Below, piece by piece: positions 1 through 64,000 of a stretch of DNA of 64,000 nt. The notes under the pieces were generated by a model. That model ran no database searches. It was not told the origin of the DNA and was given only the letters and a program-made list of their open reading frames with translations. The position numbers and the translations under genes were made by a program. This stretch comes from Actinotalea solisilvae (GTDB lineage Bacteria > Actinomycetota > Actinomycetes > Actinomycetales > Cellulomonadaceae). The stretch is taken from assembly GCF_016464425.1 (NCBI RefSeq), contig NZ_JADDKQ010000005.1:1-64000 (forward strand), in the 5' to 3' direction. Positions within the stretch are counted from its first letter, which is position 1, and every line of letters starts with the position of its first letter.

Positions 1-84
1 CCCCCCCCCCCCCCGGCGCCGGGGGGGGGGGGGGGGGGGGCGGGGGGTCGCGGGGGCGGCCCCCCCCCCCCGCGGCGGGGAGGG
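1..84. other. Extreme C/G homopolymer tract
   Basis: Fourteen C, a GGCGCC centre, then twenty G form a perfect palindrome of at least 34 bases at the window edge. A further G-rich stretch and a run of twelve C (60-71) follow. It lies just beyond the stop codon of the leftward xylB gene, so it could act as a very stable hairpin or G-quadruplex downstream of xylB. It could also be an assembly error in a homopolymer. No gene is seen here. Confidence 0.6.
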
Positions 85-1551
85 TCAGGCCGGGCGGCGG
101 GCCGTGAGCTCGCGGACCGCGGCGTACTGCTCGCGGATCACGGGTGCGTGGGGCGCGGTGAACGTCTCGCTCGGGGCACCCGCCCACGACGGCGCCTCGG
201 TGGCCCCGCCCCGGGCCGCGAGGACCCACGCGGCCTGGCGCGCGGCGCCGTCGGCGACGTACTCGCCCGGCTCGGGCACCGTGACGTCGAGCCCGAGCAC
301 CGCGGGGGCGATGCGGCGGACCGCCTCGGACTGCGCGCCGCCGCCGATGAGCTGGACCCGCTCGACCGGCACGCCCTGCGCGCGCAGCGCGTCCAGCCCG
401 TCCGCGAGCGCGCACAGCATGCCCTCGACCGCGGCGCGCGCGAGGTGCGCGGGCGTCGTGTTCGCGAGCCGCATGCCGTGCAGCGCGCCCGTGGCGTCGG
501 GCTTGTTGGGCGTCCGCTCGCCCTCGAGGTAGGGCACGAGCACGAGCCCGTCGGCCCCCGCGGGCGCCGAGAGCGCGAGCGCGCTGAGCCCCGCGTGGTC
601 GACGCCGAGCATGCGCGCGGCGGCGTCGAGCACGCGCGACGCGTTGAGCGTGCACGCGAGCGGCAGGTAGGCGCCGGTCGCGTCGGCGAAGCCCGTCACC
701 AGGCCGGACGCGTCCGCCGTCGGCGTCGCGGAGATCGCGGACACCACGCCGGACGTCCCGATCGAGATCGCGACGTCGCCCGGGCGCATGCCGAGGCCGA
801 GTGCCGCGGCCGCGTTGTCACCCGCCCCGGGCCCGAGCAGCAGCGTGGAGCCGTCGGCCCGCGCGACCTCGTACGCGACGTCGGACGGGCCGAGCACGCG
901 CGGCAGGACGGCGTCGTGCCCGAGCGCGAGGGTGAGCAGGTCGCGCCGGTAGTCCTCGGTGAAGGGCGACCAGTAGCCGGTGCCCGAGACGTCGGAGCGG
1001 TCCGTCACGAGCGCCGCGAGGTCGGCCGCGCCCGCGTCGTTGCCGGCGAGGCGCCAGGTCAGCCAGTCGTGGGGGAGCGCGACGGCCGCGACGCGCGCGG
1101 CGTGCTGCGGCTCGGCGTCGCGCAGCCAGCGCAGCTTGGTGACCGTGAGCGAGGCCACGGGCACGGACCCGATCGCGGACGCCCATGCGGCCGCCCCGCC
1201 GTCGGCGGGCGTGTCCTCGGCCGCGGACCCGCCCAGCTCGCGCACGAGGTCGAGCGCGGCCTGGGCCGAGCGCGTGTCGTTCCACAGCAGCGCGTCGCGC
1301 ACGACGGCGCCGTCCGCGTCGAGCGCGACCATGCCGTGCTGCTGGCCGCCGACGGCGAGCGCGGCGACGTCGTCGATGCCGCCCGCGGCCTCGAGGGCGG
1401 TGCCGAGCGCGTCCCACCAGTGGCGCGGGTCGACCTCGGTGCCGTCGGGGTGGCTCGCGCGGCCGGTGCGCACGAGGGCGCCGGTCTCGGCGTCGCGGAC
1501 GACGACCTTGCAGGACTGGGTGGACGAGTCCACCCCGGCGACGAGCGTCAT
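85..1551 (-). CDS. xylB: Xylulokinase
   Basis: This 488-residue FGGY-family carbohydrate kinase phosphorylates D-xylulose to xylulose 5-phosphate, the second step of the isomerase route of xylose use. Visible motifs are the N-terminal phosphate-binding stretch DSSTQS (8-13), the substrate motif GGQQHGMV (68-75), the catalytic aspartate in GAGDNAAA (Asp245), and GTSG (265-268). Length is normal for XylB. The ATG is preceded by GAGGAGAAG. Three tandem copies of the octamer GGGGTTCA (the last lacks its final base), at 1563-1585, lie just upstream of that ribosome site. The gene follows xylA in the same direction after 125 bases that contain a perfect hairpin, so it is probably expressed at a lower level than xylA from the same promoter. 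Confidence 0.95.
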
Positions 1552-1616
1552 CGCTTCTCCTCGGGGTTCAGGGGTTCAGGGGTTCTCGGTTCGGGGGTGG
1601 TGGTCACGCGGGACGC

Positions 1617-1660
1617 GTCAGGCCCCGGACGCGGCGCGGTGCGCACGTCCGGGGCCTGAC
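1617..1660 (-). terminator. xylA-xylB intercistronic hairpin
   Basis: A perfect 15-bp inverted repeat (1617-1631 and 1646-1660) with a 14-base loop lies between the xylA stop and the xylB start. No T tail is present, as is common in high-GC actinobacteria. It probably works as a partial terminator or 3'-end stabiliser, lowering xylB relative to xylA. Confidence 0.7.
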
Positions 1661-1676
1661 GACGGCGGGCTGTGGG

Positions 1677-2864
1677 TCAGCGGGCGCCGAGCGCGTGCTC
1701 GAGCGCGAGCTGGTTGAGGCGCACGAACGCGAAGCCGTGCGCGCCCACCTCGTCGGTGTCGACGTCCTCGAACGCCGAGCGGTCGGCGAGGAACGCCTCG
1801 AGCGTCTCGCCCTCGCCGAGCGTCGGCTGCGCGAGCTCGAACACGCCGGACGCGTGGAGCGCCTCCTGCACCTCGGGGTCGGCGCGGAACGCGAGCGCCC
1901 GCTCCTTGAGCAGGATGTAGGTGGCCATGTTGGCGGCCGCCGAGTCCCACACGCCCTGCATGTCCTCGGTGCGCGAGGGCTTGTAGTCGAAGTGGATCGG
2001 GCCCTCGTAGCGCGGGCCGCCGCTCGGGAAGCCGTTCTCGAGCAGGTCCACGGTCGCGAAGGCGGAGAACAGGTCGCCGTGGCCGAAGACGAGGTCCTGG
2101 TCGTACTTGATGGACCGCTGGCCGTTGAGGTCGATGTGGAAGAGCTTGCCCTGCCACAGGGCCTGCGCGATGCCCGTCGTGAAGTTGAGGCCCGCCATCT
2201 GCTCGTGCCCGACCTCGGGGTTGAGGCCGACGATGTCGCCGTTGTCCAGCGTCGAGATGAGGCCGAGCGCGTGGCCGATGGTCGGCAGGAGGATGTCGCC
2301 GCGGGGCTCGTTCGGCTTGGGCTCGAGCGCGATGCGCAGGCCGTAGCCCTTCTCCTTGATGTAGCCGGCGACGGTGTCGATGCCCTCGGCGTAGCGCTGG
2401 TGCGCGGCGAAGAGGTCCTTGGCGGCGTCGTACTCGGCGCCCTCGCGGCCGCCCCACATGACGAACGTCTCGGCGCCCAGCTCGGCGGCGAGGTCGACGT
2501 TGCGCAGGATCTTGCGCAGCGCGAAGCGGCGCACGCGGCGGTCGTTCGACGTGAACGCGCCGTCCTTGAAGATCGGGTGCGAGAACGTGTTGGTCGTGAC
2601 CATCTCGACCTTGATGCCGGTCTCGTCGAGCGCGCCGCGGAAGCGGTCGAGGATGCGGGTGCGCTCGGCGTCGTCCGAGCCGAAGGGCACGACGTCGTCG
2701 TCGTGGAACGTCACGAACGACGCGCCGAGCTCGGCGAGGCGGTGCACGGACTCGACCGGGTCCAGCTCGGGGCGCGTGGCGTCGCCGAACTGGTCGCGGG
2801 CGGCCCAGCCGACGGTCCACAGACCGAACGAGAACCTGTCCTCGGGGGTGGGCTTGCGGACCAT
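1677..2864 (-). CDS. xylA: Xylose isomerase
   Basis: This 395-residue class I xylose isomerase converts D-xylose to D-xylulose in the cytoplasm. It resembles the actinobacterial glucose isomerases closely, down to residue numbering: His54 and Asp57 in FHDDD, the metal site around Glu181 in [21 protein letters not shown] (metal Glu/His near 217-220), and Asp245 in FHIDLNG. The tryptophan motif VMWGGREG is also present. The ATG has GAGGAGA upstream. A leftward promoter with -35 TTGACC (2951-2946) and -10 TATGTT (2927-2922), 18 bases apart, lies in the divergent region shared with the ROK regulator. It heads the xylA-xylB operon. Confidence 0.97.
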
Positions 2865-2908
2865 CTGGCGTCTCCTCGATGAGAGCGGGCGGGGCGGTGA
2901 CCCCGATT

Positions 2909-2951
2909 TGTTGGATGACTAAACATATCCGCGGATCGTCGGTAGGGTCAA
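2909..2951. promoter_or_regulatory. Divergent xylA / xylR promoters with operator
   Basis: Leftward xylA promoter: TTGACC (2951-2946) and TATGTT (2927-2922), spacer 18. Rightward regulator promoter: TAGGGT (2943-2948), six bases before its ATG. The two overlap. An AT-rich imperfect palindrome, TGTT-N9-AACA at 2909-2925, covers the xylA -10 and the regulator -35 region. A ROK repressor bound there would block both genes, which is the usual XylR arrangement. The operator assignment is inferred. Confidence 0.75.
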
Positions 2952-2954
2952 GGC

Positions 2955-4247
2955 ATGACGGACGTCGAGGAGGGTGCGCGCCCGGCGCTGCACCGAGCGT
3001 CGGGGACGGGCCGCGGCCGCCGCGCCCCCGAGGCGGTCGCCCGCCAGCAGAGCCTGCGCCAGCACAACCTCGGCGTCGCGCTGCGGCACGTGCTCGACGC
3101 GCCCCGGCCCGTCTCGCGGGCCGACATCGCGGGCGCCACGGGCCTCACGCGCGCCACCGTCTCGGCCCTGGTCGACCGGCTCCTCGCGCTCGACCTCGTC
3201 GCCGAGCTCGCCCCGGTCGCGGCCCAGCGCGCGGGCCGGCCCGCGGTCCCGCTGGTCCCCGCGCGCGGCACGGTCGCGGCGGTCGGCATGGAGGTCAACG
3301 TCGACTACCTCGGCGTCCGGGCGGTCGACCTCGCGGGGGAGGTCGTCGCCGAGGAGGTCGAGGGCGGCGACTTCCGCGGCAGCGACCCGGCCGACGTCCT
3401 CGACCGCCTCGCGCGCCTCGCGGGGCAGGTGGTCGCGCGTCTGTCCGCCGACGGCGTCGCGCTCGTCGGGACGGCGCTCGCGCTGCCCGGCCTCGTGGAC
3501 AGCGTCACCGGCCCGCTGCGCCTCGCCCCCAACCTCGGCTGGCACGACGTCGACGTCGTGGCCCTGCTCACGCGCCACCCGGTCCTCGCGGGGCTGCCGC
3601 CGCGCCTGGCCAACGAGGCCAACCTCGCCGCCGGCGCCGAGGCGCGAGCGCGGCGCGGCGACGGCCCGTCGAGCTTCGTCTACGTCTCGGGTGAGGTCGG
3701 CGTCGGTGGCGCGATCGTCCTCGACGGGCAGATCTTCGCGGGCCGGCACGGGTGGAGCGGCGAGATCGGCCACATGGTCCTGGGCACCGCGGGCACCGCC
3801 GGCACCGCCGACGAGGGCGGCACCCTCGAGAGCTACGCGGGCCAGGACGCCGTCCTCGCGCGGGCCGGGCTCGACCGGTCCGCGCCGCTGTCCGCGCTCC
3901 TCGCCGCGGCCGACGACGGCGACCCGCGCGCGCTGGCCGCGCTCGACGTCGCCGGCTCCGCGCTGGGCGTCGCGCTCGCCAACGTCGTCAACGTCGTCGA
4001 CGTCGAGCAGGTCGTGCTCGGCGGCATCTACGCCGAGCTCGCGCCGCGCCTCGCCGACGCCGTGAGCGCTCAGCTGCGGCGCCGCGTCATCTCCGCGGCG
4101 TGGTCGAGCGTCGAGGTGAGCGTCGCGCGCGCGGGCCGCTACCCGGCCATGACGGGCGGCGCGCTGTCGGTGCTCCAGGCGCTCGTGGACGACCCGGCGG
4201 GCTGGGCAGGCGAGGACGCCGTCGTCGCGGCGGGCGCCGACGCCTGA
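2955..4247 (+). CDS. xylR: ROK-family regulator, XylR-like
   Basis: This 430-residue ROK-family repressor probably controls xylA-xylB. It has a winged helix-turn-helix at about residues 38-82 ([20 protein letters not shown]) and a ROK sugar-kinase-like domain from about 105 to 410, with the [10 protein letters not shown] motif near 220-229. The usual ROK zinc motif (CxCGxxGCxE after GH) is missing. After Gly272-His273 there is a GTAGTAGTA repeat with no cysteine. Such loss suggests changed ligand sensing or a structural substitute. The ATG is preceded at six bases by TAGGGT and has no Shine-Dalgarno sequence, so the mRNA is probably leaderless. The xylose assignment rests on its position opposite xylA. 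Confidence 0.88.
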
Positions 4248-4313
4248 GGGACACGTGCCGCCCCTCGGTCGGCGGTGCCGGGGCCGCGGTCGCCGCCCCT
4301 AGGCTCACGCCCT

Positions 4314-5453
4314 GTGACCTCCGCCACGCCCCCCACGCCGGCCCGCCCGGCCGACGCCGAGGCCGGGGCGCGACCCGTGCGCGTGTGGGTCGGCACGTAC
4401 CCCGCGGACGGCCCGGGCGGCGCGGTGGGCACCGGCGAGGGGATCTGGCTGCTCGAGCTGGACCCGGCGAGCGGTCGCCTCGAGGGCCGGCTCGCCGCGG
4501 CCACGCCGACCCCGTCGTTCCTCGCGACGCACCCCGGCGGCGGGTGGCTCTACGCCGCGGGCGAGTGGGACGAGGGCAGCCTCACGGCGTTCGAGGTCGC
4601 CGAGGACGGCACCCTCACCGAGCGCCAGCGCCTCTCGAGCGACGGCGGCTGGCCGTGCCACCTGCTCGTCCACCCCGCGGGCCGCGCGCTCTGGGCGACC
4701 AACTACGAGACCGGCTCGGTCGTCGTCGTCCCGCTCGCGCCCGACGGCGGCTTCGCGCCCGAGGTCGTCGCGACCGGCCGCCCCGCCGCGACGTTCGGCC
4801 ACCGCGGCTCGGGGCCGCGCGCGGACCGGCAGGAGGGGCCGCACGCGCACTCGAGCACGCTCGTCGACGGCGGGTGGCTGCTCGTCGCGGACCTCGGCAC
4901 CGACGAGCTGCGCCGGTTCCGCGTCGACGGCGACGGCGGGCTGACCGAGCAGGGGACGGCGTTCCGGTTCGCCCCCGGCACCGGGCCGCGGCACCTCGCC
5001 GTCGGCCCCGGTGGGCACCTCTACGTGGTCGGGGAGCTCACGGCGACCGTGCACGTGCTCGCGTGGGACGCGCCCTCGGGGACGGCGACCGAGCTGCAGG
5101 TCGTGCCCGCGTGCGCGAGCCCCGTCGTGTCGGGCCGCCACCTCTACCCCGCGCACCCGGTCGTCGCGGGCGAGCAGCTGCTCGTGGGCGTGCGCGGCGC
5201 CGACGTCGTCGCGCGGTTCGCGCTGCTCGACGGCGGCGCCCGGGTCGAGCACCGCGCGGACGCACCCGTCGGGGGCGCGTGGCCGCGCCACCTCGCGCTC
5301 GTCCCGGGGGACCACGGGTCTGCCGCCGGCTGGGTGGTGGTCGCGGTGCAGAACGCCGGGCTCGTCACGAGCCTGCCCTGGGACGGCGCCGCCGTGGGCG
5401 AGGTCGCGGGGTCGCTCGCCGTGCCGTACCCCGCCTGCGTCGTCCCGGCCTGA
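4314..5453 (+). CDS. Lactonase-family beta-propeller protein
   Basis: This 379-residue protein of the lactonase / 6-phosphogluconolactonase-like seven-bladed propeller family has repeated short beta motifs along its length. The conserved region around [12 protein letters not shown] precedes [11 protein letters not shown]. Relatives hydrolyse 6-phosphogluconolactone or other sugar lactones, but many have no tested substrate. A GTG start at 4314 is chosen because TAGGCT (4300-4305) lies eight bases upstream, which suggests a leaderless message. An in-frame GTG at 4275 would put that -10 inside the gene. There is no signal peptide, so the protein is cytoplasmic. It follows the xylose regulator, but no functional link is visible. 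Confidence 0.85.
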
Positions 5454-5590
5454 GGTGCCGCGGCCCGTCCGGCCGCCCGCTCCGTGGGCCCGGTGAGCGC
5501 GCACGCCCCGGACGACGGATACTTGCTCTGTCAACGGTGGACGGCGGCCTCCGTGCGCGCCGGCGACGAGGAGCGGCGGGTGAGGCAGCG

Positions 5591-6892
5591 GTGAGGGACG
5601 AACCACGCGTGGCCATGCTCTCCGTGCACACGTCGCCGCTGGACCAGCCGGGCACCGGTGATGCCGGCGGCATGAACGTCTACGTCACCGACCTCGCGCG
5701 CGCGCTCGCCGCGCGCGGCGCGGAGGTCGAGATCTTCACGCGCGCGACGGCGTCGTCGCAGCCCGACGTCGTGCCGCTCGACGAGCGCGTGCTCGTCCGG
5801 CACGTGCCCGCCGGCCCCTACGAGGGCCTCGACAAGAGCGAGCTGCCGGGCCAGCTCTGCGCGTTCACCGCGGGTGTCCTGCGGACCGAGGCAGCGCGGT
5901 CCGCGGGCTGGTACGACGTCGTCCACGCGCACTACTGGCTGTCGGGCCAGGTCGGCTTCCTCGCGGCCGACCGCTGGGACGTCCCGCTCGTGCACACCAT
6001 GCACACGCTCGCCAAGGTCAAGAACGCCGCGCTCGCGCCCGGCGACGCCCCCGAGCCGCACGGGCGCGTCATCGGCGAGGAGCAGGTCGTCGCGGCCGCC
6101 GACGCCCTCGTGGCGAGCACGGCCGAGGAGGCGGGAGACCTCGTCGAGCTCTACGACGCCGACCCGGCCGCCGTCCACGTCGTCGCCCCGGGCGTCGACC
6201 TCGACCTCTTCGGGCCGGACGCGCGGGCGCGCGACCCCCACGACGCCCGTGCGCGCGCGCGCCGCGAGGTCGGCCTGCCGCCCGACGAGCACGTCGTCCT
6301 CTTCGCGGGCCGCGTGCAGCCGCTCAAGGCGCCCGACGTCCTCGTCCGGGCGCTCGCCGCCCTGCGCGCGCGGGCGCTGCCCGTGCCGCTCCTCGTCGTC
6401 CTCGGCGGCGCGAGCGGGGGCCGTGCCGCGGTCGACGACCTGCGTGCGCTCGCCGCGTCGCTCGGCGTCGCGGACCGGGTGCGCCTGCGGCCACCCGTCG
6501 CGCGGGCCGCGCTCGCGCGCTGGTACCGCGCCGCCGACGTCGTCGCCGTGCCGTCGCGCAGCGAGTCCTTCGGGCTCGTCGCGGCCGAGGCGCAGGCGTG
6601 CGGGACGCCCGTCGTCGCGGCCGGCGTCGGAGGGCTGCGCACCGTCGTCGTCGACGGCGTGACGGGTGTGCTCGTGCGGGGTCACGAGCCCGACGCGTGG
6701 GCGCGCGCGCTCGCCGACCTGCTGGCCGACCCGGCCCGTCGCGCGCTGCTCGGCGCCGGGGCGCGCCGGCACGCGCGCGGGCTCGGCTGGGACGCCGCGG
6801 CGGCCTCGATGCTCAAGGTCTACGAGCTCGCGGCCGAGCGTCGCCGCGCCCTCACGGGGCACCCCCGGCACCGGCGGCCCGTCGCGCGCTGA
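5591..6892 (+). CDS. mshA: D-inositol-3-phosphate glycosyltransferase (mycothiol synthesis)
   Basis: This GT4-family glycosyltransferase of 433 residues joins N-acetylglucosamine from UDP-GlcNAc to 1-L-myo-inositol 1-phosphate, the first committed step of mycothiol synthesis. Family hallmarks are the N-terminal [20 protein letters not shown], the HAHYWLSG acceptor-site motif, [14 protein letters not shown] at the start of the GT-B C-terminal domain, and the nucleotide-sugar motif [18 protein letters not shown] with the EX7E glutamates. A GTG at 5591 is preferred; GTG at 5609 is possible. The mshA-gpmA-senX3-regX3 neighbourhood matches the order known in mycobacteria. Mycothiol may be the reductant for the two arsenate reductase domains at 15.5-17 kb. 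Confidence 0.95.
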
Positions 6893-6973
6893 CCGCGCCT
6901 ACCGCCGCGCGCGGCACGTCTGCTGGACGGACGTCCCGGAGGCGGCCCGCGGGCCGTGCGGCAGGATGGACGC

Positions 6974-7714
6974 ATGACCTACACCCTTGTCCTGCTCCGC
7001 CACGGCGAGAGCGAGTGGAACGCCAAGAACCTGTTCACCGGCTGGGTCGACGTCGCCCTCTCCGAGAAGGGCGTGGCCGAGGCGAAGCGCGGCGGCACGC
7101 TGCTCACCGACGCCGGCGTCCTCCCCGACGTCGTGCACACGTCGCTCCTGCGCCGCGCGATCACGACCGCGAACCTCGCGCTCGACGCCGCCGACCGGCA
7201 CTGGATCCCCGTCAAGCGCAGCTGGCGCCTCAACGAGCGGCACTACGGCGCGCTCCAGGGCAAGGACAAGAAGCAGACGCTCGCGGAGTTCGGCGAGGAG
7301 CAGTTCATGCTGTGGCGCCGCTCCTACGACGTCCCGCCGCCCGAGATCGCGCTCGGCTCGGAGTTCTCGCAGGACGCGGACCCGCGCTACGCGGGCGAGC
7401 CCACGGTGCGCACCGAGTGCCTCAAGGACGTCCTCGAGCGCGCGCTGCCCTACTGGGAGAGCGCGATCGTCCCCGACCTGCGCGAGCGCAAGACCGTGCT
7501 CGTCGCGGCGCACGGCAACTCGATCCGCGCGATCGTCAAGTACCTCGACGACATCGACGACGAGACCATCGCCGGGATCAACATCCCCACGGGCATCCCG
7601 CTGCGCTACGAGCTCGACGAGGAGACCCTCAAGCCCGTGACGAAGGGCGGCCAGTACCTCGACCCCGAGGCCGCGGCCGAGGCCATCAAGGCGGTCGCGA
7701 ACCAGGGTCGCTGA
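6974..7714 (+). CDS. gpmA: 2,3-bisphosphoglycerate-dependent phosphoglycerate mutase
   Basis: This 246-residue cofactor-dependent mutase interconverts 3- and 2-phosphoglycerate in glycolysis. [12 protein letters not shown] carries the phospho-accepting His10, [13 protein letters not shown] is the acid/base region, and [10 protein letters not shown] carries the second catalytic histidine. Length and motifs are typical of dPGM. The ATG at 6974 has no clear Shine-Dalgarno; CAGGAT (6962-6967) six bases upstream may be a leaderless -10. A strong hairpin terminator follows at 7746. Confidence 0.97.
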
Positions 7715-7745
7715 CCCCTCCGCCGGCGCTGCCGGCGCACGTCCG

Positions 7746-7784
7746 ACGACGGTCCGTCACCCCTCGCGGGTGGCGGACCGTCGT
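7746..7784. terminator. Bidirectional hairpin terminator
   Basis: Two 17-base arms (7746-7762 and 7768-7784) pair with a single G-U wobble around a five-base loop, between the convergent gpmA and VOC genes. It probably ends both transcripts. Confidence 0.85.
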
Positions 7785-7811
7785 GCGTCGGGCCGCGACC
7801 CGTGGAGCGCG

Positions 7812-8237
7812 CTAGGCCTCGTCCGAGAAGACGGTGAGGTGGACGGCGTCGGGGGTGTCCAGGCGCGCGTTGAGGGACCCCCACGGGGTGCGCGTCGGCG
7901 GCGCGACGACCGCGGCACCGGCCGCCTCGAGCGTCCCGGCCGCGTCGGCCGCGTCGGCGACGCCGAGCGCGACCCGCAACGCCGGGGCCACTCGCCGGCC
8001 GACCTCGACGTCGTCGATGTAGGCGGCCTGGTCGGCGTCGACCAGCTCGAGCGTCGCGCGGCCCGCCTCGAGCAGCACGACCCTGCCCTGCGGGCCGCTG
8101 AAGTCGGCCGACTGCGGCAGGCCGAGCCGGTCGCGCCAGAGCGCGACCGCCGCCTCGAAGTCCTGCACGGTCATGACGAGCCGCAGCTCGTGCACGGCGG
8201 GGATGGGCGTGGTCGGCATCGCGCTCGGCTCGGTCAT
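7812..8237 (-). CDS. VOC/glyoxalase-fold protein
   Basis: This small protein (141 residues) has the vicinal-oxygen-chelate fold. LRLVMTVQDFEAAVALWRDRLGL is the first beta-alpha-beta unit, and AALRVALGVADAADA with the final HLTVFSDE strand forms the second. VOC relatives act as glyoxalases, dioxygenases or antibiotic-binding proteins. This sequence gives no clear metal triad by eye, so the substrate is unknown. It converges on gpmA across a shared terminator. ATG start; alternative in-frame ATG codons lie within the first ten residues. Confidence 0.8.
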   Translation of the reverse strand: MTEPSAMPTTPIPAVHELRLVMTVQDFEAAVALWRDRLGLPQSADFSGPQGRVVLLEAGRATLELVDADQAAYIDDVEVGRRVAPALRVALGVADAADAAGTLEAAGAAVVAPPTRTPWGSLNARLDTPDAVHLTVFSDEA

Positions 8238-8337
8238 GTCCCCGTCAACCGCGCCCGGCCCGCGGTGCTTCCGCGGTCGGGTCCGGACGAGACGTGCGGC
8301 GCACGGTGCTCGTGATGCCGGTGTGACGTCGCGGCAG

Positions 8338-8416
8338 GCCGGTGGCGTGCCACCGGCACCAGGGGCACCGCGCGCCGCACGTCCTGAGCGGACCGGGTCG
8401 CCGGAGGGGCTCCGGC
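8338..8416 (-). terminator. Tandem hairpins downstream of phoU
   Basis: The 208-base gap between the VOC gene and phoU holds two perfect hairpins: GCCGGTGGC pairing with GCCACCGGC (8338-8357), and a 7-bp stem at 8400-8416. Both lie beyond the leftward phoU stop and probably terminate it. Nothing else is recognisable in the gap. Confidence 0.6.
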
Positions 8417-8445
8417 GCGTGCGGGTGGGGCGCCGCTGGTGCGGG

Positions 8446-9102
8446 TCAGGCGCCGCGGTCCTCGGCGAAGTCGCCCGTGACGAGGTAGACCACGCGGCGC
8501 GCGACGGCGACGCCGTGGTCGCCGAAGCGCTCGAAGTACCGCGCGCACAGGGTGACGTCGACCGTCTCCTGCGCGGTGAGCTGCTGGGTGCCGCCGAGCG
8601 TCGCGCCGAACGTCTCGGCGTGGAGGTGGTCGAGCAGGTCGTCGGCCTTCTCGATGGCAGCCGCCACGTCGAGGTCGTGCGAGGCGAGCACCTGGGTCAC
8701 CGCCTGCGCGACGGCGACGGCCCCCTGGTGCATCTGCGTGAACGTGTCGACCAGGCCGGCCGGCACCGCGGAGGCGGGGTAGCGCAGGCGCGCGACCTCG
8801 GCGATGTGCCGCGCGAGGTCGCCCATGCGCTCGAGGGACGCGCTCATCCGCAGCGCGGAGACGACGACCCGCAGGTCGCGCGCGACGGGCTGCTGCTGCG
8901 CGATGAGCAGCACGCAGCGCTCGTCGAGGTCGCGCTCGATGGCGTCGATGGTGTGGTCGTCCGCGATGACGCTCTCGGCGAGCGGGAGGTCCGCGGTCAG
9001 CAGCGCGGTGCCCGCGGACGCGATCGCGGACTCGACCAGCCGGCTCATCGCCGTGAGGTCCTCGCCGAGCGCCGTGAGCTCCGCCGTGAAGATGTCCCGC
9101 AT
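8446..9102 (-). CDS. phoU: Phosphate-transport regulatory protein PhoU
   Basis: This 218-residue PhoU consists of two PhoU three-helix repeats. It links phosphate uptake through the Pst transporter to the phosphate-sensing kinase and keeps the two-component system off when phosphate is plentiful. Typical features are the start MRDIFTAELTALGEDLTAM, the ALRMSASLERMGDLARHI metal-cluster region and the second FERFGDHGVAVARR repeat. The internal ATG at 9102 is chosen because PhoU homology begins there and CAGGGA lies just upstream. It is divergent from senX3, with PHO-box-like repeats in the shared region. Confidence 0.93.
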   Translation of the reverse strand: MRDIFTAELTALGEDLTAMSRLVESAIASAGTALLTADLPLAESVIADDHTIDAIERDLDERCVLLIAQQQPVARDLRVVVSALRMSASLERMGDLARHIAEVARLRYPASAVPAGLVDTFTQMHQGAVAVAQAVTQVLASHDLDVAAAIEKADDLLDHLHAETFGATLGGTQQLTAQETVDVTLCARYFERFGDHGVAVARRVVYLVTGDFAEDRGA

Positions 9103-9239
9103 GCTGTCCCTGCCTGTCGTCGGCCGCGTGCGGCCGGTCGTCGGACCGTCCGCGGACCGTCGGTCCGGGCGGCGGTGCGCCGCCCTCCGGGTCGGCGCGC
9201 ACGCGGTGGCGCGTGCTCCACGGCGGAGGTTCGCAGGGC

Positions 9240-9270
9240 GAGGTGAACGGTCGGCCACCCCGAGGTGAAC
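9240..9270 (-). promoter_or_regulatory. PHO-box-like direct repeat (phoU/senX3 region)
   Basis: Two copies of GAGGTGAAC (9240-9248 and 9262-9270; GTTCACCTC on the minus strand) lie 22 bases apart, two helical turns. The GTTCACC core matches the actinobacterial PhoP/RegX3-type repeat seen again upstream of pstS. It lies between phoU and senX3, so it may give feedback control by RegX3. Confidence 0.55.
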
Positions 9271-9330
9271 ATCAGCGGGCGTCGGGGCGGCAGGGGCTCG
9301 TCACGCGACGGAGGGGTGCCGCGGCGACCG

Positions 9331-9336
9331 TAGGGT
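9331..9336 (+). promoter_or_regulatory. -10 element, leaderless senX3
   Basis: TAGGGT lies six bases before the GTG start at 9343, and no Shine-Dalgarno intervenes. Transcription would start at or next to the start codon. Confidence 0.65.
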
Positions 9337-9342
9337 GGCGAT

Positions 9343-10503
9343 GTGATCGATGGGATGACGGCCCTGGTGGCGGGCCTGCTGGGCCTCGCCGTGGGGCTCG
9401 CGGCCGCGCTCGCGTTCCGGGTGAGCGAGCGCGAGCAGCACGCCGAACCGCCCGAGCCGCCCACCGACGGGCTCGACGAGGGCGTCGCCGCGGTGCTCGC
9501 CGTGCTGCGCTCGGCCGCCGTCGTCGTCACGCTCGACGGGACCGTGGTCCGCGCGAGCGCCGCGGCCCACGCGTTCGGCCTCGTCCGCAGCGACCGCGTC
9601 GCGCACGAGGAGGTGCGCGCGCTGACCGCGGCGGTCGCGCGCGACGGCGAGATCCGCGACGCCGAGCTCGAGCTCCCGCGCGGCCCGCTCGGCGGGGCGA
9701 CGATCCTCGTGCAGCTGCGCGTCGCACCGCTGGGCATCCGGCACGTCCTGCTGCTCGCCGAGGACCGCACCGAGGCGCGCCGCGTCGAGGCGATCCGCCG
9801 CGACTTCGTCGTCAACGTCTCGCACGAGCTCAAGACGCCCGTCGGCGCGCTCGCGCTGCTGGCCGAGACGGTCGAGCAGGCGGCGGAGGACCCCGAGGCC
9901 GTGCGGCGGTTCGCAGCGCGCATCCAGACCGAGTCGACGCGCCTGAGCCACCTCGTGCAGGAGATCATCGAGCTGTCGCGGCTCCAGGTCGAGGACCCGC
10001 TGAACCAGGCGCGCACGGTCCCGCTCGACGACGTCGTCCACGAGGCGGTCGACCGCGCGCGGACCGGCGCGGCGGCCAAGGACATCGCGCTCGAGTCCGG
10101 CGGCGACCGGGGCGCGCACGTGTGGGGCGACCACGACCTGCTCGTCACCGCCGTCCGCAACCTGCTCGACAACGCGATCGCCTACTCCGACCCGGGCACG
10201 CGCATCGCCGTCGGCACCACGCTGCGCACCGGCGACGGCCTCGTCGAGGTCGCCGTCGTCGACCAGGGCATCGGGATCCCGACCGACCAGCAGGACCGGC
10301 TGTTCGAGCGGTTCTACCGCGTCGACGAGGCGCGGTCGCGCGACACTGGCGGCACGGGCCTCGGCCTGAGCATCGTCAAGCACATCGCGGCCGACCACGG
10401 CGGCGAGGTCACCGTGTGGTCCGAGCCCGGCCAGGGCTCGACCTTCACCATCCGCCTGCCGCTGGCGTCGGCCGGCGTGCCCGAAGAAGGAGACGGCGCA
10501 TGA
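9343..10503 (+). CDS. senX3: Phosphate-sensing histidine kinase SenX3
   Basis: This sensor kinase of 386 residues has one or two N-terminal membrane segments (about 6-27) and a PAS-like region (about 45-140). The HisKA domain has phospho-acceptor His161 in VSHELKTP, and the HATPase domain has AVRNLLDNAIAYSD, DQGIGIP and GGTGLGLSIVKH. With RegX3 it responds to phosphate limitation under PhoU/Pst control and activates pst genes. A GTG at 9343 is supported by the TAGGGT -10 six bases upstream; ATG at 9355 is an alternative. Its stop overlaps the regX3 ATG by four bases, so the pair is translationally coupled. Confidence 0.93.
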   Translation: MIDGMTALVAGLLGLAVGLAAALAFRVSEREQHAEPPEPPTDGLDEGVAAVLAVLRSAAVVVTLDGTVVRASAAAHAFGLVRSDRVAHEEVRALTAAVARDGEIRDAELELPRGPLGGATILVQLRVAPLGIRHVLLLAEDRTEARRVEAIRRDFVVNVSHELKTPVGALALLAETVEQAAEDPEAVRRFAARIQTESTRLSHLVQEIIELSRLQVEDPLNQARTVPLDDVVHEAVDRARTGAAAKDIALESGGDRGAHVWGDHDLLVTAVRNLLDNAIAYSDPGTRIAVGTTLRTGDGLVEVAVVDQGIGIPTDQQDRLFERFYRVDEARSRDTGGTGLGLSIVKHIAADHGGEVTVWSEPGQGSTFTIRLPLASAGVPEEGDGA

Positions 10504-11186
10504 CGCGCATCCTCGTGGTCGAGGACGAGGAGTCCTACCGCGACCCGCTGTCCTACCTCCTGCGCAAGGAGGGCTTCGACGTGTCGGTGGCCGCGACCGG
10601 CCCCGACGCGCTCGACGAGTTCGAGCGCGTGGGAGCGGACCTCGTCCTGCTCGACCTCATGCTGCCCGGGCTCAGCGGGATCGAGGTGTGCCGCCGCCTG
10701 CGCCAGACGAGCAACGTGCCGGTCATCATGCTCACCGCGAAGGACAGCGAGATCGACAAGGTCGTGGGCCTCGAGATCGGCGCCGACGACTACGTGACCA
10801 AGCCGTACTCGTCGCGCGAGCTGCTCGCGCGCATCCGTGCGGTGCTGCGCCGGCGCACCGAGGCGCCCGAGGCGCTCGACGACGGCGCGCTCGAGGTCGG
10901 GCCCGTGCGCCTCGACCCCGAGCGGCACACGGTCGAGGTCGACGGCGTCGCGACCGCGTTCCCGCTCAAGGAGTTCGAGCTCCTCGAGTTCCTCATGCGC
11001 AACGCGGGCCGCGTCCTCACGCGCGGGCAGCTCATCGACCGGGTGTGGGGCTCGGACTACGTCGGCGACACCAAGACCCTCGACGTCCACGTCAAGCGCA
11101 TCCGCGCGAAGATCGAGGCGGACCCGGGCAACCCGGTGCGCCTGCAGACCGTGCGCGGCCTGGGCTACAAGCTCGCCGACCACTGA
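10500..11186 (+). CDS. regX3: Response regulator RegX3 (OmpR family)
   Basis: This 228-residue response regulator has an N-terminal receiver with Asp52 (LLDLMLPGLSG), an acidic pair in VVEDEES and the conserved Lys in DYVTKPYS. The C-terminal winged-helix DNA-binding domain contains FPLKEFELLEFLMRNAGRVL. It is the partner of SenX3, with an ATGA overlap. It probably activates pstSCAB from the GTTCACC repeats at 11265-11304 and may regulate phoU/senX3 through the related repeats near 9240. Confidence 0.94.
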   Translation: MTRILVVEDEESYRDPLSYLLRKEGFDVSVAATGPDALDEFERVGADLVLLDLMLPGLSGIEVCRRLRQTSNVPVIMLTAKDSEIDKVVGLEIGADDYVTKPYSSRELLARIRAVLRRRTEAPEALDDGALEVGPVRLDPERHTVEVDGVATAFPLKEFELLEFLMRNAGRVLTRGQLIDRVWGSDYVGDTKTLDVHVKRIRAKIEADPGNPVRLQTVRGLGYKLADH

Positions 11187-11264
11187 GCCCGCGCCCGGCG
11201 CAGCGTCGCGCCGGGCACGTCCCCTCGGACCACGCCGTCCCGCCGGACCGAACCGTCCCGCCGC

Positions 11265-11319
11265 GTTCACCCTGCGTTCACCGTCGCCCGGGTCCCCGGT
11301 CACCCGCGCTCCCTACCGT
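11265..11319 (+). promoter_or_regulatory. PHO box and pst promoter
   Basis: GTTCACC occurs at 11265 and 11276, eleven bases apart, with a degenerate GGTCACC at 11298 on the same 11-base register. TACCGT at 11314-11319 is a likely -10 element. The direct repeats occupy the -35 position, which is typical of an activator-dependent Pho promoter. They fit control by RegX3. Confidence 0.75.
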
Positions 11320-11374
11320 CCGGAGTGCTGGGGGCAGACCCCGCCCCGGGCACGGATCGACAGGACGGAACACA

Positions 11375-12490
11375 GTGAAGATCGACCGACTCAGCCGGAA
11401 GGCGACCGTCGTCGCCATCGGCGCGCTCTCGCTGACCCTCGCAGCGTGCGGCTCGGACAACGCGGTTGAGCCTGACCCCGCCGCCTCGGGTTCCCCCGAC
11501 ACCGAGGAGGTCTCGACCCTGAGCGGCCAGCTCGAGGGCGCCGGCGCGAGCTCCCAGGAGTCCGCGATGCAGGCCTGGATCGCCGGCTTCCAGAGCTCGA
11601 ACCCGGACGTCTCCGTGGCCTACGACCCGGTCGGGTCGGGCGGCGGGCGCACGCAGTTCCTCGAGGGCGGCACGCAGTTCGCCGGCTCGGACGCGGCGCT
11701 CAAGGAGGACGAGCTGGCCCAGGCCGCCGACCGCTGCGTGAGCGGCGAGGCCGCCGAGCTCCCCCTCTACATCTCGCCGATCGCGGTGATCTTCAGCCTC
11801 GAGGGCATCGACTCCCTGAACATGTCGCCGGCGACGATCGCGGGCATCTTCGACCAGAAGATCACGACGTGGAACGCCCCGGAGATCGCCGCGGAGAACC
11901 CCGACGTCGAGCTCCCCGACCTGCCGATCACGCCGGTCAACCGCTCGGACGAGTCCGGCACCACCGAGAACTTCACCGAGTACCTCGCGGCGACCGCCCC
12001 CGAGGCGTGGCCGCACGAGGCGAGCGGCGACTGGCCGGTCGCGGGTGGGCAGTCCGCCCAGGGCACGTCGGGCGTCGTCCAGACGGTGACCGACGGCGAC
12101 GGGACGATCGGCTACGCCGACGCGTCGAAGGCCGGCTCGCTCGGCACCGTCGCGGTCAAGGTCGGCGAGGCCTACGTGCCGTACTCGCCCGAGGCCGCGG
12201 CCGCGGTCGTCGACGCGTCCCCGCGCGCCGAGGGCCGGCCGGAGGCCAGCCTCGTGGTCGAGCTCGACCGCACGACGACGGCCGAGGGTGCCTACCCGCT
12301 GGTCCTCGTCTCCTACTCGCTCGCCTGCACGCAGTACGAGGACCCGGCCGAGGCCGAGCTCGTCAAGGCGTTCCTCGGGTACGTGGCGAGCGAGGAGGGC
12401 CAGACGACCGCGGCCGAGGCCGCGGGCGCCGCCCCCATCTCGGACGAGCTGCGGGCCGAGGTCGAGTCCGTCATCGAGTCCATCTCCTGA
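11375..12490 (+). CDS. pstS: Phosphate ABC transporter substrate-binding lipoprotein
   Basis: This 371-residue phosphate-binding lipoprotein captures phosphate outside the membrane for PstCAB. It has a lipoprotein signal with lipobox LAAC (Cys25). Phosphate-site motifs are GAGASSQESAMQ, GSGGGRTQF, FAGSDAAL and NRSDESGTTENF. A GTG start follows a GGACGGA ribosome site. It is first in the pst operon behind the PHO box. A strong hairpin separates it from pstC, which would raise the binding protein relative to the membrane parts. Confidence 0.96.
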   Translation: MKIDRLSRKATVVAIGALSLTLAACGSDNAVEPDPAASGSPDTEEVSTLSGQLEGAGASSQESAMQAWIAGFQSSNPDVSVAYDPVGSGGGRTQFLEGGTQFAGSDAALKEDELAQAADRCVSGEAAELPLYISPIAVIFSLEGIDSLNMSPATIAGIFDQKITTWNAPEIAAENPDVELPDLPITPVNRSDESGTTENFTEYLAATAPEAWPHEASGDWPVAGGQSAQGTSGVVQTVTDGDGTIGYADASKAGSLGTVAVKVGEAYVPYSPEAAAAVVDASPRAEGRPEASLVVELDRTTTAEGAYPLVLVSYSLACTQYEDPAEAELVKAFLGYVASEEGQTTAAEAAGAAPISDELRAEVESVIESIS

Positions 12491-12499
12491 CCGACGCCC

Positions 12500-12536
12500 G
12501 CACGGTGGCCGGCCCCGCTCGGGCCGGCCACCGTGC
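12500..12536 (+). terminator. pstS-pstC intercistronic hairpin
   Basis: Perfect 16-bp arms (12500-12515 and 12521-12536) around a five-base loop lie right after the pstS stop, inside the operon. This probably is a partial terminator or RNA stabiliser that sets excess PstS over PstCAB. Confidence 0.8.
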
Positions 12537-12576
12537 GCCGTCCGTCCGTCAGCGCCTCCCCCTCCCCGGAGCACCC

Positions 12577-13653
12577 GTGAGCAGCAGCACCCCCCGGCTG
12601 GTCAGCACCCCCGAGACCGAGCCCCCCGCCCGCCACGCGTCGGCGGCCGGGCCACCCCCTGCCGACGGCGGGACGCCACCCGGTCGCGAGCGGTCCGGCG
12701 ACACGGGCCGCGCCGTCCGCTCGACCCGCCGCGACCTCGCGGGACGCCTGTTCGCCACGACGGCGACCGGCGCGGGTGCCACGATCCTCGTGGTGCTCGC
12801 GGCCGTCGCCGTCTTCCTCGTGCTCCGGGCCTGGCCCGCGATGTCGGCGTCGTCGGAGGAGCTGAGCGAGGGCGTCCAGTGGTTCCCCGAGGGCGAGACC
12901 CTGCTGGGCTTCGTCGGGCCGCTGATCTTCGGCACGGTGCTCGGCGCGCTCGTGGCGCTCGTCATCGCCGTGCCCCTCGCGGTCGGCATCGCGCTCTTCA
13001 CGTCGCACTACGCCCCGCGCCGCATCGCGTCGGGGCTCGGGTACGTCGTCGACCTGCTCGCGGCCGTCCCGAGCGTCGTGTACGGCCTGTGGGGCGTCGT
13101 CTGGCTCGCGCCCCGCCTCTCGCCGCTGTGGGAGTGGCTCGCGGACACCCTGGGCTGGATCCCGCTCTTCGCCGGGCCCGCGAGCCAGCCGCCGCGCACG
13201 ATCATGACGGTCGGCCTGGTGCTCGCCGTGATGATCCTGCCGATCATCACGGCCGTCTCGCGCGAGGTCTTCCTCCAGACGCCGCGCCTGCACGAGGAGG
13301 CGGCGCTCGCCCTCGGCGCGACCCGCTGGGAGATGATCCGGATGGCCGTCCTGCCGTTCGGACGCTCGGGCCTCATCAGCGCCTCGATGCTCGGGCTCGG
13401 CCGCGCGCTCGGCGAGACGATGGCCGTGCTCATGATCCTCTCGCCCGGGTTCACCTACTCGTTCGCGCTGCTCCAGGCCGGTCGCCACCAGACCATCGCC
13501 GCCAACATCGCGAACCAGTTCCCCGAGGCCAACCCGCTGGGCGTCTCGACGCTCATCGCGACCGGTCTCGCCCTGTTCGTCATCACGCTGGCCGTCAACA
13601 TGGCCGCGCGCTGGGTCGTGTCCCGGCGCAAGGACTTCTCCGGAGCGAACTGA
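12577..13653 (+). CDS. pstC: Phosphate ABC transporter permease PstC
   Basis: This integral-membrane permease has 358 residues, with about six transmembrane helices after a hydrophilic N-terminal region of about 60 residues rich in Pro and charged residues. The coupling (EAA) loop reads EEAALALGATRWEMIRMAVLP followed by LGRALGETMAV, as in PstC. A GTG start is used; no strong ribosome site is visible. The stop TGA shares its last base with the pstA ATG. Confidence 0.94.
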   Translation: MSSSTPRLVSTPETEPPARHASAAGPPPADGGTPPGRERSGDTGRAVRSTRRDLAGRLFATTATGAGATILVVLAAVAVFLVLRAWPAMSASSEELSEGVQWFPEGETLLGFVGPLIFGTVLGALVALVIAVPLAVGIALFTSHYAPRRIASGLGYVVDLLAAVPSVVYGLWGVVWLAPRLSPLWEWLADTLGWIPLFAGPASQPPRTIMTVGLVLAVMILPIITAVSREVFLQTPRLHEEAALALGATRWEMIRMAVLPFGRSGLISASMLGLGRALGETMAVLMILSPGFTYSFALLQAGRHQTIAANIANQFPEANPLGVSTLIATGLALFVITLAVNMAARWVVSRRKDFSGAN

Positions 13654-14615
13654 TGGCCACCACCACCCCCACGGCCGACCGGTCGCCGAGCAGCGCGACG
13701 ACGCGCGACCTGCTCACCTCCTCCGGCGGCCGTCGCCGGTTCACGGACCGCGCGATGACGGTCGTCGTCGCGCTCGCGTTCGGCGTCGCGCTCGTGCCGC
13801 TGCTCTCGCTCGCGTGGACCGTCGTGAGCAACGGCGTCGAGCGGCTCTCGCCCTACTTCCTCACCGTCTCGATGCGCGGCGTCTTCGGCGGCATGGACGC
13901 CGGCGGCATCTACCACGCGATCGTCGGCACCGTGCTCGTCACCGGGGCGGCGACGGTCATCTCGGTGCCCATCGGGATCATGGCCGCGGTCTACCTGGTC
14001 GAGTACGGCCGCGGGCCGCTCGCACGGGCCGTGACGTTCTTCGTCGACGTCATGACGGGCATCCCGTCGATCGTCGCCGGCCTGTTCGCGTACGCGCTCT
14101 TCGCGGTGTTCTTCGGACCCGGCGTGCGGTTCGGCCTGGTCGGCGCCGTCGCGCTGTCCGTCCTCATGATCCCCGTCGTCGTCCGGTCGTGCGAGGAGAT
14201 GCTGCGGCTCGTCCCGAACGAGCTGCGCGAGGCGTCCTACGCCCTCGGCGTGCCCAAGTGGCTCACGGTCGTCAAGGTCGTGCTGCGGACCGCCGTCGGC
14301 GGCATCGTCACGGGCGTCATGCTCGCGATCGCGCGCGTCATCGGCGAGACCGCGCCCCTCCTCGTCACCGTGGGCGTCATCGACTCGATCAACACCAACG
14401 TGTTCGAGGGCCGCATGATGACCCTCCCCGTCTACGTGTTCCGCCAGTACGCGCAGGGCCTGGTCCCGTGCACGGAGGGCGCCACGGACTGCATCGAGAC
14501 GATCAACATCGACCGCGCCTGGGCCGCGGCCCTCACGCTCATCCTCATCGTCATGGTGATCAACCTCGGCGCCCGCCTCGTCGCGCGGTACTTCGCGCCG
14601 AAGGCCGGCCGCTGA
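13653..14615 (+). CDS. pstA: Phosphate ABC transporter permease PstA
   Basis: This second permease subunit has 320 residues and about six membrane helices. The EAA loop [20 protein letters not shown] and the [13 protein letters not shown] helix are characteristic of PstA. It starts in the TGATG overlap with pstC, so translation is coupled. It forms the membrane pore with PstC. Confidence 0.94.
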
Positions 14616-14667
14616 CGGCCGACGCCGCCCCCTCGACCTCACCCCGCACCCCCGGAAGGACGCCCTC

Positions 14668-15447
14668 GTGGCACAGCGCATCGACATCAAGGACCTCGAC
14701 GTCTTCTACGGCTCGTTCCGGGCCGTCGCCGACGTCGCCATGACCATCGAGCCGCGGTCGATCACCGCGCTCATCGGCCCCTCGGGCTGCGGCAAGTCGA
14801 CCTTCCTGCGCACGCTCAACCGCATGCACGAGGTCATCCCGGGTGCTCGGGTCCAGGGCACGGTGCTCATGGACGGCGTCGACCTGTACGGAGCCGGCGT
14901 CGACCCCGTCGCGGTGCGCCGCCAGGTCGGCATGGTCTTCCAGCGACCGAACCCGTTCCCGACGATGTCGATCGCCGAGAACGTCCTCGCGGGCGTCCGG
15001 CTCAACAACCGCCGCATCTCCAAGGGCGACGCGAACGACCTGGTCGAGTCGTCGCTGCGGGGCGCGAACCTCTGGAACGAGGTCAAGGACCGTCTCGACC
15101 GCCCGGGCTCGTCGCTCTCGGGCGGGCAGCAGCAGCGCCTCTGCATCGCGCGCGCGATCGCGGTGAAGCCGCAGGTGCTGCTCATGGACGAGCCGTGCTC
15201 GGCGCTCGACCCGATCTCGACGCTCGCCATCGAGGACCTCATGGCCGAGCTCAAGGACGACTACACGATCGTCATCGTCACCCACAACATGCAGCAGGCG
15301 GCCCGCGTCAGCGACCGCACCGCGTTCTTCACGATCGAGGGCACGGGCAAGCCCGGCCGGCTGGTCGAGATGGACGACACGCGCACCATGTTCTCGACCC
15401 CGACGCAGCAGGCGACGGAGGACTACATCTCCGGCCGCTTCGGGTGA
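14668..15447 (+). CDS. pstB: Phosphate ABC transporter ATPase PstB
   Basis: This 259-residue ABC ATPase energises phosphate uptake. Walker A is GPSGCGKST, the Q-loop sits in VFQRPNPFP, the signature is LSGGQQQRL and Walker B is [13 protein letters not shown], followed by the switch His in [10 protein letters not shown]. These are textbook PstB motifs. A GTG start follows GGAAGGA. It is the last gene of the operon; phoU is on the far side of senX3-regX3 rather than after pstB. Confidence 0.97.
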
Positions 15448-15462
15448 GCTGATCTGCTAAGG

Positions 15463-15506
15463 CCTTGTTTCGAGGATCTTCTAATGAGAGGATCGTCGAA
15501 ACAAGG
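15463..15506 (+). promoter_or_regulatory. 44-bp palindrome, predicted ArsR operator
   Basis: CCTTGTTTCGA (15463-15473) and TCGAAACAAGG (15496-15506) are perfect inverted copies. The 22 bases between continue the dyad with a few mismatches, centred at 15484/15485. It lies between pstB and the arsR-arsC fusion, is notably AT-rich for this genome, and ends inside the AAGGAGG ribosome site (15502-15508). It is probably the autoregulatory operator of the ArsR domain. It might also form an RNA hairpin hiding the ribosome site. Confidence 0.75.
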
Positions 15507-15515
15507 AGGCGGCCC

Positions 15516-16550
15516 ATGACGACGACCGACGTCGGTCCCCAGCACGCGCTCTCCCGCGACGCCGCGGAGGGGGTGGCGGGAGTGCTCCGGGCGCTCGCCG
15601 ACCCGCTCCGGCTGCAGATCGTCTCCGCCGTCGCCGGCGCCGCGTCGGGTCGGCTCCCCGCCGGCGCGATCGCCTCCCTGACCGAGCTGACCGCGCCGAC
15701 CGTCTCGCACCACCTGCGCGCGCTGCGGGAGGCCGGCGTCCTCGTCGCCGAGCGGCGCGGCACCTGGGTGCTGTACGGCCTCGCCCCGGGCATGGACCGG
15801 GTGGTGTCCGACCTGCTCGACGCACTGGCCGCCGCGGCGGCGCGGTCGACGGGACCGGGTGCCGGGCCGACGGCGCGCGACGGCGACGACACGGACCACG
15901 TGCTCCTCGACGTCGACGCGGTGCTCGCGCGCACCACGCGCCGCCTCGCCGCCCGCTTCGCCGACCTCGACGACGAGCTCGTGACGCGCGTGGTCCGGGG
16001 CTCCTACACCGCGCTCGGCCGGACGGCGCGCGTCACGCAGCACCTCCCGGTGCTCGCCGAGCGGTTCGCCCGGCAGCGGCTCGAGGACATCGCGGCGGCC
16101 CGCGCGGGCGACGGCGACCGCAGGCCGCGCGTGCTCTTCGTCTGCGTCGCGAACGCCGGGCGCTCGCAGCTCGCCGCGGCGCTGCTGCGGCGGGTCGCCG
16201 GCGACGCCGTCGTCGTGCGCTCGGCGGGCTCCGTCCCCGCCGCCGAAGTGCACGCGACGGTCCGGCCCGTCCTCGACGCCCTCCTCGCCGACGGCGACGA
16301 GGAGCCCTTCCCCAAGCCGCTCACCGACGACGCCGTCCGTGCGGCGGACGTCATCGTCACCATGGGCTGCGGCGACGCGTGCCCGGTGCTCCCCGGCAAG
16401 CGCTACGAGGACTGGGCGGTGGGCGATCCCGCGCTCGCCTCCCCGCTCGGCGTGCAGGCGATCCGGGACGACCTCGAGGCCCGGGTCCGGGCGCTCGCCG
16501 CCGACCTCGTCCCGCCGTCCGGCGGGCAGCGATCCCAGGAGGACGCATGA
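15516..16550 (+). CDS. ArsR regulator fused to arsenate reductase
   Basis: This 344-residue three-part protein has an ArsR-type winged helix (about 15-105; recognition helix in APTVSHHLRALREAGVLVAE). A helical segment (about 131-195) resembles the three-helix-bundle N-domain of actinobacterial arsenate reductases. A low-molecular-weight phosphatase-type ArsC domain (205-335) has P-loop CVANAGRS (Cys210, Arg216) and MGCGDACPVLPGKRYEDW (Cys285, Cys289). The helix-turn-helix part has no cysteine, so it lacks the classical ArsR As(III) site. Any metalloid sensing would have to use the enzyme cysteines. The ATG at 15516 follows AAGGAGG. The next gene overlaps by four bases. Arsenate detoxification beside a phosphate transporter is sensible because Pst can import arsenate. 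Confidence 0.85.
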   Translation: MTTTDVGPQHALSRDAAEGVAGVLRALADPLRLQIVSAVAGAASGRLPAGAIASLTELTAPTVSHHLRALREAGVLVAERRGTWVLYGLAPGMDRVVSDLLDALAAAAARSTGPGAGPTARDGDDTDHVLLDVDAVLARTTRRLAARFADLDDELVTRVVRGSYTALGRTARVTQHLPVLAERFARQRLEDIAAARAGDGDRRPRVLFVCVANAGRSQLAAALLRRVAGDAVVVRSAGSVPAAEVHATVRPVLDALLADGDEEPFPKPLTDDAVRAADVIVTMGCGDACPVLPGKRYEDWAVGDPALASPLGVQAIRDDLEARVRALAADLVPPSGGQRSQEDA

Positions 16551-16987
16551 CCGAGAGCACCACGCCGACCACCGACGCCCGACCGTCCGCCCTGTTCGTG
16601 TGCGTGCACAACGCCGGCCGGTCGCAGATGGCGGCCGGGTTCCTCACGCACCTGTCGGGCGGTGCCGTGGAGGTGCGCTCGGCGGGCTCGATGCCGGCCG
16701 ACCAGATCAACCCCACGGCCGTCGACGCCATGCTCGAGGTGGGCATCGACATCCGCGACCAGCGACCCAAGGTGCTCACGACGGAGGCCGTCCAGGCGTC
16801 CGACGTCGTCATCACGATGGGGTGCGGCGACGTCTGCCCGATCTTCCCCGGCAAGCGCTACGAGGACTGGGCGCTCGACGACCCTGCCGGCCAGGGGATC
16901 GAGCCCGTCCGCGTGATCCGGGACGAGATCCGTGGGCGCGTGCTGCAGCTGCTCGACGAGCTGGGGGTGGAGCCCGTCGCCGTCTGA
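16547..16987 (+). CDS. arsC: Arsenate reductase, low-MW phosphatase type
   Basis: This stand-alone arsenate reductase has 146 residues. The P-loop CVHNAGRS contains Cys19 and Arg25. The MGCGDVCPIFPGKRYEDWALDDPAG segment resembles the actinobacterial enzymes that form an arsenate-mycothiol adduct. It starts in an ATGA overlap with the ArsR-ArsC fusion, with AGGAGG at 16537. The two ArsC domains share GKRYEDW, so they are probably duplicates. No arsenite pump (arsB or acr3) is nearby. Confidence 0.9.
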   Translation: MTESTTPTTDARPSALFVCVHNAGRSQMAAGFLTHLSGGAVEVRSAGSMPADQINPTAVDAMLEVGIDIRDQRPKVLTTEAVQASDVVITMGCGDVCPIFPGKRYEDWALDDPAGQGIEPVRVIRDEIRGRVLQLLDELGVEPVAV

Positions 16988-17011
16988 CCCGACCGGGGCC
17001 ACGGGCGCGTG

Positions 17012-17050
17012 GTGAAGGGTTCGTCGCGCGGGGCGCGACCAAGCCTTCAC
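17012..17050. terminator. Bidirectional hairpin after arsC
   Basis: 18-base arms (17012-17029 and 17033-17050) match at 16 positions around a three-base loop, between the convergent arsC and lipoprotein genes. Confidence 0.8.
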
Positions 17051-17072
17051 ACCCCCGACGGAGTGCCGGGGG

Positions 17073-17564
17073 TCAGCCCTCGTCGTCGCCCGACGGGACG
17101 GCGTCCGCGTACTCGGGCAGCGTCCCGTCGAGCACGGGGACCCCGACCGTCGTCGACCCGGCGTCGGACGTCACCGTGAGGTCGATGAACGCTCCCGGGG
17201 GCTCCTCGACGCTCTCGACCTCGAGGGTCTCGCCGTCCTCCTGGCCCAGCAGGACCGTGCCGCGGCCGTCGACGCGGAACGTGCCCGCCTCCGCGCCGGC
17301 GACGGCGATCGTCACGCTCGTCGCCTCGCCCGCGTCGTTCGTCACCGAGCCGACGACGGCGCCCGGCTCGCCCTGGCCCGCCGAGAGCACGATGAGGTTG
17401 CCGAGCCGCAGGTCGCCGAGCTCGACGTGCGAGCCGTCCGACGCCGCGTAGTTGTTCTGCGTCGTGATCGGGTTCGTCGCCGAGCACCCGGTCAGGAGGA
17501 GCGTGGCGGCCGCGAGCGCGGCGGTCGTGGCCGTGGCGACGGCGCGACGAGGACGGCTGATCAC
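17073..17564 (-). CDS. Putative lipoprotein, unknown function
   Basis: This 163-residue protein has a lipoprotein signal: basic start, hydrophobic run, lipobox LTGC with Cys27. The mature part is predicted to be beta-rich (GDLRLGNLIVLSAGQGEPGAV, alternating hydrophobic strands) and ends acidic. I do not recognise a named family; it resembles small actinobacterial exported proteins with an Ig-like or copper-chaperone-like sandwich, but no metal ligands stand out. A GTG start follows AGGAG at six bases. It diverges from carD. Confidence 0.75.
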   Translation of the reverse strand: MISRPRRAVATATTAALAAATLLLTGCSATNPITTQNNYAASDGSHVELGDLRLGNLIVLSAGQGEPGAVVGSVTNDAGEATSVTIAVAGAEAGTFRVDGRGTVLLGQEDGETLEVESVEEPPGAFIDLTVTSDAGSTTVGVPVLDGTLPEYADAVPSGDDEG

Positions 17565-17701
17565 ACGGGGCTCCTGGAGTCCTGGGTCAAGGCGGTCGGT
17601 GCGGGGTCAGCCTAGTGCCTGCCGGACCCCGCGACGGGGGCGGGTGCCCCTGACCTGCGCAAACGGTCGCCGGAGCCGGTCCGATGGGGCAAAAGGCATG
17701 C

Positions 17702-17726
17702 TAAGATGGGCATCCGCGAAAGGGGA
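17702..17726 (+). promoter_or_regulatory. carD promoter and ribosome site
   Basis: TAAGAT (17702-17707) is a good -10 element with no convincing -35. A short leader follows, containing GAAAGGGGA (17718-17726) about ten bases before the ATG. Unlike many genes here, carD therefore has a normal 5' leader. Confidence 0.6.
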
Positions 17727-17735
17727 CGCCTCCAC

Positions 17736-18218
17736 ATGACCTTCACCGTAGGCGAGACCGTTGTCTACCCGCACCACGGGGCAGCGCTGATCGAGGAGAT
17801 CAAGACCCGCACCATCCGGGGTGAGGACAAGCTCTACCTCAAGCTCAAGGTGGCCCAGGGCGACCTCACCATCGAGGTCCCGGCGGAGAACGTCGACCTC
17901 GTCGGCGTCCGTGACGTCGTCGGCCAGGAGGGCCTGGAGCGCGTGTTCGACGTGCTGCGCGCCCCGTACACCGAGGAGCCGACCAACTGGTCGCGCCGCT
18001 ACAAGGCGAACCTCGAGAAGCTCGCGTCGGGCGACGTCATCAAGGTGGCCGAGGTCGTCCGCGACCTGTCGCGCCGCGACGCCGACCGCGGCCTCTCGGC
18101 CGGCGAGAAGCGCATGCTCGCCAAGGCCCGTCAGATCCTCGTCTCGGAGCTCGCACTCGCCGAGCACACCGAGGAGGAGAAGGCCGAGGCCATCCTCGAC
18201 GAGGTCCTCGCCTCCTGA
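17736..18218 (+). CDS. carD: RNA polymerase-binding regulator CarD
   Basis: This 160-residue CarD binds the RNA polymerase beta subunit and stabilises the open promoter complex, mainly at rRNA and housekeeping promoters. The N-terminal RNAP-interaction domain (1-55, [17 protein letters not shown]) is followed by the helical DNA-binding domain with the wedge tryptophan Trp85 in TNWSRRYK, at the same number as in mycobacterial CarD. carD-ispD-ispF is a conserved actinobacterial order. Confidence 0.97.
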
Positions 18219-18231
18219 CCGGCGACAGCGC

Positions 18232-18276
18232 ACAGGCTCCTGCAGCCGGGCTCGCGCCCGCGACGCAGGGGCCTGT
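18232..18276 (+). terminator. carD-ispD hairpin
   Basis: 12-base arms (18232-18243 and 18265-18276) pair with one G-U. The stem ends one base before the ispD GTG, where a ribosome site would normally lie. It may end carD transcripts and limit ispD translation. Confidence 0.65.
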
Positions 18277-18277
18277 C

Positions 18278-19027
18278 GTGCGTGTGGCGGCCGTGCTCAC
18301 GGCGGCGGGCAGCGGGTCGCGCCTCGGCAGCGACCTGCCCAAGGCCCTCGTCCCGCTCGCGGGTGAGCCGGTCGTCGCGCACGCGGCCCGGGCGCTCGTG
18401 GCCGCCGCCGACCTCACGCACCTCGTCGTCACGGCGCCCCCCGCGCACGTGGTCGACGTCGCCGCGGCGCTCGCGGGCCTCGCCCCGGGCGGCTGCCGGG
18501 TCGACGTCGTCCCCGGCGGGCCGTCGCGCCAGGCGTCGGTGGCCGCGGGGCTCGCCGCCGTCGTCGCGTCGGGCGACCTCGCCCCCGCCGACGTCGTCCT
18601 GGTGCACGACGCCGCGCGGCCGCTCGTCGGCGCGGACGCCGTCCGGCGCGTCGTCGCGGCCGCGGCCCGGCACGGCGCCGCGATCCCCGGGCTCGCGGTG
18701 ACCGACACGGTCAAGGTCGTCGACGACGCCGGCCGCGTGACCGCGACGCCCGACCGCCGGACGCTCCGCGCCGTGCAGACCCCCCAGGGCTTCACGCTCG
18801 ACGTGCTGCGCCGGGCGCACGAGGCGGGGCGCGACCGGGCGCACGACGAGGCGACCGCCGCGACGGACGACGCGGGCCTCGTCGAGGCGCTCGGGCTCGA
18901 GGTGCGCGTGGTCGACGGCGACCCGCGCGCGGTGAAGATCACGACGGCGGCCGACCTCGCGCTCGCGGAGCGTCTGCTCCACGAGGACGCCGCGCCCATC
19001 ACGACCGCCCCGGGAGGGCACCGATGA
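18278..19027 (+). CDS. ispD: 2-C-methyl-D-erythritol 4-phosphate cytidylyltransferase
   Basis: This enzyme (249 residues) attaches CMP to methylerythritol 4-phosphate, step three of the MEP isoprenoid pathway. The nucleotide-binding motif [19 protein letters not shown] and the VHDAARPLV motif are clear, and the domain end DLALAERLL is normal. The GTG at 18278 gives the usual N-terminus but has no Shine-Dalgarno; a hairpin abuts it. It overlaps ispF by four bases. Confidence 0.95.
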
Positions 19028-19548
19028 GCACGCCCGATCCCGGCGCGGGCCGCGCGCTGACCCCGCCGCTGCCCCGCACCGGCATCGGCGTGGACGTGCA
19101 CGCCTACGCGGCGTCCGACGCCCCCCGGGACCTGTGGCTCGCGGGCCTGCACTGGCCGGGGGAGCGCGGCCTCGACGGGCACTCCGACGCCGACGTCGCC
19201 GCGCACGCGGCCGCCGACGCCCTGCTCGCCGCCGCGGGGCTCGGGGACCTCGGCTCGACGTTCGGCACGTCCGACCCGCGCTGGGCGGGCGCCTCGGGCG
19301 TCGCGCTGCTCGGCGAGGCCGCCCGCCTCGTCCGCGCCGCGGGCTTCGCGATCGGCAACGTGTCCGTCCAGGTGATCGGCAACCGTCCCCGGCTGGGCCC
19401 GCGCCGGGCGGAGGCCGAGGCCGCGCTGTCAGCGGCCGTCGGTGCCGACGTCCACGTGTCCGCGACGACGACCGACGGGCTCGGGCTCACGGGCCGCGGG
19501 GAGGGCGTCGCCGCCCTCGCGACGGCGCTCGTCGTCCCCACCGCCTGA
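19024..19548 (+). CDS. ispF: 2-C-methyl-D-erythritol 2,4-cyclodiphosphate synthase
   Basis: This 174-residue IspF makes methylerythritol cyclodiphosphate in the MEP pathway. The zinc ligands lie in GVDVHAY (Asp24, His26) with the third histidine downstream. [17 protein letters not shown] and the CDP-site [14 protein letters not shown] are typical. ATGA coupling to ispD. Its last 120 bases overlap, on the opposite strand, the C-terminal tail of the transporter at 19429-20472, so the two mRNAs are complementary there. Confidence 0.96.
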
Positions 19549-20472
19549 CCCACCCGCCGCCGTCGGCCCCGGCGTCCGCGCCGCGCCTGCCGGCCGTCCG
19601 CGCCCTCCCCGGCTCCCCAGCAGCACGCCGCCGACGACGAGCGTGCCCAGGGCGAGCTCGACGCCCGAGACGCGCTCGCCCAGCACGAGCCCGGCGACGG
19701 CGATGCCGACCACCGGGACGAGCATCGAGAACGGGGCCACGCTGCTCGACGGGTTCCGGGCGAGCAGCGCGGTCCACAGGCCCGAGCCGACCACGGTCGC
19801 GACGACGACGGTGTAGGCCAGGCCCAGGAGCGCCGGAGCCGCGGCTGGGGCGTCGAGGGTCGTCAGCGAGCGGCCGATCGCGGCCGGCCCCTCGATCGCG
19901 AGGGAGAGCGCGAGCATCGGCAGCGGCGGGACCACCGACATCCAGAGCATGAGGCGCAGCGGGCTGTCGGGCCGCGCCTGGCGCGAGGCGAGGTTGCCCA
20001 GGGCCCAGCCGAGCCCACCCGCGACGGTGAGGAGCACGGGCACCAGCGCGGCCTGCCCGCCCAGGAGCCCCCGGTGCACCGCGATGCCCCCGAGCCCCGC
20101 GACCGCGACGAGCGCGCCGGCCACCTGGCGCCTTCCGAGGCGCTCGCGCAGCAGCCACGCCGCGAGGACCACGGTGAACGGCGCGGACGACTGGAGGACG
20201 AGGGAGCTGAGCCCCGCGGGCATGCCCGCCGCCATCGCCAGGTAGAGGAACGCGAACTGCAGCACGCCGAAGCCGAGGCCGTACCCGAGCAGCCAGCGCG
20301 TGGGCACGCGCGGGCGCGGGACCAGCAGCACGGTCGGCACGGCGATGACCGCGAACCGCAGGGCCGCGAGGAAGAACGGCGGGAAGTGCTCGAGCGACGC
20401 GTGGATGGCCGTGAAGTTGGCGCCCCACAGCACGGCGACGACGACGGCGAGGAGGCGGTCGCGCGGGCTCAT
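19429..20472 (-). CDS. EamA/DMT-family transporter
   Basis: This drug/metabolite-type exporter has 347 residues, ten predicted membrane helices and two EamA repeats ([25 protein letters not shown] opens the first; [16 protein letters not shown] closes the second). Relatives export amino acids or metabolites; the substrate is unknown. The last 45-55 residues are hydrophilic, Gly/Arg-rich and lie beyond the usual family end. They are encoded antisense to the ispF 3' end. It is divergent from a LysR regulator that probably controls it. Confidence 0.85.
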
Positions 20473-20532
20473 GCCACGAGGATGGACGCCACGGACCGTG
20501 CAGCACCATCGACATCTGCTCCACCCACCGTT

Positions 20533-20538
20533 TAGCGT
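20533..20538 (+). promoter_or_regulatory. -10 element, leaderless lysR-type gene
   Basis: TAGCGT lies six bases before the ATG at 20545, within the 72-base divergent region shared with the EamA transporter. Confidence 0.65.
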
Positions 20539-20544
20539 CGCTGC

Positions 20545-21477
20545 ATGGACGTGCGTCAGCTCGAGGCCCTCCGCGCCGTGCACGACCACGGCGGGGTCAC
20601 CGCCGCCGCGCGCGCCCTCCACGTGACGCCGTCGGCCGTGTCCCAGCAGCTCGCCGCGCTCCAGCGGCGGACGGGCGTCGCGCTCGTCGAGCGCGCGGGG
20701 CGCGGGGTGCGCCTGACGCCCGTCGGGCTCGAGCTCGCCGAGCGCGCGGTCGACGTCGCCGTCGCGCTCGCGCGGGCCGACGCCGCGTGCGACGCCTACC
20801 TCGGGCGGCCGACCGGGCACGTGCGCGTCGCGGCGTTCCAGAGCGGCGCGACCCTCCTGTTCCCGGGCCTGCTGACGCGCCTCGCGGCGACCCAGGGCGA
20901 GGACGGCGGCGCGGTCACGGTCGAGCTCGCGGACGAGGACGTCGCGCAGAGCGACTTCCCCGCGCTCACCGCGTCGCACGACGTCGTCGTCGCGCACCGG
21001 CCGGACGCCCCCGTCCCGCCGGGCACGGCGTGGGGTGCGGGCGTCGTCGTCGTGCCGCTGCTGCGCGAGCCGCTCGACGTCGCGCTGCCGCCCGGGCACC
21101 GGCTGGCGGGCCGCGCGTCGGTGACGCCGGCCGACCTGGCCGACGAGCCGTGGATCGCCGTGCGGGAGGGCTTCCCGGTCGCCGGTGTGCTCGACGCGGT
21201 CGCACGCAGCGCGGGCGCGCCGCCGCGGGTCGTCCAGCGGATCAACGACTTCCGCGTGGTGGAGGGGCTCGTCGCCGCGGGGCACGGGGTCTCGCTGCTG
21301 CCGCGCTGGTCGACCGACGACCGAGGCGGCGAACGGTTCGCGCTCGTGCCGCTCGCCGACGTCCCCGCGGCGCGGCGCGTCGACGCGCTGCTGCGGCCGG
21401 ACCGCGCCGAGCGCCGGGTGGTCCGGCGCGTGCTCGACGCGCTCCGCGACGAGGCACGCGCCCGCTCGGCCGCGTGA
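20545..21477 (+). CDS. LysR-family transcriptional regulator
   Basis: This 310-residue LysR-type regulator has an N-terminal winged helix (MDVRQLEALRAVHDHGGVTAAARALHV, recognition helix TPSAVSQQLAALQRRTG). The effector-binding domain runs from about residue 90 to the end, with GHVRVAAFQSGA at its start and GHGVSLLPRW near the end. The gene is divergent from the EamA transporter with only 72 bases between, so it most likely regulates that exporter in response to its substrate. Confidence 0.92.
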   Translation: MDVRQLEALRAVHDHGGVTAAARALHVTPSAVSQQLAALQRRTGVALVERAGRGVRLTPVGLELAERAVDVAVALARADAACDAYLGRPTGHVRVAAFQSGATLLFPGLLTRLAATQGEDGGAVTVELADEDVAQSDFPALTASHDVVVAHRPDAPVPPGTAWGAGVVVVPLLREPLDVALPPGHRLAGRASVTPADLADEPWIAVREGFPVAGVLDAVARSAGAPPRVVQRINDFRVVEGLVAAGHGVSLLPRWSTDDRGGERFALVPLADVPAARRVDALLRPDRAERRVVRRVLDALRDEARARSAA

Positions 21478-21522
21478 CGCGCGCGACGGACCGGGTCGGC
21501 GCCGGGTGCGGCCGGGCGATGG

Positions 21523-22458
21523 TCAGGGGTGGAGGATGATCTTGCCGTCCACCTTCCCGGCGATCCCGGCGCGGTGCGCGCGGGCGACGTCGGCGAGCGC
21601 GAACGTCGCGCCGATGCGGACGTCGATCCGGCCCGCGTCCCACAGGCGCAGCAGCTCGGTGCGCGCGCGGCGGCGCACCTCCGTGCCCGGGTCCGAGCCG
21701 GCGCCCGCGCCGAGCAGGCGGATCCCGGTCCCCGTCGCGTGCGCGTGACCGGCGACCGTCGCGATGCGCTGCGGGTCCGGCACGACCGCGAGCGAGACCT
21801 CGATCGCCTCGGCCGTGCCCACGCAGTCGATCGCGGCGGTCACGCCGCGGGGCGCCGCCCGGCGCACGCGCTCCTCGAGGCCCGGGCCGTAGGTGAGGGG
21901 GACGGCGTGGAGGTCGGCGAGGTGGTCGTGGTTCGCGGGGCTCGCCGTGCCGAGGACCCGCGCGCCGCGCGCGTGGGCGAGCTGGACGACCGCCGAGCCC
22001 ACGCCGCCCGACGCGCCGTGGACCAGCAGGGTGTCCCCGGCGCCCACGTGCGTCGCGGCGAGCGCGTGGAACGCGGTGACGCCCGTGACCATGATCCCGG
22101 CGGCCTTCTCCCAGCTCCGCCCCGCGGGCTTGGGCAGCACCGACGTCGCGCGCACGAGGAGCTGCTGGGCGTAGGCGCCCGCGGTCGGGTACGCGATGAC
22201 CTCGTCGCCCGGGGCCACGCCCTCGACGCCCTCGCCCACGGCCGCGACGACGCCGGCCGCCTCGTTGCCCAGCCGCATCGGCAGCCGGTCCGGGTCGGTG
22301 CCCCAGAACCCCGAGTACTGCTTCCAGTCCGCGGGGTTGACCCCGATCGCCCGGACGTCGAGGAGGACCTGGCCCGGGCCGGGCGGCGCGACGACGACGT
22401 CGACCACCTGCAGGACCTCGGGGCCGCCGTAGGCCCTCGCCACCACCGCGCGCACCAT
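21523..22458 (-). CDS. Zinc-independent MDR oxidoreductase (quinone reductase-like)
   Basis: This 311-residue medium-chain dehydrogenase/reductase belongs to the quinone oxidoreductase group. The N-terminal catalytic fold contains GVNPADWKQYSG. The NADP site is VHGASGGVGSAVVQLAHARGARV, and the C-terminal EGKIV-type ending appears as IAGKVDGKIILHP. No zinc ligands are visible. It probably reduces quinones or enones with NADPH. The start ATG at 22458 has GATGAT six bases upstream as a possible leaderless -10; upstream in-frame residues look non-coding. Confidence 0.87.
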   Translation of the reverse strand: MVRAVVARAYGGPEVLQVVDVVVAPPGPGQVLLDVRAIGVNPADWKQYSGFWGTDPDRLPMRLGNEAAGVVAAVGEGVEGVAPGDEVIAYPTAGAYAQQLLVRATSVLPKPAGRSWEKAAGIMVTGVTAFHALAATHVGAGDTLLVHGASGGVGSAVVQLAHARGARVLGTASPANHDHLADLHAVPLTYGPGLEERVRRAAPRGVTAAIDCVGTAEAIEVSLAVVPDPQRIATVAGHAHATGTGIRLLGAGAGSDPGTEVRRRARTELLRLWDAGRIDVRIGATFALADVARAHRAGIAGKVDGKIILHP

Positions 22459-22546
22459 CTCTCGATCATCGCCCCCCGGGCCGCGCGGCACCACCCTCCC
22501 TCGCGACCGGACGCCGCCGAACGCCCGCACGGAGCGGACGGTCGGC

Positions 22547-23923
22547 TCAGGGCCTGAGGACCGGCCCGAGGACGCGGTCGGTGTACGCGTTGCGGAACAG
22601 GCCGTCCGGGTCGTGCTCGGCGCGCACCGCGCGCGCGTCGTCGAACCGCGGGTAGAGCTCCGCGAGCCGCGCGGCGTCGAGCCCGTGCAGCTTGCCCCAG
22701 TGCGGCCGCCCGTCGACGGTGCGCACGATCGCCTCGACGGCGTCGAAGTACCGCGCGTGCGGCAGCCGGTGGTACTGGTGGACCGCGAGGTAGGCCGAGG
22801 GCCGCTGGTACGCGGTCGACAGCCAGACGTCGTCGGGCGCGGTGAACCGGATCTCGACGGGGAACGGCACGGGCTCGCGCGTGCGCCGCAGCCACGCGTC
22901 GACCTCCTCGACGACGTCCCGCAGCGCGTCCCGCGGCACCGCGTACTCCATCTCGCGGAAGACGACGCGCCGCCGCGTGACGAGGACGTCGGCCGACGGC
23001 GCGCAGTAGGTGCGGTCCGCGAGCGCGCGCGCCGCGACCGCGTTGAGGGCGGGCACCGTGCGCGGCAGGGCCGCGGCGACCCGGTTGGTGAGCTCGAACG
23101 CGCCGTTCTGGAGCAGCTCGTCCTCGAGCCGGCGGCGCACGGCGAGGCGCGGGCCGCTCCCGGCGGGCACGCGGTCGTTGCGCTTGACCAGCGCGCGGCG
23201 CGTGAACGGGAACCAGTAGAGGTCCACGTGGTCGGTGGTCGCGACCCACCCGTCCGGCCCGTCGAGCCGGTCGAGGACGTCGACGAGGTCGTGCGCCTCC
23301 TCGCGCGCGCGCAGCGTGAAGGCAGGCACGACGCGCAGGGTCACCGCGACGAGCACGCCGACGCTGCCGAGGCCGAGGCGGGCGACCTCGAACAGCGCGG
23401 GGTCGCGCGTGGCGTCCACCGCGCGCACCTCGCCGTCGGCCCCGACCAGGCGCACCCCCACGACCTGCGTCGCGAGCCCGCCGAGGCGCGCGCCCGTGCC
23501 GTGCGTGCCCGTGGAGATCGCGCCCGCGACGGACTGGCGGTCGATGTCGCCGAGGTTCTCCATCGCGAGCCCGTGGGCGGCGAGCAGGCGGTTGAGGGTG
23601 CGCAGCCGCGTGCCCGCGCCCACGGTGACGTGCGCCGTCCCGTCGGGCCTCCGCTCGAGGTGCTCGAGCCCGCTGAGGTGGTCGAGGCTCAGCAGGACGC
23701 CGTCCGTCACGGCGGCGTCGGTGAACGAGTGCCCGCCGCCGACCGCGCGCACCCGCAACCCGGCGCGCGCCGCCCAGCGCACCGCACGCACGACGTCGGC
23801 GGCGTCCCGCGGGCGCCAGAAGCGCTGCGCGTGCGCGGTGGCCGTGCCGGACCAGTTGCGCCAGGCGGGGCCGGGGCGGGCGGCGGCCGTCGTCGTGCGG
23901 GCGCGGCCCGCCGTCGTCGTCAT
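22547..23923 (-). CDS. FAD-linked sugar lactone oxidase (ALO family)
   Basis: This 458-residue VAO-family flavoprotein has an N-terminal PP-loop FAD domain: VRAVGGGHSFTD, with the histidine that may bind FAD covalently, then ENLGDIDRQSVAGAISTGTHG. The C-terminal ALO domain ends HWGKLHGLD ... AEHDPDGLFRNAYTDRVLG. Relatives include L-gulono/D-arabinono-lactone oxidase and xylitol oxidase, which give hydrogen peroxide. In a xylose user, alditol oxidase activity is plausible but unproven. It is divergent from the PLP aldolase gene, with 45 bases between the start codons. Confidence 0.88.
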   Translation of the reverse strand: MTTTAGRARTTTAAARPGPAWRNWSGTATAHAQRFWRPRDAADVVRAVRWAARAGLRVRAVGGGHSFTDAAVTDGVLLSLDHLSGLEHLERRPDGTAHVTVGAGTRLRTLNRLLAAHGLAMENLGDIDRQSVAGAISTGTHGTGARLGGLATQVVGVRLVGADGEVRAVDATRDPALFEVARLGLGSVGVLVAVTLRVVPAFTLRAREEAHDLVDVLDRLDGPDGWVATTDHVDLYWFPFTRRALVKRNDRVPAGSGPRLAVRRRLEDELLQNGAFELTNRVAAALPRTVPALNAVAARALADRTYCAPSADVLVTRRRVVFREMEYAVPRDALRDVVEEVDAWLRRTREPVPFPVEIRFTAPDDVWLSTAYQRPSAYLAVHQYHRLPHARYFDAVEAIVRTVDGRPHWGKLHGLDAARLAELYPRFDDARAVRAEHDPDGLFRNAYTDRVLGPVLRP

Positions 23924-23968
23924 GTCCGGTGACTACCCGCGCCGGGTCGTCACCGTCAAGATGGCCCG

Positions 23969-25192
23969 GTGATCACCACCACGCGGCTCGCCGGGACGTC
24001 CGGGCTGCCCGCGCCGCTCGCCGTCGTCGACCTCGAGGCGTTCGACGCGAACGCGGCCGAGCTGCTGCGCCGCGCGGGCGGCCGGCCCGTGCGGCTCGCG
24101 ACCAAGTCCGTGCGCGTCCCGGCGCTGGTCGGGCGCGCGCTCGCGGCCGGGTTCAGCGGCCTCATGGCCTACTCGGTGCGGGAGGCCCTCTGGTGGGTGG
24201 GCCGGGGCGCGACCGACGTGCTGGTCGGCTACCCGAGCGTCGACCGGGGAGCGCTCGCGGACCTCGCTGCGGACCCGTCCGCCCGGGCAGCGATCACCCT
24301 CATGGTCGACGACGCCGCCCACCTCGACCTCCTGGCACGGGTCGAGGACCAGGTCGCCCGCCCCGGGCGGCCGGCGGGCGAGGCCCCGCTGCCGCTCGGC
24401 GTGTGCCTCGACGTCGACGCGTCGCTCCGGGTCGGTCCGGGGCTGCCGTCGCGCCTGCGCGCGCACCTCGGCGTGCGGCGCTCGCCGCTGCGCGAGCCCG
24501 CCGAGGTCGCCGCGCTCGCGGCCGACGCGGCGGCGCGCGGGTTCGCGGTGCGCGGGCTGATGTTCTACGAGGGGCAGGTCGCCGGCCTGCCCGACACCTC
24601 CGCCGCGGTGCGCGCGGTCAAGCGCGCGTCGCTCGCCGAGCTCCGGACGCGGCGCGGCGCCGTGGTGGCCGCGGTCCGTGCGGCGCCGGGCGTGGGGCGG
24701 CTCGACCTCGTCAACGGCGGCGGCACGGGGAGCCTCGCGGCGACGGCCGCCGACCCCGCCGTGACCGAGCTGACGGCGGGGTCGGGGCTGCTCGCGCCCA
24801 CGCTCTTCGACGGCTACCGGCTCGCGCCCGGCGCCGCGCCGCTCGTGCCGGCCGCGTTCCTCGGGCTCGACGTGGTGCGGCGGCCGGCGCGGGGCGTCGT
24901 GACGGCGTTCAGCGGCGGGTTCGTGGCGTCCGGCCCGGTGGGTCCGTCGCGCGCGCCGCGGCCCGTGCTTCCCGCGGGCCTGAGGCTGCTGCGGTCCGAG
25001 GGTGCGGGGGAGGTGCAGACGCCTCTGCGCGGCCGCGCCGCGGACGGGCTCGCCGTCGGCGACCGGGTGTGGTTCCGGCACGCCAAGGCGGGCGAGGTGA
25101 TGGAGCGCTTCGCCGAGGTCGCGCTGCTGGGCCCCGACGGCGGCGTCGACGTCGTGCCGACGTACCGCGGGCTCGGCCTGGCCTTCGGCTGA
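23969..25192 (+). CDS. PLP-dependent amino acid deaminase/aldolase
   Basis: This fold-type III PLP enzyme has 407 residues, with an alanine-racemase-like N-terminal barrel and a C-terminal D-serine-dehydratase-like domain. The PLP lysine is Lys46 in RLATKSVRV. The phosphate and metal regions are LVNGGGTGS and the C-terminal FRHAKAGEVMERF. Relatives are D-threonine aldolase and D-serine dehydratase. In some actinomycetes this gene pairs with a sugar-lactone oxidase, as here. A GTG start is preceded at six bases by CAAGAT, a possible leaderless -10. Confidence 0.85.
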   Translation: MITTTRLAGTSGLPAPLAVVDLEAFDANAAELLRRAGGRPVRLATKSVRVPALVGRALAAGFSGLMAYSVREALWWVGRGATDVLVGYPSVDRGALADLAADPSARAAITLMVDDAAHLDLLARVEDQVARPGRPAGEAPLPLGVCLDVDASLRVGPGLPSRLRAHLGVRRSPLREPAEVAALAADAAARGFAVRGLMFYEGQVAGLPDTSAAVRAVKRASLAELRTRRGAVVAAVRAAPGVGRLDLVNGGGTGSLAATAADPAVTELTAGSGLLAPTLFDGYRLAPGAAPLVPAAFLGLDVVRRPARGVVTAFSGGFVASGPVGPSRAPRPVLPAGLRLLRSEGAGEVQTPLRGRAADGLAVGDRVWFRHAKAGEVMERFAEVALLGPDGGVDVVPTYRGLGLAFG

Positions 25193-25248
25193 GGTCCGCC
25201 CCGCGATCCGGCGCCCGGCCGGGGGCGGGGCCGTGCGCGGCGCGCCGG

Positions 25249-25254
25249 TACCCT
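25249..25254 (+). promoter_or_regulatory. -10 element, leaderless cysS
   Basis: TACCCT lies seven bases before the cysS GTG; no ribosome site intervenes. Confidence 0.65.
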
Positions 25255-25261
25255 GGCGCGT

Positions 25262-26683
25262 GTGACCCTCCACCTGTTCGACACCGCGACGCGCGCGACG
25301 CGCGAGCTCGTCCCCCTGCGTGCCGGTGAGGTCGGGGTCTACGTGTGCGGCGCGACGGTGCAGGGGCCCCCGCACATCGGCCACATGCGCAAGTCCGTCG
25401 CGTTCGACGTGCTCGTGCGCTGGCTGCGCCGGGGCGGCACGCGCGTGACCCTGGTGCAGAACGTCACGGACATCGACGACAAGATCCTCGCCAAGGCCGC
25501 CGAGGCCGGCGAGCCGTGGTGGGCGTGGGCGCAGCTGCACGAGCGGCGCTTCGCCGAGGCCGAGCGGGCCCTCGGGGTGCTCGCGCCGACCTACGAGCCG
25601 CGTGCGACCGGCCACGTCCCCGAGATGGTCGAGCTCATGACCGAGCTCGTCGAGCGCGGGCACGCCTACCCGGGCGACGAGGGCAACGTCTACTTCGACG
25701 TCCGCTCCTACGCCGACTACGGCTCGCTCACGAACCAGCCGCTCGCCGACCTCACGACGGCCGACGACGACGCCGACACCGACAAGCGGGACCCGCGCGA
25801 CTTCGCGCTCTGGAAGCGCAACCGCCCCGGCGAGCCGGCGACGGCGTCGTGGGCGACCCCGTGGGGCCGCGGCCGCCCCGGGTGGCACCTCGAGTGCTCC
25901 GCGATGGCGCGGCGCTACCTGGGCCGGGAGTTCGACATCCACGGCGGGGGCCTCGACCTGCGCTTCCCCCACCACGAGAACGAGCAGGCCCAGTCCCGGG
26001 CCGCCGGCGACGCGTTCGCGCGGCTGTGGATGCACAGCGCGTGGGTGACGCAGGGCGGCGCGAAGATGAGCAAGTCGCTGGGCAACTCGCTGCTCGTCGA
26101 GGCTCTGCTGGCGCAGACGGACGCCGCGGTCCTGCGGTACGCGCTGACCGCCGTGCACTACCGGTCGATGCTCGAGTGGACGGCCGAGACGGTGCCCGAC
26201 GCCGAGGCGACGTGGGCCCGGCTCGAGGGCTTCGTCCGGCGCGCCACGGAGGTCGTCGGGGCGGTGCCCGACGACGAGGTGACGTCCGGGGGGCTCCCCG
26301 CCGACTACGTCGCCGCGATGGACGACGACCTCAACGTGCCGGCCGCGCTCGCCGTCGTGCACGAGCACCTGCGGCGCGGCAACACCGCGCTCGCCGACGG
26401 CGACGCGACGGCCGCGCGCGCCGCGCTCGTCGCGGTGCGCGGCATGCTCGACCCGCTCGGGCTGGACCCGGCGGGCTGGGCGGACGCGAGCAGCGGGTCG
26501 CGCGCGGAGCACGCGCTCGGCGCGCTCGTCGCCGCCGAGCTCGAGGCGCGTGCGGCGGCCCGCGCCGCCAAGGACTGGGCCACGGCCGACGCGGTCCGGG
26601 ACCGGCTCACCGCCGCCGGCATCGCCGTGGAGGACTCACCGACCGGTGCTCGCTGGTCGCTCGCGCACGATCAGGAGGACTGA
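25262..26683 (+). CDS. cysS: Cysteinyl-tRNA synthetase
   Basis: This 473-residue class I synthetase charges tRNA-Cys. The zinc site starts at Cys29 (VYVCGATVQ). The HIGH motif is [10 protein letters not shown] (38-41). [13 protein letters not shown] and [10 protein letters not shown] supply further zinc ligands, and KMSKS is at 268-272. The C-terminal DALR-type helical domain is present. It uses GTG and appears leaderless. It is one of two enzyme types in actinobacteria with this fold; MshC (mycothiol) is shorter and lacks the C-terminal domain, so this is CysS. TGATG overlap with rlmB. Confidence 0.96.
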
Positions 26684-27738
26684 TGGCCGGCAACTCCCAG
26701 CGCCGCGGGGCGACCCGCAAGACGGGCAGCAAGAAGGGTGCCCAGGTCGGCACCGGCGGCAAGGGCCGGCGCGCGCTCGAGGGCAAGGGCCCCACGCCCA
26801 AGGCCGAGGACCGCACCTACCACGTCGCGCACAAGCGCAAGGCGGCCGCCGAGCGGCTCGAGGCCGCGAAGTCGCGCGGCCGCCGGACGGCACCCGTCGC
26901 GGGCGAGCGCGCCGCGACCGAGCCGCGCACCACGTCGTCGCGTCCGTCGCGTCCGGGCGGCGCGTCCGGTCGCGGGTCGAAGCCGGCCGCGGGCGCCGAG
27001 ATCGTCGCGGGCCGCAACTCCGTCGTCGAGGCGCTGCGTGCCGGGGTGCCCTGCTCGGGCGTGTGGGTCAACCACAAGATCGACGCCGACGAGCGCGTCC
27101 GCGAGATCCTCAAGATCACGAACGACCGCCGCCTGCCGCTGCTCGAGGTCACCAAGCCCGAGCTCGACCGCCTCACCGACGGCCTCGTCCACCAGGGCGT
27201 CGCGATCCAGGTCCCGCCCTACGCGTACGTGGGCGTCGACGCGCTCCTGGAGCGCGCCCGGTACGTCGGTCAGCACGCGCTCGTCGTCGCACTCGACGGC
27301 GTGACCGACCCGCGCAACCTCGGGGCCGTGCTGCGGTCGGCGGGCGCCTTCGGGGCCCACGGCGTCGTCGTGCCCGAGCGTCGTGCGGCGGGCGTCACCG
27401 CGTCGGCGTGGAAGGTCTCGGCGGGTGCCGCCGCGCGCGTGCCCGTGGCCCGCGTGACGAACCTCGTGCGCGCCCTCACGGAGCTGCGCGACGCCGGCTG
27501 CTTCGTCGTCGGCCTCGACGCGGGCGGGACGATGGAGGTCGGCGAGCTGGAGCTCGCGACCGGGCCCGTGGTCCTCGTCGTCGGCTCCGAGGGCAAGGGC
27601 CTCGGTCGCCTCGTGCGCGAGACCTGCGACGTCGTCGCGTCCATCCCGATCAGCAGCGCGGTCGAGTCGCTCAACGCCGGCGTCGCGGCGGGCATCAGCC
27701 TCTACGAGGTCGCCCGCCTGCGCCGCCAGGAGGCCTGA
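26683..27738 (+). CDS. rlmB: 23S rRNA 2'-O-methyltransferase, SpoU family
   Basis: This SpoU/TrmH-class methyltransferase has 351 residues and probably methylates G2251 of 23S rRNA. The first ~105 residues are a Lys/Arg/Gly-rich, low-complexity RNA-binding tail common in actinobacterial members. Next comes the substrate-binding domain (IVAGRNSVVEALRAG). The knotted catalytic domain has motif 1 DGVTDPRNLGAVLRSAGAFGA, motif 2 VVGSEGKGL and motif 3 IPISSAVESLNAGVA. cysS-rlmB is a conserved pair. Some relatives modify tRNA or confer thiostrepton resistance, so the exact target is inferred. Confidence 0.93.
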   Translation: MAGNSQRRGATRKTGSKKGAQVGTGGKGRRALEGKGPTPKAEDRTYHVAHKRKAAAERLEAAKSRGRRTAPVAGERAATEPRTTSSRPSRPGGASGRGSKPAAGAEIVAGRNSVVEALRAGVPCSGVWVNHKIDADERVREILKITNDRRLPLLEVTKPELDRLTDGLVHQGVAIQVPPYAYVGVDALLERARYVGQHALVVALDGVTDPRNLGAVLRSAGAFGAHGVVVPERRAAGVTASAWKVSAGAAARVPVARVTNLVRALTELRDAGCFVVGLDAGGTMEVGELELATGPVVLVVGSEGKGLGRLVRETCDVVASIPISSAVESLNAGVAAGISLYEVARLRRQEA

Positions 27739-27742
27739 CCCA

Positions 27743-27788
27743 CCCCGAGGTCGCTGGTTGCGGCGCGTCCGAACCAGCGACCTCGGGG
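27743..27788. terminator. Perfect 17-bp bidirectional terminator
   Basis: Arms 27743-27759 and 27772-27788 are exact complements around a 12-base loop. They lie between the convergent rlmB and DUF4032 genes. Confidence 0.9.
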
Positions 27789-27807
27789 GAGTCGCCGGCG
27801 GCGCGGG

Positions 27808-29058
27808 TCAGCCGAGGTCGCTGATGCGCGGCATGACCGCCGTGTCGACGCCGAGCACCGACTTCTCGTCGGGGCGGTGCTGGAGCACGGTGTCGACGTA
27901 GCTGCGCACCGCCTCGGCCATGGGCACGTCGCGGCCCTGCTCGCGCGAGACGAACCACCGGTGGTCGAGCATCTCGTGGAACATCTGCGCGGGCTCGAGC
28001 TTGCCGCGCAGCTCGCGCGGGACCGCGCGGACGGCCGGCTCGAACACCGTGGTGAGCCAGTCGTGCGCGGCGAACTCCTCGTCCTCGCCCTGCCGGTCCG
28101 CGGCCGCGCGGTAGGCGTCGAGGTCGTTGAGCAGGCGGCGCGCCTGGTTCTCCTGGACGTCGAGGCCCGTGAGGCGCATGAGGCGGCGGCTGTGGTGGCC
28201 GGCGTCGACGACCTTCGGCCGGATGCTCACGGTCGTGCCGTCGACGTCGGTGATGATGTCGAGCTCGCCGACGTCGAAGCCCAGCTCGTTGAGGTGCTCG
28301 ATGCGCGCCGCGACGCGCCACCGCTCGCCCGTGCCGAAGGACTCGGCGTCGGTCAGGGCCGCCCAGAGCTCCTCGTACCGCTCGACGAGGCGCGCGCCGA
28401 TCGCGACCGTGTCGACGCCCTCCTCGAGCAGCTCGCCCGCCTCGAGGTCCATGAGCTCGCCGATGATGTTGACCCGGGCGACCTCGAGGTCGTAGGACCG
28501 CTGGCCGTCGGAGAGGCGCTCGTGCAGGTCGCCCGTCTCCGCGTCGACGAGGTAGGCGGCGAACGTCTCGGCGTCGCGCCGGAAGAGCGTGTTCGACAGC
28601 GACACGTCGCCCCAGTAGAAGCCCGACAGGTGCAGGCGCACGAGGAGCACCGCGAGGGCGTCGATGAGGCGCGTCGTCGTGTCCGGCTGCAGCGCCGTGC
28701 TGAACAGCGCGCGGTAGGGCAGCGAGAACTGCAGGTGCTTGGTGATGAGCACGGCCTCGAGGCGCTCGCCGTCGGGGGAGCGGCGGCCGTTGATGACGCC
28801 GACCGGCTCGACGCTCGGCACGTCGAGGCGGCTGAGCGCGCGCAGCAGCTCGTACTCGCGGTAGGCGACGGTCTCGCCGATCTCCTTGACCGCGATGACG
28901 CGGCCCGAGAGCTTGACGAACCGCACGACGTGGCGCGAGATGCCTCGGGGCAGGGCCGCGAGCACGCTCTCCGGCCACTCCTCGAGCGGGATGTGCCACG
29001 GCAGGTCCAGGAGCGCCGGGTCCGGCGCGGCCGCGGTGATCTGCAGGGAGTCGGGCAT
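27808..29058 (-). CDS. DUF4032 protein with kinase-like fold
   Basis: This conserved actinobacterial protein has 416 residues. The N-terminal half resembles a lipopolysaccharide-kinase/RIO-like fold: VIAVKEIGETVAYREYELL looks like a beta3 Lys and alphaC, HLSGFYWGDVSLSNTLF looks like a catalytic loop (Asp and Asn), and AYLVDAETGDL looks like a DFG-type metal site. The C-terminal half is the DUF4032 domain. No substrate is known. The start at 29058 is chosen because conservation begins at MPDSLQI; the upstream extension is low in information. It is next to an MsiK-like ATPase in the same direction. Confidence 0.85.
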   Translation of the reverse strand: MPDSLQITAAAPDPALLDLPWHIPLEEWPESVLAALPRGISRHVVRFVKLSGRVIAVKEIGETVAYREYELLRALSRLDVPSVEPVGVINGRRSPDGERLEAVLITKHLQFSLPYRALFSTALQPDTTTRLIDALAVLLVRLHLSGFYWGDVSLSNTLFRRDAETFAAYLVDAETGDLHERLSDGQRSYDLEVARVNIIGELMDLEAGELLEEGVDTVAIGARLVERYEELWAALTDAESFGTGERWRVAARIEHLNELGFDVGELDIITDVDGTTVSIRPKVVDAGHHSRRLMRLTGLDVQENQARRLLNDLDAYRAAADRQGEDEEFAAHDWLTTVFEPAVRAVPRELRGKLEPAQMFHEMLDHRWFVSREQGRDVPMAEAVRSYVDTVLQHRPDEKSVLGVDTAVMPRISDLG

Positions 29059-29155
29059 CGGGTCCTCCGACGCGAAGGGCGGGACGGCTGCTCGCCGCCC
29101 CGCCCTCCGGGTGATCAGGTGGTGCTCAGGTGGTGGTGCTGGTGCCCAGGCCCGG

Positions 29156-30283
29156 TCAGACGTTGATGCGGGCACCGCTCGCGGACGAGAACACGTGGCG
29201 CTCGCCCGGGCGGATGGCGACCCAGATCGTGTCGCCCTTCATGGGCACCTGGCGGGGGTCGACGCGCACGATGATCTGCGCGTCGCCGGCGCCGGAGTGG
29301 ATCTCCTTGGCCGCCGCGCCCGCGTTCGCGAGCTCGCCGTAGACGAACGCGTCCGAGCCGAGCTCCTCGACGAGGACGACGCGGATCGGGATCGCACCCT
29401 CGTTGGCCTGGGTCACGACGTCGAGCGACTCGGGGCGGAAGCCCATCGTGATGTGGCCCTTGTCCTCCGGCTTGATCGCGGCGATGACGTCGCGCTCGAG
29501 CGGGATGCGGGTCTGGCCGAGCTGGGCCGCGCCCTCGGACACCTGGAAGGAGCCGATGTTCATGGCCGGCGAGCCGATGAAGCCGGCGACGAAGACGTTG
29601 GCCGGGGTGTCGTACATGTCGCGCGGCGTGCCGACCTGCTGCAGGACGCCGTCCTTGAGGACCGCGATGCGGTCACCCATGGTGAGGGCCTCGGTCTGGT
29701 CGTGCGTGACGTAGACCGTCGTGACGCCCAGGCGGCGCTGGAGCGAGGCGATCTGCGTGCGCGTCTGGACGCGGAGCTTGGCGTCGAGGTTCGACAGCGG
29801 CTCGTCCATGAGGAACACCTGGGGCTGACGCACGATCGCGCGGCCCATGGCGACGCGCTGACGCTGGCCGCCGGAGAGCGCCTTCGGCTTGCGGTCGAGG
29901 TACTCGGTGAGGTCGAGGATCTTCGCGGCCTCCTCGACGCGCTTGCGGATGTCGGCCTTGGGGGTGCCGGCGATCTTCAGCGCGAAGCCCATGTTGTCCG
30001 CGACGGACATGTGGGGGTAGAGGGCGTAGTTCTGGAACACCATCGCGATGTCGCGGTCCTTCGGCTGGACGTCCGTGACGTCGCGGTCGCCGATGAGGAT
30101 GCGGCCGGAGTTGACGTCCTCCAGGCCGGCGAGCATGCGGAGCGAGGTGGACTTGCCGCAGCCCGAGGGGCCGACGAGGACGAGGAACTCGCCGTCGGCG
30201 ATCTCCAGGTCCAGCGCGTCGACCGCGGGGCGCTCGGTCCCCGGGTAGATCCGGGAAGCCTTGTCGTACGTGACCGTAGCCAT
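29156..30283 (-). CDS. msiK: Multi-sugar ABC transporter ATPase, MsiK/UgpC type
   Basis: This 375-residue ABC ATPase of the CUT1 sugar group has Walker [11 protein letters not shown]-loop in VFQNYALYPHM, signature LSGGQRQRVAMGRA, Walker B VFLMDEPLSNLDAKLR and H-loop VYVTHDQTEALTMGDR. A C-terminal TOBE/MalK regulatory domain (about 240-375) follows. MsiK-type ATPases power several sugar importers, such as cellobiose, maltose and xylobiose, whose permeases are encoded elsewhere; none is present here. ATG at 30283. A structured leader resembling the msiK RNA motif precedes it. Confidence 0.93.
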   Translation of the reverse strand: MATVTYDKASRIYPGTERPAVDALDLEIADGEFLVLVGPSGCGKSTSLRMLAGLEDVNSGRILIGDRDVTDVQPKDRDIAMVFQNYALYPHMSVADNMGFALKIAGTPKADIRKRVEEAAKILDLTEYLDRKPKALSGGQRQRVAMGRAIVRQPQVFLMDEPLSNLDAKLRVQTRTQIASLQRRLGVTTVYVTHDQTEALTMGDRIAVLKDGVLQQVGTPRDMYDTPANVFVAGFIGSPAMNIGSFQVSEGAAQLGQTRIPLERDVIAAIKPEDKGHITMGFRPESLDVVTQANEGAIPIRVVLVEELGSDAFVYGELANAGAAAKEIHSGAGDAQIIVRVDPRQVPMKGDTIWVAIRPGERHVFSSASGARINV

Positions 30284-30295
30284 GATGAAACCGAT

Positions 30296-30332
30296 CCCTC
30301 CACCGGCAGGTACGTGCCGGACGATCCGTCGT
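30296..30332 (-). ncRNA. Structured leader, candidate msiK RNA motif
   Basis: On the minus strand two adjacent perfect hairpins, ACGA-CGGA-TCGT (30332-30321) and CCGGCA-CGTACC-TGCCGG (30320-30303), run into GGAGGG (30301-30296), the ribosome site for the MsiK-like gene. The msiK RNA motif is a known actinobacterial leader structure in exactly this place. I match it by position and general shape, not by a covariance model. Confidence 0.5.
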
Positions 30333-30371
30333 GAATGGGAGTTGTCAGGTGTCGTCGATGACACCGACACG

Positions 30372-30419
30372 GGGGACCCGGACCGCGTGCGGTCCCCGTC
30401 CGGACCGACGACGGTCCGG
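30372..30419 (-). terminator. Hairpins downstream of otsB
   Basis: CCGGACCG-ACGA-CGGTCCGG (30400-30419) is a perfect 8-bp tetraloop hairpin. GGGGACC/GGTCCCC (30372-30397) forms another nearby. They lie between the otsB stop and the MsiK promoter region and probably end the otsA-otsB mRNA. The rest of the 241-base gap holds only the MsiK leader. Confidence 0.65.
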
Positions 30420-30524
30420 GGCGGGGTGTGGTCCACGTCACCCGTGCGACGTGGCCATCCTGCCACACCGTTCGCGGAGGTCGGCACGGACCGGGCGCCG
30501 TGACCCGACGTCGGCCCGCGGCCG

Positions 30525-31307
30525 TCAGGCTCCCGCGAGCCGGTCCGCCAGGCCCGTGAGCAGCGCCGTCATCCCCTCGGGGTCGGGCACCCGGAAGCGC
30601 GCCGCCGTCTCGCCCGGGCCCACCTTGACCGTCACGTCGTCCGGCCCGAGGCTCGCGAAGGCGCGCTCGTCCGTGACGTCGTCGCCCGCGTAGGCGACGA
30701 GCGCGACCCCCAGCTCGGCGCGCAGCGCCGCGAGCGCGTGCCCCTTGGTCACCTCGAGCACCCCGAGCTCGACGACGTCCTTGCCGTGCATCGCGTCCGC
30801 CGCGCGCTCGCCGAGCGCGAGCGCGAGCGTGGTGAGGCGGTCGGCGTCGTGCGCCGACGCCGTGCGGGTGTGCAGCACCACGGACGCCGGCTTGTGCTCG
30901 ACGCGCGCCGTCGTGCCCTCGACCGCGGCGTCGAGCGCCTCGGTCAGCTCGGCCAGGAGCGCGGCCTGCTCGGCGTCGAGCTCGAGGTCGACGCGCACGA
31001 GGCCGCCGTCGCTCCACCGGCCGCGCTCGGCCCCGTGGCTGCCGACGAGCCAGGTGCCCTCGGGGACCTCGGCGAGCGCCGCGAGGTCCTCGACGCCGCG
31101 CCCGGAGACGAGCGCGAGGTGCAGGCCCGGGACGCCGGCGAGGCGCGCGAGGGCGTCGACCGAGCCCGGCAGCGCCCGGCTCGCCGAGGGGTCGTCGACG
31201 AGCGGCGCGAGCACGCCGTCGAAGTCGAGCGCGAGGAGCACCCCATCGCCCTCGCCGACGGCCCGGACGAGCCGGTCGACCGCCCCGCCGAGGTCCGCGC
31301 CGCTCAT
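30525..31307 (-). CDS. otsB: Trehalose-6-phosphate phosphatase
   Basis: This 260-residue HAD-superfamily phosphatase makes trehalose from trehalose 6-phosphate. HAD motif I is LALDFDGVLAP, the cap entry is VSGRGVEDL, the substrate-binding segment is RVEHKPASVVLH, and motif IV is AYAGDDVTDERAF. VTKGHALAAL is also typical. It overlaps otsA by four bases (ATGA). The pair makes trehalose, an osmolyte and reserve sugar. Confidence 0.95.
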   Translation of the reverse strand: MSGADLGGAVDRLVRAVGEGDGVLLALDFDGVLAPLVDDPSASRALPGSVDALARLAGVPGLHLALVSGRGVEDLAALAEVPEGTWLVGSHGAERGRWSDGGLVRVDLELDAEQAALLAELTEALDAAVEGTTARVEHKPASVVLHTRTASAHDADRLTTLALALGERAADAMHGKDVVELGVLEVTKGHALAALRAELGVALVAYAGDDVTDERAFASLGPDDVTVKVGPGETAARFRVPDPEGMTALLTGLADRLAGA

Positions 31308-32866
31308 GCGTCGTCCCCGCCGCGCGGGCCCTCGCCGTGGGGCTGGTGCGCGTGGCGGAGGTGGTCGACGTCCTGCTCGGGCACCTCGGCCCCGTCCACG
31401 CCCGCGCCCAGGGCGGCGAGGAAGCTGTCCGACCACTTGGTGACGTCGTCCGCCAGGACCCGGCGGCGCAGCTTGCGCATGCGGGCCCGCATCTCCTTGC
31501 GCTCCATCCGGGCCGCACGCTCGATGGTGTCCTTGAGCCCGTCGATGTCGTGGGGGTTGACGAGGAGCGCGCCGGAGAGCTCGTCCGCGGCGCCCGTGAA
31601 CTCGGACAGGACGAGGACGCCCCGGTCGTCGACGCACGCCGCGACGAACTCCTTGGCCACGAGGTTCATCCCGTCGCGCAGCGACGTCACGAGCATGACG
31701 TCGGCCGCGAGGTAGAGCGCCGCCATCTCGTCGGGCGGGTAGGAGTGGTGCAGGTAGTAGACGGCCGCGGACCCGATGGCGCCGAACTCGCCGTTGATCC
31801 GGCCGACGAGGCCCTCGACCTCGTCGCGCAGCTGCTGGTACGCCTCGACGTTCTCCCGGCTCGGGCTCGCGACCTGCACGAGCGCCGCGTCCGGCACGCT
31901 GAGCCGCCCCTCGGCCAGGAGCTCGCCGTAGGCCTTGATCCGGTGCCGGATGCCCTTGGTGTAGTCGAGGCGGTCGACGCCGAGCAGGAGGACCGCGGGG
32001 TTGCCCAGGTCCGCGCGGATCTCCTCGGCGCGGGCCCGGACCTCGGGCCGCCGCGCCATCGCGTCGAAGCGTGACGAGTCGATCGAGATGGGGAAGGCCG
32101 CGGCGCGCACGACGCGGTCCTCGCCGCCGTCGTGCCCGGGCACGGTGACGAGCTGGCCGCGGGCCGCGAGGTCGGTGAGGCGGCGCACGACGCGGATGAA
32201 GTTGCCCGCGTCGCCCGCGCGCTGGAAGCCCACGAGGTCGGCCCCCAGCAGGCCCTCGACGACCTGACGTCGCCACGGGAGCTGGGCGAAGATCTCGAGC
32301 GGCGGGAACGGGATGTGGTGGAAGTACCCGATGCGCAGGTCCGGCCGGAGCTCGCGCAGCAGCGCGGGGACGAGCTGCAGCTGGTAGTCGTGCACCCACA
32401 CGACGGCGCCCGGGGCGGCGAGACCCGCGGCAGCCTCGGCGAAGCGGCGGTTGACGCGGCGGTACGCGTCCCACCAGTGGCGGTGGAACTCCGGCGGGCT
32501 GATGACGTCGTGGCTCAGCGGCCACAGGGTGTCGTTGGAGAAGCCCTCGTAGTAGTCGGCGACCTCGTCCGCGCTCAGCGTCAGGGGCACGAGGTGCATG
32601 TCGTCGGCGTCGAACGGCTCGGCCTCGACGTCGGGCGAGCCCGTCCAGCCGATCCACGCGCCGTCGGCCGCCTGCATCACGGGCTCGAGCGCGCTGACGA
32701 GCCCGCCGGGGGAGCGGCGCCACGACGTGCTGCCGTCCTCCTCGACGGTGAGGTCCACGGGGAGCCGGTTGGCGACGACGACGATCTCGTACTGCTGGGG
32801 GCCCTGCGCCTCACCCGTGCCCGCTGCTCCCGCTGGTCCCGTTGTCTCTGTCTGTGTGCGCGTCAC
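31304..32866 (-). CDS. otsA: Trehalose-6-phosphate synthase
   Basis: This GT20 glycosyltransferase of 520 residues joins UDP-glucose and glucose 6-phosphate. Family motifs are VVVANRLPVDL, SWRRSPGGLVSALEPV, VWVHDYQLQLVPALLRE, GYFHHIPFPP, LGVDRLDYTKGI and TSLRDGMNLVAKEFVAA. The GTG start follows GGGGGAGG. A -10-like TAGCCT (minus strand 32900-32895) lies about 30 bases upstream, giving a short leader. The operon continues into otsB. Confidence 0.96.
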   Translation of the reverse strand: MTRTQTETTGPAGAAGTGEAQGPQQYEIVVVANRLPVDLTVEEDGSTSWRRSPGGLVSALEPVMQAADGAWIGWTGSPDVEAEPFDADDMHLVPLTLSADEVADYYEGFSNDTLWPLSHDVISPPEFHRHWWDAYRRVNRRFAEAAAGLAAPGAVVWVHDYQLQLVPALLRELRPDLRIGYFHHIPFPPLEIFAQLPWRRQVVEGLLGADLVGFQRAGDAGNFIRVVRRLTDLAARGQLVTVPGHDGGEDRVVRAAAFPISIDSSRFDAMARRPEVRARAEEIRADLGNPAVLLLGVDRLDYTKGIRHRIKAYGELLAEGRLSVPDAALVQVASPSRENVEAYQQLRDEVEGLVGRINGEFGAIGSAAVYYLHHSYPPDEMAALYLAADVMLVTSLRDGMNLVAKEFVAACVDDRGVLVLSEFTGAADELSGALLVNPHDIDGLKDTIERAARMERKEMRARMRKLRRRVLADDVTKWSDSFLAALGAGVDGAEVPEQDVDHLRHAHQPHGEGPRGGDDA

Positions 32867-32948
32867 CGCGACGACCTCCCCCGTCTCGCGCCCGAGGCTA
32901 TCGAGGGGGCGGTGCGCGCGCCTGGGGGACCGGCCGCCCGGCCGCCGC

Positions 32949-32954
32949 TAGCGT
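32949..32954 (+). promoter_or_regulatory. -10 element, leaderless kinase gene
   Basis: TAGCGT lies six bases before the ATG at 32961. The otsA -10 (TAGCCT, minus strand 32900-32895) is about 50 bases away on the other strand, so the two promoters share this short divergent region. Confidence 0.65.
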
Positions 32955-32960
32955 GCCGCC

Positions 32961-34706
32961 ATGGAGCGCATGGACGTGGCCCCGGGCACCGAGATCGGTG
33001 GCTACCGCGTGCTCGGCCCGCTCGGTCGCGGCGGCATGGGCGCGGTGTACCGCGCGGTCGACGCCGACGGCACCACCGTCGCGCTCAAGCTCCTCCACCC
33101 GCACCTGGGCGAGGACCCCGCCGCGCGCGAGCGCCTGCAGCGCGAGGTCCGCACGCTCCAGCGCGTGCGCCACCCCGGTGTCGCGCGCGTGCTCGACGCC
33201 GAGATCGAGGCGGGCGAGGCCTTCGTCGTCACCGAGCTCGTCGACGGCGAGGACCTGGGCACGCGCGTCCGCACGCGGGGCGCCCTCACGCCCGTCGAGC
33301 TCGCCGACCTCGCCGAGCGGCTGCGCGGCGCGGTCGCCGTCGTGCACGAGACGGGGGTGCTCCACCGCGACCTCACCCCGGGCAACGTCATGGTGACCGA
33401 GCGCGGGCCCGTGCTCATCGACTTCGGCATCGCGCAGGACGCCGACGACCTGCGCGTCACCTCGACGGGGCTCGTCATGGGCACGCCCGGCTTCGTCGCC
33501 CCCGAGGTGCTCGAGGGCGGCGAGCCGTCGGAGGCCGGCGACTGGTGGAGCTGGGCCGCGCTGCTCGTGCTCGCGGCGACGGGACGCCCGCCCTTCGGCG
33601 GGCCGCCGCTGCAGGCCGTGCTCGCCCGGGCGCGCGCGGGGGAGCCGGACCTCGAGGGCCTCGACCGGCGCACGGCGACGGCGCTGCGCGCGGCGCTCGC
33701 GGTCGACCCGTGGCGCCGGCCCGCGCCCGAGCACGTGGTCGCCGAGCTGCGCCTCGCCGCGCAGGGGGAGACCGAGCCGGACGCGGGGCCGGAGGGCGAC
33801 GACGACGTGACGCGCGCCGTGCCGCCGCCCCCGCCGCCCCCGCGCGACGGCGGGACGCGCGTCCTCGACGCGGGCGTCCCCGCGACCGCGCTGCTCGCGA
33901 CCGGCGCCGCCGCCGGGCCGGCGGGCGCCGACGCCGCCGACCCCGGGGCCGACGACGCCTGGGACGACGACGGCACGGACGCGTGGGACGACGACGCGGA
34001 CCCCGACGCGGACCTCGACGGCGACGACGATGCCGGCGACGGGGGCGTGCTCGACGAGGAGACGGGCGACGCCGCGCCGCTGCCCGAGCCGCGGCGGCGG
34101 ACGGGCACCGTCCTCGCGCTGGGGTCCGTGCTCGTCGCGCTCGGTGCGACGCGACCCGCCGTCGCGCTCCTCGTCGCCGTCGGCGTCGCGGTGCTCGTCC
34201 GCAGCGTGGGCCTGGACGTGACGGCGCTGCACCGCCGCCGCGCACGCCGCGGGGCCGGACGCGCCGACGCCGCGCGCGCCGTCGGCGCCTGGCCCTGGTA
34301 CCTCGTCCGCTCGGTCCTCGGCGTCGTCCCCGCGGCCGTCGTCGCCGCGAGCGTCGTCGTCGTGGTCGGCGGCGTAGGCTGGTGGCTCCTCGACACGGGC
34401 CGGTGGGTCGCGGTCGACCGTGCGCCCGGCGAGCCGGCCGGCCTGGGCCAGAACCCGGCCTGGGTCACCACGGCCCTGCTCGCGCTCGCGGTCCTCGCCG
34501 GCCTCCTCATGCTCTGGTTCGGGCCGCTGTGCCGGGCCACGCGCGTCGGCGCGCGCTGGACGCTCGCGACGGTCGCGCCGGGGTGGCCGGGCGCGCTCAC
34601 CGCGAGCGTGCTGGGCCTCGCGGCCGCCGCCGTCCTCGCCGTCCTCGCGCTCACGGGCGCCGACGTCGTCTGGTGGCCGCTGCCGGGTCCCCCTGACCTC
34701 GGCTGA
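32961..34706 (+). CDS. Membrane Ser/Thr protein kinase
   Basis: This 581-residue protein has an N-terminal Hanks-type kinase domain (about 13-270): glycine loop LGRGGMGAVY, Lys43 in VALKLL, catalytic loop HRDLTPGN (135-142), DFG at 154-156 and APE as VAPE. The catalytic-loop lysine of HRDLKPxN is replaced by Thr139, which may lower or alter activity. A proline run and a strongly acidic Asp-rich linker (about 329-366) follow, then four to five membrane helices (about 382-413, 455-480, 500-520, 545-570). There is no PASTA sensor. The leaderless -10 supports the first ATG. Targets are unknown. Confidence 0.88.
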   Translation: MERMDVAPGTEIGGYRVLGPLGRGGMGAVYRAVDADGTTVALKLLHPHLGEDPAARERLQREVRTLQRVRHPGVARVLDAEIEAGEAFVVTELVDGEDLGTRVRTRGALTPVELADLAERLRGAVAVVHETGVLHRDLTPGNVMVTERGPVLIDFGIAQDADDLRVTSTGLVMGTPGFVAPEVLEGGEPSEAGDWWSWAALLVLAATGRPPFGGPPLQAVLARARAGEPDLEGLDRRTATALRAALAVDPWRRPAPEHVVAELRLAAQGETEPDAGPEGDDDVTRAVPPPPPPPRDGGTRVLDAGVPATALLATGAAAGPAGADAADPGADDAWDDDGTDAWDDDADPDADLDGDDDAGDGGVLDEETGDAAPLPEPRRRTGTVLALGSVLVALGATRPAVALLVAVGVAVLVRSVGLDVTALHRRRARRGAGRADAARAVGAWPWYLVRSVLGVVPAAVVAASVVVVVGGVGWWLLDTGRWVAVDRAPGEPAGLGQNPAWVTTALLALAVLAGLLMLWFGPLCRATRVGARWTLATVAPGWPGALTASVLGLAAAAVLAVLALTGADVVWWPLPGPPDLG

Positions 34707-34780
34707 CCCCGGCTGACCTGCGCCGTCGCGGCGGACGGGTGACCCACGGGAAGTCCCGGGTCGGGTCCGGAGCCCTCGCG

Positions 34781-34786
34781 TACCCT
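34781..34786 (+). promoter_or_regulatory. -10 element, leaderless membrane-protein gene
   Basis: TACCCT lies exactly six bases before the GTG at 34793. Confidence 0.65.
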
Positions 34787-34792
34787 GGGCGG

Positions 34793-35302
34793 GTGAGTCC
34801 GGAGCGAGCACCGGGACGGCCGCAGCGGCGATGGCCGCTCGTGACGGCCGCGCTCGGCGCCGCCCTCGTGGCCGTGGTCGCCGTGCTCGGCGCCGCCGGG
34901 GCCCTGCTCGTCCACCCGTGCCTGCCGGGCGACGGCCTGGTCGGCGCCGTCGGCCTGCGCCTCGCGGTCCTCGGCCCCGACGCCGAGTGCCCGGTGGGCA
35001 CCCTCGGCTTCGCCGCCGACGGCTCGCAGGCCGCACGCCTGGTCGTCCTCGTCGCCCTGCCCGTGCTCGTCGCGCACCTGGCCGCGGCCCTCGCGGGCCT
35101 CTCCGTGCTCGTCGCGGCGCGCGCGCTGTGGCGCGGGGTCCGCTCGGCGGTGCGCGTGCTCGCGCGTCGCCTGCCCGTCGCGGCCGGCGTCGTCAGCCGC
35201 GTGGTCCGCACGCTGCCCGCCGTGCCCGCGGGCACCCCCGTGGTCCGGCCCGCCGTCGCCGTCGTGCGGCGGCGCGGCCCGCCCGCCCTGCTGCCCGTCT
35301 GA
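34793..35302 (+). CDS. Small membrane protein with paired exported cysteines
   Basis: This 169-residue protein of no recognised family has two membrane helices (about 15-40 and 80-112). The loop between them, probably outside, contains Cys43 and Cys66. A basic, Val/Arg-rich tail follows. Its gene is the first of three followed by the DsbA-like and VKOR genes, and the two loop cysteines could be a substrate or partner of that disulfide system. GTG start at 34793 fixed by the leaderless -10. Confidence 0.7.
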   Translation: MSPERAPGRPQRRWPLVTAALGAALVAVVAVLGAAGALLVHPCLPGDGLVGAVGLRLAVLGPDAECPVGTLGFAADGSQAARLVVLVALPVLVAHLAAALAGLSVLVAARALWRGVRSAVRVLARRLPVAAGVVSRVVRTLPAVPAGTPVVRPAVAVVRRRGPPALLPV

Positions 35303-35460
35303 CCCGCCGGAGGAGGGGCCACCCGCCCCGCGACCGCGGCGCACCGACGCCCGACGCCTCCCGTCGCCCGCCCACCGGGCCGGCACCGCCCGCCAGCAGC
35401 GAGCAGCACGACGACAACCGCACACCGACCGCGCCGCGGTCGCCCAGCCGGAGGACCACG

Positions 35461-36360
35461 ATGTCCAGCACGTCCCGCCCCACGGGGCCCACCCCTCGCC
35501 CGACCAAGGCCGCACGCCGCGACGAGGCGCGTGCCGACGCGCTGCGCCTGCGCGAGGAGCAGCAGCGCCAGGCGCGCCGCCAGCGCTCGATCGTCATCGC
35601 GCTGCTCGTCGTCGGGCTCGTCGTCGTCGCGGGCGTCGTGGCCTTCATCCTGTCGCGCGCGCCCCAGACGTCCGACTACGCCGACCTGCCCTCGTCCGAC
35701 GACTTCGCCGACGTCGAGGACCCCCTGGCCGACGTCGCGGCCCCCGCGACCGCGACCGACGACGGCGGCATCCGGGTCGGTGAGGACGGCGTGGCCGGCC
35801 TCACCGAGGTCCCCGAGGACGCCGTCGTCGTCACCGTCTACGCCGACTTCATGTGCCCGGTCTGCAACATGTTCGAGCAGAGCAACGGCCCGGTGCTCGA
35901 CGAGCTCCGCGAGGCGGGCGAGGTCGTCGTCGAGTACAAGCCCGTGAGCATCCTCGACCGCGCGGCCCAGGGCACGCGGTTCTCGACGCGCGCCGGCGCG
36001 GCTGCCGCGTTCGTCGCCGACCGCGCCCCCGAGGCGTTCGTCGGCTTCCACAGCGCGATGTTCGCCAGCCAGCCGGCCGAGAACACGCCCGGCCTCTCGG
36101 ACGAGGAGATCGCCGAGCTCGCGACCGCGGCCGGCGTGCCCGCCGCCGTCGCCGACGCGATCGCCGACGGCAGCTACCTCGAGGGCGAGGACTCGTTCGC
36201 CTCGTGGGTCGCCGCGTCGACCCAGGTCGCCTCGCGCGAGTTCGCGCCCCAGTTCGGGACGCCGACGATCCTGGTCGACGGCGAGAACCTCAGCGAGATC
36301 GGCGTCGACTGGCGCATCGAGGGCGCGCTCGAGGCCGCCATCGAGCAGGCGCGCGGCTGA
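35461..36360 (+). CDS. Membrane-anchored DsbA-like thiol oxidoreductase
   Basis: This 299-residue protein has a cytoplasmic charged N-terminus, one membrane helix (43-65), an acidic spacer (68-103), and an external thioredoxin/DsbA domain. The active site CPVC (Cys132, Cys135) sits in YADFMCPVCNMFEQ. The cis-proline loop is in FGTPTILVDGE. It should insert disulfides into exported proteins. The ATG follows GGAGGA. The VKOR gene starts six bases after its stop, giving a complete oxidation pair. Confidence 0.92.
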   Translation: MSSTSRPTGPTPRPTKAARRDEARADALRLREEQQRQARRQRSIVIALLVVGLVVVAGVVAFILSRAPQTSDYADLPSSDDFADVEDPLADVAAPATATDDGGIRVGEDGVAGLTEVPEDAVVVTVYADFMCPVCNMFEQSNGPVLDELREAGEVVVEYKPVSILDRAAQGTRFSTRAGAAAAFVADRAPEAFVGFHSAMFASQPAENTPGLSDEEIAELATAAGVPAAVADAIADGSYLEGEDSFASWVAASTQVASREFAPQFGTPTILVDGENLSEIGVDWRIEGALEAAIEQARG

Positions 36361-36365
36361 CGGCC

Positions 36366-37010
36366 ATGACCACGACCCTCGACCGGCCCGCCGACGGGCT
36401 CATCGCGCGGATGTTCCGCGTACGTCACGACAACCGGTTCATCTTCACGACCATGCTCATGTCGGCGTGCGTGAGCCTGCTCGCGTCGTTCGTGCTCTCG
36501 GTCGACGCCGTGGTGCTCGCGGCGAACCCCGAGGCCGAGCTGAGCTGCAACATCAACGCGGCGCTCTCGTGCGGTGCCGTCGCGCAGTCGTGGCAGGCCC
36601 AGCTCTTCGGGTTCCCCAACGCGTTCCTCGGCCTGGTCGCGGAGCCGGTGGTCATCACCATCGCGGTCGCGTCGCTCGGTGGCGTGCGGTTCCCGCGCTG
36701 GTTCATGCTCAGCGCGCAGGTCGTCTACACGCTCGGCGTGATCTTCGCCTACTGGCTGTTCACGCAGTCGATGTTCGTCATCGGTGCGCTGTGCCCGTGG
36801 TGCCTGCTCGTCACGGTGTCGACCACGCTGGTCTTCACGACGCTCACGCACGTCAACATCCGGGACCGGAACCTCTTCCTGCCGCCACGCGCGCAGGCCA
36901 GGGCGCAGTGGGCGATCGACCACGAGGTCGACGTCATCGTGGTGTGGACGTTCCTCCTCCTGCTCGCGGCGCTCGTCGCCCTCAAGTACGGACCCTCGCT
37001 CCTGGCCTGA
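36366..37010 (+). CDS. VKOR-family disulfide-generating membrane protein
   Basis: This vitamin K epoxide reductase homologue has 214 residues and reoxidises DsbA using quinone, replacing DsbB in actinobacteria. Four to five membrane helices are visible. The loop cysteines are Cys61 and Cys69, and the quinone-side CxxC is CPWC (Cys143, Cys146). The DsbA-like gene ends six bases upstream. The pair would supply disulfides to exported proteins, including the two-cysteine surface proteins encoded next. Confidence 0.93.
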   Translation: MTTTLDRPADGLIARMFRVRHDNRFIFTTMLMSACVSLLASFVLSVDAVVLAANPEAELSCNINAALSCGAVAQSWQAQLFGFPNAFLGLVAEPVVITIAVASLGGVRFPRWFMLSAQVVYTLGVIFAYWLFTQSMFVIGALCPWCLLVTVSTTLVFTTLTHVNIRDRNLFLPPRAQARAQWAIDHEVDVIVVWTFLLLLAALVALKYGPSLLA

Positions 37011-37019
37011 CCCACGGTC

Positions 37020-37059
37020 CCGGCCGGCCCCGCCTGCTCTGGCAGACTGGGCCGGCCGG
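37020..37059 (+). terminator. Hairpin terminator after VKOR gene
   Basis: Perfect 11-bp arms (37020-37030 and 37049-37059) enclose an 18-base loop. They lie ten bases past the VKOR stop and before the tRNA gene. Confidence 0.8.
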
Positions 37060-37109
37060 TCCGCGGGCGCGCTCCGTCCCGCCCCGGCCCGGCGGTCCCG
37101 CGCCCGCCC

Positions 37110-37181
37110 GCCGCCTTAGCTCAGTGGTAGAGCACCCGCCTTGTAAGCGGACGGTCGTCGGTTCGAATCCGACAGGCGGCT
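37110..37181 (+). tRNA. tRNA-Thr (TGT)
   Basis: A full cloverleaf can be drawn: acceptor GCCGCCT pairs with AGGCGGC, D arm GCTC/GAGC, anticodon loop CTTGTAA with anticodon TGT, and T arm GTCGG-TTCGAAT-CCGAC. The 3' CCA is not encoded. It reads ACA codons, which are rare in this genome. Confidence 0.95.
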
Positions 37182-37509
37182 CCCCGACCCGGCGTCCCCC
37201 CGCGACCCGGGACCTTCGTCCTGTTCCCGGACCGTCACAGACCTGCGCCGATCGGGTGAGCGGTGGGTCCGGCGGAACGCCGTGGTTGTCCCGTTCCGTC
37301 CCGGCTCGTCGGGTGAAAAACGGCTGGCCGTCCGGGTGAACCTGCAGGTCGCAGGCCTGCCGGTGGGTCGTCCCACGCCATCCTCGTGGCACCCCTTCAA
37401 GCGGCGGCCCCCACCGCCCGATGAAGATCAGGACCGGCCACCCACCGGTCCCGCACCCCCCAGTGGGCAGCTTCCCCAGGCTGCCGTCACCCGACCGAAG
37501 GACACCCCC
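37182..37509 (+). other. 328-base gap before secreted-protein gene
   Basis: No gene is seen. The gap contains three copies of CGGGTGA (37253, 37310, 37333), an AT-rich spot GGTGAAAAACGG (37312-37323) and the palindrome CCTGCAGG (37341-37348) in a hairpin-forming region. GAAGGA (37497-37502) is the ribosome site for the gene at 37510. A long 5' leader with regulatory structure is possible, but no c-di-GMP aptamer core was found here. Confidence 0.5.
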
Positions 37510-37929
37510 ATGGCTTCTGCACGCCGCAAGTCCGCTGCCGTCGCGCTCGCCGTCATCGGCGTCGCCGGCCTCTCGCTCGCGTCCGCCGCCCAGCTCAACG
37601 TCAACTCCGCGTCGCTCGGTGCCGCGAACACCGTCGTGGCGTCCTGCCAGCCGAGCGACAACAACCCGGCCACCACGACCGACGCGATCGGCGTCGGCTT
37701 CACCAACGGCTGGAACGCGGGCGCGTACCGGACGACCGAGGTCAAGCTGACGAACGTCAACGCCGCGTGCGCCGGCCTCGCCGTCCGCGTCGCCCTGGTC
37801 GGCACGACCGGCGCGGTCCTGCACGAGTTCACCGGCACGGCCACGGCGGACACGACGACCCTCACCCTGCCCGCGGGCTCCGTGTCCTCCGCCGACGTCG
37901 TCTCGGCGTCCGTCGTCATCGCCGGCTGA
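37510..37929 (+). CDS. Small secreted two-cysteine surface protein
   Basis: This 139-residue protein has a Sec signal peptide (about 1-27: RRK, hydrophobic run, ASA-A). The mature part is about 112 residues, predicted beta-rich, and low in charge. Two cysteines, Cys46 (SLGAANTVVASC) and Cys87 (NAACAGLAVRVALV), probably form a disulfide. It ends LPAGSVSSADVVSASVVIAG. The same cysteine pattern recurs in the protein at 40747-41163 and in the C-terminal part of the signal peptidase directly downstream (37 bases). I cannot name the family. The size, location beside a SipW-type peptidase and repetition suggest a surface fibre or biofilm subunit. Confidence 0.8.
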   Translation: MASARRKSAAVALAVIGVAGLSLASAAQLNVNSASLGAANTVVASCQPSDNNPATTTDAIGVGFTNGWNAGAYRTTEVKLTNVNAACAGLAVRVALVGTTGAVLHEFTGTATADTTTLTLPAGSVSSADVVSASVVIAG

Positions 37930-37966
37930 CCGCTCCACCCGCCCGGACCTACCCGTCCCGACGTCC

Positions 37967-39370
37967 GTGGGACCCACTGGGAGCACCGAGCACGCCGGCG
38001 CAGGTCACCTGCGCCGGCTGCTCGGCCATGCCCTGACGGTCCTGTGGGTCGCGGCCGCGGTGGTCGCGGGCTGGCTGCTGTGGCCGAGCTCGCTCGGCGG
38101 CTGCACCACCCTGACGATCGTCTCGGGCCGCTCGATGGAGCCCACGTTCTACACCGGCGACCTCGTGGTCTCCCGGTGCGGGCCGGTCGAGGTCGGCGAC
38201 GTCATCACGTACTCCCCGCCGGACGTCGGCGGCGCCCGAGTGATCCACCGCATCGTCGACGGCACGGCCGACGGCTGGGTGGTCCAGGGCGACAACAACG
38301 ACTTCCTCGACCCGTGGACGCCGACCGAGGAGAACATCCTCGGCTCCGCCGTCCTGCACCTGCCCCACGTGGGCCGGTTCGCGTCGATCCTGCTCAGCCC
38401 GCTGACGTGGCTCTCGCTCCTCGTCGTGGCGCTGGCCGTGATGGTCTGGCCCGGCAAGGACCCGGCGGACCCCGACACCCCGGACGCCCCGGACGCCGAC
38501 GGCGGCTCCGGGCCGGCCACGCAGGAGCGCCCCGCACCGCGCGCCGGGGCTCTGCTCGACGGCGTCGGCGCGGCCACGCGGACCGCCCTCGGCGTCGCCC
38601 GCGCCGCCGTGCGCGCGGCGGTGGCCTCGGCGAGCCGGCGCGCGCTCGGCACCCGCCGGGGCCGACGTGCCGCCGTGGGCGCGGCCCTCGCGCTCGCCGT
38701 CGGGCTCCCGCTCGGCGCGGGCGCCGGCGTGGCGCACGCCGCGTCCCTCTCCCTGCGCGCCGCGTCGCTCGGCACGTTCTCCGCGGGCCACCCGTGCCCG
38801 ACGACGGTCCAGGCGGTCTCGTCGGCGGTGTCCGGCGGCACCTCCACCAGCGTGAGCCTGACCTTCGCCTCGGCGGCGTGCTCGGGCCGCACCGTGCGGC
38901 TCGCCGTCGTCACCGGCAGCACCGTGGTCCAGGGCACCGCCCTGGTGAGCGGCACGTCGGCCGTCGTCCCCGTGGCGCACAGCCCGCAGGCCACGACGAC
39001 GGTGGTCGCCACCGTGGACGGCTGGCACCTGCAGCCGACCTACACGCCGCCCGCCGCGCCGGCCGGCAAGCCCATCGACGTCGGCAACCCGACGACGGTC
39101 CTGCAGCCCGTCGTCTACACGACGGTGAGCCCGACCCGCTTCTGCGCCGCGATCGACGTGCAGCCGACCGCCGCACCCGCCACGTGGGCGCTCCGCGTCG
39201 ACCTCAACCAGCGCCCGTTCAACGGCGTCTCGCCCTACGCGCTCGAGCTCCCGGGCTGGCTCAAGGTGGTCGTGGGCGCCGGCGGCATCGTGCACCTCGA
39301 GCCCAACGGCTCCCACGCCTTCGAGCAGCGCTCGTTCACCCTCTGCGCGACCACGCCGCCTGCGCCCTGA
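37967..39370 (+). CDS. SipW/ER-type signal peptidase fused to a secreted domain
   Basis: This 467-residue chimera has membrane helix 1 (about 21-39). A signal peptidase I catalytic domain follows, with Ser56 in SGRSMEPTF, His94 in RVIHRIV (the ER/SipW-type Ser-His form, not Ser-Lys) and Asp109/Asp112 in QGDNND, then membrane helix 2 (about 139-161). Next is an acidic and Ala/Arg-rich linker, then what looks like a second signal peptide: RRGRR (230-234), hydrophobic 236-255, and Ala-His-Ala (256-258) before Ala259. The ~209-residue C-terminal part repeats the two-cysteine pattern (Cys277 in SLGTFSAGHPC, Cys305 in SAACSGRTVRLAVV) of the small secreted proteins. GTG start, with no clear ribosome site. 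It may cleave itself. Confidence 0.85.
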   Translation: MGPTGSTEHAGAGHLRRLLGHALTVLWVAAAVVAGWLLWPSSLGGCTTLTIVSGRSMEPTFYTGDLVVSRCGPVEVGDVITYSPPDVGGARVIHRIVDGTADGWVVQGDNNDFLDPWTPTEENILGSAVLHLPHVGRFASILLSPLTWLSLLVVALAVMVWPGKDPADPDTPDAPDADGGSGPATQERPAPRAGALLDGVGAATRTALGVARAAVRAAVASASRRALGTRRGRRAAVGAALALAVGLPLGAGAGVAHAASLSLRAASLGTFSAGHPCPTTVQAVSSAVSGGTSTSVSLTFASAACSGRTVRLAVVTGSTVVQGTALVSGTSAVVPVAHSPQATTTVVATVDGWHLQPTYTPPAAPAGKPIDVGNPTTVLQPVVYTTVSPTRFCAAIDVQPTAAPATWALRVDLNQRPFNGVSPYALELPGWLKVVVGAGGIVHLEPNGSHAFEQRSFTLCATTPPAP

Positions 39371-39380
39371 CGCCCAGGCG

Positions 39381-40343
39381 TCAGCCTCCGCTGCGCTCGT
39401 GGGCGCGGCGGTCGTCGACGCGCTCGACCGGCGTGAGCTCCGGGCGCTTGGGGCGCCGCGCGTCCCCGCTCGACCGGCCGCGGAGGCGGCGCGTCGCCCA
39501 CGGGTAGGCGTGCTCGCGGAACCACTGCGCGTCCTGCTGGAGCTGCGCGGCGCGCGGCAGCGGGGGGAGCGGCGTGAGGGGGTCGTCCCACGCGGCGTCG
39601 TCGGGCTCCAGGCCGAGCGCGACGAGCGCGGCCTGCGCGACGCGTCGGTGTCCCTCGGTGGTCAGGTGGATCCGGTCGGGTGCCCACATGCGCCAGTCAC
39701 GCAGGGAGCGCATGCCCCACACGTCCATCACGGCGGCGCCGTGCCGGCGGGCGATGGACCAGACGTGCGCGTTGAAGACGCCGACCCGCGCCCTGGTCCG
39801 CCGCACCACCGGGCTGTCCTTGGCGTCCATGCCGGTCGCGAGCAGCACGTCCGCCCCGGCGGCACGCAGGCGCACCACGGCGGCCTCGAGGGAGGCGGCG
39901 AGGGCGTCCGGGTCCACGGCGGGGCGCAGCATGTCGTTGCCGCCGCCGACGAGGCTCACGAGGTCGGGGCGGAGCTCGAGGGCGGCGGGCACCTGCTCGC
40001 GCAGGATGGGCCCGAGGAGGCGCCCGCGGATCGCGAGGTTCGCGTAGAGCAGCGGCTCGGCCAGGGCCACCGCGCCGTCGCCGGCCGCGTCACGCCCGTC
40101 CGCGCCCCGGCCGCCGTCGGCCGCGCGCTCGGCGAGGTGGACGGCGAGCAGGTCCGCCCAGCCGCGGCACGCGAGCGCCGGGTCGACCGCCGTCGTCGTC
40201 GCGGGCGGGGCGCCCCCGGGCACGTCCCACAGCCCCTCGGTGAAGGAGTCGCCGAGGGCGACGTAGCGCCGCCAGGGCGCGCGGGGAGCGTCACCCGGAA
40301 GCGGGTTCTGGTCGGAGCCGTGCGGCAAGCGGGTGAAACTCAC
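39381..40343 (-). CDS. SGNH/GDSL-family hydrolase
   Basis: This 320-residue serine esterase-like protein has block I YVALGDSFTEG (nucleophile Ser), block III GGGNDM and block V DRIHLTTEGH with the catalytic Asp and His. Relatives deacylate lipids or remove acetyl groups from polysaccharides. A GTG at 40343 is chosen because the upstream frame overlaps the riboswitch and lacks homology; CACACT seven bases upstream may be a leaderless -10. No signal peptide is apparent with this start, so it appears cytoplasmic. It sits between the two secreted-protein genes on the other strand, ten bases from the peptidase stop. Confidence 0.85.
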   Translation of the reverse strand: MSFTRLPHGSDQNPLPGDAPRAPWRRYVALGDSFTEGLWDVPGGAPPATTTAVDPALACRGWADLLAVHLAERAADGGRGADGRDAAGDGAVALAEPLLYANLAIRGRLLGPILREQVPAALELRPDLVSLVGGGNDMLRPAVDPDALAASLEAAVVRLRAAGADVLLATGMDAKDSPVVRRTRARVGVFNAHVWSIARRHGAAVMDVWGMRSLRDWRMWAPDRIHLTTEGHRRVAQAALVALGLEPDDAAWDDPLTPLPPLPRAAQLQQDAQWFREHAYPWATRRLRGRSSGDARRPKRPELTPVERVDDRRAHERSGG

Positions 40344-40442
40344 GGGGGCAAGTGTGCTCCGATGCCCCAGCAGCGCCCAATCCGGGCACGTCGTGCGGGT
40401 GAGAGCGCTGGACGCACCGGGGTGCCGGGGGCATCCTGAACA

Positions 40443-40521
40443 GGTCAGCGACAAAGGCAAACCCTCCGCGAGGTGGGGACGCAAAGCCACGGGGCCCTCG
40501 AGGTCAGCCGGGTTACCGAAC
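40443..40521 (+). promoter_or_regulatory. Cyclic-di-GMP-I (GEMM) riboswitch aptamer
   Basis: The core features of the class I c-di-GMP aptamer are present in order: AAAGGCAAACC, a stem closed by a GCGA GNRA tetraloop (40468-40471), GGGACGCAAAGCC (through 40488), a second stem region, and GCCGGGTTACCG (40507-40518). CATCCT at 40432-40437, with CTGGAC 18 bases upstream of it, may be the promoter and would start the RNA at about 40443. It precedes a 31-codon frame and then the secreted protein at 40747. c-di-GMP commonly controls surface adhesion and biofilm genes. Confidence 0.92.
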
Positions 40522-40533
40522 GTGAGGTGTCAC

Positions 40534-40629
40534 ATGAGCAGCACGCTCCCCCAGCGGTCCCGCTCCACCCTCCCCTCCCTCTGCGCCGAGCGCGCGTCCC
40601 TCGGGCTGTCCGCCCCACCCGCGTCCTGA
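40534..40629 (+). CDS. Possible 31-residue leader peptide
   Basis: A short frame, MSSTLPQRSRS..., starts 13 bases after the aptamer. Nearly all codons (29 of 30 after ATG) end in G or C. Its likely ribosome site, GAGGTG, is looped within the small hairpin GTGA-GGTG-TCAC that touches the ATG, so aptamer folding could open or close it. It is Ser/Pro/Arg-rich, with no membrane segment and no known family. It could be a regulatory leader peptide, a small protein or chance. Confidence 0.4.
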   Translation: MSSTLPQRSRSTLPSLCAERASLGLSAPPAS

Positions 40630-40652
40630 GCCTCGTCTCGGGACGCTCTTCC

Positions 40653-40723
40653 GCATCCCCCACGCGGGGCATGCTCCCGCCGGCAGGACGCCGGCACACG
40701 GGATCACCGGACGGAACCGGTGA
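40653..40723 (+). promoter_or_regulatory. Three leader hairpins after the riboswitch
   Basis: Stems at 40653-40674 (GCAT-CCCC with GGGG-C-ATGC), 40679-40695 (GCCGGC/GCCGGC) and 40704-40723 (TCACCGG/CCGGTGA) lie between the aptamer and the AGGAGG at 40735. None has a T tail. They may be the expression platform acting through Rho access or translation. Confidence 0.5.
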
Positions 40724-40746
40724 GCGGGACCACCAGGAGGGTGGAG

Positions 40747-41163
40747 ATGGACAGCAGGACCCGGAAGGCGGCGTCGGTGGCCCTCGTGGCGCTGGCGCTG
40801 GTGGGGGTGCGCACGGCGGCCGCAGCGGGCGCCGACCAGGGCCTGGGGGCCCAGGAGATCGTGCTCGGCGCGGACGAGCTGCAGGGGTGCAGCGAGTCCG
40901 AGGTCGGGATCGACTACGACGTCGCCTACGACGCCGCACTGCAGGGATACGGGGTGAGCGCGGCCCGGCTGTCGGGGCTGGACGCGGCTTGCCAGGGACG
41001 CGACGTCGTCGTGACCCTCAGCGGACCCGGGGGGGTCCCGCTGGCCGAGGTGTCCGCAGTGGTCGGTGCGTCGGAGATGACGATCGCAGTGCCGGCGGGT
41101 TCGCCGGTGGCGGCCGAGCAGCTCACGGGGGTGAGCGTCGTGCTCGGCGACGCCGAGGTCTGA
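40747..41163 (+). CDS. Riboswitch-linked small secreted two-cysteine protein
   Basis: This 138-residue protein has a signal peptide (about 1-27, ending in an Ala run). The mature domain has two cysteines, Cys48 (VLGADELQGC) and Cys82 (DAACQGRDVVVTLSGPGG), and ends IAVPAGSPVAAEQLTGVSVVLGD. The pattern (LGA-x-C, then AAC-x-G with a V-x-V strand, then PAGS and a VSVV strand) matches the proteins at 37510 and in the peptidase tail. It is more acidic than its relative. A strong AGGAGG lies six bases before the ATG. The c-di-GMP aptamer is about 225 bases upstream in the same transcript. Confidence 0.8.
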   Translation: MDSRTRKAASVALVALALVGVRTAAAAGADQGLGAQEIVLGADELQGCSESEVGIDYDVAYDAALQGYGVSAARLSGLDAACQGRDVVVTLSGPGGVPLAEVSAVVGASEMTIAVPAGSPVAAEQLTGVSVVLGDAEV

Positions 41164-41183
41164 GGACCTCGGCCGGCTGACGG

Positions 41184-41213
41184 GGCGCCGCCCCCTGGGG
41201 AGGGGGCGGCGCC
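41184..41213. terminator. Perfect 13-bp bidirectional terminator
   Basis: Arms 41184-41196 and 41201-41213 enclose a GGGG loop between the riboswitch-linked gene and the convergent ung. Confidence 0.88.
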
Positions 41214-41238
41214 GTCGGTCAGCAGGGGTGGACGGCCT

Positions 41239-41946
41239 TCAGGGCGCGTCCGGAGCCCCGCCCGGGGGCTGGTCGGGGGACCAGCGGACGGGCGGGGCGC
41301 CCTGCTCCTGCAGCAGCGCGTCCACGCGCGAGAACGGCCGCGAGCCGAAGAAGCCGCGCGAGGCCGAGAGCGGGCTCGGGTGGACGCTCGCAACCACGGG
41401 CACGCGGCCCAGCAGCGGACGCACCTCCTGCGCGTCCCGCCCCCACAGCACCGCGACGAGCGGCCCACCGCGCTCGACGAGCGCCGCCACGGCGCGGTCC
41501 GTCACCTCCTGCCAGCCGAGCCGCCGGTGGGACCCCGGCTCGCCCGCGCGGACCGTGAGGACGCGGTTGAGCAGCAGGACGCCCTGCTCGGCCCAGTCCG
41601 AGAGGTCGCCGTCCGGGCCGCGCACCGCGCCGACGTCGTCCGCGAGCTCGCGGTGGATGTTCTGGAGCGACCGCGGCAGCGGGCGCACGCCGCGCGCGAC
41701 GGAGAAGGAGAGGCCGACGGCGTGCCCGGGCGTGGGGTAGGGGTCCTGGCCGATCACCAGCACCCGCACCTCGGCGAGCGGACGGGCGAAGGCGCGCAGG
41801 ACGGCGTCGGGCGCGGGGAGCCACGCGCGTCCCGCGGCCGTCTCGGCGCGCAGTGCGTCGCCGATCGCCCGCAGCCGGGGTTCGACCGGCGCGAGCGCGT
41901 GCGCCCAGTCCGGCGCCATGAGCGCGTCGAGGGGCTGGCGGACCAC
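41239..41946 (-). CDS. ung: Uracil-DNA glycosylase, family 1
   Basis: This 235-residue UNG excises uracil from DNA. The water-activating loop is [17 protein letters not shown] (Asp68, Tyr70), the uracil-binding Asn lies in LLLNRVLTV, and the minor-groove intercalation loop is [19 protein letters not shown]. The GTG start at 41946 is fixed by TAGGGT six bases upstream, predicting a leaderless mRNA. Confidence 0.96.
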
Positions 41947-41952
41947 GCGCCG

Positions 41953-41958
41953 ACCCTA
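41953..41958 (-). promoter_or_regulatory. -10 element, leaderless ung
   Basis: TAGGGT on the minus strand lies six bases before the ung GTG. Confidence 0.7.
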
Positions 41959-42012
41959 GTTCGGCCCGGCCGCCGGGAGGCGTGCGCGACGCGCCGGGGC
42001 GACGCGCCGGGC

Positions 42013-42044
42013 GAATGACACGTCTGTCATTCCGCGTCTACCAT
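42013..42044 (+). promoter_or_regulatory. Promoter with overlapping palindrome
   Basis: GAATGACA-CGTC-TGTCATTC (42013-42032) is a perfect dyad. It contains ATGACA (42015-42020), which is 18 bases from TACCAT (42039-42044), a good -35/-10 pair for the DUF3263 gene. A repressor binding the dyad would block the -35. Confidence 0.65.
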
Positions 42045-42108
42045 GGCCGAGCAGGACAGGCACGAAGGCACGACCCGGCCTCACCACGGGCAGCACCGAG
42101 GAGGACGC

Positions 42109-42426
42109 ATGGACGCGACGGGCGCGACCGCCACCGCCGAGCGGGCGGTCCCGAACGGCAGCCGCACCGGCGTCGGCGAGCTCTCCGAGCGCGACCAGGA
42201 GATCCTCGCGTTCGAGCGGCAGTGGTGGAAGTACGCGGGCGCCAAGGAGCAGGCCGTCAAGGAGCTCTTCGACATGTCCGCGACGCGGTACTACCAGGTG
42301 CTCAACGCGCTCATCGACTCGCCCGCCGCGCTCGCCCACGACCCGATGCTCATCAAGCGCCTGCGCCGCATGCGGTCCTCGCGCCAGCGGGCGCGTACCG
42401 CGCGTCGCCTGGGCATCGACGCCTGA
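42109..42426 (+). CDS. DUF3263 small helix-turn-helix protein
   Basis: This 105-residue actinobacteria-specific protein has the DUF3263 core ELSERDQEILAFERQWWKYAGAKEQAVKELFDMSATRYYQVLNALID, which reads as a compact helix-turn-helix. A basic C-terminus (RLRRMRSSRQRARTARRLG) follows. It is probably DNA-binding, but its targets are unknown. The ATG at 42109 follows GAGGAGGA; an upstream ATG at 42043 lies within the -10. It precedes a LytR_C gene, an order I have seen as common in actinobacteria. Confidence 0.87.
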   Translation: MDATGATATAERAVPNGSRTGVGELSERDQEILAFERQWWKYAGAKEQAVKELFDMSATRYYQVLNALIDSPAALAHDPMLIKRLRRMRSSRQRARTARRLGIDA

Positions 42427-42456
42427 GCCCCCTGCCCGGCCGCTAGCCTGTCCGCC

Positions 42457-43068
42457 GTGAAGGCCGGCGACTACCCCTACCCCGCGGACGAGTTCGACGC
42501 TGCGGACGCCCGGGGTGGTCCTCGCGGAGTGCACCGCGCGCCGCGCTCGAGCCGTAGCCGCTGGCTGCCGTTCCTCGTCGTGCTCGTCCTCTTCCCCCTG
42601 CTCGCCTACGGCGTCGTGACGTGGCTGTCCGACTGGCCCGGGCTGGGCGGTGCGCAGGAGACGCCGTCGGACACGTCCGACGGCGGCGAGGACGAGGGCA
42701 CCGCGGAGGAGCCCACGACGGACCCGGCCGCGACCGACCCCGCGACCGAGGTCCCCGAGCAGCCGGAGGCGCCCCCGCCGCCGGTCGCGGACCTCGCGGC
42801 GCCCGTGGCGGTCTACAACTCGACCTCGACGTCGGGCCTGGCGGGCGGCGCGGCGGGCCGGCTCGAGGACGCGGGCTTCACGTCCGTGACGCCCGACGAC
42901 TGGGAGGGCGACGACCCCGACGCGTCCGTCGTCCTCTACGCGACCGCGGCCGACGTCGCGACGGCGCAGCTCGTCGCGTCGACGCTCGGCATCGCGGCCG
43001 TGCAGGAGGACGCCGCGCAGGCGCCCGAGGGCGTCGTCGTGGTGCTCGCGGACGACTACGAGCCCTGA
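42457..43068 (+). CDS. LytR C-terminal-domain membrane protein
   Basis: This protein of 203 residues has a cytoplasmic N-terminus, one membrane helix (about 37-57), a Pro/Glu/Thr/Asp-rich spacer (about 65-112), and an external LytR_C domain (VAVYNSTSTSGLAGGAAGRLEDAGF ... VVLADDYEP). The domain occurs in cell-wall assembly proteins; its function alone is unknown. The GTG at 42457 lies seven bases after TAGCCT (42444-42449), so it has its own leaderless promoter despite sitting 30 bases behind DUF3263. Confidence 0.87.
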   Translation: MKAGDYPYPADEFDAADARGGPRGVHRAPRSSRSRWLPFLVVLVLFPLLAYGVVTWLSDWPGLGGAQETPSDTSDGGEDEGTAEEPTTDPAATDPATEVPEQPEAPPPPVADLAAPVAVYNSTSTSGLAGGAAGRLEDAGFTSVTPDDWEGDDPDASVVLYATAADVATAQLVASTLGIAAVQEDAAQAPEGVVVVLADDYEP

Positions 43069-43161
43069 CCCGCGCCGCCGGGCCGTCGTGACCGCGGCCG
43101 TCCGGTCGCCGCCCGGGCGCAGAGCCCGGAGGATGGGTGCGGGCGACGACGGGAGGCGGGC

Positions 43162-44616
43162 ATGACGCGGGTGCTCGACGCCGTCGTCGTCGGCTCGGGG
43201 CCGAACGGTCTCGCCGCGGCGGTGACGCTCGCGCGGGCGGGCCTGAGCGTCGAGGTGCTCGAGGCGCAGCCCCACCTCGGCGGCGGGGCGCGCACGGCGG
43301 ACCTGGGCCTGGCGCCCGGCGTCGTGCACGACACGTGCAGCGCCGTGCACCCCATGGCGATCGCGTCGCCGTTCTTCCGCCGCTTCGACCTGCGCTCGCG
43401 CGGCGTGCGGCTCGTCGCGCCCGAGGTCTCCTACGCCCAGCCGCTGCCCGACGGCGCGGGCGTGGCCTACCGGGACCTCGCGCGCACGGCCGCGGGGCTG
43501 GGGCCCGACGGCGACGCGTGGCTCGAGCTCTTCGCGCCGCTCGTGGCGCACGCGGACGCCGTCGTCGACCTCATCATGAGCGACCACCGGCGGCTGCCGC
43601 GCGACCTGGTGACCGCGGTGCGGTTCGGGCTGCGGACGCTCGAGCAGGGGCTCGGGCCGACGTGGGACCGGCGCTTCCGCGGCGACGCCGCGCCCGCGCT
43701 GCTCACGGGCGTGGCCGCGCACTCGATCACGCCGCTGCCGTCGGTCGCCGGGGCGGGCACCGCGCTGCTTCTCGGCACGCTCGCGCACGCGGTCGGCTGG
43801 ACGGTGCCCGTCGGCGGCACGCAGGTCATCACGGACGCGCTCGTGGCGGACCTGCTCGCGCACGGCGGGTCGGTGCGCACCTCCCACGTGGTGCGCACGC
43901 ACGCCGACCTGCCGCCCGCGCGCGCGGTCGTGTTCGACACCGTGCCCGCGACCGTCGCCGAGGTCATGGGCGCGCGGCTTGCGCCGCGCGTGGCCCGCGG
44001 CTACCAGGCGTACCGGCACGGCAACGCCGCGGCGAAGGTCGACTTCGTCCTGTCCGGGCCCGTGCCGTGGGCGGACCCGCGCGTGCGCGAGGCCGGCACC
44101 GTGCACGTCGGCGGCACGCGCGCGGACATGGTCGCGGCCGAGCGTGCGCTCGTCCACGGGCGCCACGCGGAGCACCCCATGGTGCTCGTCAGCGACCCGT
44201 CGGTCGCCGACCCGAGCCGCGCGGCGCCCGACGGCAGCCGGCCGCTGTGGACGTACGCCCACGTGCCCGCCGGGTCGCGCGTCGACGTGACCGAGGCGGT
44301 GACCGCGCAGGTCGAGCGCTACGCGCCGGGCTTCCGCGACGTCGTCGTCGCGGCGCGGTGCGTGCCGGCGGCGCGGCTCGAGCTGGACAACGCCAACTAC
44401 GTCGGCGGCGACATCGCCGCGGGCGCGGTCACGCTGCTGCGCGCGCTGGCCGGGCCGAGGCTCGCCTGGGACCCGTACGTCGCGGGCGACGGCGTCTACC
44501 TGTGCTCCGCGTCGGCGCCCCCAGGGCCCGGCGTGCACGGCATGGGCGGGTGGCTCGCGGCGCGGCGCGTCCTGGCGGCGCGCGGCATCCACCGCCCGCC
44601 CGACCTCGCGCCCTGA
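43162..44616 (+). CDS. FAD-dependent oxidoreductase, phytoene-desaturase-like
   Basis: This 484-residue protein of the amine oxidase / carotenoid desaturase superfamily has the dinucleotide motif VVGSGPNGLAAAVTLARAGLSVEVLEAQPHLGGGART at the N-terminus. The substrate region contains PVGGTQVITDALVADLLAHGG. The C-terminal FAD motif is LCSASAPPGPGVHGMGGWLAARRVL. Members called 'NAD(P)/FAD oxidoreductase' of this type are widespread and of unknown substrate; no carotenoid genes are near. ATG with GGGAGGCGGG upstream. Confidence 0.88.
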   Translation: MTRVLDAVVVGSGPNGLAAAVTLARAGLSVEVLEAQPHLGGGARTADLGLAPGVVHDTCSAVHPMAIASPFFRRFDLRSRGVRLVAPEVSYAQPLPDGAGVAYRDLARTAAGLGPDGDAWLELFAPLVAHADAVVDLIMSDHRRLPRDLVTAVRFGLRTLEQGLGPTWDRRFRGDAAPALLTGVAAHSITPLPSVAGAGTALLLGTLAHAVGWTVPVGGTQVITDALVADLLAHGGSVRTSHVVRTHADLPPARAVVFDTVPATVAEVMGARLAPRVARGYQAYRHGNAAAKVDFVLSGPVPWADPRVREAGTVHVGGTRADMVAAERALVHGRHAEHPMVLVSDPSVADPSRAAPDGSRPLWTYAHVPAGSRVDVTEAVTAQVERYAPGFRDVVVAARCVPAARLELDNANYVGGDIAAGAVTLLRALAGPRLAWDPYVAGDGVYLCSASAPPGPGVHGMGGWLAARRVLAARGIHRPPDLAP

Positions 44617-44676
44617 GCGGTGCCCGCCGGCGCTCGCCGCGCCCGACGACGACCGTCCCCGACCGGGCGTGCGTCG

Positions 44677-44737
44677 CTTGCACTCGCCCGTGGAGAGTGC
44701 CAATAATGAGTTAGCACTCTCGACCCGAGAGTGACAG
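44677..44737 (+). promoter_or_regulatory. groL promoter with tandem CIRCE elements
   Basis: Two HrcA operator (CIRCE) copies with the standard nine-base spacer lie in tandem: CTTGCACTC-N9-GAGTGCCAA (44677-44703) and TTAGCACTC-N9-GAGTGACAG (44711-44737). TTGCAC (44678-44683) and AATAAT (44702-44707), 18 bases apart, form the promoter within the first copy. Heat-shock control by HrcA is expected. Confidence 0.9.
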
Positions 44738-44756
44738 AAGACCCTGGGCCTGGTGA

Positions 44757-46490
<1,734 letters not shown>

Positions 46491-46530
46491 TCCCTCGGGA
46501 CTGAGTCCGGGCCCAGCGCTCGCACGACAC

Positions 46531-46566
46531 GACGGCGGGTGTCCCCTTCGGGGGGCACCCGCCGTC
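46531..46566 (+). terminator. groL terminator with TTCG loop
   Basis: 16-base arms (46531-46546 and 46551-46566), one G-U pair, closed by a TTCG tetraloop. The following ~215 bases to 46782 show no gene. TACTGT at 46673 is an isolated -10-like sequence only. Confidence 0.9.
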
Positions 46567-46782
46567 CGTCGTCCCCGGCCACCCGCGGCGACCCTGCGCC
46601 GGCCGTTGCGCCCGTCCGGGCGTCCGGATGCTCGCCTGGGTGCCCGGTCGAGCAACGGTGCATCTGGCCCCGTACTGTCCCCCTCCACCTGCACGGATGC
46701 TCGACTCGCCGGAGCGCCCGCGGGCGCGGCGCCGTGCCCCCGCGCGAGCCCGAGGGCGGGACCGTCCGCCCGGGGGAGGGCG

Positions 46783-47049
46783 TCAGGGGCGGTCGCGGGC
46801 GGGGACGCGCAGGCCCGAGCCGCGCAGGCGGCGGACGAGCTCGCGGCTGTCGACCAGGGTCGCTCCGAGGGCCACGAGGTCGGCGTACCGCTCGGTCGGG
46901 ACGTCGTAGTGGTCGAGGTCGAACGCGCGGCGGGGGATCCCCGCGGCGGCCGCGAAACGGTGCAGCTCGTCCAGCGACGCGTCGCTCACGAGGTGACCCC
47001 AGACCGTGCCGTGGCGCGGCCACAGGGGCGGGTCGAGGAGCACCGTCAT
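46783..47049 (-). CDS. DUF4031 protein
   Basis: This 88-residue protein matches the DUF4031 pattern: MTVLLDPPLWPRHGTVWGHLVSD, then LHRFAAAAGIPRRAFDLDHYDVP and a C-terminal RELVRRLRGSGLR. Family members are small, widespread in actinobacteria and uncharacterised. The conserved His and Asp residues (GHLVSD, DLDHYD) could bind metal. The start ATG at 47049 is where the conserved N-terminus begins. Confidence 0.85.
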   Translation of the reverse strand: MTVLLDPPLWPRHGTVWGHLVSDASLDELHRFAAAAGIPRRAFDLDHYDVPTERYADLVALGATLVDSRELVRRLRGSGLRVPARDRP

Positions 47050-47233
47050 GGTCCCCGATCCAACCACCGGCCCGCGGCGACGGCGCGCCGCCCGAGGCGG
47101 GCGCGGGACGCGGACGACGCCGTCGTCCACAGCCGTCGCGTGGCCGACGCCTGCCCCCAGGCCCCACGGTCCCTCGCCCCCCGGCGAGCACGGCCGCCCT
47201 AGCGTCGGCGGCTCGACGACACGGGAGGGCCAC

Positions 47234-47521
47234 ATGAGGTACGAGGTCGACAGCGCGCGGGTCGCGCAGGCGAGCGCGGCGGCGGGCACGTCCGTCGCGG
47301 CGATCCGGACGGAGGTCGCGGCGCTGCTGCGGCACCTCACGGAGCTGCAGGGCGGCTGGCAGGGCACGGCGGCGACGGCGTTCGCCGGCGTCCTCGCGGA
47401 CTGGGCGGCCACGCAGCGGACCGTCGAGGCGAGCCTCGACGGGATCACGGCCGCGCTCGGCACGGCCGCGCAGCACTACGCCGACGCCGAGGACCAGGCG
47501 GCACGCCTGTTCGTGCGGTGA
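47234..47521 (+). CDS. WXG100-type small protein
   Basis: This 95-residue protein is predicted as two helices joined by the turn LQGGWQGTAATAF, the WXG motif of ESAT-6/WXG100 proteins. Such proteins are secreted as dimers by type VII systems or act as toxin-delivery heads. No EssC/EccC, partner WXG gene or toxin is next to it, so it is an orphan here. The YxxxD/E export motif is not obvious near the end (HYADAEDQAARLF contains YADAE, a possible YxxxE). ATG follows GGGAGGG; TAGCGT at 47200-47205 is the likely -10. Confidence 0.85.
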   Translation: MRYEVDSARVAQASAAAGTSVAAIRTEVAALLRHLTELQGGWQGTAATAFAGVLADWAATQRTVEASLDGITAALGTAAQHYADAEDQAARLFVR

Positions 47522-47625
47522 TACCCCGCGCCCGCCCCTCGCAGGGCGGTCAGGCCCCGCGTGCGGCGGTCAGGCCCTCTCGGGGCGGTCGGGCTCGCGC
47601 AGCGCGCTCGGGCCGCAGCCGGCGG

Positions 47626-48405
47626 TCAGGCCTCGCGCGCGGCGGGGGCGGGCTGGTGCGTGGTCGCGTCGCCCGAGGTGGCGGTGCCGTTCTCGGCGGA
47701 CGGCGGCGCCGCGGCCTCGATCTTCGCGAGCTCCTTCTCGAGGCGGTGGAGCTCGGCGCCCACGTTCTGGCGCGCCGACTCCTCCCAGGCCGCGCCGAGC
47801 GGGCTGACGAAGAGCGCCTGCCGGTCGGCGAGCTTGCGCAGGATCTTGATGCGCGCGCGGACGAACTCCTCGAGGGGCAGGTGCGCGTACTCGGCGCGCA
47901 CGTCGGCGAGGTACGCCTTGTACCGCTGCGGCTCGGCCGCGAGCATCGCGAGGTCGGCGTCGCACAGCACGGCGCAGTCGAAGTCCTCGGGGTCCGGCAG
48001 GTGGCGCCGCAGGGCGGTGACGAGGTGGGCGACGCGGTCGACCGAGGCGTCGGGGACGCCCAGCCCGCCCAGCTCCTGGCGCGCGAGCGCGGCGCTCGCG
48101 ACCTCGTCCTCGCCGCCGCGCTGCGCGTACGACGCGCGCTCGGCCGCGTCGAAGACGGCGCCGTGGTACCAGGCGGCGAGCCGGACCAGGTCGGGCTCGT
48201 GCGTCTCCTCGGCCAGCTCGTCGACGCGCGCGAGCACGTCGGTGAGGTGGCGGACGTTGTGGAAGTGGCGGTGCGGGGCCGACCAGCGGTCGAGGAGGGC
48301 CTCGCCGACCTTCTCGATCTCCTCGCTGGACGCGGTCGCGCCGGCGGCGACGCACGAGCGCGTCCAGGCCGGGACCAACCACTGCGGTGCGTCGTGGACG
48401 CCCAT
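47626..48405 (-). CDS. HD-superfamily metal phosphohydrolase-like protein
   Basis: This 259-residue protein belongs to the predicted metal-dependent HD family. The first ligand region is APHRHFHNVRHLTDVL. The expected His-Asp doublet reads AAWYHGAVFD, with Gly82 in place of Asp. Later CDADLAML and KAYLADVRAEYAHL are typical. The C-terminal 40 residues are low complexity. Substitution of the HD aspartate may reduce metal binding unless the Asp at 86 substitutes. Function unknown. ATG at 48405; a possible internal start is not supported. Confidence 0.8.
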   Translation of the reverse strand: MGVHDAPQWLVPAWTRSCVAAGATASSEEIEKVGEALLDRWSAPHRHFHNVRHLTDVLARVDELAEETHEPDLVRLAAWYHGAVFDAAERASYAQRGGEDEVASAALARQELGGLGVPDASVDRVAHLVTALRRHLPDPEDFDCAVLCDADLAMLAAEPQRYKAYLADVRAEYAHLPLEEFVRARIKILRKLADRQALFVSPLGAAWEESARQNVGAELHRLEKELAKIEAAAPPSAENGTATSGDATTHQPAPAAREA

Positions 48406-48526
48406 CGGGACTGCCTCATCGTGTCGGGGACAAACGATCAGTCATCGTAGCCCCGCCCGGCGACGGTGGCGTCGCGGGACCCGTCGCGGGCCCGGCGGGC
48501 GCGGGACGGGATGCCGCCCGACGTCG

Positions 48527-49995
48527 CTAGCCGGCAGCCGGCAGCGCCACGCGCACCGTCGCCCCGCCGCCCGGCGTGCGGTCGATCGCCACCGTCCCGT
48601 CGTGCGCCGCGACGATCGCGGCCACGATCGCCATGCCCAGCCCGGCGCCGCCGGACTCCCGCCCGCGCGCGACGTCGACGCGGTAGAAGCGCTCGAACAC
48701 GCGCGCCGCGTGCTCGGGGTCGATGCCCGGCCCGTGGTCGCGCACCTCGACGACCACCGAGCCGTCGGCACGGCCGACGGCGAGCTCGACCGCGGTCCCG
48801 GCCGGGGTGTGCCGCGCCGCGTTGCCGACGAGGTTGGCGAGCACCTGGCGCAGCCGGTCCTCGTCGCCCAGGACGACGGCGCCCTGCGTCGACCCTCCCG
48901 CCGCGAGCGGCTCGACGCGCACGGGCCGCGCCGGGTCGAGCGCGCGCAGGTCGGCGGCGGCGTCGTGCACGGCGACGGCGAGGTCCACGGGCTCACGGCG
49001 CAGCGCGCGGCCCTCGTCGAGCCGGGCGAGGTCGAGCAGGTCCTGCACGAGCCGTCCCATCCGGGTGGCCGCGTCCTCCATCCGGCGGACGGTGTCGGGC
49101 ACCGCGTCGGGCGGCACGGCGCCCATGCGGTACAGCTCGCCGTAGCCCCGGATGGTCGCGAGCGGCGTGCGCAGCTCGTGGCTCGCGTCGCTGACGAAGC
49201 GGCGCATGCGCTGCTCGGACGCCGTCCGTGCGCCGAACGCGGCCTCGATCTGCGCGAGCATGCCGTTGAGGGCCGCCGCCAGCCGGCCGACCTCGGTCGT
49301 CGTCGGTGCGTCGGGCACGCGGCGCGACAGGTCGCCGGCCGCGATCGCCTCGGCCGTGTCCTCGATCTGCCGGAGCGGCCGCAGGGCGCGCCGGACGCCG
49401 ACCGATCCCGCGAGCGCGCCGAGGCCGACGACGCCGACGCCGAGGGCCACGAGCACCCAGCGCATGCGCGCGAGCGTCGCGTCGGCGGCGGTGGTCGGCA
49501 GGGCGACCGCCACGGAGCCGAGCACGCGGCCCGAGCCGGACTCCACGATGGGCCGCGCGAGGACGCGCCATCGCGGGCCCTCGTCGACCGATCCCACGGT
49601 GAAGGCACGGCCCTCGCGAGCGACCACCTCGGCCGTGCTGAGCGCCGGGATGTCCGCGACCGCGTCCGTGCCCGTGCGCGAGGCCCAGCGCTGCCACACC
49701 TCGCCCTCGGGCGTCACGAAGACGGCCTGGTAGTCGCTCGGGAGGTCGGCCTCCGAGGTGCTGCGGGGCAGCGCCCCCGTGATCGCGACGAGGTCGCGCG
49801 ACGCGCGGTCGAGCTGGTCGTCGAGCTGCGCGACCAGGCTCTGGCGCAGCATCGCGAGCGCCGTCGCGCCGGTGAGCGCGAGTCCGGCGACGAGGACCAG
49901 CGCGAACAGGAGCGAGAGCTGCGTGCGCAGCGGGAGCCGCCTCCACCCGCGGTCCCGAGACGCCCGGGCGGGCTCCGGGCCACCCGGGGCGGCGG

Positions 49996-49999
<4 letters not shown>
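48527..49999 (-). CDS. Sensor histidine kinase
   Basis: This kinase of 490 residues has membrane helix 1 (about 28-50), an external sensor loop of about 120 residues, and helix 2 (about 175-197). HAMP, HisKA (FVSDASHELRTPLATIRGYGEL) and HATPase (ANLVGNAARHTPAGT, DHGPGIDP, GGAGLGMAIVAAIV) follow. The layout resembles the TrcS/MprB group. Its start overlaps the response-regulator stop by four bases. With PspA and TPM genes upstream in the same direction, an envelope-stress role is plausible. Confidence 0.92.
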
Positions 50000-50721
<722 letters not shown>

Positions 50722-50778
50722 GGCACCAGTCTGGCGCGCGAGCCTGGGAACCACCTGGGAGCCCGCTGGGAGCACCGC

Positions 50779-50831
50779 GGGCCGGCCGCCGAGAGGACCG
50801 GCACCACGGGCCGGCCCCCGAGAGGACCGGC
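50779..50831. repeat. Two 24-bp direct repeats, each a hairpin
   Basis: Copies at 50779-50802 and 50808-50831 differ at one base and are 29 bases apart. Each begins GGGCCGGCC and ends GGACCGGC, so each can fold on itself. They fill the gap between pspA and the response regulator, and may be tandem terminators of pspA or regulator binding sites. Confidence 0.8.
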
Positions 50832-50848
50832 CCGCGGAGGTCAGCGCG

Positions 50849-51592
50849 TCACTGCTCGATCTGCGCGGGCTCCGTGCGCGCACCGAGCTTGAGCTGCGCG
50901 AGCCGCGCCTCGATCTCGGCGGCCTCGGAGTCCACCTCGAGCTCCTCGAACTGCGCGTCGAGCGACGACGCCGCGATCTCCTGGTGGCCGGCGACCCGGG
51001 CCTCCTCGCGGCGCACCTTCTCCTCGAACCGCGCCACCTCGCTCGTCGGGTCGAGCACGTTGATCGAGGAGATCGCCTCGTGCACCTGCGACTGCGCCTC
51101 GGCGGTCTTCTGCCGCGCGATGAGCTGGTCGCGCTTCGAGCGCAGCTGCTCGAGCTTGTCCTTCATCTGGACCAGCCCGTCCTTGAGCTTCGCCACGACC
51201 TCGGTCTGCGAGGCGATCATCGGCTCGGCCGACCGGGCCTCGCCCTCGAAGGAGATCTGCTTCGACAGCGCGACCTTGGCGAGGTTGTCGAACCGGTCGG
51301 CCTCGCCCGCGTTGCCCTGCGCGCGCAGCTGGTCCGCCTTGCCGGACGCGGCGACCGCCTTGCGGCCCCAGTCCTCCGCGGCCGCGACGTCCTCGGCGTG
51401 GTCCGCCTCGGCCAGGCGCAGGTTGCCGATCGTGAGCGCGACGGCGTCCTCGGCCTCGGCGATGGAGTTCGTGTAGTCCCGGACGAGCTGGTCGAGCATC
51501 ATCTCCGGGTCCTCCGCCCGGTCGATGAGCGCGTTGATGTTCGCCCTCGCGAGCTGCGCGATGCGGCCCAGGACGGTCTGCTTCTCAGCCAT
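50849..51592 (-). CDS. pspA: PspA/IM30-family membrane-stress protein
   Basis: This 247-residue protein is predicted to be almost entirely coiled-coil. The PspA start is GRIAQLARANINALIDRAEDPEMMLDQLVRDY, followed by long helices and an acidic C-terminus. PspA proteins polymerise on damaged membranes and preserve the proton gradient. It lies 99 bases after the TPM gene and before the two-component genes, all leftward, forming a likely envelope-stress cluster. Confidence 0.94.
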   Translation of the reverse strand: MAEKQTVLGRIAQLARANINALIDRAEDPEMMLDQLVRDYTNSIAEAEDAVALTIGNLRLAEADHAEDVAAAEDWGRKAVAASGKADQLRAQGNAGEADRFDNLAKVALSKQISFEGEARSAEPMIASQTEVVAKLKDGLVQMKDKLEQLRSKRDQLIARQKTAEAQSQVHEAISSINVLDPTSEVARFEEKVRREEARVAGHQEIAASSLDAQFEELEVDSEAAEIEARLAQLKLGARTEPAQIEQ

Positions 51593-51691
51593 CGGTGTCT
51601 GCCTTCCGGTAGGAGGTCGGGTGGTCGGTCGTGGTCCCGGCGCGGTGCGCCACCGGGGTCGTGCGGGGAGTCCTCGGGCGGGTGCGGTGCG

Positions 51692-53878
51692 TCAGAAGCG
51701 CCCACCCCCTCCGCGGCGCCCGCGCCCGCCGCCGCCGCGGCTGCCACCGGAGCGGCTGCCACCGGAGCGGCTGCCGATCCCGCCGCCCCCGCCGAAGCCG
51801 CCGCCGAACCCGCCGCCCGAGCGGCCGCCGCCGTAGCCCCCGCCCCAGCCGCCGCCGGAGCCGCCCCACCCCCCGCCGCGGCCGCCGCCGCCGAGGATCT
51901 GGTCGAGCAGGATGCCGCCGAGCACGAGCGAGCCCGCGTTGGAGCCGCCGAACCCGCCGCCCCCGCCGAGGCCGCCCTGCTGGGACTGCCACCCGGCGAC
52001 GTCGCGCTCGGCGAGCTGCTGCGCCGACACGACGAGCTGCTCGGCGCGGCCTGCGGTGGCGAGCGCGGCGACGGGGTCGGTCGTGGCGGCGGCCTGGGCC
52101 TCCTGCGCGAGCCGCGCCGCCTCGGCGAGCCGCGTGCGCGCCTCGGCACCCACGGCGCCGCGCCGCGTCTCGATGAAGTCGGCCACCGCCCGCACCTGCG
52201 CGGTGACGCGGCCCAGCACCTCGCGCAGCTGCGCCTGGGCGCGACCGGCGTGCTCCGCCTGCTCGCGCGCGGGAGCCAGGACGGCGTCGAGCGCGGTCTC
52301 GGCGTCGGTGAGGCGGCGGAGCGTCGCGAGCGGGTCGCCCGACGCGCGCTGGGCCCGCGCGGCCGCGAGCGCCTCCTCGGCCGCGGCGGCCGCGGCGACG
52401 ACCCCCGGGTCCTGCGGCGCGAGGCGCTCGGCGTCCGCGACGTCGGCCGCGAGCGACGCGATCCCGGCGTCGATGCGTGCGCCGGCCCCGGCGAGGTCCT
52501 GGCCCGCGCGACCGACCGCGTCGAGCAGGGTCACGGCCTGCGCGACGGCGTCCTGCGCGGCCCGCGCGAGGCCGACGGCGGCGCCGCGGTCGGTCGCGAG
52601 CGCCGCGCGTCCCTGCTCGACGGTGCTCCGGACGCCGTCGAGCAGGGCCGCGGCCTGCTCCACGTTCCCGCGCACCGAGGCGAGCGCCTCGGGCGCGTAG
52701 GTCGTGCCGAGCTGCTCGAGGGTGGCGCGCGCGGCCGGCAGCCGGCCCTGGACCTCGCCCGCGCGGCGCGCCGTCTCGTCGAGCACCTCGGGCGCGCGCG
52801 CCTGCAGGTCGCGCAGCCGGTCGAACTCGGCGGTCTGGGCGTCGAGCGAGGAGTCCACCTGGTCGCACAGGCCGAGGATCTCGAGCAGCATCGCGCGCCG
52901 CCGCTGCTCGTCCTCGGGGCTCGTGTCGTCGAGCTGCTGGCGCAGCGCGAACGCGCGGCCCATCGACTGCTTCGCGGTCGCGATGACCTCGGCGAACACG
53001 CGCGTCGACTCCGCCCCGAACTGCGCCTGGGCGAAGCCGAGCTCCTGCTCCGAGGTGCGCACCGCGTCGTCGCACGCGACCAGGGCGCTGCTCGCGCGGC
53101 GGTTGAGCTCGTCGGTGGGCAGGGCGGCCGGTCCCGCCGCCGCTCGACCGTCGGGACCGCGGACGGCGCCCGCGGGCGCCCGGCGCCGGGACCGCACCAC
53201 GAGCACGACGACGCCGACGAGCAGACCGCCGACGAGCAGCACGGGCAGGAGCGGGATGCCGCCGGCCCCGGCCCCGGCCGTCCCCGTCCCGGTGCCCCCG
53301 CCCGCGGCGTCGCGCAGGCCCTCGGCCGCGCCGATCGCGGCGCCGGCCCAGTCGTCGGCGGACAGCCGCGGCTCGACCCGCTCGGAGTCGATCGCCTGGA
53401 GCTGCGCGTCGGTCAGCGGGATCGCGTCGTCGACCGAGATCGCGTACTGGCGGTCGTCGACCGCCACGGCGAGCAGGACGTCGTCGACGCCCATGCCCGA
53501 GTCGATCGCGCTCTGCGCGGCCCAGTCGAAGGGGTCGGTCCCGTCGAACGAGCCCACGAACACGACGAAGAGCTGGTAGGGCGTCTCGTCGGCGAGCGCG
53601 TCGAGCGCGGCCTGCACCTCGTCCTCGCGCCCGCTCAGCGCGCCGACGCGGTCGGTGATGTCGCCGTCGACCTCGCCCGGCGGCTCCGCGCGCAGCGCGG
53701 TCCTTGTGCCGCTCGCCACCGTGAGCTCCCCGGTGGACCCACCCGCCCCACCGGCTCCGACGGCCCAGGCGGCCGTCACGCCGCCCGCGCCCAGGGCGGC
53801 CGCGAGGACGACGGCGACCAGGGAGCGCGCGCTGCGGGGGAGCCCCGCCCCGGGCGCGGCGGTGCGGCGGGTGATCAC
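51692..53878 (-). CDS. TPM-domain membrane protein with long coiled coil
   Basis: This protein has about 728 residues, with a signal or anchor helix near the start. A TPM domain follows (VGALSGREDEVQAALDALADETPYQLFVVF to GAAEGLRDA). Then come a membrane helix (IPLLPVLLVGGLLVGVVVLVV), roughly 400 residues of Ala/Arg/Glu-rich predicted coiled coil, and a Gly/Ser/Arg-rich tail of about 65 residues. The tail is encoded partly by a 15-base tandem repeat near 51740. TPM proteins occur with PspA-like systems and photosystem repair. The GTG at 53878 is preferred because CAGGAT lies six bases upstream; in-frame starts at 53896 and 53965 are possible. Confidence 0.85.
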   Translation of the reverse strand: MITRRTAAPGAGLPRSARSLVAVVLAAALGAGGVTAAWAVGAGGAGGSTGELTVASGTRTALRAEPPGEVDGDITDRVGALSGREDEVQAALDALADETPYQLFVVFVGSFDGTDPFDWAAQSAIDSGMGVDDVLLAVAVDDRQYAISVDDAIPLTDAQLQAIDSERVEPRLSADDWAGAAIGAAEGLRDAAGGGTGTGTAGAGAGGIPLLPVLLVGGLLVGVVVLVVRSRRRAPAGAVRGPDGRAAAGPAALPTDELNRRASSALVACDDAVRTSEQELGFAQAQFGAESTRVFAEVIATAKQSMGRAFALRQQLDDTSPEDEQRRRAMLLEILGLCDQVDSSLDAQTAEFDRLRDLQARAPEVLDETARRAGEVQGRLPAARATLEQLGTTYAPEALASVRGNVEQAAALLDGVRSTVEQGRAALATDRGAAVGLARAAQDAVAQAVTLLDAVGRAGQDLAGAGARIDAGIASLAADVADAERLAPQDPGVVAAAAAAEEALAAARAQRASGDPLATLRRLTDAETALDAVLAPAREQAEHAGRAQAQLREVLGRVTAQVRAVADFIETRRGAVGAEARTRLAEAARLAQEAQAAATTDPVAALATAGRAEQLVVSAQQLAERDVAGWQSQQGGLGGGGGFGGSNAGSLVLGGILLDQILGGGGRGGGWGGSGGGWGGGYGGGRSGGGFGGGFGGGGGIGSRSGGSRSGGSRGGGGRGRRGGGGRF

Positions 53879-54079
53879 CGTCCGATCCTGGTTCACCGGG
53901 GGTGCAGCCGCAACGGAGGGCGGCGCCCGCCGCCGGGTCGGCCGCGCACCGGGCGTGCGGCGCACGGTGCGGGTGGGGCTGACGACGACCCGGCAGCCCG
54001 GCGCCGGGCCTCAGGGGACCCACGAGCCCCACGCGCCGCACGTCCGAGCGCAGCAGGCCGCGCGGACGGGGGACGTGGC

Positions 54080-54119
54080 GGAGCGCACATGGTGACCATG
54101 GTTGCGCTCCCAATACGAT
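54080..54119 (+). promoter_or_regulatory. Long dyad and -10 upstream of amidotransferase
   Basis: Outer arms GGAGCGCA (54080-54087) and TGCGCTCC (54103-54110) flank the inner palindrome ATGGTGACCAT (54089-54099). TACGAT (54114-54119) lies six bases before the GTG. The dyad covers the -35 region, so it looks like an operator at a leaderless promoter. Confidence 0.65.
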
Positions 54120-54125
54120 GTCTCG

Positions 54126-54932
54126 GTGATCCTCACCGTCATCGAGCACATGGCCTCCTGCCCGCTGGACCGGTTCGCCGGCTGGCTCGCCGAGGCCCAG
54201 CCCCTCGAGATCCGCACCGTCCGGCCCTGGGCCGGCGACCCCCTGCCCGCCGCCGACGCGCTCGGCGACGGCCTCGTCATCCTCGGCGGCCGCGGCGACG
54301 CGTACGACGACGCCGGCACCCCCTGGCTCCCGGCGACCCGCGAGCTCCTCGCCGCGGCCGCCCGCGCCGGCGTGCCCACGCTCGGCATCTGCCTCGGCGC
54401 CCAGCTCCTCGCGGTCGCCACGGGCGGCCGGGTCCAGGTCGACGCCCCGCCCGGGCGCGAGGCGGGCGTCGTCGACGTCCACCCGCGCCCCGACGCCGCG
54501 CGGGACGCCCTCTTGGGCCACCTCGCCGCGGACGTGCCCGCGGACCACCCGCTCGCCGGCGGCGTGCTGCTCGCGATGCCGTCCATGCACGCGGACGCCG
54601 TCGTCGACCTGCCGGCCGGCGCGGTCTGGCTCGCGTCGTCGCGGCTCTACCCCTACCAGGCGTTCCGCGTGGGCCGGGCCGCGTGGGGCCTGCAGTTCCA
54701 CCCCGAGGTCTCGCGCGAGACGTTCGCCGCGTGGGCCGCGTCCTACCCCGAGGTGGACGCCGCCGCGGCGGTCGCCGACTTCGACGCCCGCGCCGACCAG
54801 GTCGAGGCGGGCGGGCGTGCCGTCGCGCACCGCTTCGCGGAGCTCGTCCGTCGCCACCACGAGGGGCTGCCGCTCACCGACGCCGCCCCCGCGGCCGCCG
54901 ACCGCACCGCGGAGCCCGCGCTCCTGGGCTGA
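54126..54932 (+). CDS. Class I glutamine amidotransferase-like protein
   Basis: This stand-alone GATase has 268 residues. The nucleophile elbow is LGICLGAQLLA (Cys89) and the His-Glu pair is in LQFHPEVSRETF. Such proteins hydrolyse glutamine or gamma-glutamyl amides; close relatives are called GMP-synthase-like or gamma-glutamyl-hydrolase-like. No synthase partner is adjacent. The GTG at 54126 is supported by TACGAT six bases upstream; an ATG at 54102 lies in the dyad region and is less likely. Confidence 0.87.
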   Translation: MILTVIEHMASCPLDRFAGWLAEAQPLEIRTVRPWAGDPLPAADALGDGLVILGGRGDAYDDAGTPWLPATRELLAAAARAGVPTLGICLGAQLLAVATGGRVQVDAPPGREAGVVDVHPRPDAARDALLGHLAADVPADHPLAGGVLLAMPSMHADAVVDLPAGAVWLASSRLYPYQAFRVGRAAWGLQFHPEVSRETFAAWAASYPEVDAAAAVADFDARADQVEAGGRAVAHRFAELVRRHHEGLPLTDAAPAAADRTAEPALLG

Positions 54933-54940
54933 CCCTGCAC

Positions 54941-54987
54941 GCACGACGACGGCGCCGCCCGGGCTCGGGTCGGCGCCGTCGTCGTGC
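54941..54987. terminator. Perfect 17-bp bidirectional terminator
   Basis: Arms 54941-54957 and 54971-54987 are exact complements, between the convergent amidotransferase and XPB genes. Confidence 0.9.
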
Positions 54988-54997
54988 GGGGCGGACG

Positions 54998-56650
54998 TCA
55001 GCCCGCGACGAGGTCCTCGGCGTCGACGATGCGGTACGCGTAGCCCTGCTCCGCGAGGAACCGCTGGCGGTGCGCCGCGAACTCCTGGTCGACCGTGTCG
55101 CGCGAGACCACGGCGTAGAAGTGCGCCGTCCGACCGTCGGCCTTGGGCCGCATGATGCGGCCGAGCCGCTGGGCCTCCTCCTGGCGCGAGCCGAACGAGC
55201 CGCTCACCTGGATCGCGACGGCCGCCTCGGGCAGGTCGACGGAGAAGTTCGCGACCTTGCTCACGACGAGCCGCGAGACCTCGCCCGTGCGGAACGCCGC
55301 GAACAGCCGCTCGCGCTCGCGGACCGTCGTCGCGCCCGTGATGAGGGGCGCGTCGAGGTGGTCGGCGAGCAGCTCGAGCTGGTCGATGTACTGCCCGATG
55401 ACCAGCACCTGGTCGTCGGGGTGCTTCGCCACGAGCTGCTCGACCACGCGGTTCTTGCCCTCCGCGCTCGCGGCGAGGCGGTACTTCTCCTCGGGCTCGG
55501 CCGTCGCGTAGGCGAGGCGGTCGGCGTCGGGCAGCGTGAGGCGGACCTCGACGCAGTCCGCGGGCGCGATGTAGCCCTGCGCCTCGATGTCCTTCCACGG
55601 CGCGTCGAACCGCTTGGGCCCGATGAGCGAGAACACCTCGTCCTCGCGGCCGTCCTCGCGGACGAGCGTCGCGGTGAGCCCGAGGCGGCGCCGCGCCTGG
55701 AGGTCGGCCGTCATGCGGAAGATCGGCGCCGGCAGCAGGTGGACCTCGTCGTAGAGCACGAGGCCCCAGTCGCGCGCGTCGAGCAGCTCGAGGTGCGTGT
55801 AGACGCCCTTCCGGCGCGTGGTGAGCACCTGGTAGGTCGCGATCGTCACCGGACGGATCTCCTTGCGCGCGCCCGAGTACTCGCCGATCTCGTCCTCGGT
55901 GAGCGTCGTGCGGCGCAGCAGCTCGTCGCGCCACTGCCGCGCGGAGACGGTGTTCGTCACGAGGATGAGCGTCGTCGTCTTGGACCGGGCCATCGCGCCC
56001 GCGCCGACGATCGTCTTGCCGGCGCCGCACGGGAGCACGACGACGCCGCTGCCGCCGTGCCAGAAGCCCTCGACCGCCTGCTCCTGGTAGGGCCGCATCG
56101 CCCAGCCGTCCTCGTGCAGGTCGATCTGGTGCGCCTCGCCGTCGACGTAGCCCGCGAGGTCCTCGACGGGCCAGCCGAGCTTGAGCAGCACCTGCTTGAG
56201 GTGCCCCCGCTCGCTCGGGTGGACGACGACGTCGTCCGGGTCGAGGCGCGTGCCCACGAGGCCGGCCGTCTTGCGCGACCGCAGCACCTCCTCGAGCACC
56301 GCCCGGTCGAGGGCGTGCAGCACGAGGCCGTGCGTCGGGTGGCTCACGAGCTGGAGGCGGCCGTAGCGCGCCATCGTCTCCGCGACGTCGACGAGCAGCG
56401 CGTGCGGCACCGGGTAGCGCGAGTACTCGAGCAGCACCGAGACGACCTGCTCGGCGTCGTGGCCCGCGGCGCGCGCGTTCCACAGGCCCAGCGGCGTGAG
56501 GCGGTACGTGTGCACGTGCTCGGGCGCGCGCTCGAGCTCGGCGAACGGGGCGATCGCGCGGCGGCACGCGGCCGCGTCGGGGTGGTCGATCTCGAGCAGG
56601 AGCGTCTTGTCGCTCTGCACGATGAGCGGCCCGGGGGCACCCTCGGTCAT
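54998..56650 (-). CDS. XPB/ERCC3-type DNA helicase
   Basis: This SF2 helicase of 550 residues has an N-terminal damage-recognition-like domain, then Walker A VVLPCGAGKTIVGAG and the DEVH box LYDEVHLLPAP. Motif III is LTATLVREDGREDEV (with the XPB RED motif), and motif VI is QEEAQRLGRIMRP. It unwinds DNA 3'-5' and anneals strands, probably in repair. Bacterial XPB is patchy but usual in actinobacteria. It overlaps its upstream partner gene by four bases. Confidence 0.95.
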   Translation of the reverse strand: MTEGAPGPLIVQSDKTLLLEIDHPDAAACRRAIAPFAELERAPEHVHTYRLTPLGLWNARAAGHDAEQVVSVLLEYSRYPVPHALLVDVAETMARYGRLQLVSHPTHGLVLHALDRAVLEEVLRSRKTAGLVGTRLDPDDVVVHPSERGHLKQVLLKLGWPVEDLAGYVDGEAHQIDLHEDGWAMRPYQEQAVEGFWHGGSGVVVLPCGAGKTIVGAGAMARSKTTTLILVTNTVSARQWRDELLRRTTLTEDEIGEYSGARKEIRPVTIATYQVLTTRRKGVYTHLELLDARDWGLVLYDEVHLLPAPIFRMTADLQARRRLGLTATLVREDGREDEVFSLIGPKRFDAPWKDIEAQGYIAPADCVEVRLTLPDADRLAYATAEPEEKYRLAASAEGKNRVVEQLVAKHPDDQVLVIGQYIDQLELLADHLDAPLITGATTVRERERLFAAFRTGEVSRLVVSKVANFSVDLPEAAVAIQVSGSFGSRQEEAQRLGRIMRPKADGRTAHFYAVVSRDTVDQEFAAHRQRFLAEQGYAYRIVDAEDLVAG

Positions 56651-59160
56651 CGGTCTCCTCCGGTGGGGGTGACGCCGGCGATGCGGTGCACGGCGACGGT
56701 GAGCTCGGCCTCGCGCTCCGGGTCGATCGCTCGCACCCGGCCCGCGTCGACGCGCACCGGGCGCACCCGGCGGCGGCTGGAGCCTCCGTCCGGCCCGACG
56801 ATGTCGAGCCAGACCTCGCGGCCCTCGGCGACGGCCTCCCGCAGGAGGGCCAACGCGAGCACGGGGTCGGGTGTTCCCTGGTCGGCGGGCGCCGGGCCCG
56901 CCGGTCCGCCGGACCGGGCGGCGATCACCTCGGCGTCGTGCGCCTGGACGGCGGCCGTCGCCTCCCGGCGGTCGGCGGCGAGCACGTCCTTGGCGACCCG
57001 GCGCAGGCGGCGGTCGCGCGCGTCGTCGGCGGTGACCGCGGGCGTCCCGGCTGGCCCGGTCGGGCCGCCGGAGCGCCGGCGCGCGCGACCGCGCACGCGC
57101 GTCACGGACGGCCCCACGACGACGACGGCGCCCGTGGAGTCCTCCGTGACGGGCGCGAGGCCGCGCTCGCGCAGCGCCGCGAGCAGGGCCGACGGCGCCG
57201 CCTGGGACGCGATCACCGTGGGCGCGAGCAGGAGGAGGCCCAGCCCGCGCAGGGCCTTGTCCTCGACGAGGCCCGCGAGGAGCGCGGGGTCGTCCGCGCG
57301 CAGGTAGGACGACGCCATGCCCACGCGGACGCGTCCGTGCCGCCGCGCGACGTCGAGCACGAGGTACTCGAGCGGCTGGGGGACGCCGTTGCGCGCGGCG
57401 TGCGACAGGGCGGCGAGCAGCTCCTCGGCGGTCCGGCCGCGGTCCAGCGCGCGCCGGACGCTGGCCTCGGTGAAGCGGACCGTGAGCGCCGCACCCCGCG
57501 ACTCGACCTGCGCGGCCGACTCGACGAGGTCGGCGAGGGCGTCGCTCGGGCGCCCGGGGACGATGCCCGTGAGGTCGCCCTGGAGGAGCAGGTCGTCGAC
57601 GGCCGGCGGCAGGCGGTCCGCGAGCGCCCGTGCGGGCGTCCCGTCCCCGCCGAGCAGCGCCCCGCCGGCCGGCGCGAGGGCGCCCCCGCCGAGCACGCCG
57701 AGCGCGGTCGCCTCGGCCAGCACCGCCTCGACCGCGTGCAGGGGCGGGGCGGAGCGCGGCGCGCGCCACGCGAGCACCTCGTGGACCTGCGCGGCCGTGA
57801 GCGACGCGAGCGTCGTGCTCCCGGCCGGGCCGGGCGGCCCGAGCGGCCCGGTCGACCCCGCGAGCACCTCGAGCACCGTGCGCCGCAGCCGCGGCGCCCA
57901 CGGGCGCCGGGCCTCCGGGTCGAGCGCCGGACGCACCGTCCCGCGGTCGTCGCGCGTGCCGACGAGCCACGCCGCGCGCTCGGACGCGAACCACGCGGCG
58001 ACGAGCTGCTCCCAGCGCTCGGGTGCCGGCCGGCGGAGCCAGTCGTCGGCGTCGGCCGTGGGCGCGACGGAGGCGGGCTCCTCGCCGTCGTCGACGACGA
58101 GACCGGCGGCACCCGCGACCTCGACGACCAGGGCCGCGCGCGCGTCGTCGACCTCGAGGCGCGTCGCGACGCGACGCAGCTCGCGCGTGCCGAGCCCACC
58201 CGCGCGCAGCACCGGCGGCGGCTCGGCGCCCCACGCGTCGAGCAGCACGCCGACGAGGCGCACGACCTCGAGCGCGTGCTGCGCCGACTCGGCGTCGACC
58301 GTGCGGACGTCCACCGCCCCCGGCGTCGGGTCGGGTGCGGCGGGCGGTTCGCGGTGCGTCCGGTTGCCGCGCAGGACGAGCGCGACCTCGCGGGGCAGGA
58401 CGACGTGCTGCGGGTCACCCACCGACAGCAGGCCGTGGCGCAGGAGCCACTCGACCGCCGTGCGGCCGGGACCGGCCTCCTGCCCGGGCGGGGGCACGGG
58501 CGAGCGCCCCACGGGCGGGCCCCACGTCAGCGCCTCGAGGACGGAGCGGGCACCCGACGGCGCGCGGTCGAGGAGCGCGGACACGGTGGGCGGGTCCGCG
58601 AGGTGGGCGGCGACCGCGTCGAGCACCGCGTCGTGGCCGGCGTGAGCGCCCTCCGTGGCGAGCCCGAGGTCGGCCACGAGGCGCGCGAGGCCCTGCGGGC
58701 TGCGCCGGGCGAGCGCCTGGCGCAGCGTCGGGCCCAGGCCGGCGGGGTAGGGGCCGAGGACGTCCTCGAGCCCGGGCGCGGGCAGCAGGCGCGTGGTGGG
58801 CGTGGCGGGAGCGGGGACGCCGGCCCGGGTCTCGGGCGTCCAGACGAGCGCGAGGCGCAGGGCCGCCGTCGCGGCGCGCGCGGCGTCGTCCGGGTCGGCG
58901 CCGCCGAGCGCGACCACGTCGCCCAGGGTCACCGCGCCGCGGCCGGCGGTGCCGTGCAGCGCGAGGACCGCCTCGAGCACGTGCAGGACGGCGGCGTCGA
59001 CGGTGCCCAGGGCGCGGTCGAGGCTCACGCGGTTCGCGGCGCGCGCCGCGAGCGCCCGCAGGCTCGCGGGCGGCGGGGCGGCCAGGTCCGGGCGCTCGGC
59101 GAGCAGCGCGGCGAGGCCCTCCTCGCCGCGGGCGCGCAGGTGCTCGGTGAACGTGGCCAT
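56647..59160 (-). CDS. Helicase-associated protein (XPB partner)
   Basis: This 837-residue protein is of the conserved 'helicase-associated domain' type encoded next to XPB in actinobacteria. N-terminal winged-helix-like segments (FTEHLRARGEEGLAALL; a second near GAVTLGDVVALGG) are followed by an Ala/Leu-rich middle. The C-terminal part, from about 580 on (LLQGDLTGIVPGRPSD), resembles the XPB/Ssl2 N-terminal domain. A WYL-like C-terminus (REAVAEGREVWLDIVGPDGGS ... VHRIAGVTP) may sense a ligand. ATGA coupling to the helicase suggests a complex. TATCGT (59173-59168) seven bases upstream predicts a leaderless start. Confidence 0.83.
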   Translation of the reverse strand: MATFTEHLRARGEEGLAALLAERPDLAAPPPASLRALAARAANRVSLDRALGTVDAAVLHVLEAVLALHGTAGRGAVTLGDVVALGGADPDDAARAATAALRLALVWTPETRAGVPAPATPTTRLLPAPGLEDVLGPYPAGLGPTLRQALARRSPQGLARLVADLGLATEGAHAGHDAVLDAVAAHLADPPTVSALLDRAPSGARSVLEALTWGPPVGRSPVPPPGQEAGPGRTAVEWLLRHGLLSVGDPQHVVLPREVALVLRGNRTHREPPAAPDPTPGAVDVRTVDAESAQHALEVVRLVGVLLDAWGAEPPPVLRAGGLGTRELRRVATRLEVDDARAALVVEVAGAAGLVVDDGEEPASVAPTADADDWLRRPAPERWEQLVAAWFASERAAWLVGTRDDRGTVRPALDPEARRPWAPRLRRTVLEVLAGSTGPLGPPGPAGSTTLASLTAAQVHEVLAWRAPRSAPPLHAVEAVLAEATALGVLGGGALAPAGGALLGGDGTPARALADRLPPAVDDLLLQGDLTGIVPGRPSDALADLVESAAQVESRGAALTVRFTEASVRRALDRGRTAEELLAALSHAARNGVPQPLEYLVLDVARRHGRVRVGMASSYLRADDPALLAGLVEDKALRGLGLLLLAPTVIASQAAPSALLAALRERGLAPVTEDSTGAVVVVGPSVTRVRGRARRRSGGPTGPAGTPAVTADDARDRRLRRVAKDVLAADRREATAAVQAHDAEVIAARSGGPAGPAPADQGTPDPVLALALLREAVAEGREVWLDIVGPDGGSSRRRVRPVRVDAGRVRAIDPEREAELTVAVHRIAGVTPTGGDR

Positions 59161-59361
59161 CCGCACCACGATACGTGGGCCGGGTGCGCCGCGGGGCGGC
59201 CCCGCGGCGCCCCCGCAGAGCGGACGGGCCCGCCTCCACCCACCGCTCGATCCCCCGCACGACGGGACCCGGGCAGGGGTCGGCGCCGGGTAGGCTGGGC
59301 GCACGTGATGACACGGCGTCAGATCCCTGGACGGGGCGGCGCCGACGACGCAAGGAGAACC

Positions 59362-59709
59362 ATGGAGATCGTCCGGGACGTGCTGCTCGTCCTGCACTTC
59401 GTCGGCCTCGCGAGCCTGCTGGGCGGGTTCCTCGTGCAGATGAAGCCGAGGACCAAGAAGGTCGTCGCGGCGATGGTCCACGGCGCGCTCACCCAGCTCG
59501 TCACCGGCGTCGCCCTCGTCGGCACGGCGTACGCGCTCGGCCACGGCGACGACGTCGACAACGCGAAGATCGGCGTCAAGCTCGTCGTCCTGCTCGTCAT
59601 CACCGCCCTCGTGCTGCGCGGCCGCCGCCAGGAGAGCGTCTCGACCGGCGTCTGGGGCGCGATCGGCGCCCTCACCCTGGTGAACGTGGTCGTCGCCGTC
59701 GTCTGGTGA
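59362..59709 (+). CDS. Small integral membrane protein
   Basis: This 115-residue protein has three or four membrane helices ([73 protein letters not shown]). His12 and His39 lie within or near helices, which recalls small CopD/YneN-like or cytochrome-type proteins, but no family is certain. ATG follows AAGGAG; TAGGCT at 59291-59296 is a likely -10 with a 60-base leader. A similar gene follows the XPB region in other actinobacteria. Confidence 0.75.
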   Translation: MEIVRDVLLVLHFVGLASLLGGFLVQMKPRTKKVVAAMVHGALTQLVTGVALVGTAYALGHGDDVDNAKIGVKLVVLLVITALVLRGRRQESVSTGVWGAIGALTLVNVVVAVVW

Positions 59710-59776
59710 CCTCGGGCGTCGCCGCAGGCCGGTAGCCTGGGCCGGTACATCTCCGCCCGATCCGTCAGGGGTTCAC

Positions 59777-60160
59777 GTGCCTACCGGCAAGGTCAAGTGG
59801 TTCGACGCCGAGCGCGGCTTCGGCTTCATCGCCAGCGACGAGGGCGACGAGGTCTTCCTGCACGCGTCCGCGCTGCCCGCGGGGTCGGCGTCGCCCAAGC
59901 CCGGCACCAAGGTCGACTTCGGCGTCGCCGACGGCCGGCGCGGCCCGCAGGCGCTCTCGGTCAAGGTCCTCGACCCGCTGCCGTCCGTCGTCAAGGCCCA
60001 GCGCAAGCCGGCCGACGACATGGCGGTCATCGTCGAGGACCTCATCAAGGTGCTCGACGCGGTGGGCAACGGCCTGCGCCGCGGCCGCTACCCCGAGAAG
60101 GCCAAGGCGACCCAGGTCGCCACCCTGCTCCGGGCCGTCGCCGACGACCTCGAGGCCTGA
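59777..60160 (+). CDS. CspB-like cold-shock protein with C-terminal extension
   Basis: This protein of 127 residues has a cold-shock domain (1-66) with TGKVKWFDAERGFGFIASDEG (RNP1) and VFLHASAL (RNP2, with Leu and Ala instead of the usual Val-His-Tyr). A helical extension (70-127) is found in the long actinobacterial CspB group. It binds single-stranded RNA or DNA. GTG start; TAGCCT at 59733-59738 is the likely -10. The DUF3027 gene starts two bases after its stop. Confidence 0.93.
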   Translation: MPTGKVKWFDAERGFGFIASDEGDEVFLHASALPAGSASPKPGTKVDFGVADGRRGPQALSVKVLDPLPSVVKAQRKPADDMAVIVEDLIKVLDAVGNGLRRGRYPEKAKATQVATLLRAVADDLEA

Positions 60161-60161
60161 G

Positions 60162-61117
60162 ATGGCCGCCGCCACGAAGGACGCCGTCCTCGCCTCCGCC
60201 GTCGACCTCGCGCGCGAGGCCGCGCAGGAGGTCGCGGACCGCCCCGAGCTGGTGGGCGAGCACCTCGGCCTGGTCGTCGAGGGCGAGCGCCTCGTCACCC
60301 ACCGCTTCGCGACGACGGCGCCCGGGTACCGCGGCTGGCACTGGGCCGTGACGGTCGCGCGCGTGCCGCGCGGCCGGACGGCCTCGGTGTGCGAGGTCCA
60401 CCTGCTGCCCGGCGACGACGCGCTCCTCGGGCCGGCCTGGGTGCCGTGGGCCGAGCGCCTGCGCCCCGGCGACCTCGGGCCGGGCGACGTGCTGCCCTAC
60501 CTGGCCGACGACGAGCGGCTCGACCAGGGCTACGAGGCGACGGGTGACGTCGACGCCGACGAGCTCGCGATCGTCGAGCTGGGCCTCGGTCGCGAGCGCG
60601 TCCTGTCCCCGCTCGGCCGGTCGGAGGCCGCGCAGCGCTGGTACGCCGGCAGCCACGGCCCCATGGCGCCCCAGGCGCTCGCGGCGAGCGCGCCGTGCTC
60701 GACGTGCGGGTTCCTCGTGCTCATGGCCGGCTCGCTGAGGACAGAGTTCGGCGTGTGCGCCAACGAGTGGTCGCCCGACGACGGCCGGGTCGTGAGCATG
60801 GACCACGGCTGCGGCGCGCACTCGCAGACGGACGTCGTGCCGGGGCCGAGCGACTGGCCGGACGCGCCGCCGTCCGACGACCTCGACCTCGAGCTCGTGC
60901 GCCTCGTCGACGAGCACCGCGCGGGCGACGAGGCGGCGCGCGAGGAGCCGGCCGCCGAGGTCGACCAGCCGGCCGAGGAGCAGCCCGCGGACGAGCAGCC
61001 CACGGACGTGCCTCCGCTCGACGAGCCTGCGGACGAGCAGCCCGCGGACGAGCAGCCGGTCGACGAGCAGCCCACGGCCGACGCGCCCGACGAGCCCGGG
61101 TCCGCGCCCGCCGAGGG

Positions 61118-61121
<4 letters not shown>
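60162..61121 (+). CDS. DUF3027 protein
   Basis: This 319-residue protein has a conserved DUF3027 core (about 1-245): HRFATTAPGYRGWHWAVTVARVPR, GPAWVPWAERLRPGDLGPGDVLP, then a possible zinc site CSTCGF ... GVCANEW ... HGCGAHS. The tail after about residue 262 is a repeat of Glu-Gln-Pro-Ala-Asp type units and looks disordered. Function unknown; it is coupled to the CspB gene and overlaps the next gene by four bases, suggesting a shared process in RNA or ribosome handling. Confidence 0.85.

Positions 61122-64000
<2,879 letters not shown>

Follow-up and report, generated by a model that had tools for sequence, protein, structure and literature searches.

The window, by which we mean the whole stretch of 64,000 nucleotides analysed here, contains a gene for a protein of 467 aa (37967..39370, + strand, GTG start), in which an ER-type signal peptidase is followed by a linker, an internal signal peptide and a passenger. 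The question raised by this locus is whether a signal peptidase has been joined to its own substrate, and whether it then frees that substrate by cutting the very chain to which it belongs. The open reading frame with its GTG start is as an earlier note on this DNA had stated, and the fused layout proposed there is supported by the single reading frame and by comparison with relatives, in most of which the two parts are separate genes.

The fused gene and its parts

The peptidase part (residues 1-162, 37967..38452, + strand) consists of a catalytic domain flanked by two membrane segments. A hydrophobicity scan of the complete protein places these at residues 22-38 and 141-157, and a third segment at 235-251. 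Residues 36-152 match the NCBIfam model TIGR02228 for archaeal/ER-type signal peptidase I with 55.3 bits, above the cutoff of 51.85, and Pfam S24 and S26 give only below-cutoff matches for the window protein. In an alignment of 17 peptidases, Ser56, the presumed nucleophile (38132..38134), His94 (38246-38248), Asp109 (38291-38293) and Asp115 (38309-38311, all on the + strand) are invariant, and Asp112 is nearly invariant. We take these Ser, His and Asp positions to be the catalytic residues of SipW-type enzymes. The proposed ER/SipW-type peptidase with Ser56, His94 and Asp109/112 is thus borne out, with Asp115 as a further invariant position. The equivalog model for Bacillus SipW (NF046067) gives 30.2 bits against a cutoff of 190, and we do not file the enzyme as SipW, though it may work in a SipW-like manner. 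Over residues 25-163 it is 84-85% identical to L031 and 84% to L032, the closest peptidase being 85% identical. Its GTG start lacks a good ribosome-binding site (duplex of -3.0 kcal/mol).

The same genome has a second TIGR02228 peptidase on contig C38, and signal peptidase matches to PF10502 on contigs C32, C3 and C29, which we take to be Lep-type. Two of the latter (G000:C3:52117-52512 and G000:C29:41663-42058) have identical scores on different contigs; these contigs may be duplicated or foreign, in line with the contamination estimate of 8.17%.

The linker (residues 163-229, 38453..38653, + strand) is presumed to be cytosolic and consists of an acidic peptidase tail and an Ala/Arg-rich stretch, the latter being perhaps, to judge from the alignments of the peptidases and of the junction, a former intergenic spacer. 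The internal signal peptide (residues 230-258, 38654..38740, + strand) is made up of RRGRR at 230-234, the hydrophobic segment at 235-251 and AHA at 256-258, followed by Ala259. The RRGRR motif and the Ala-His-Ala position given in the earlier note were verified in the translation.

The passenger comprises two beta-rich modules on the + strand, residues 259-355 (38741..39031), supported by phmmer, hhalign and a structural model, and residues 356-467 (39032..39367), supported by phmmer and the model. The structure prediction for residues 259-467, which the earlier note had put forward as a check, is beta-rich with a mean pLDDT of 90.3 and appears to contain two domains; as to the fold, Ig-like would be a guess. 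Foldseek with the passenger returned no hit below 1e-3, the best being 1.8e-3 and nearly all hits Fabs, and the TM-scores of the top 50 hits as listed are 0.19-0.27. Against a small set of 76 free-standing passengers from relatives, phmmer retrieves 23 with residues 259-467 at E<1e-3 (best 3e-14), and the best values for modules 1 and 2 in this set are 2.3e-12 and 6e-10, respectively. An alignment of the full-length protein with passengers (A3) misplaced the passengers onto the peptidase and was not used.

The first gene of the cluster (37510..37929, + strand, start picked by homology) encodes a small secreted protein of 139 aa with an N-terminal signal peptide. The passenger had been suggested to resemble the small secreted neighbours, and this holds for module 1, which aligns with the upstream small secreted proteins with a probability of 94.5% and E 8e-8 in hhalign, where a few module rows retained signal-peptide residues. 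The upstream proteins align in turn with the secreted protein encoded at 40747 (probability 97.9%, E 4e-13). Both small neighbours, the window protein and the free passengers tested leave the TasA/camelysin families unmatched at E up to 1; the sole hits in those scans are unrelated and below cutoff (AA_permease, Fve, DUF2080, Ail_Lom and Pilin, E 0.03-0.14). On plasmids, the passenger has no match in 72,556 records.

Two RNA elements were also seen in the window. A c-di-GMP-I-GGC riboswitch (67.3 bits, 40447-40521, + strand) lies upstream of the small secreted gene at 40747-41163, and 11 of the 14 related loci that were scanned contain an aptamer of the c-di-GMP-I type. An msiK RNA match (30288-30347, - strand) is located near the start of an ORF that by eye resembles an ABC-transporter ATPase.

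Relatives of the fused gene

A peptidase search of 59 genomes, the window's own included, gave matches in 24, and in several of these the sequence resembling residues 222-430 was matched separately, a short distance downstream. The neighbourhoods of 20 places from this search were examined first. The search was also run on 221 genomes of the family, 158 of which have a match of some strength. From the matches listed we took the strong ones, except G131 (contig edge), G105 and one of G235, together with 20 of the weaker matches, 19 of which were selected because of their long open frames. From a further set of matches, 20 were taken as well. Among the 89 distinct peptidase loci examined, only L044 and L049 have tails of more than 75 residues; L064 and L088 run off the contig end. 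The next gene overlaps the peptidase stop by 0-8 nt in 47 of 84 loci, starts at -31 to +100 nt in 25 and lies further off in 4, and none was called in 8, L044 among these; the genes were called by a script whose codon model had these GC-rich loci as its training set; some starts are wrong and the Arthrobacter loci are poorly called. Genes similar to that at 37510..37929 are found upstream of the peptidase in relatives, and secreted partner genes adjoin the peptidase as expected for a SipW-type operon. Since peptidase and passenger are separate neighbouring genes in most of the relatives examined, the best interpretation of the window gene is that two genes conserved as neighbours have been fused in it, and since most orthologues are unfused, the system works without the fusion.

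Fusions of the same kind were found nine times: in the window, in L044 of the same genus, and in L161-L165, L181 and L182 of f9, another family of the order. In f9 the peptidase occurs at E up to 1e-20 in 20 of 47 genomes, at 22 places, and 20 of these were examined (G582 and the second of G277 were left out). Seven are fused, L184 runs off its contig and twelve are unfused; ten of the twelve share an overlap of 4 or 1 nt with the next gene, and in the other two this gene is 178 and 187 nt away. G009, which belongs to the window's genus, carries both an unfused copy at the usual location and the fused paralogue L044, which scores 47.6 bits with TIGR02228, below the cutoff, and has a long branch in the tree. 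This tree contains 111 peptidases and 139 columns, and 36 of its 108 inner branches are open. When ten rows including L049 are counted as fused and L184 is taken as unfused, the fused label has to change 6 times, and branches with good support force 4 of these changes; without L049 and L184 the minimum on this poorly resolved tree is 4 changes, two of which fall within f9. The relatives add two points to the earlier note: as a rule the two parts are encoded by separate, adjacent genes, and their fusion is found repeatedly.

Predicted release of the passenger and integrity of the reading frame

The reading that we prefer is that the gene encodes a naturally occurring polyprotein, in which an ER/SipW-type peptidase is united with an operon partner that is one of its presumed substrates, and that this polyprotein is probably cut after Ala258, plausibly by itself. 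The proposed topology is compatible with the two membrane segments before the linker and with RRGRR at the linker end. Sec would insert the chain so that the N terminus and the linker remain inside and the catalytic domain comes to lie outside, and the internal signal peptide would then act as a third membrane segment and export the C-terminal part. Cleavage after Ala258 by a signal peptidase would leave an enzyme with three membrane segments and a freed two-domain beta protein of 209 residues, which would probably be a matrix or surface component. The cut would most plausibly be made by the attached enzyme, on its own chain or on that of a neighbouring copy. In such a scheme the fusion would ensure a fixed 1:1 ratio of enzyme to substrate, a ratio that the overlapping stop and start codons of the relatives would maintain loosely.

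The predicted site was evaluated with a matrix built from the signal peptides of 64 distinct free-standing passengers, some training sites of which were mis-picked by the script; its leave-one-out scores have a minimum of 2.2, a median of 21.3 and a maximum of 32.2. The top site of the window protein is 258|259, with a score of 18.3, whereas none of the 15,517 background positions scores above 8.7. Residues 230-258 also align with the N-terminal signal peptides of the free-standing relatives, and the internal signal peptide proposed earlier is supported on both counts. Each of the nine fused proteins has its highest-scoring matrix site where the internal signal peptide ends, and each has A-x-A there, although the presence of A-x-A at the top site is partly built into the matrix. 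The scores are 18.3 for the window, 7.4 for L044, 15.2, 24.2, 15.2, 24.9 and 8.7 for L161-L165, 15.3 for L181 and 25.1 for L182; compared with the background maximum, seven of the nine are clearly above, L165 is equal and L044 is below. Release of the passenger is likely. The model of the full-length protein has a mean pLDDT of 69.7 and is silent on the cleavage site and on the reach of the enzyme in cis, because residues 242-265 are below 50.

It is important to consider which enzyme would make the cut. The passenger could be released in trans by other signal peptidases of the cell, with the attached peptidase as a bystander for this cut, which we consider rather unlikely. The second TIGR02228 match on C38 and the PF10502 matches on C32, C3 and C29 leave room for cleavage in trans. 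In addition, the window site reads A|AS, with Ser at P2', and is thus without the aromatic P2' residue with which LepB cuts poorly according to the accessible part of PMC10269814, where TasA is described as processed by SipW. On the other hand, peptidase and passenger adjoin in most loci examined, several other fused peptidases have, by eye, an aromatic residue beside the presumed site, and for sipW-bsaA of Clostridium perfringens the accessible part of PMC7395162 states that sipW mutants had no detectable BsaA outside the cells. This close pairing and the sipW-bsaA precedent suggest cutting by the attached enzyme, and self-cleavage is possible.

Another option considered was that the internal segment remains uncut, and that the passenger stays exposed on the cell within a membrane protein of three segments. 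A hydrophobic segment inside a chain can indeed stay as an anchor, but A-x-A stands at the end of the segment in all nine fusions and their matrix scores are inside the leave-one-out range of 2.2 to 32.2, and we regard this outcome as improbable.

The polyprotein reading requires that the single frame is real. Frame 1 has no stop between peptidase and passenger and is the best coding frame throughout the linker. Frame 2 is without a stop from 38439 to 38853 and frame 3 after 37927, so that one indel could not split the gene, and a frameshift of this type was ruled out. The chance of 96 stop-free codons (163-258) from the base composition alone is 0.68, and the open frame by itself therefore proves little; the case rests on the coding signal, the missing internal ribosome-binding sites and homology. 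The internal GTGs at codons 215, 219 and 237 form duplexes with the 16S tail of -3.5, -2.5 and -5.2 kcal/mol, the mean over sampled positions being -4.3. Five of six free-standing passengers have -11.0 to -14.5 kcal/mol and the sixth -5.6, and the Shine-Dalgarno duplex of the small secreted gene at 37510..37929 amounts to -6.2 kcal/mol. An independent internal start for the passenger was rejected, as the internal GTGs lack a ribosome-binding site. The junction was also aligned at the DNA level with that of four relatives, but there were too many gaps for a lost stop to be placed. A promoter scan of 37180-39450 found none, and the transcription unit is thus a presumed one.

That two ordinary genes were joined by a missed stop through a sequencing or assembly artefact, such as a wrong base at the stop codon, is highly improbable: the assembly is a single one with a contamination estimate of 8.17% and there is no close strain for comparison (nearest peptidase 85% identical), but no single indel could produce a stop in the linker, a separate passenger gene would be without a ribosome-binding site, and eight similar fusions exist in other genomes.

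Other peptidases with passengers and comparison with known systems

Across the Actinomycetota, TIGR02228 matches at E up to 1e-9 in 80 of 246 genomes, at 107 places (counted by hand). Open frames of 356 codons or more are present at 22 places, and 20 of the 22 were examined; G768 was left out and the window is counted apart. More than 100 residues follow the match in 15 of the 20, and in nine (L190, L196, L197, L200, L201, L203, L206, L207 and L208) another hydrophobic segment precedes a long domain. After this segment Laminin_G_3 is recognised in L197 and L207, and the domain search recognised no passenger domain in the other seven. The ORFs of the two LamG-bearing peptidases are L197:351-2381 (+) and L207:329-1831 (+). 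Scored as single proteins, L206 and L207 stay under the cutoff of TIGR02228. DUF5305 is above cutoff in L195 (58.6 bits), with L199, L202 and L204 alike by eye, and below the cutoff of 29 in L049 (24.6 bits). After the peptidase, the scan found no further hydrophobic segment in L194, and none was seen by eye in L198. In L171, L172, L173 and L174 the peptidase match is followed by 126-148 residues that are HPt-like by eye.

Among the 20 weaker matches of the window's own family, L149 and L152 have tails of more than 100 residues with a signal-like segment. L149 (L149:1212-2681, - strand; TIGR02228 49.9 bits, just below cutoff) has PF11999, ice-binding, with E 8e-29 behind this segment, and L152 combines its signal-like segment with a sorting-like tail, as judged by eye. 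These two are weaker cases, since the matrix, trained on another signal type, misses their presumed sites. By eye, L149 and seven of the nine proteins from the Actinomycetota survey with another hydrophobic segment have an aromatic residue 1-2 places after the presumed cut. It may be, and we suggest it tentatively and with somewhat less than even confidence, that these proteins form a recurrent class in the Actinomycetota, in which ER-type peptidases repeatedly acquire whatever secreted passenger is available (two-module beta, ice-binding, LamG lectin-like or sorting-signal-like), placed after an internal signal peptide, and release it through cleavage of the chain to which they belong.

If the proposed reading is true, the gene is a natural construct for testing the cis action of a signal peptidase and an example of how a protease and its substrate have been fused repeatedly, and it points to a SipW-like secretion system in actinobacteria with passengers that match no described family. 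In the open-access literature, to the extent that it was accessible, no description of a signal peptidase carrying its own passenger was found, which is weak evidence of absence as most subscription journals lie outside this scope.

Several known systems share parts of the arrangement. FbcH, the cytochrome b/c1 of Bradyrhizobium, is a membrane polyprotein in which signal peptidase cuts at an internal signal peptide; unlike in the window gene, neither of its parts is the peptidase. LepB of E. coli is a self-cleaving signal peptidase, but its cut falls within the enzyme, whereas that in the window protein would free a separate folded passenger. The peptidases with DUF5305 (L195, L049) likewise continue, beyond another hydrophobic segment, into a long C-terminal part, yet their C-terminal domain is unrelated, and L195 has an extra hydrophobic segment near the C terminus. 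In tapA-sipW-tasA of Bacillus the gene order is small secreted gene, peptidase, secreted gene, and the window cluster shares this order. Unlike TasA, the window passenger matches no described family above cutoff. Both in tapA-sipW-tasA and in sipW-bsaA an ER-type peptidase is encoded with secreted matrix substrates, according to the accessible part of PMC7395162, and the window gene resembles them in this respect; peptidase and substrate are separate proteins there, whereas in the window the peptidase and its presumed substrate are parts of one chain.
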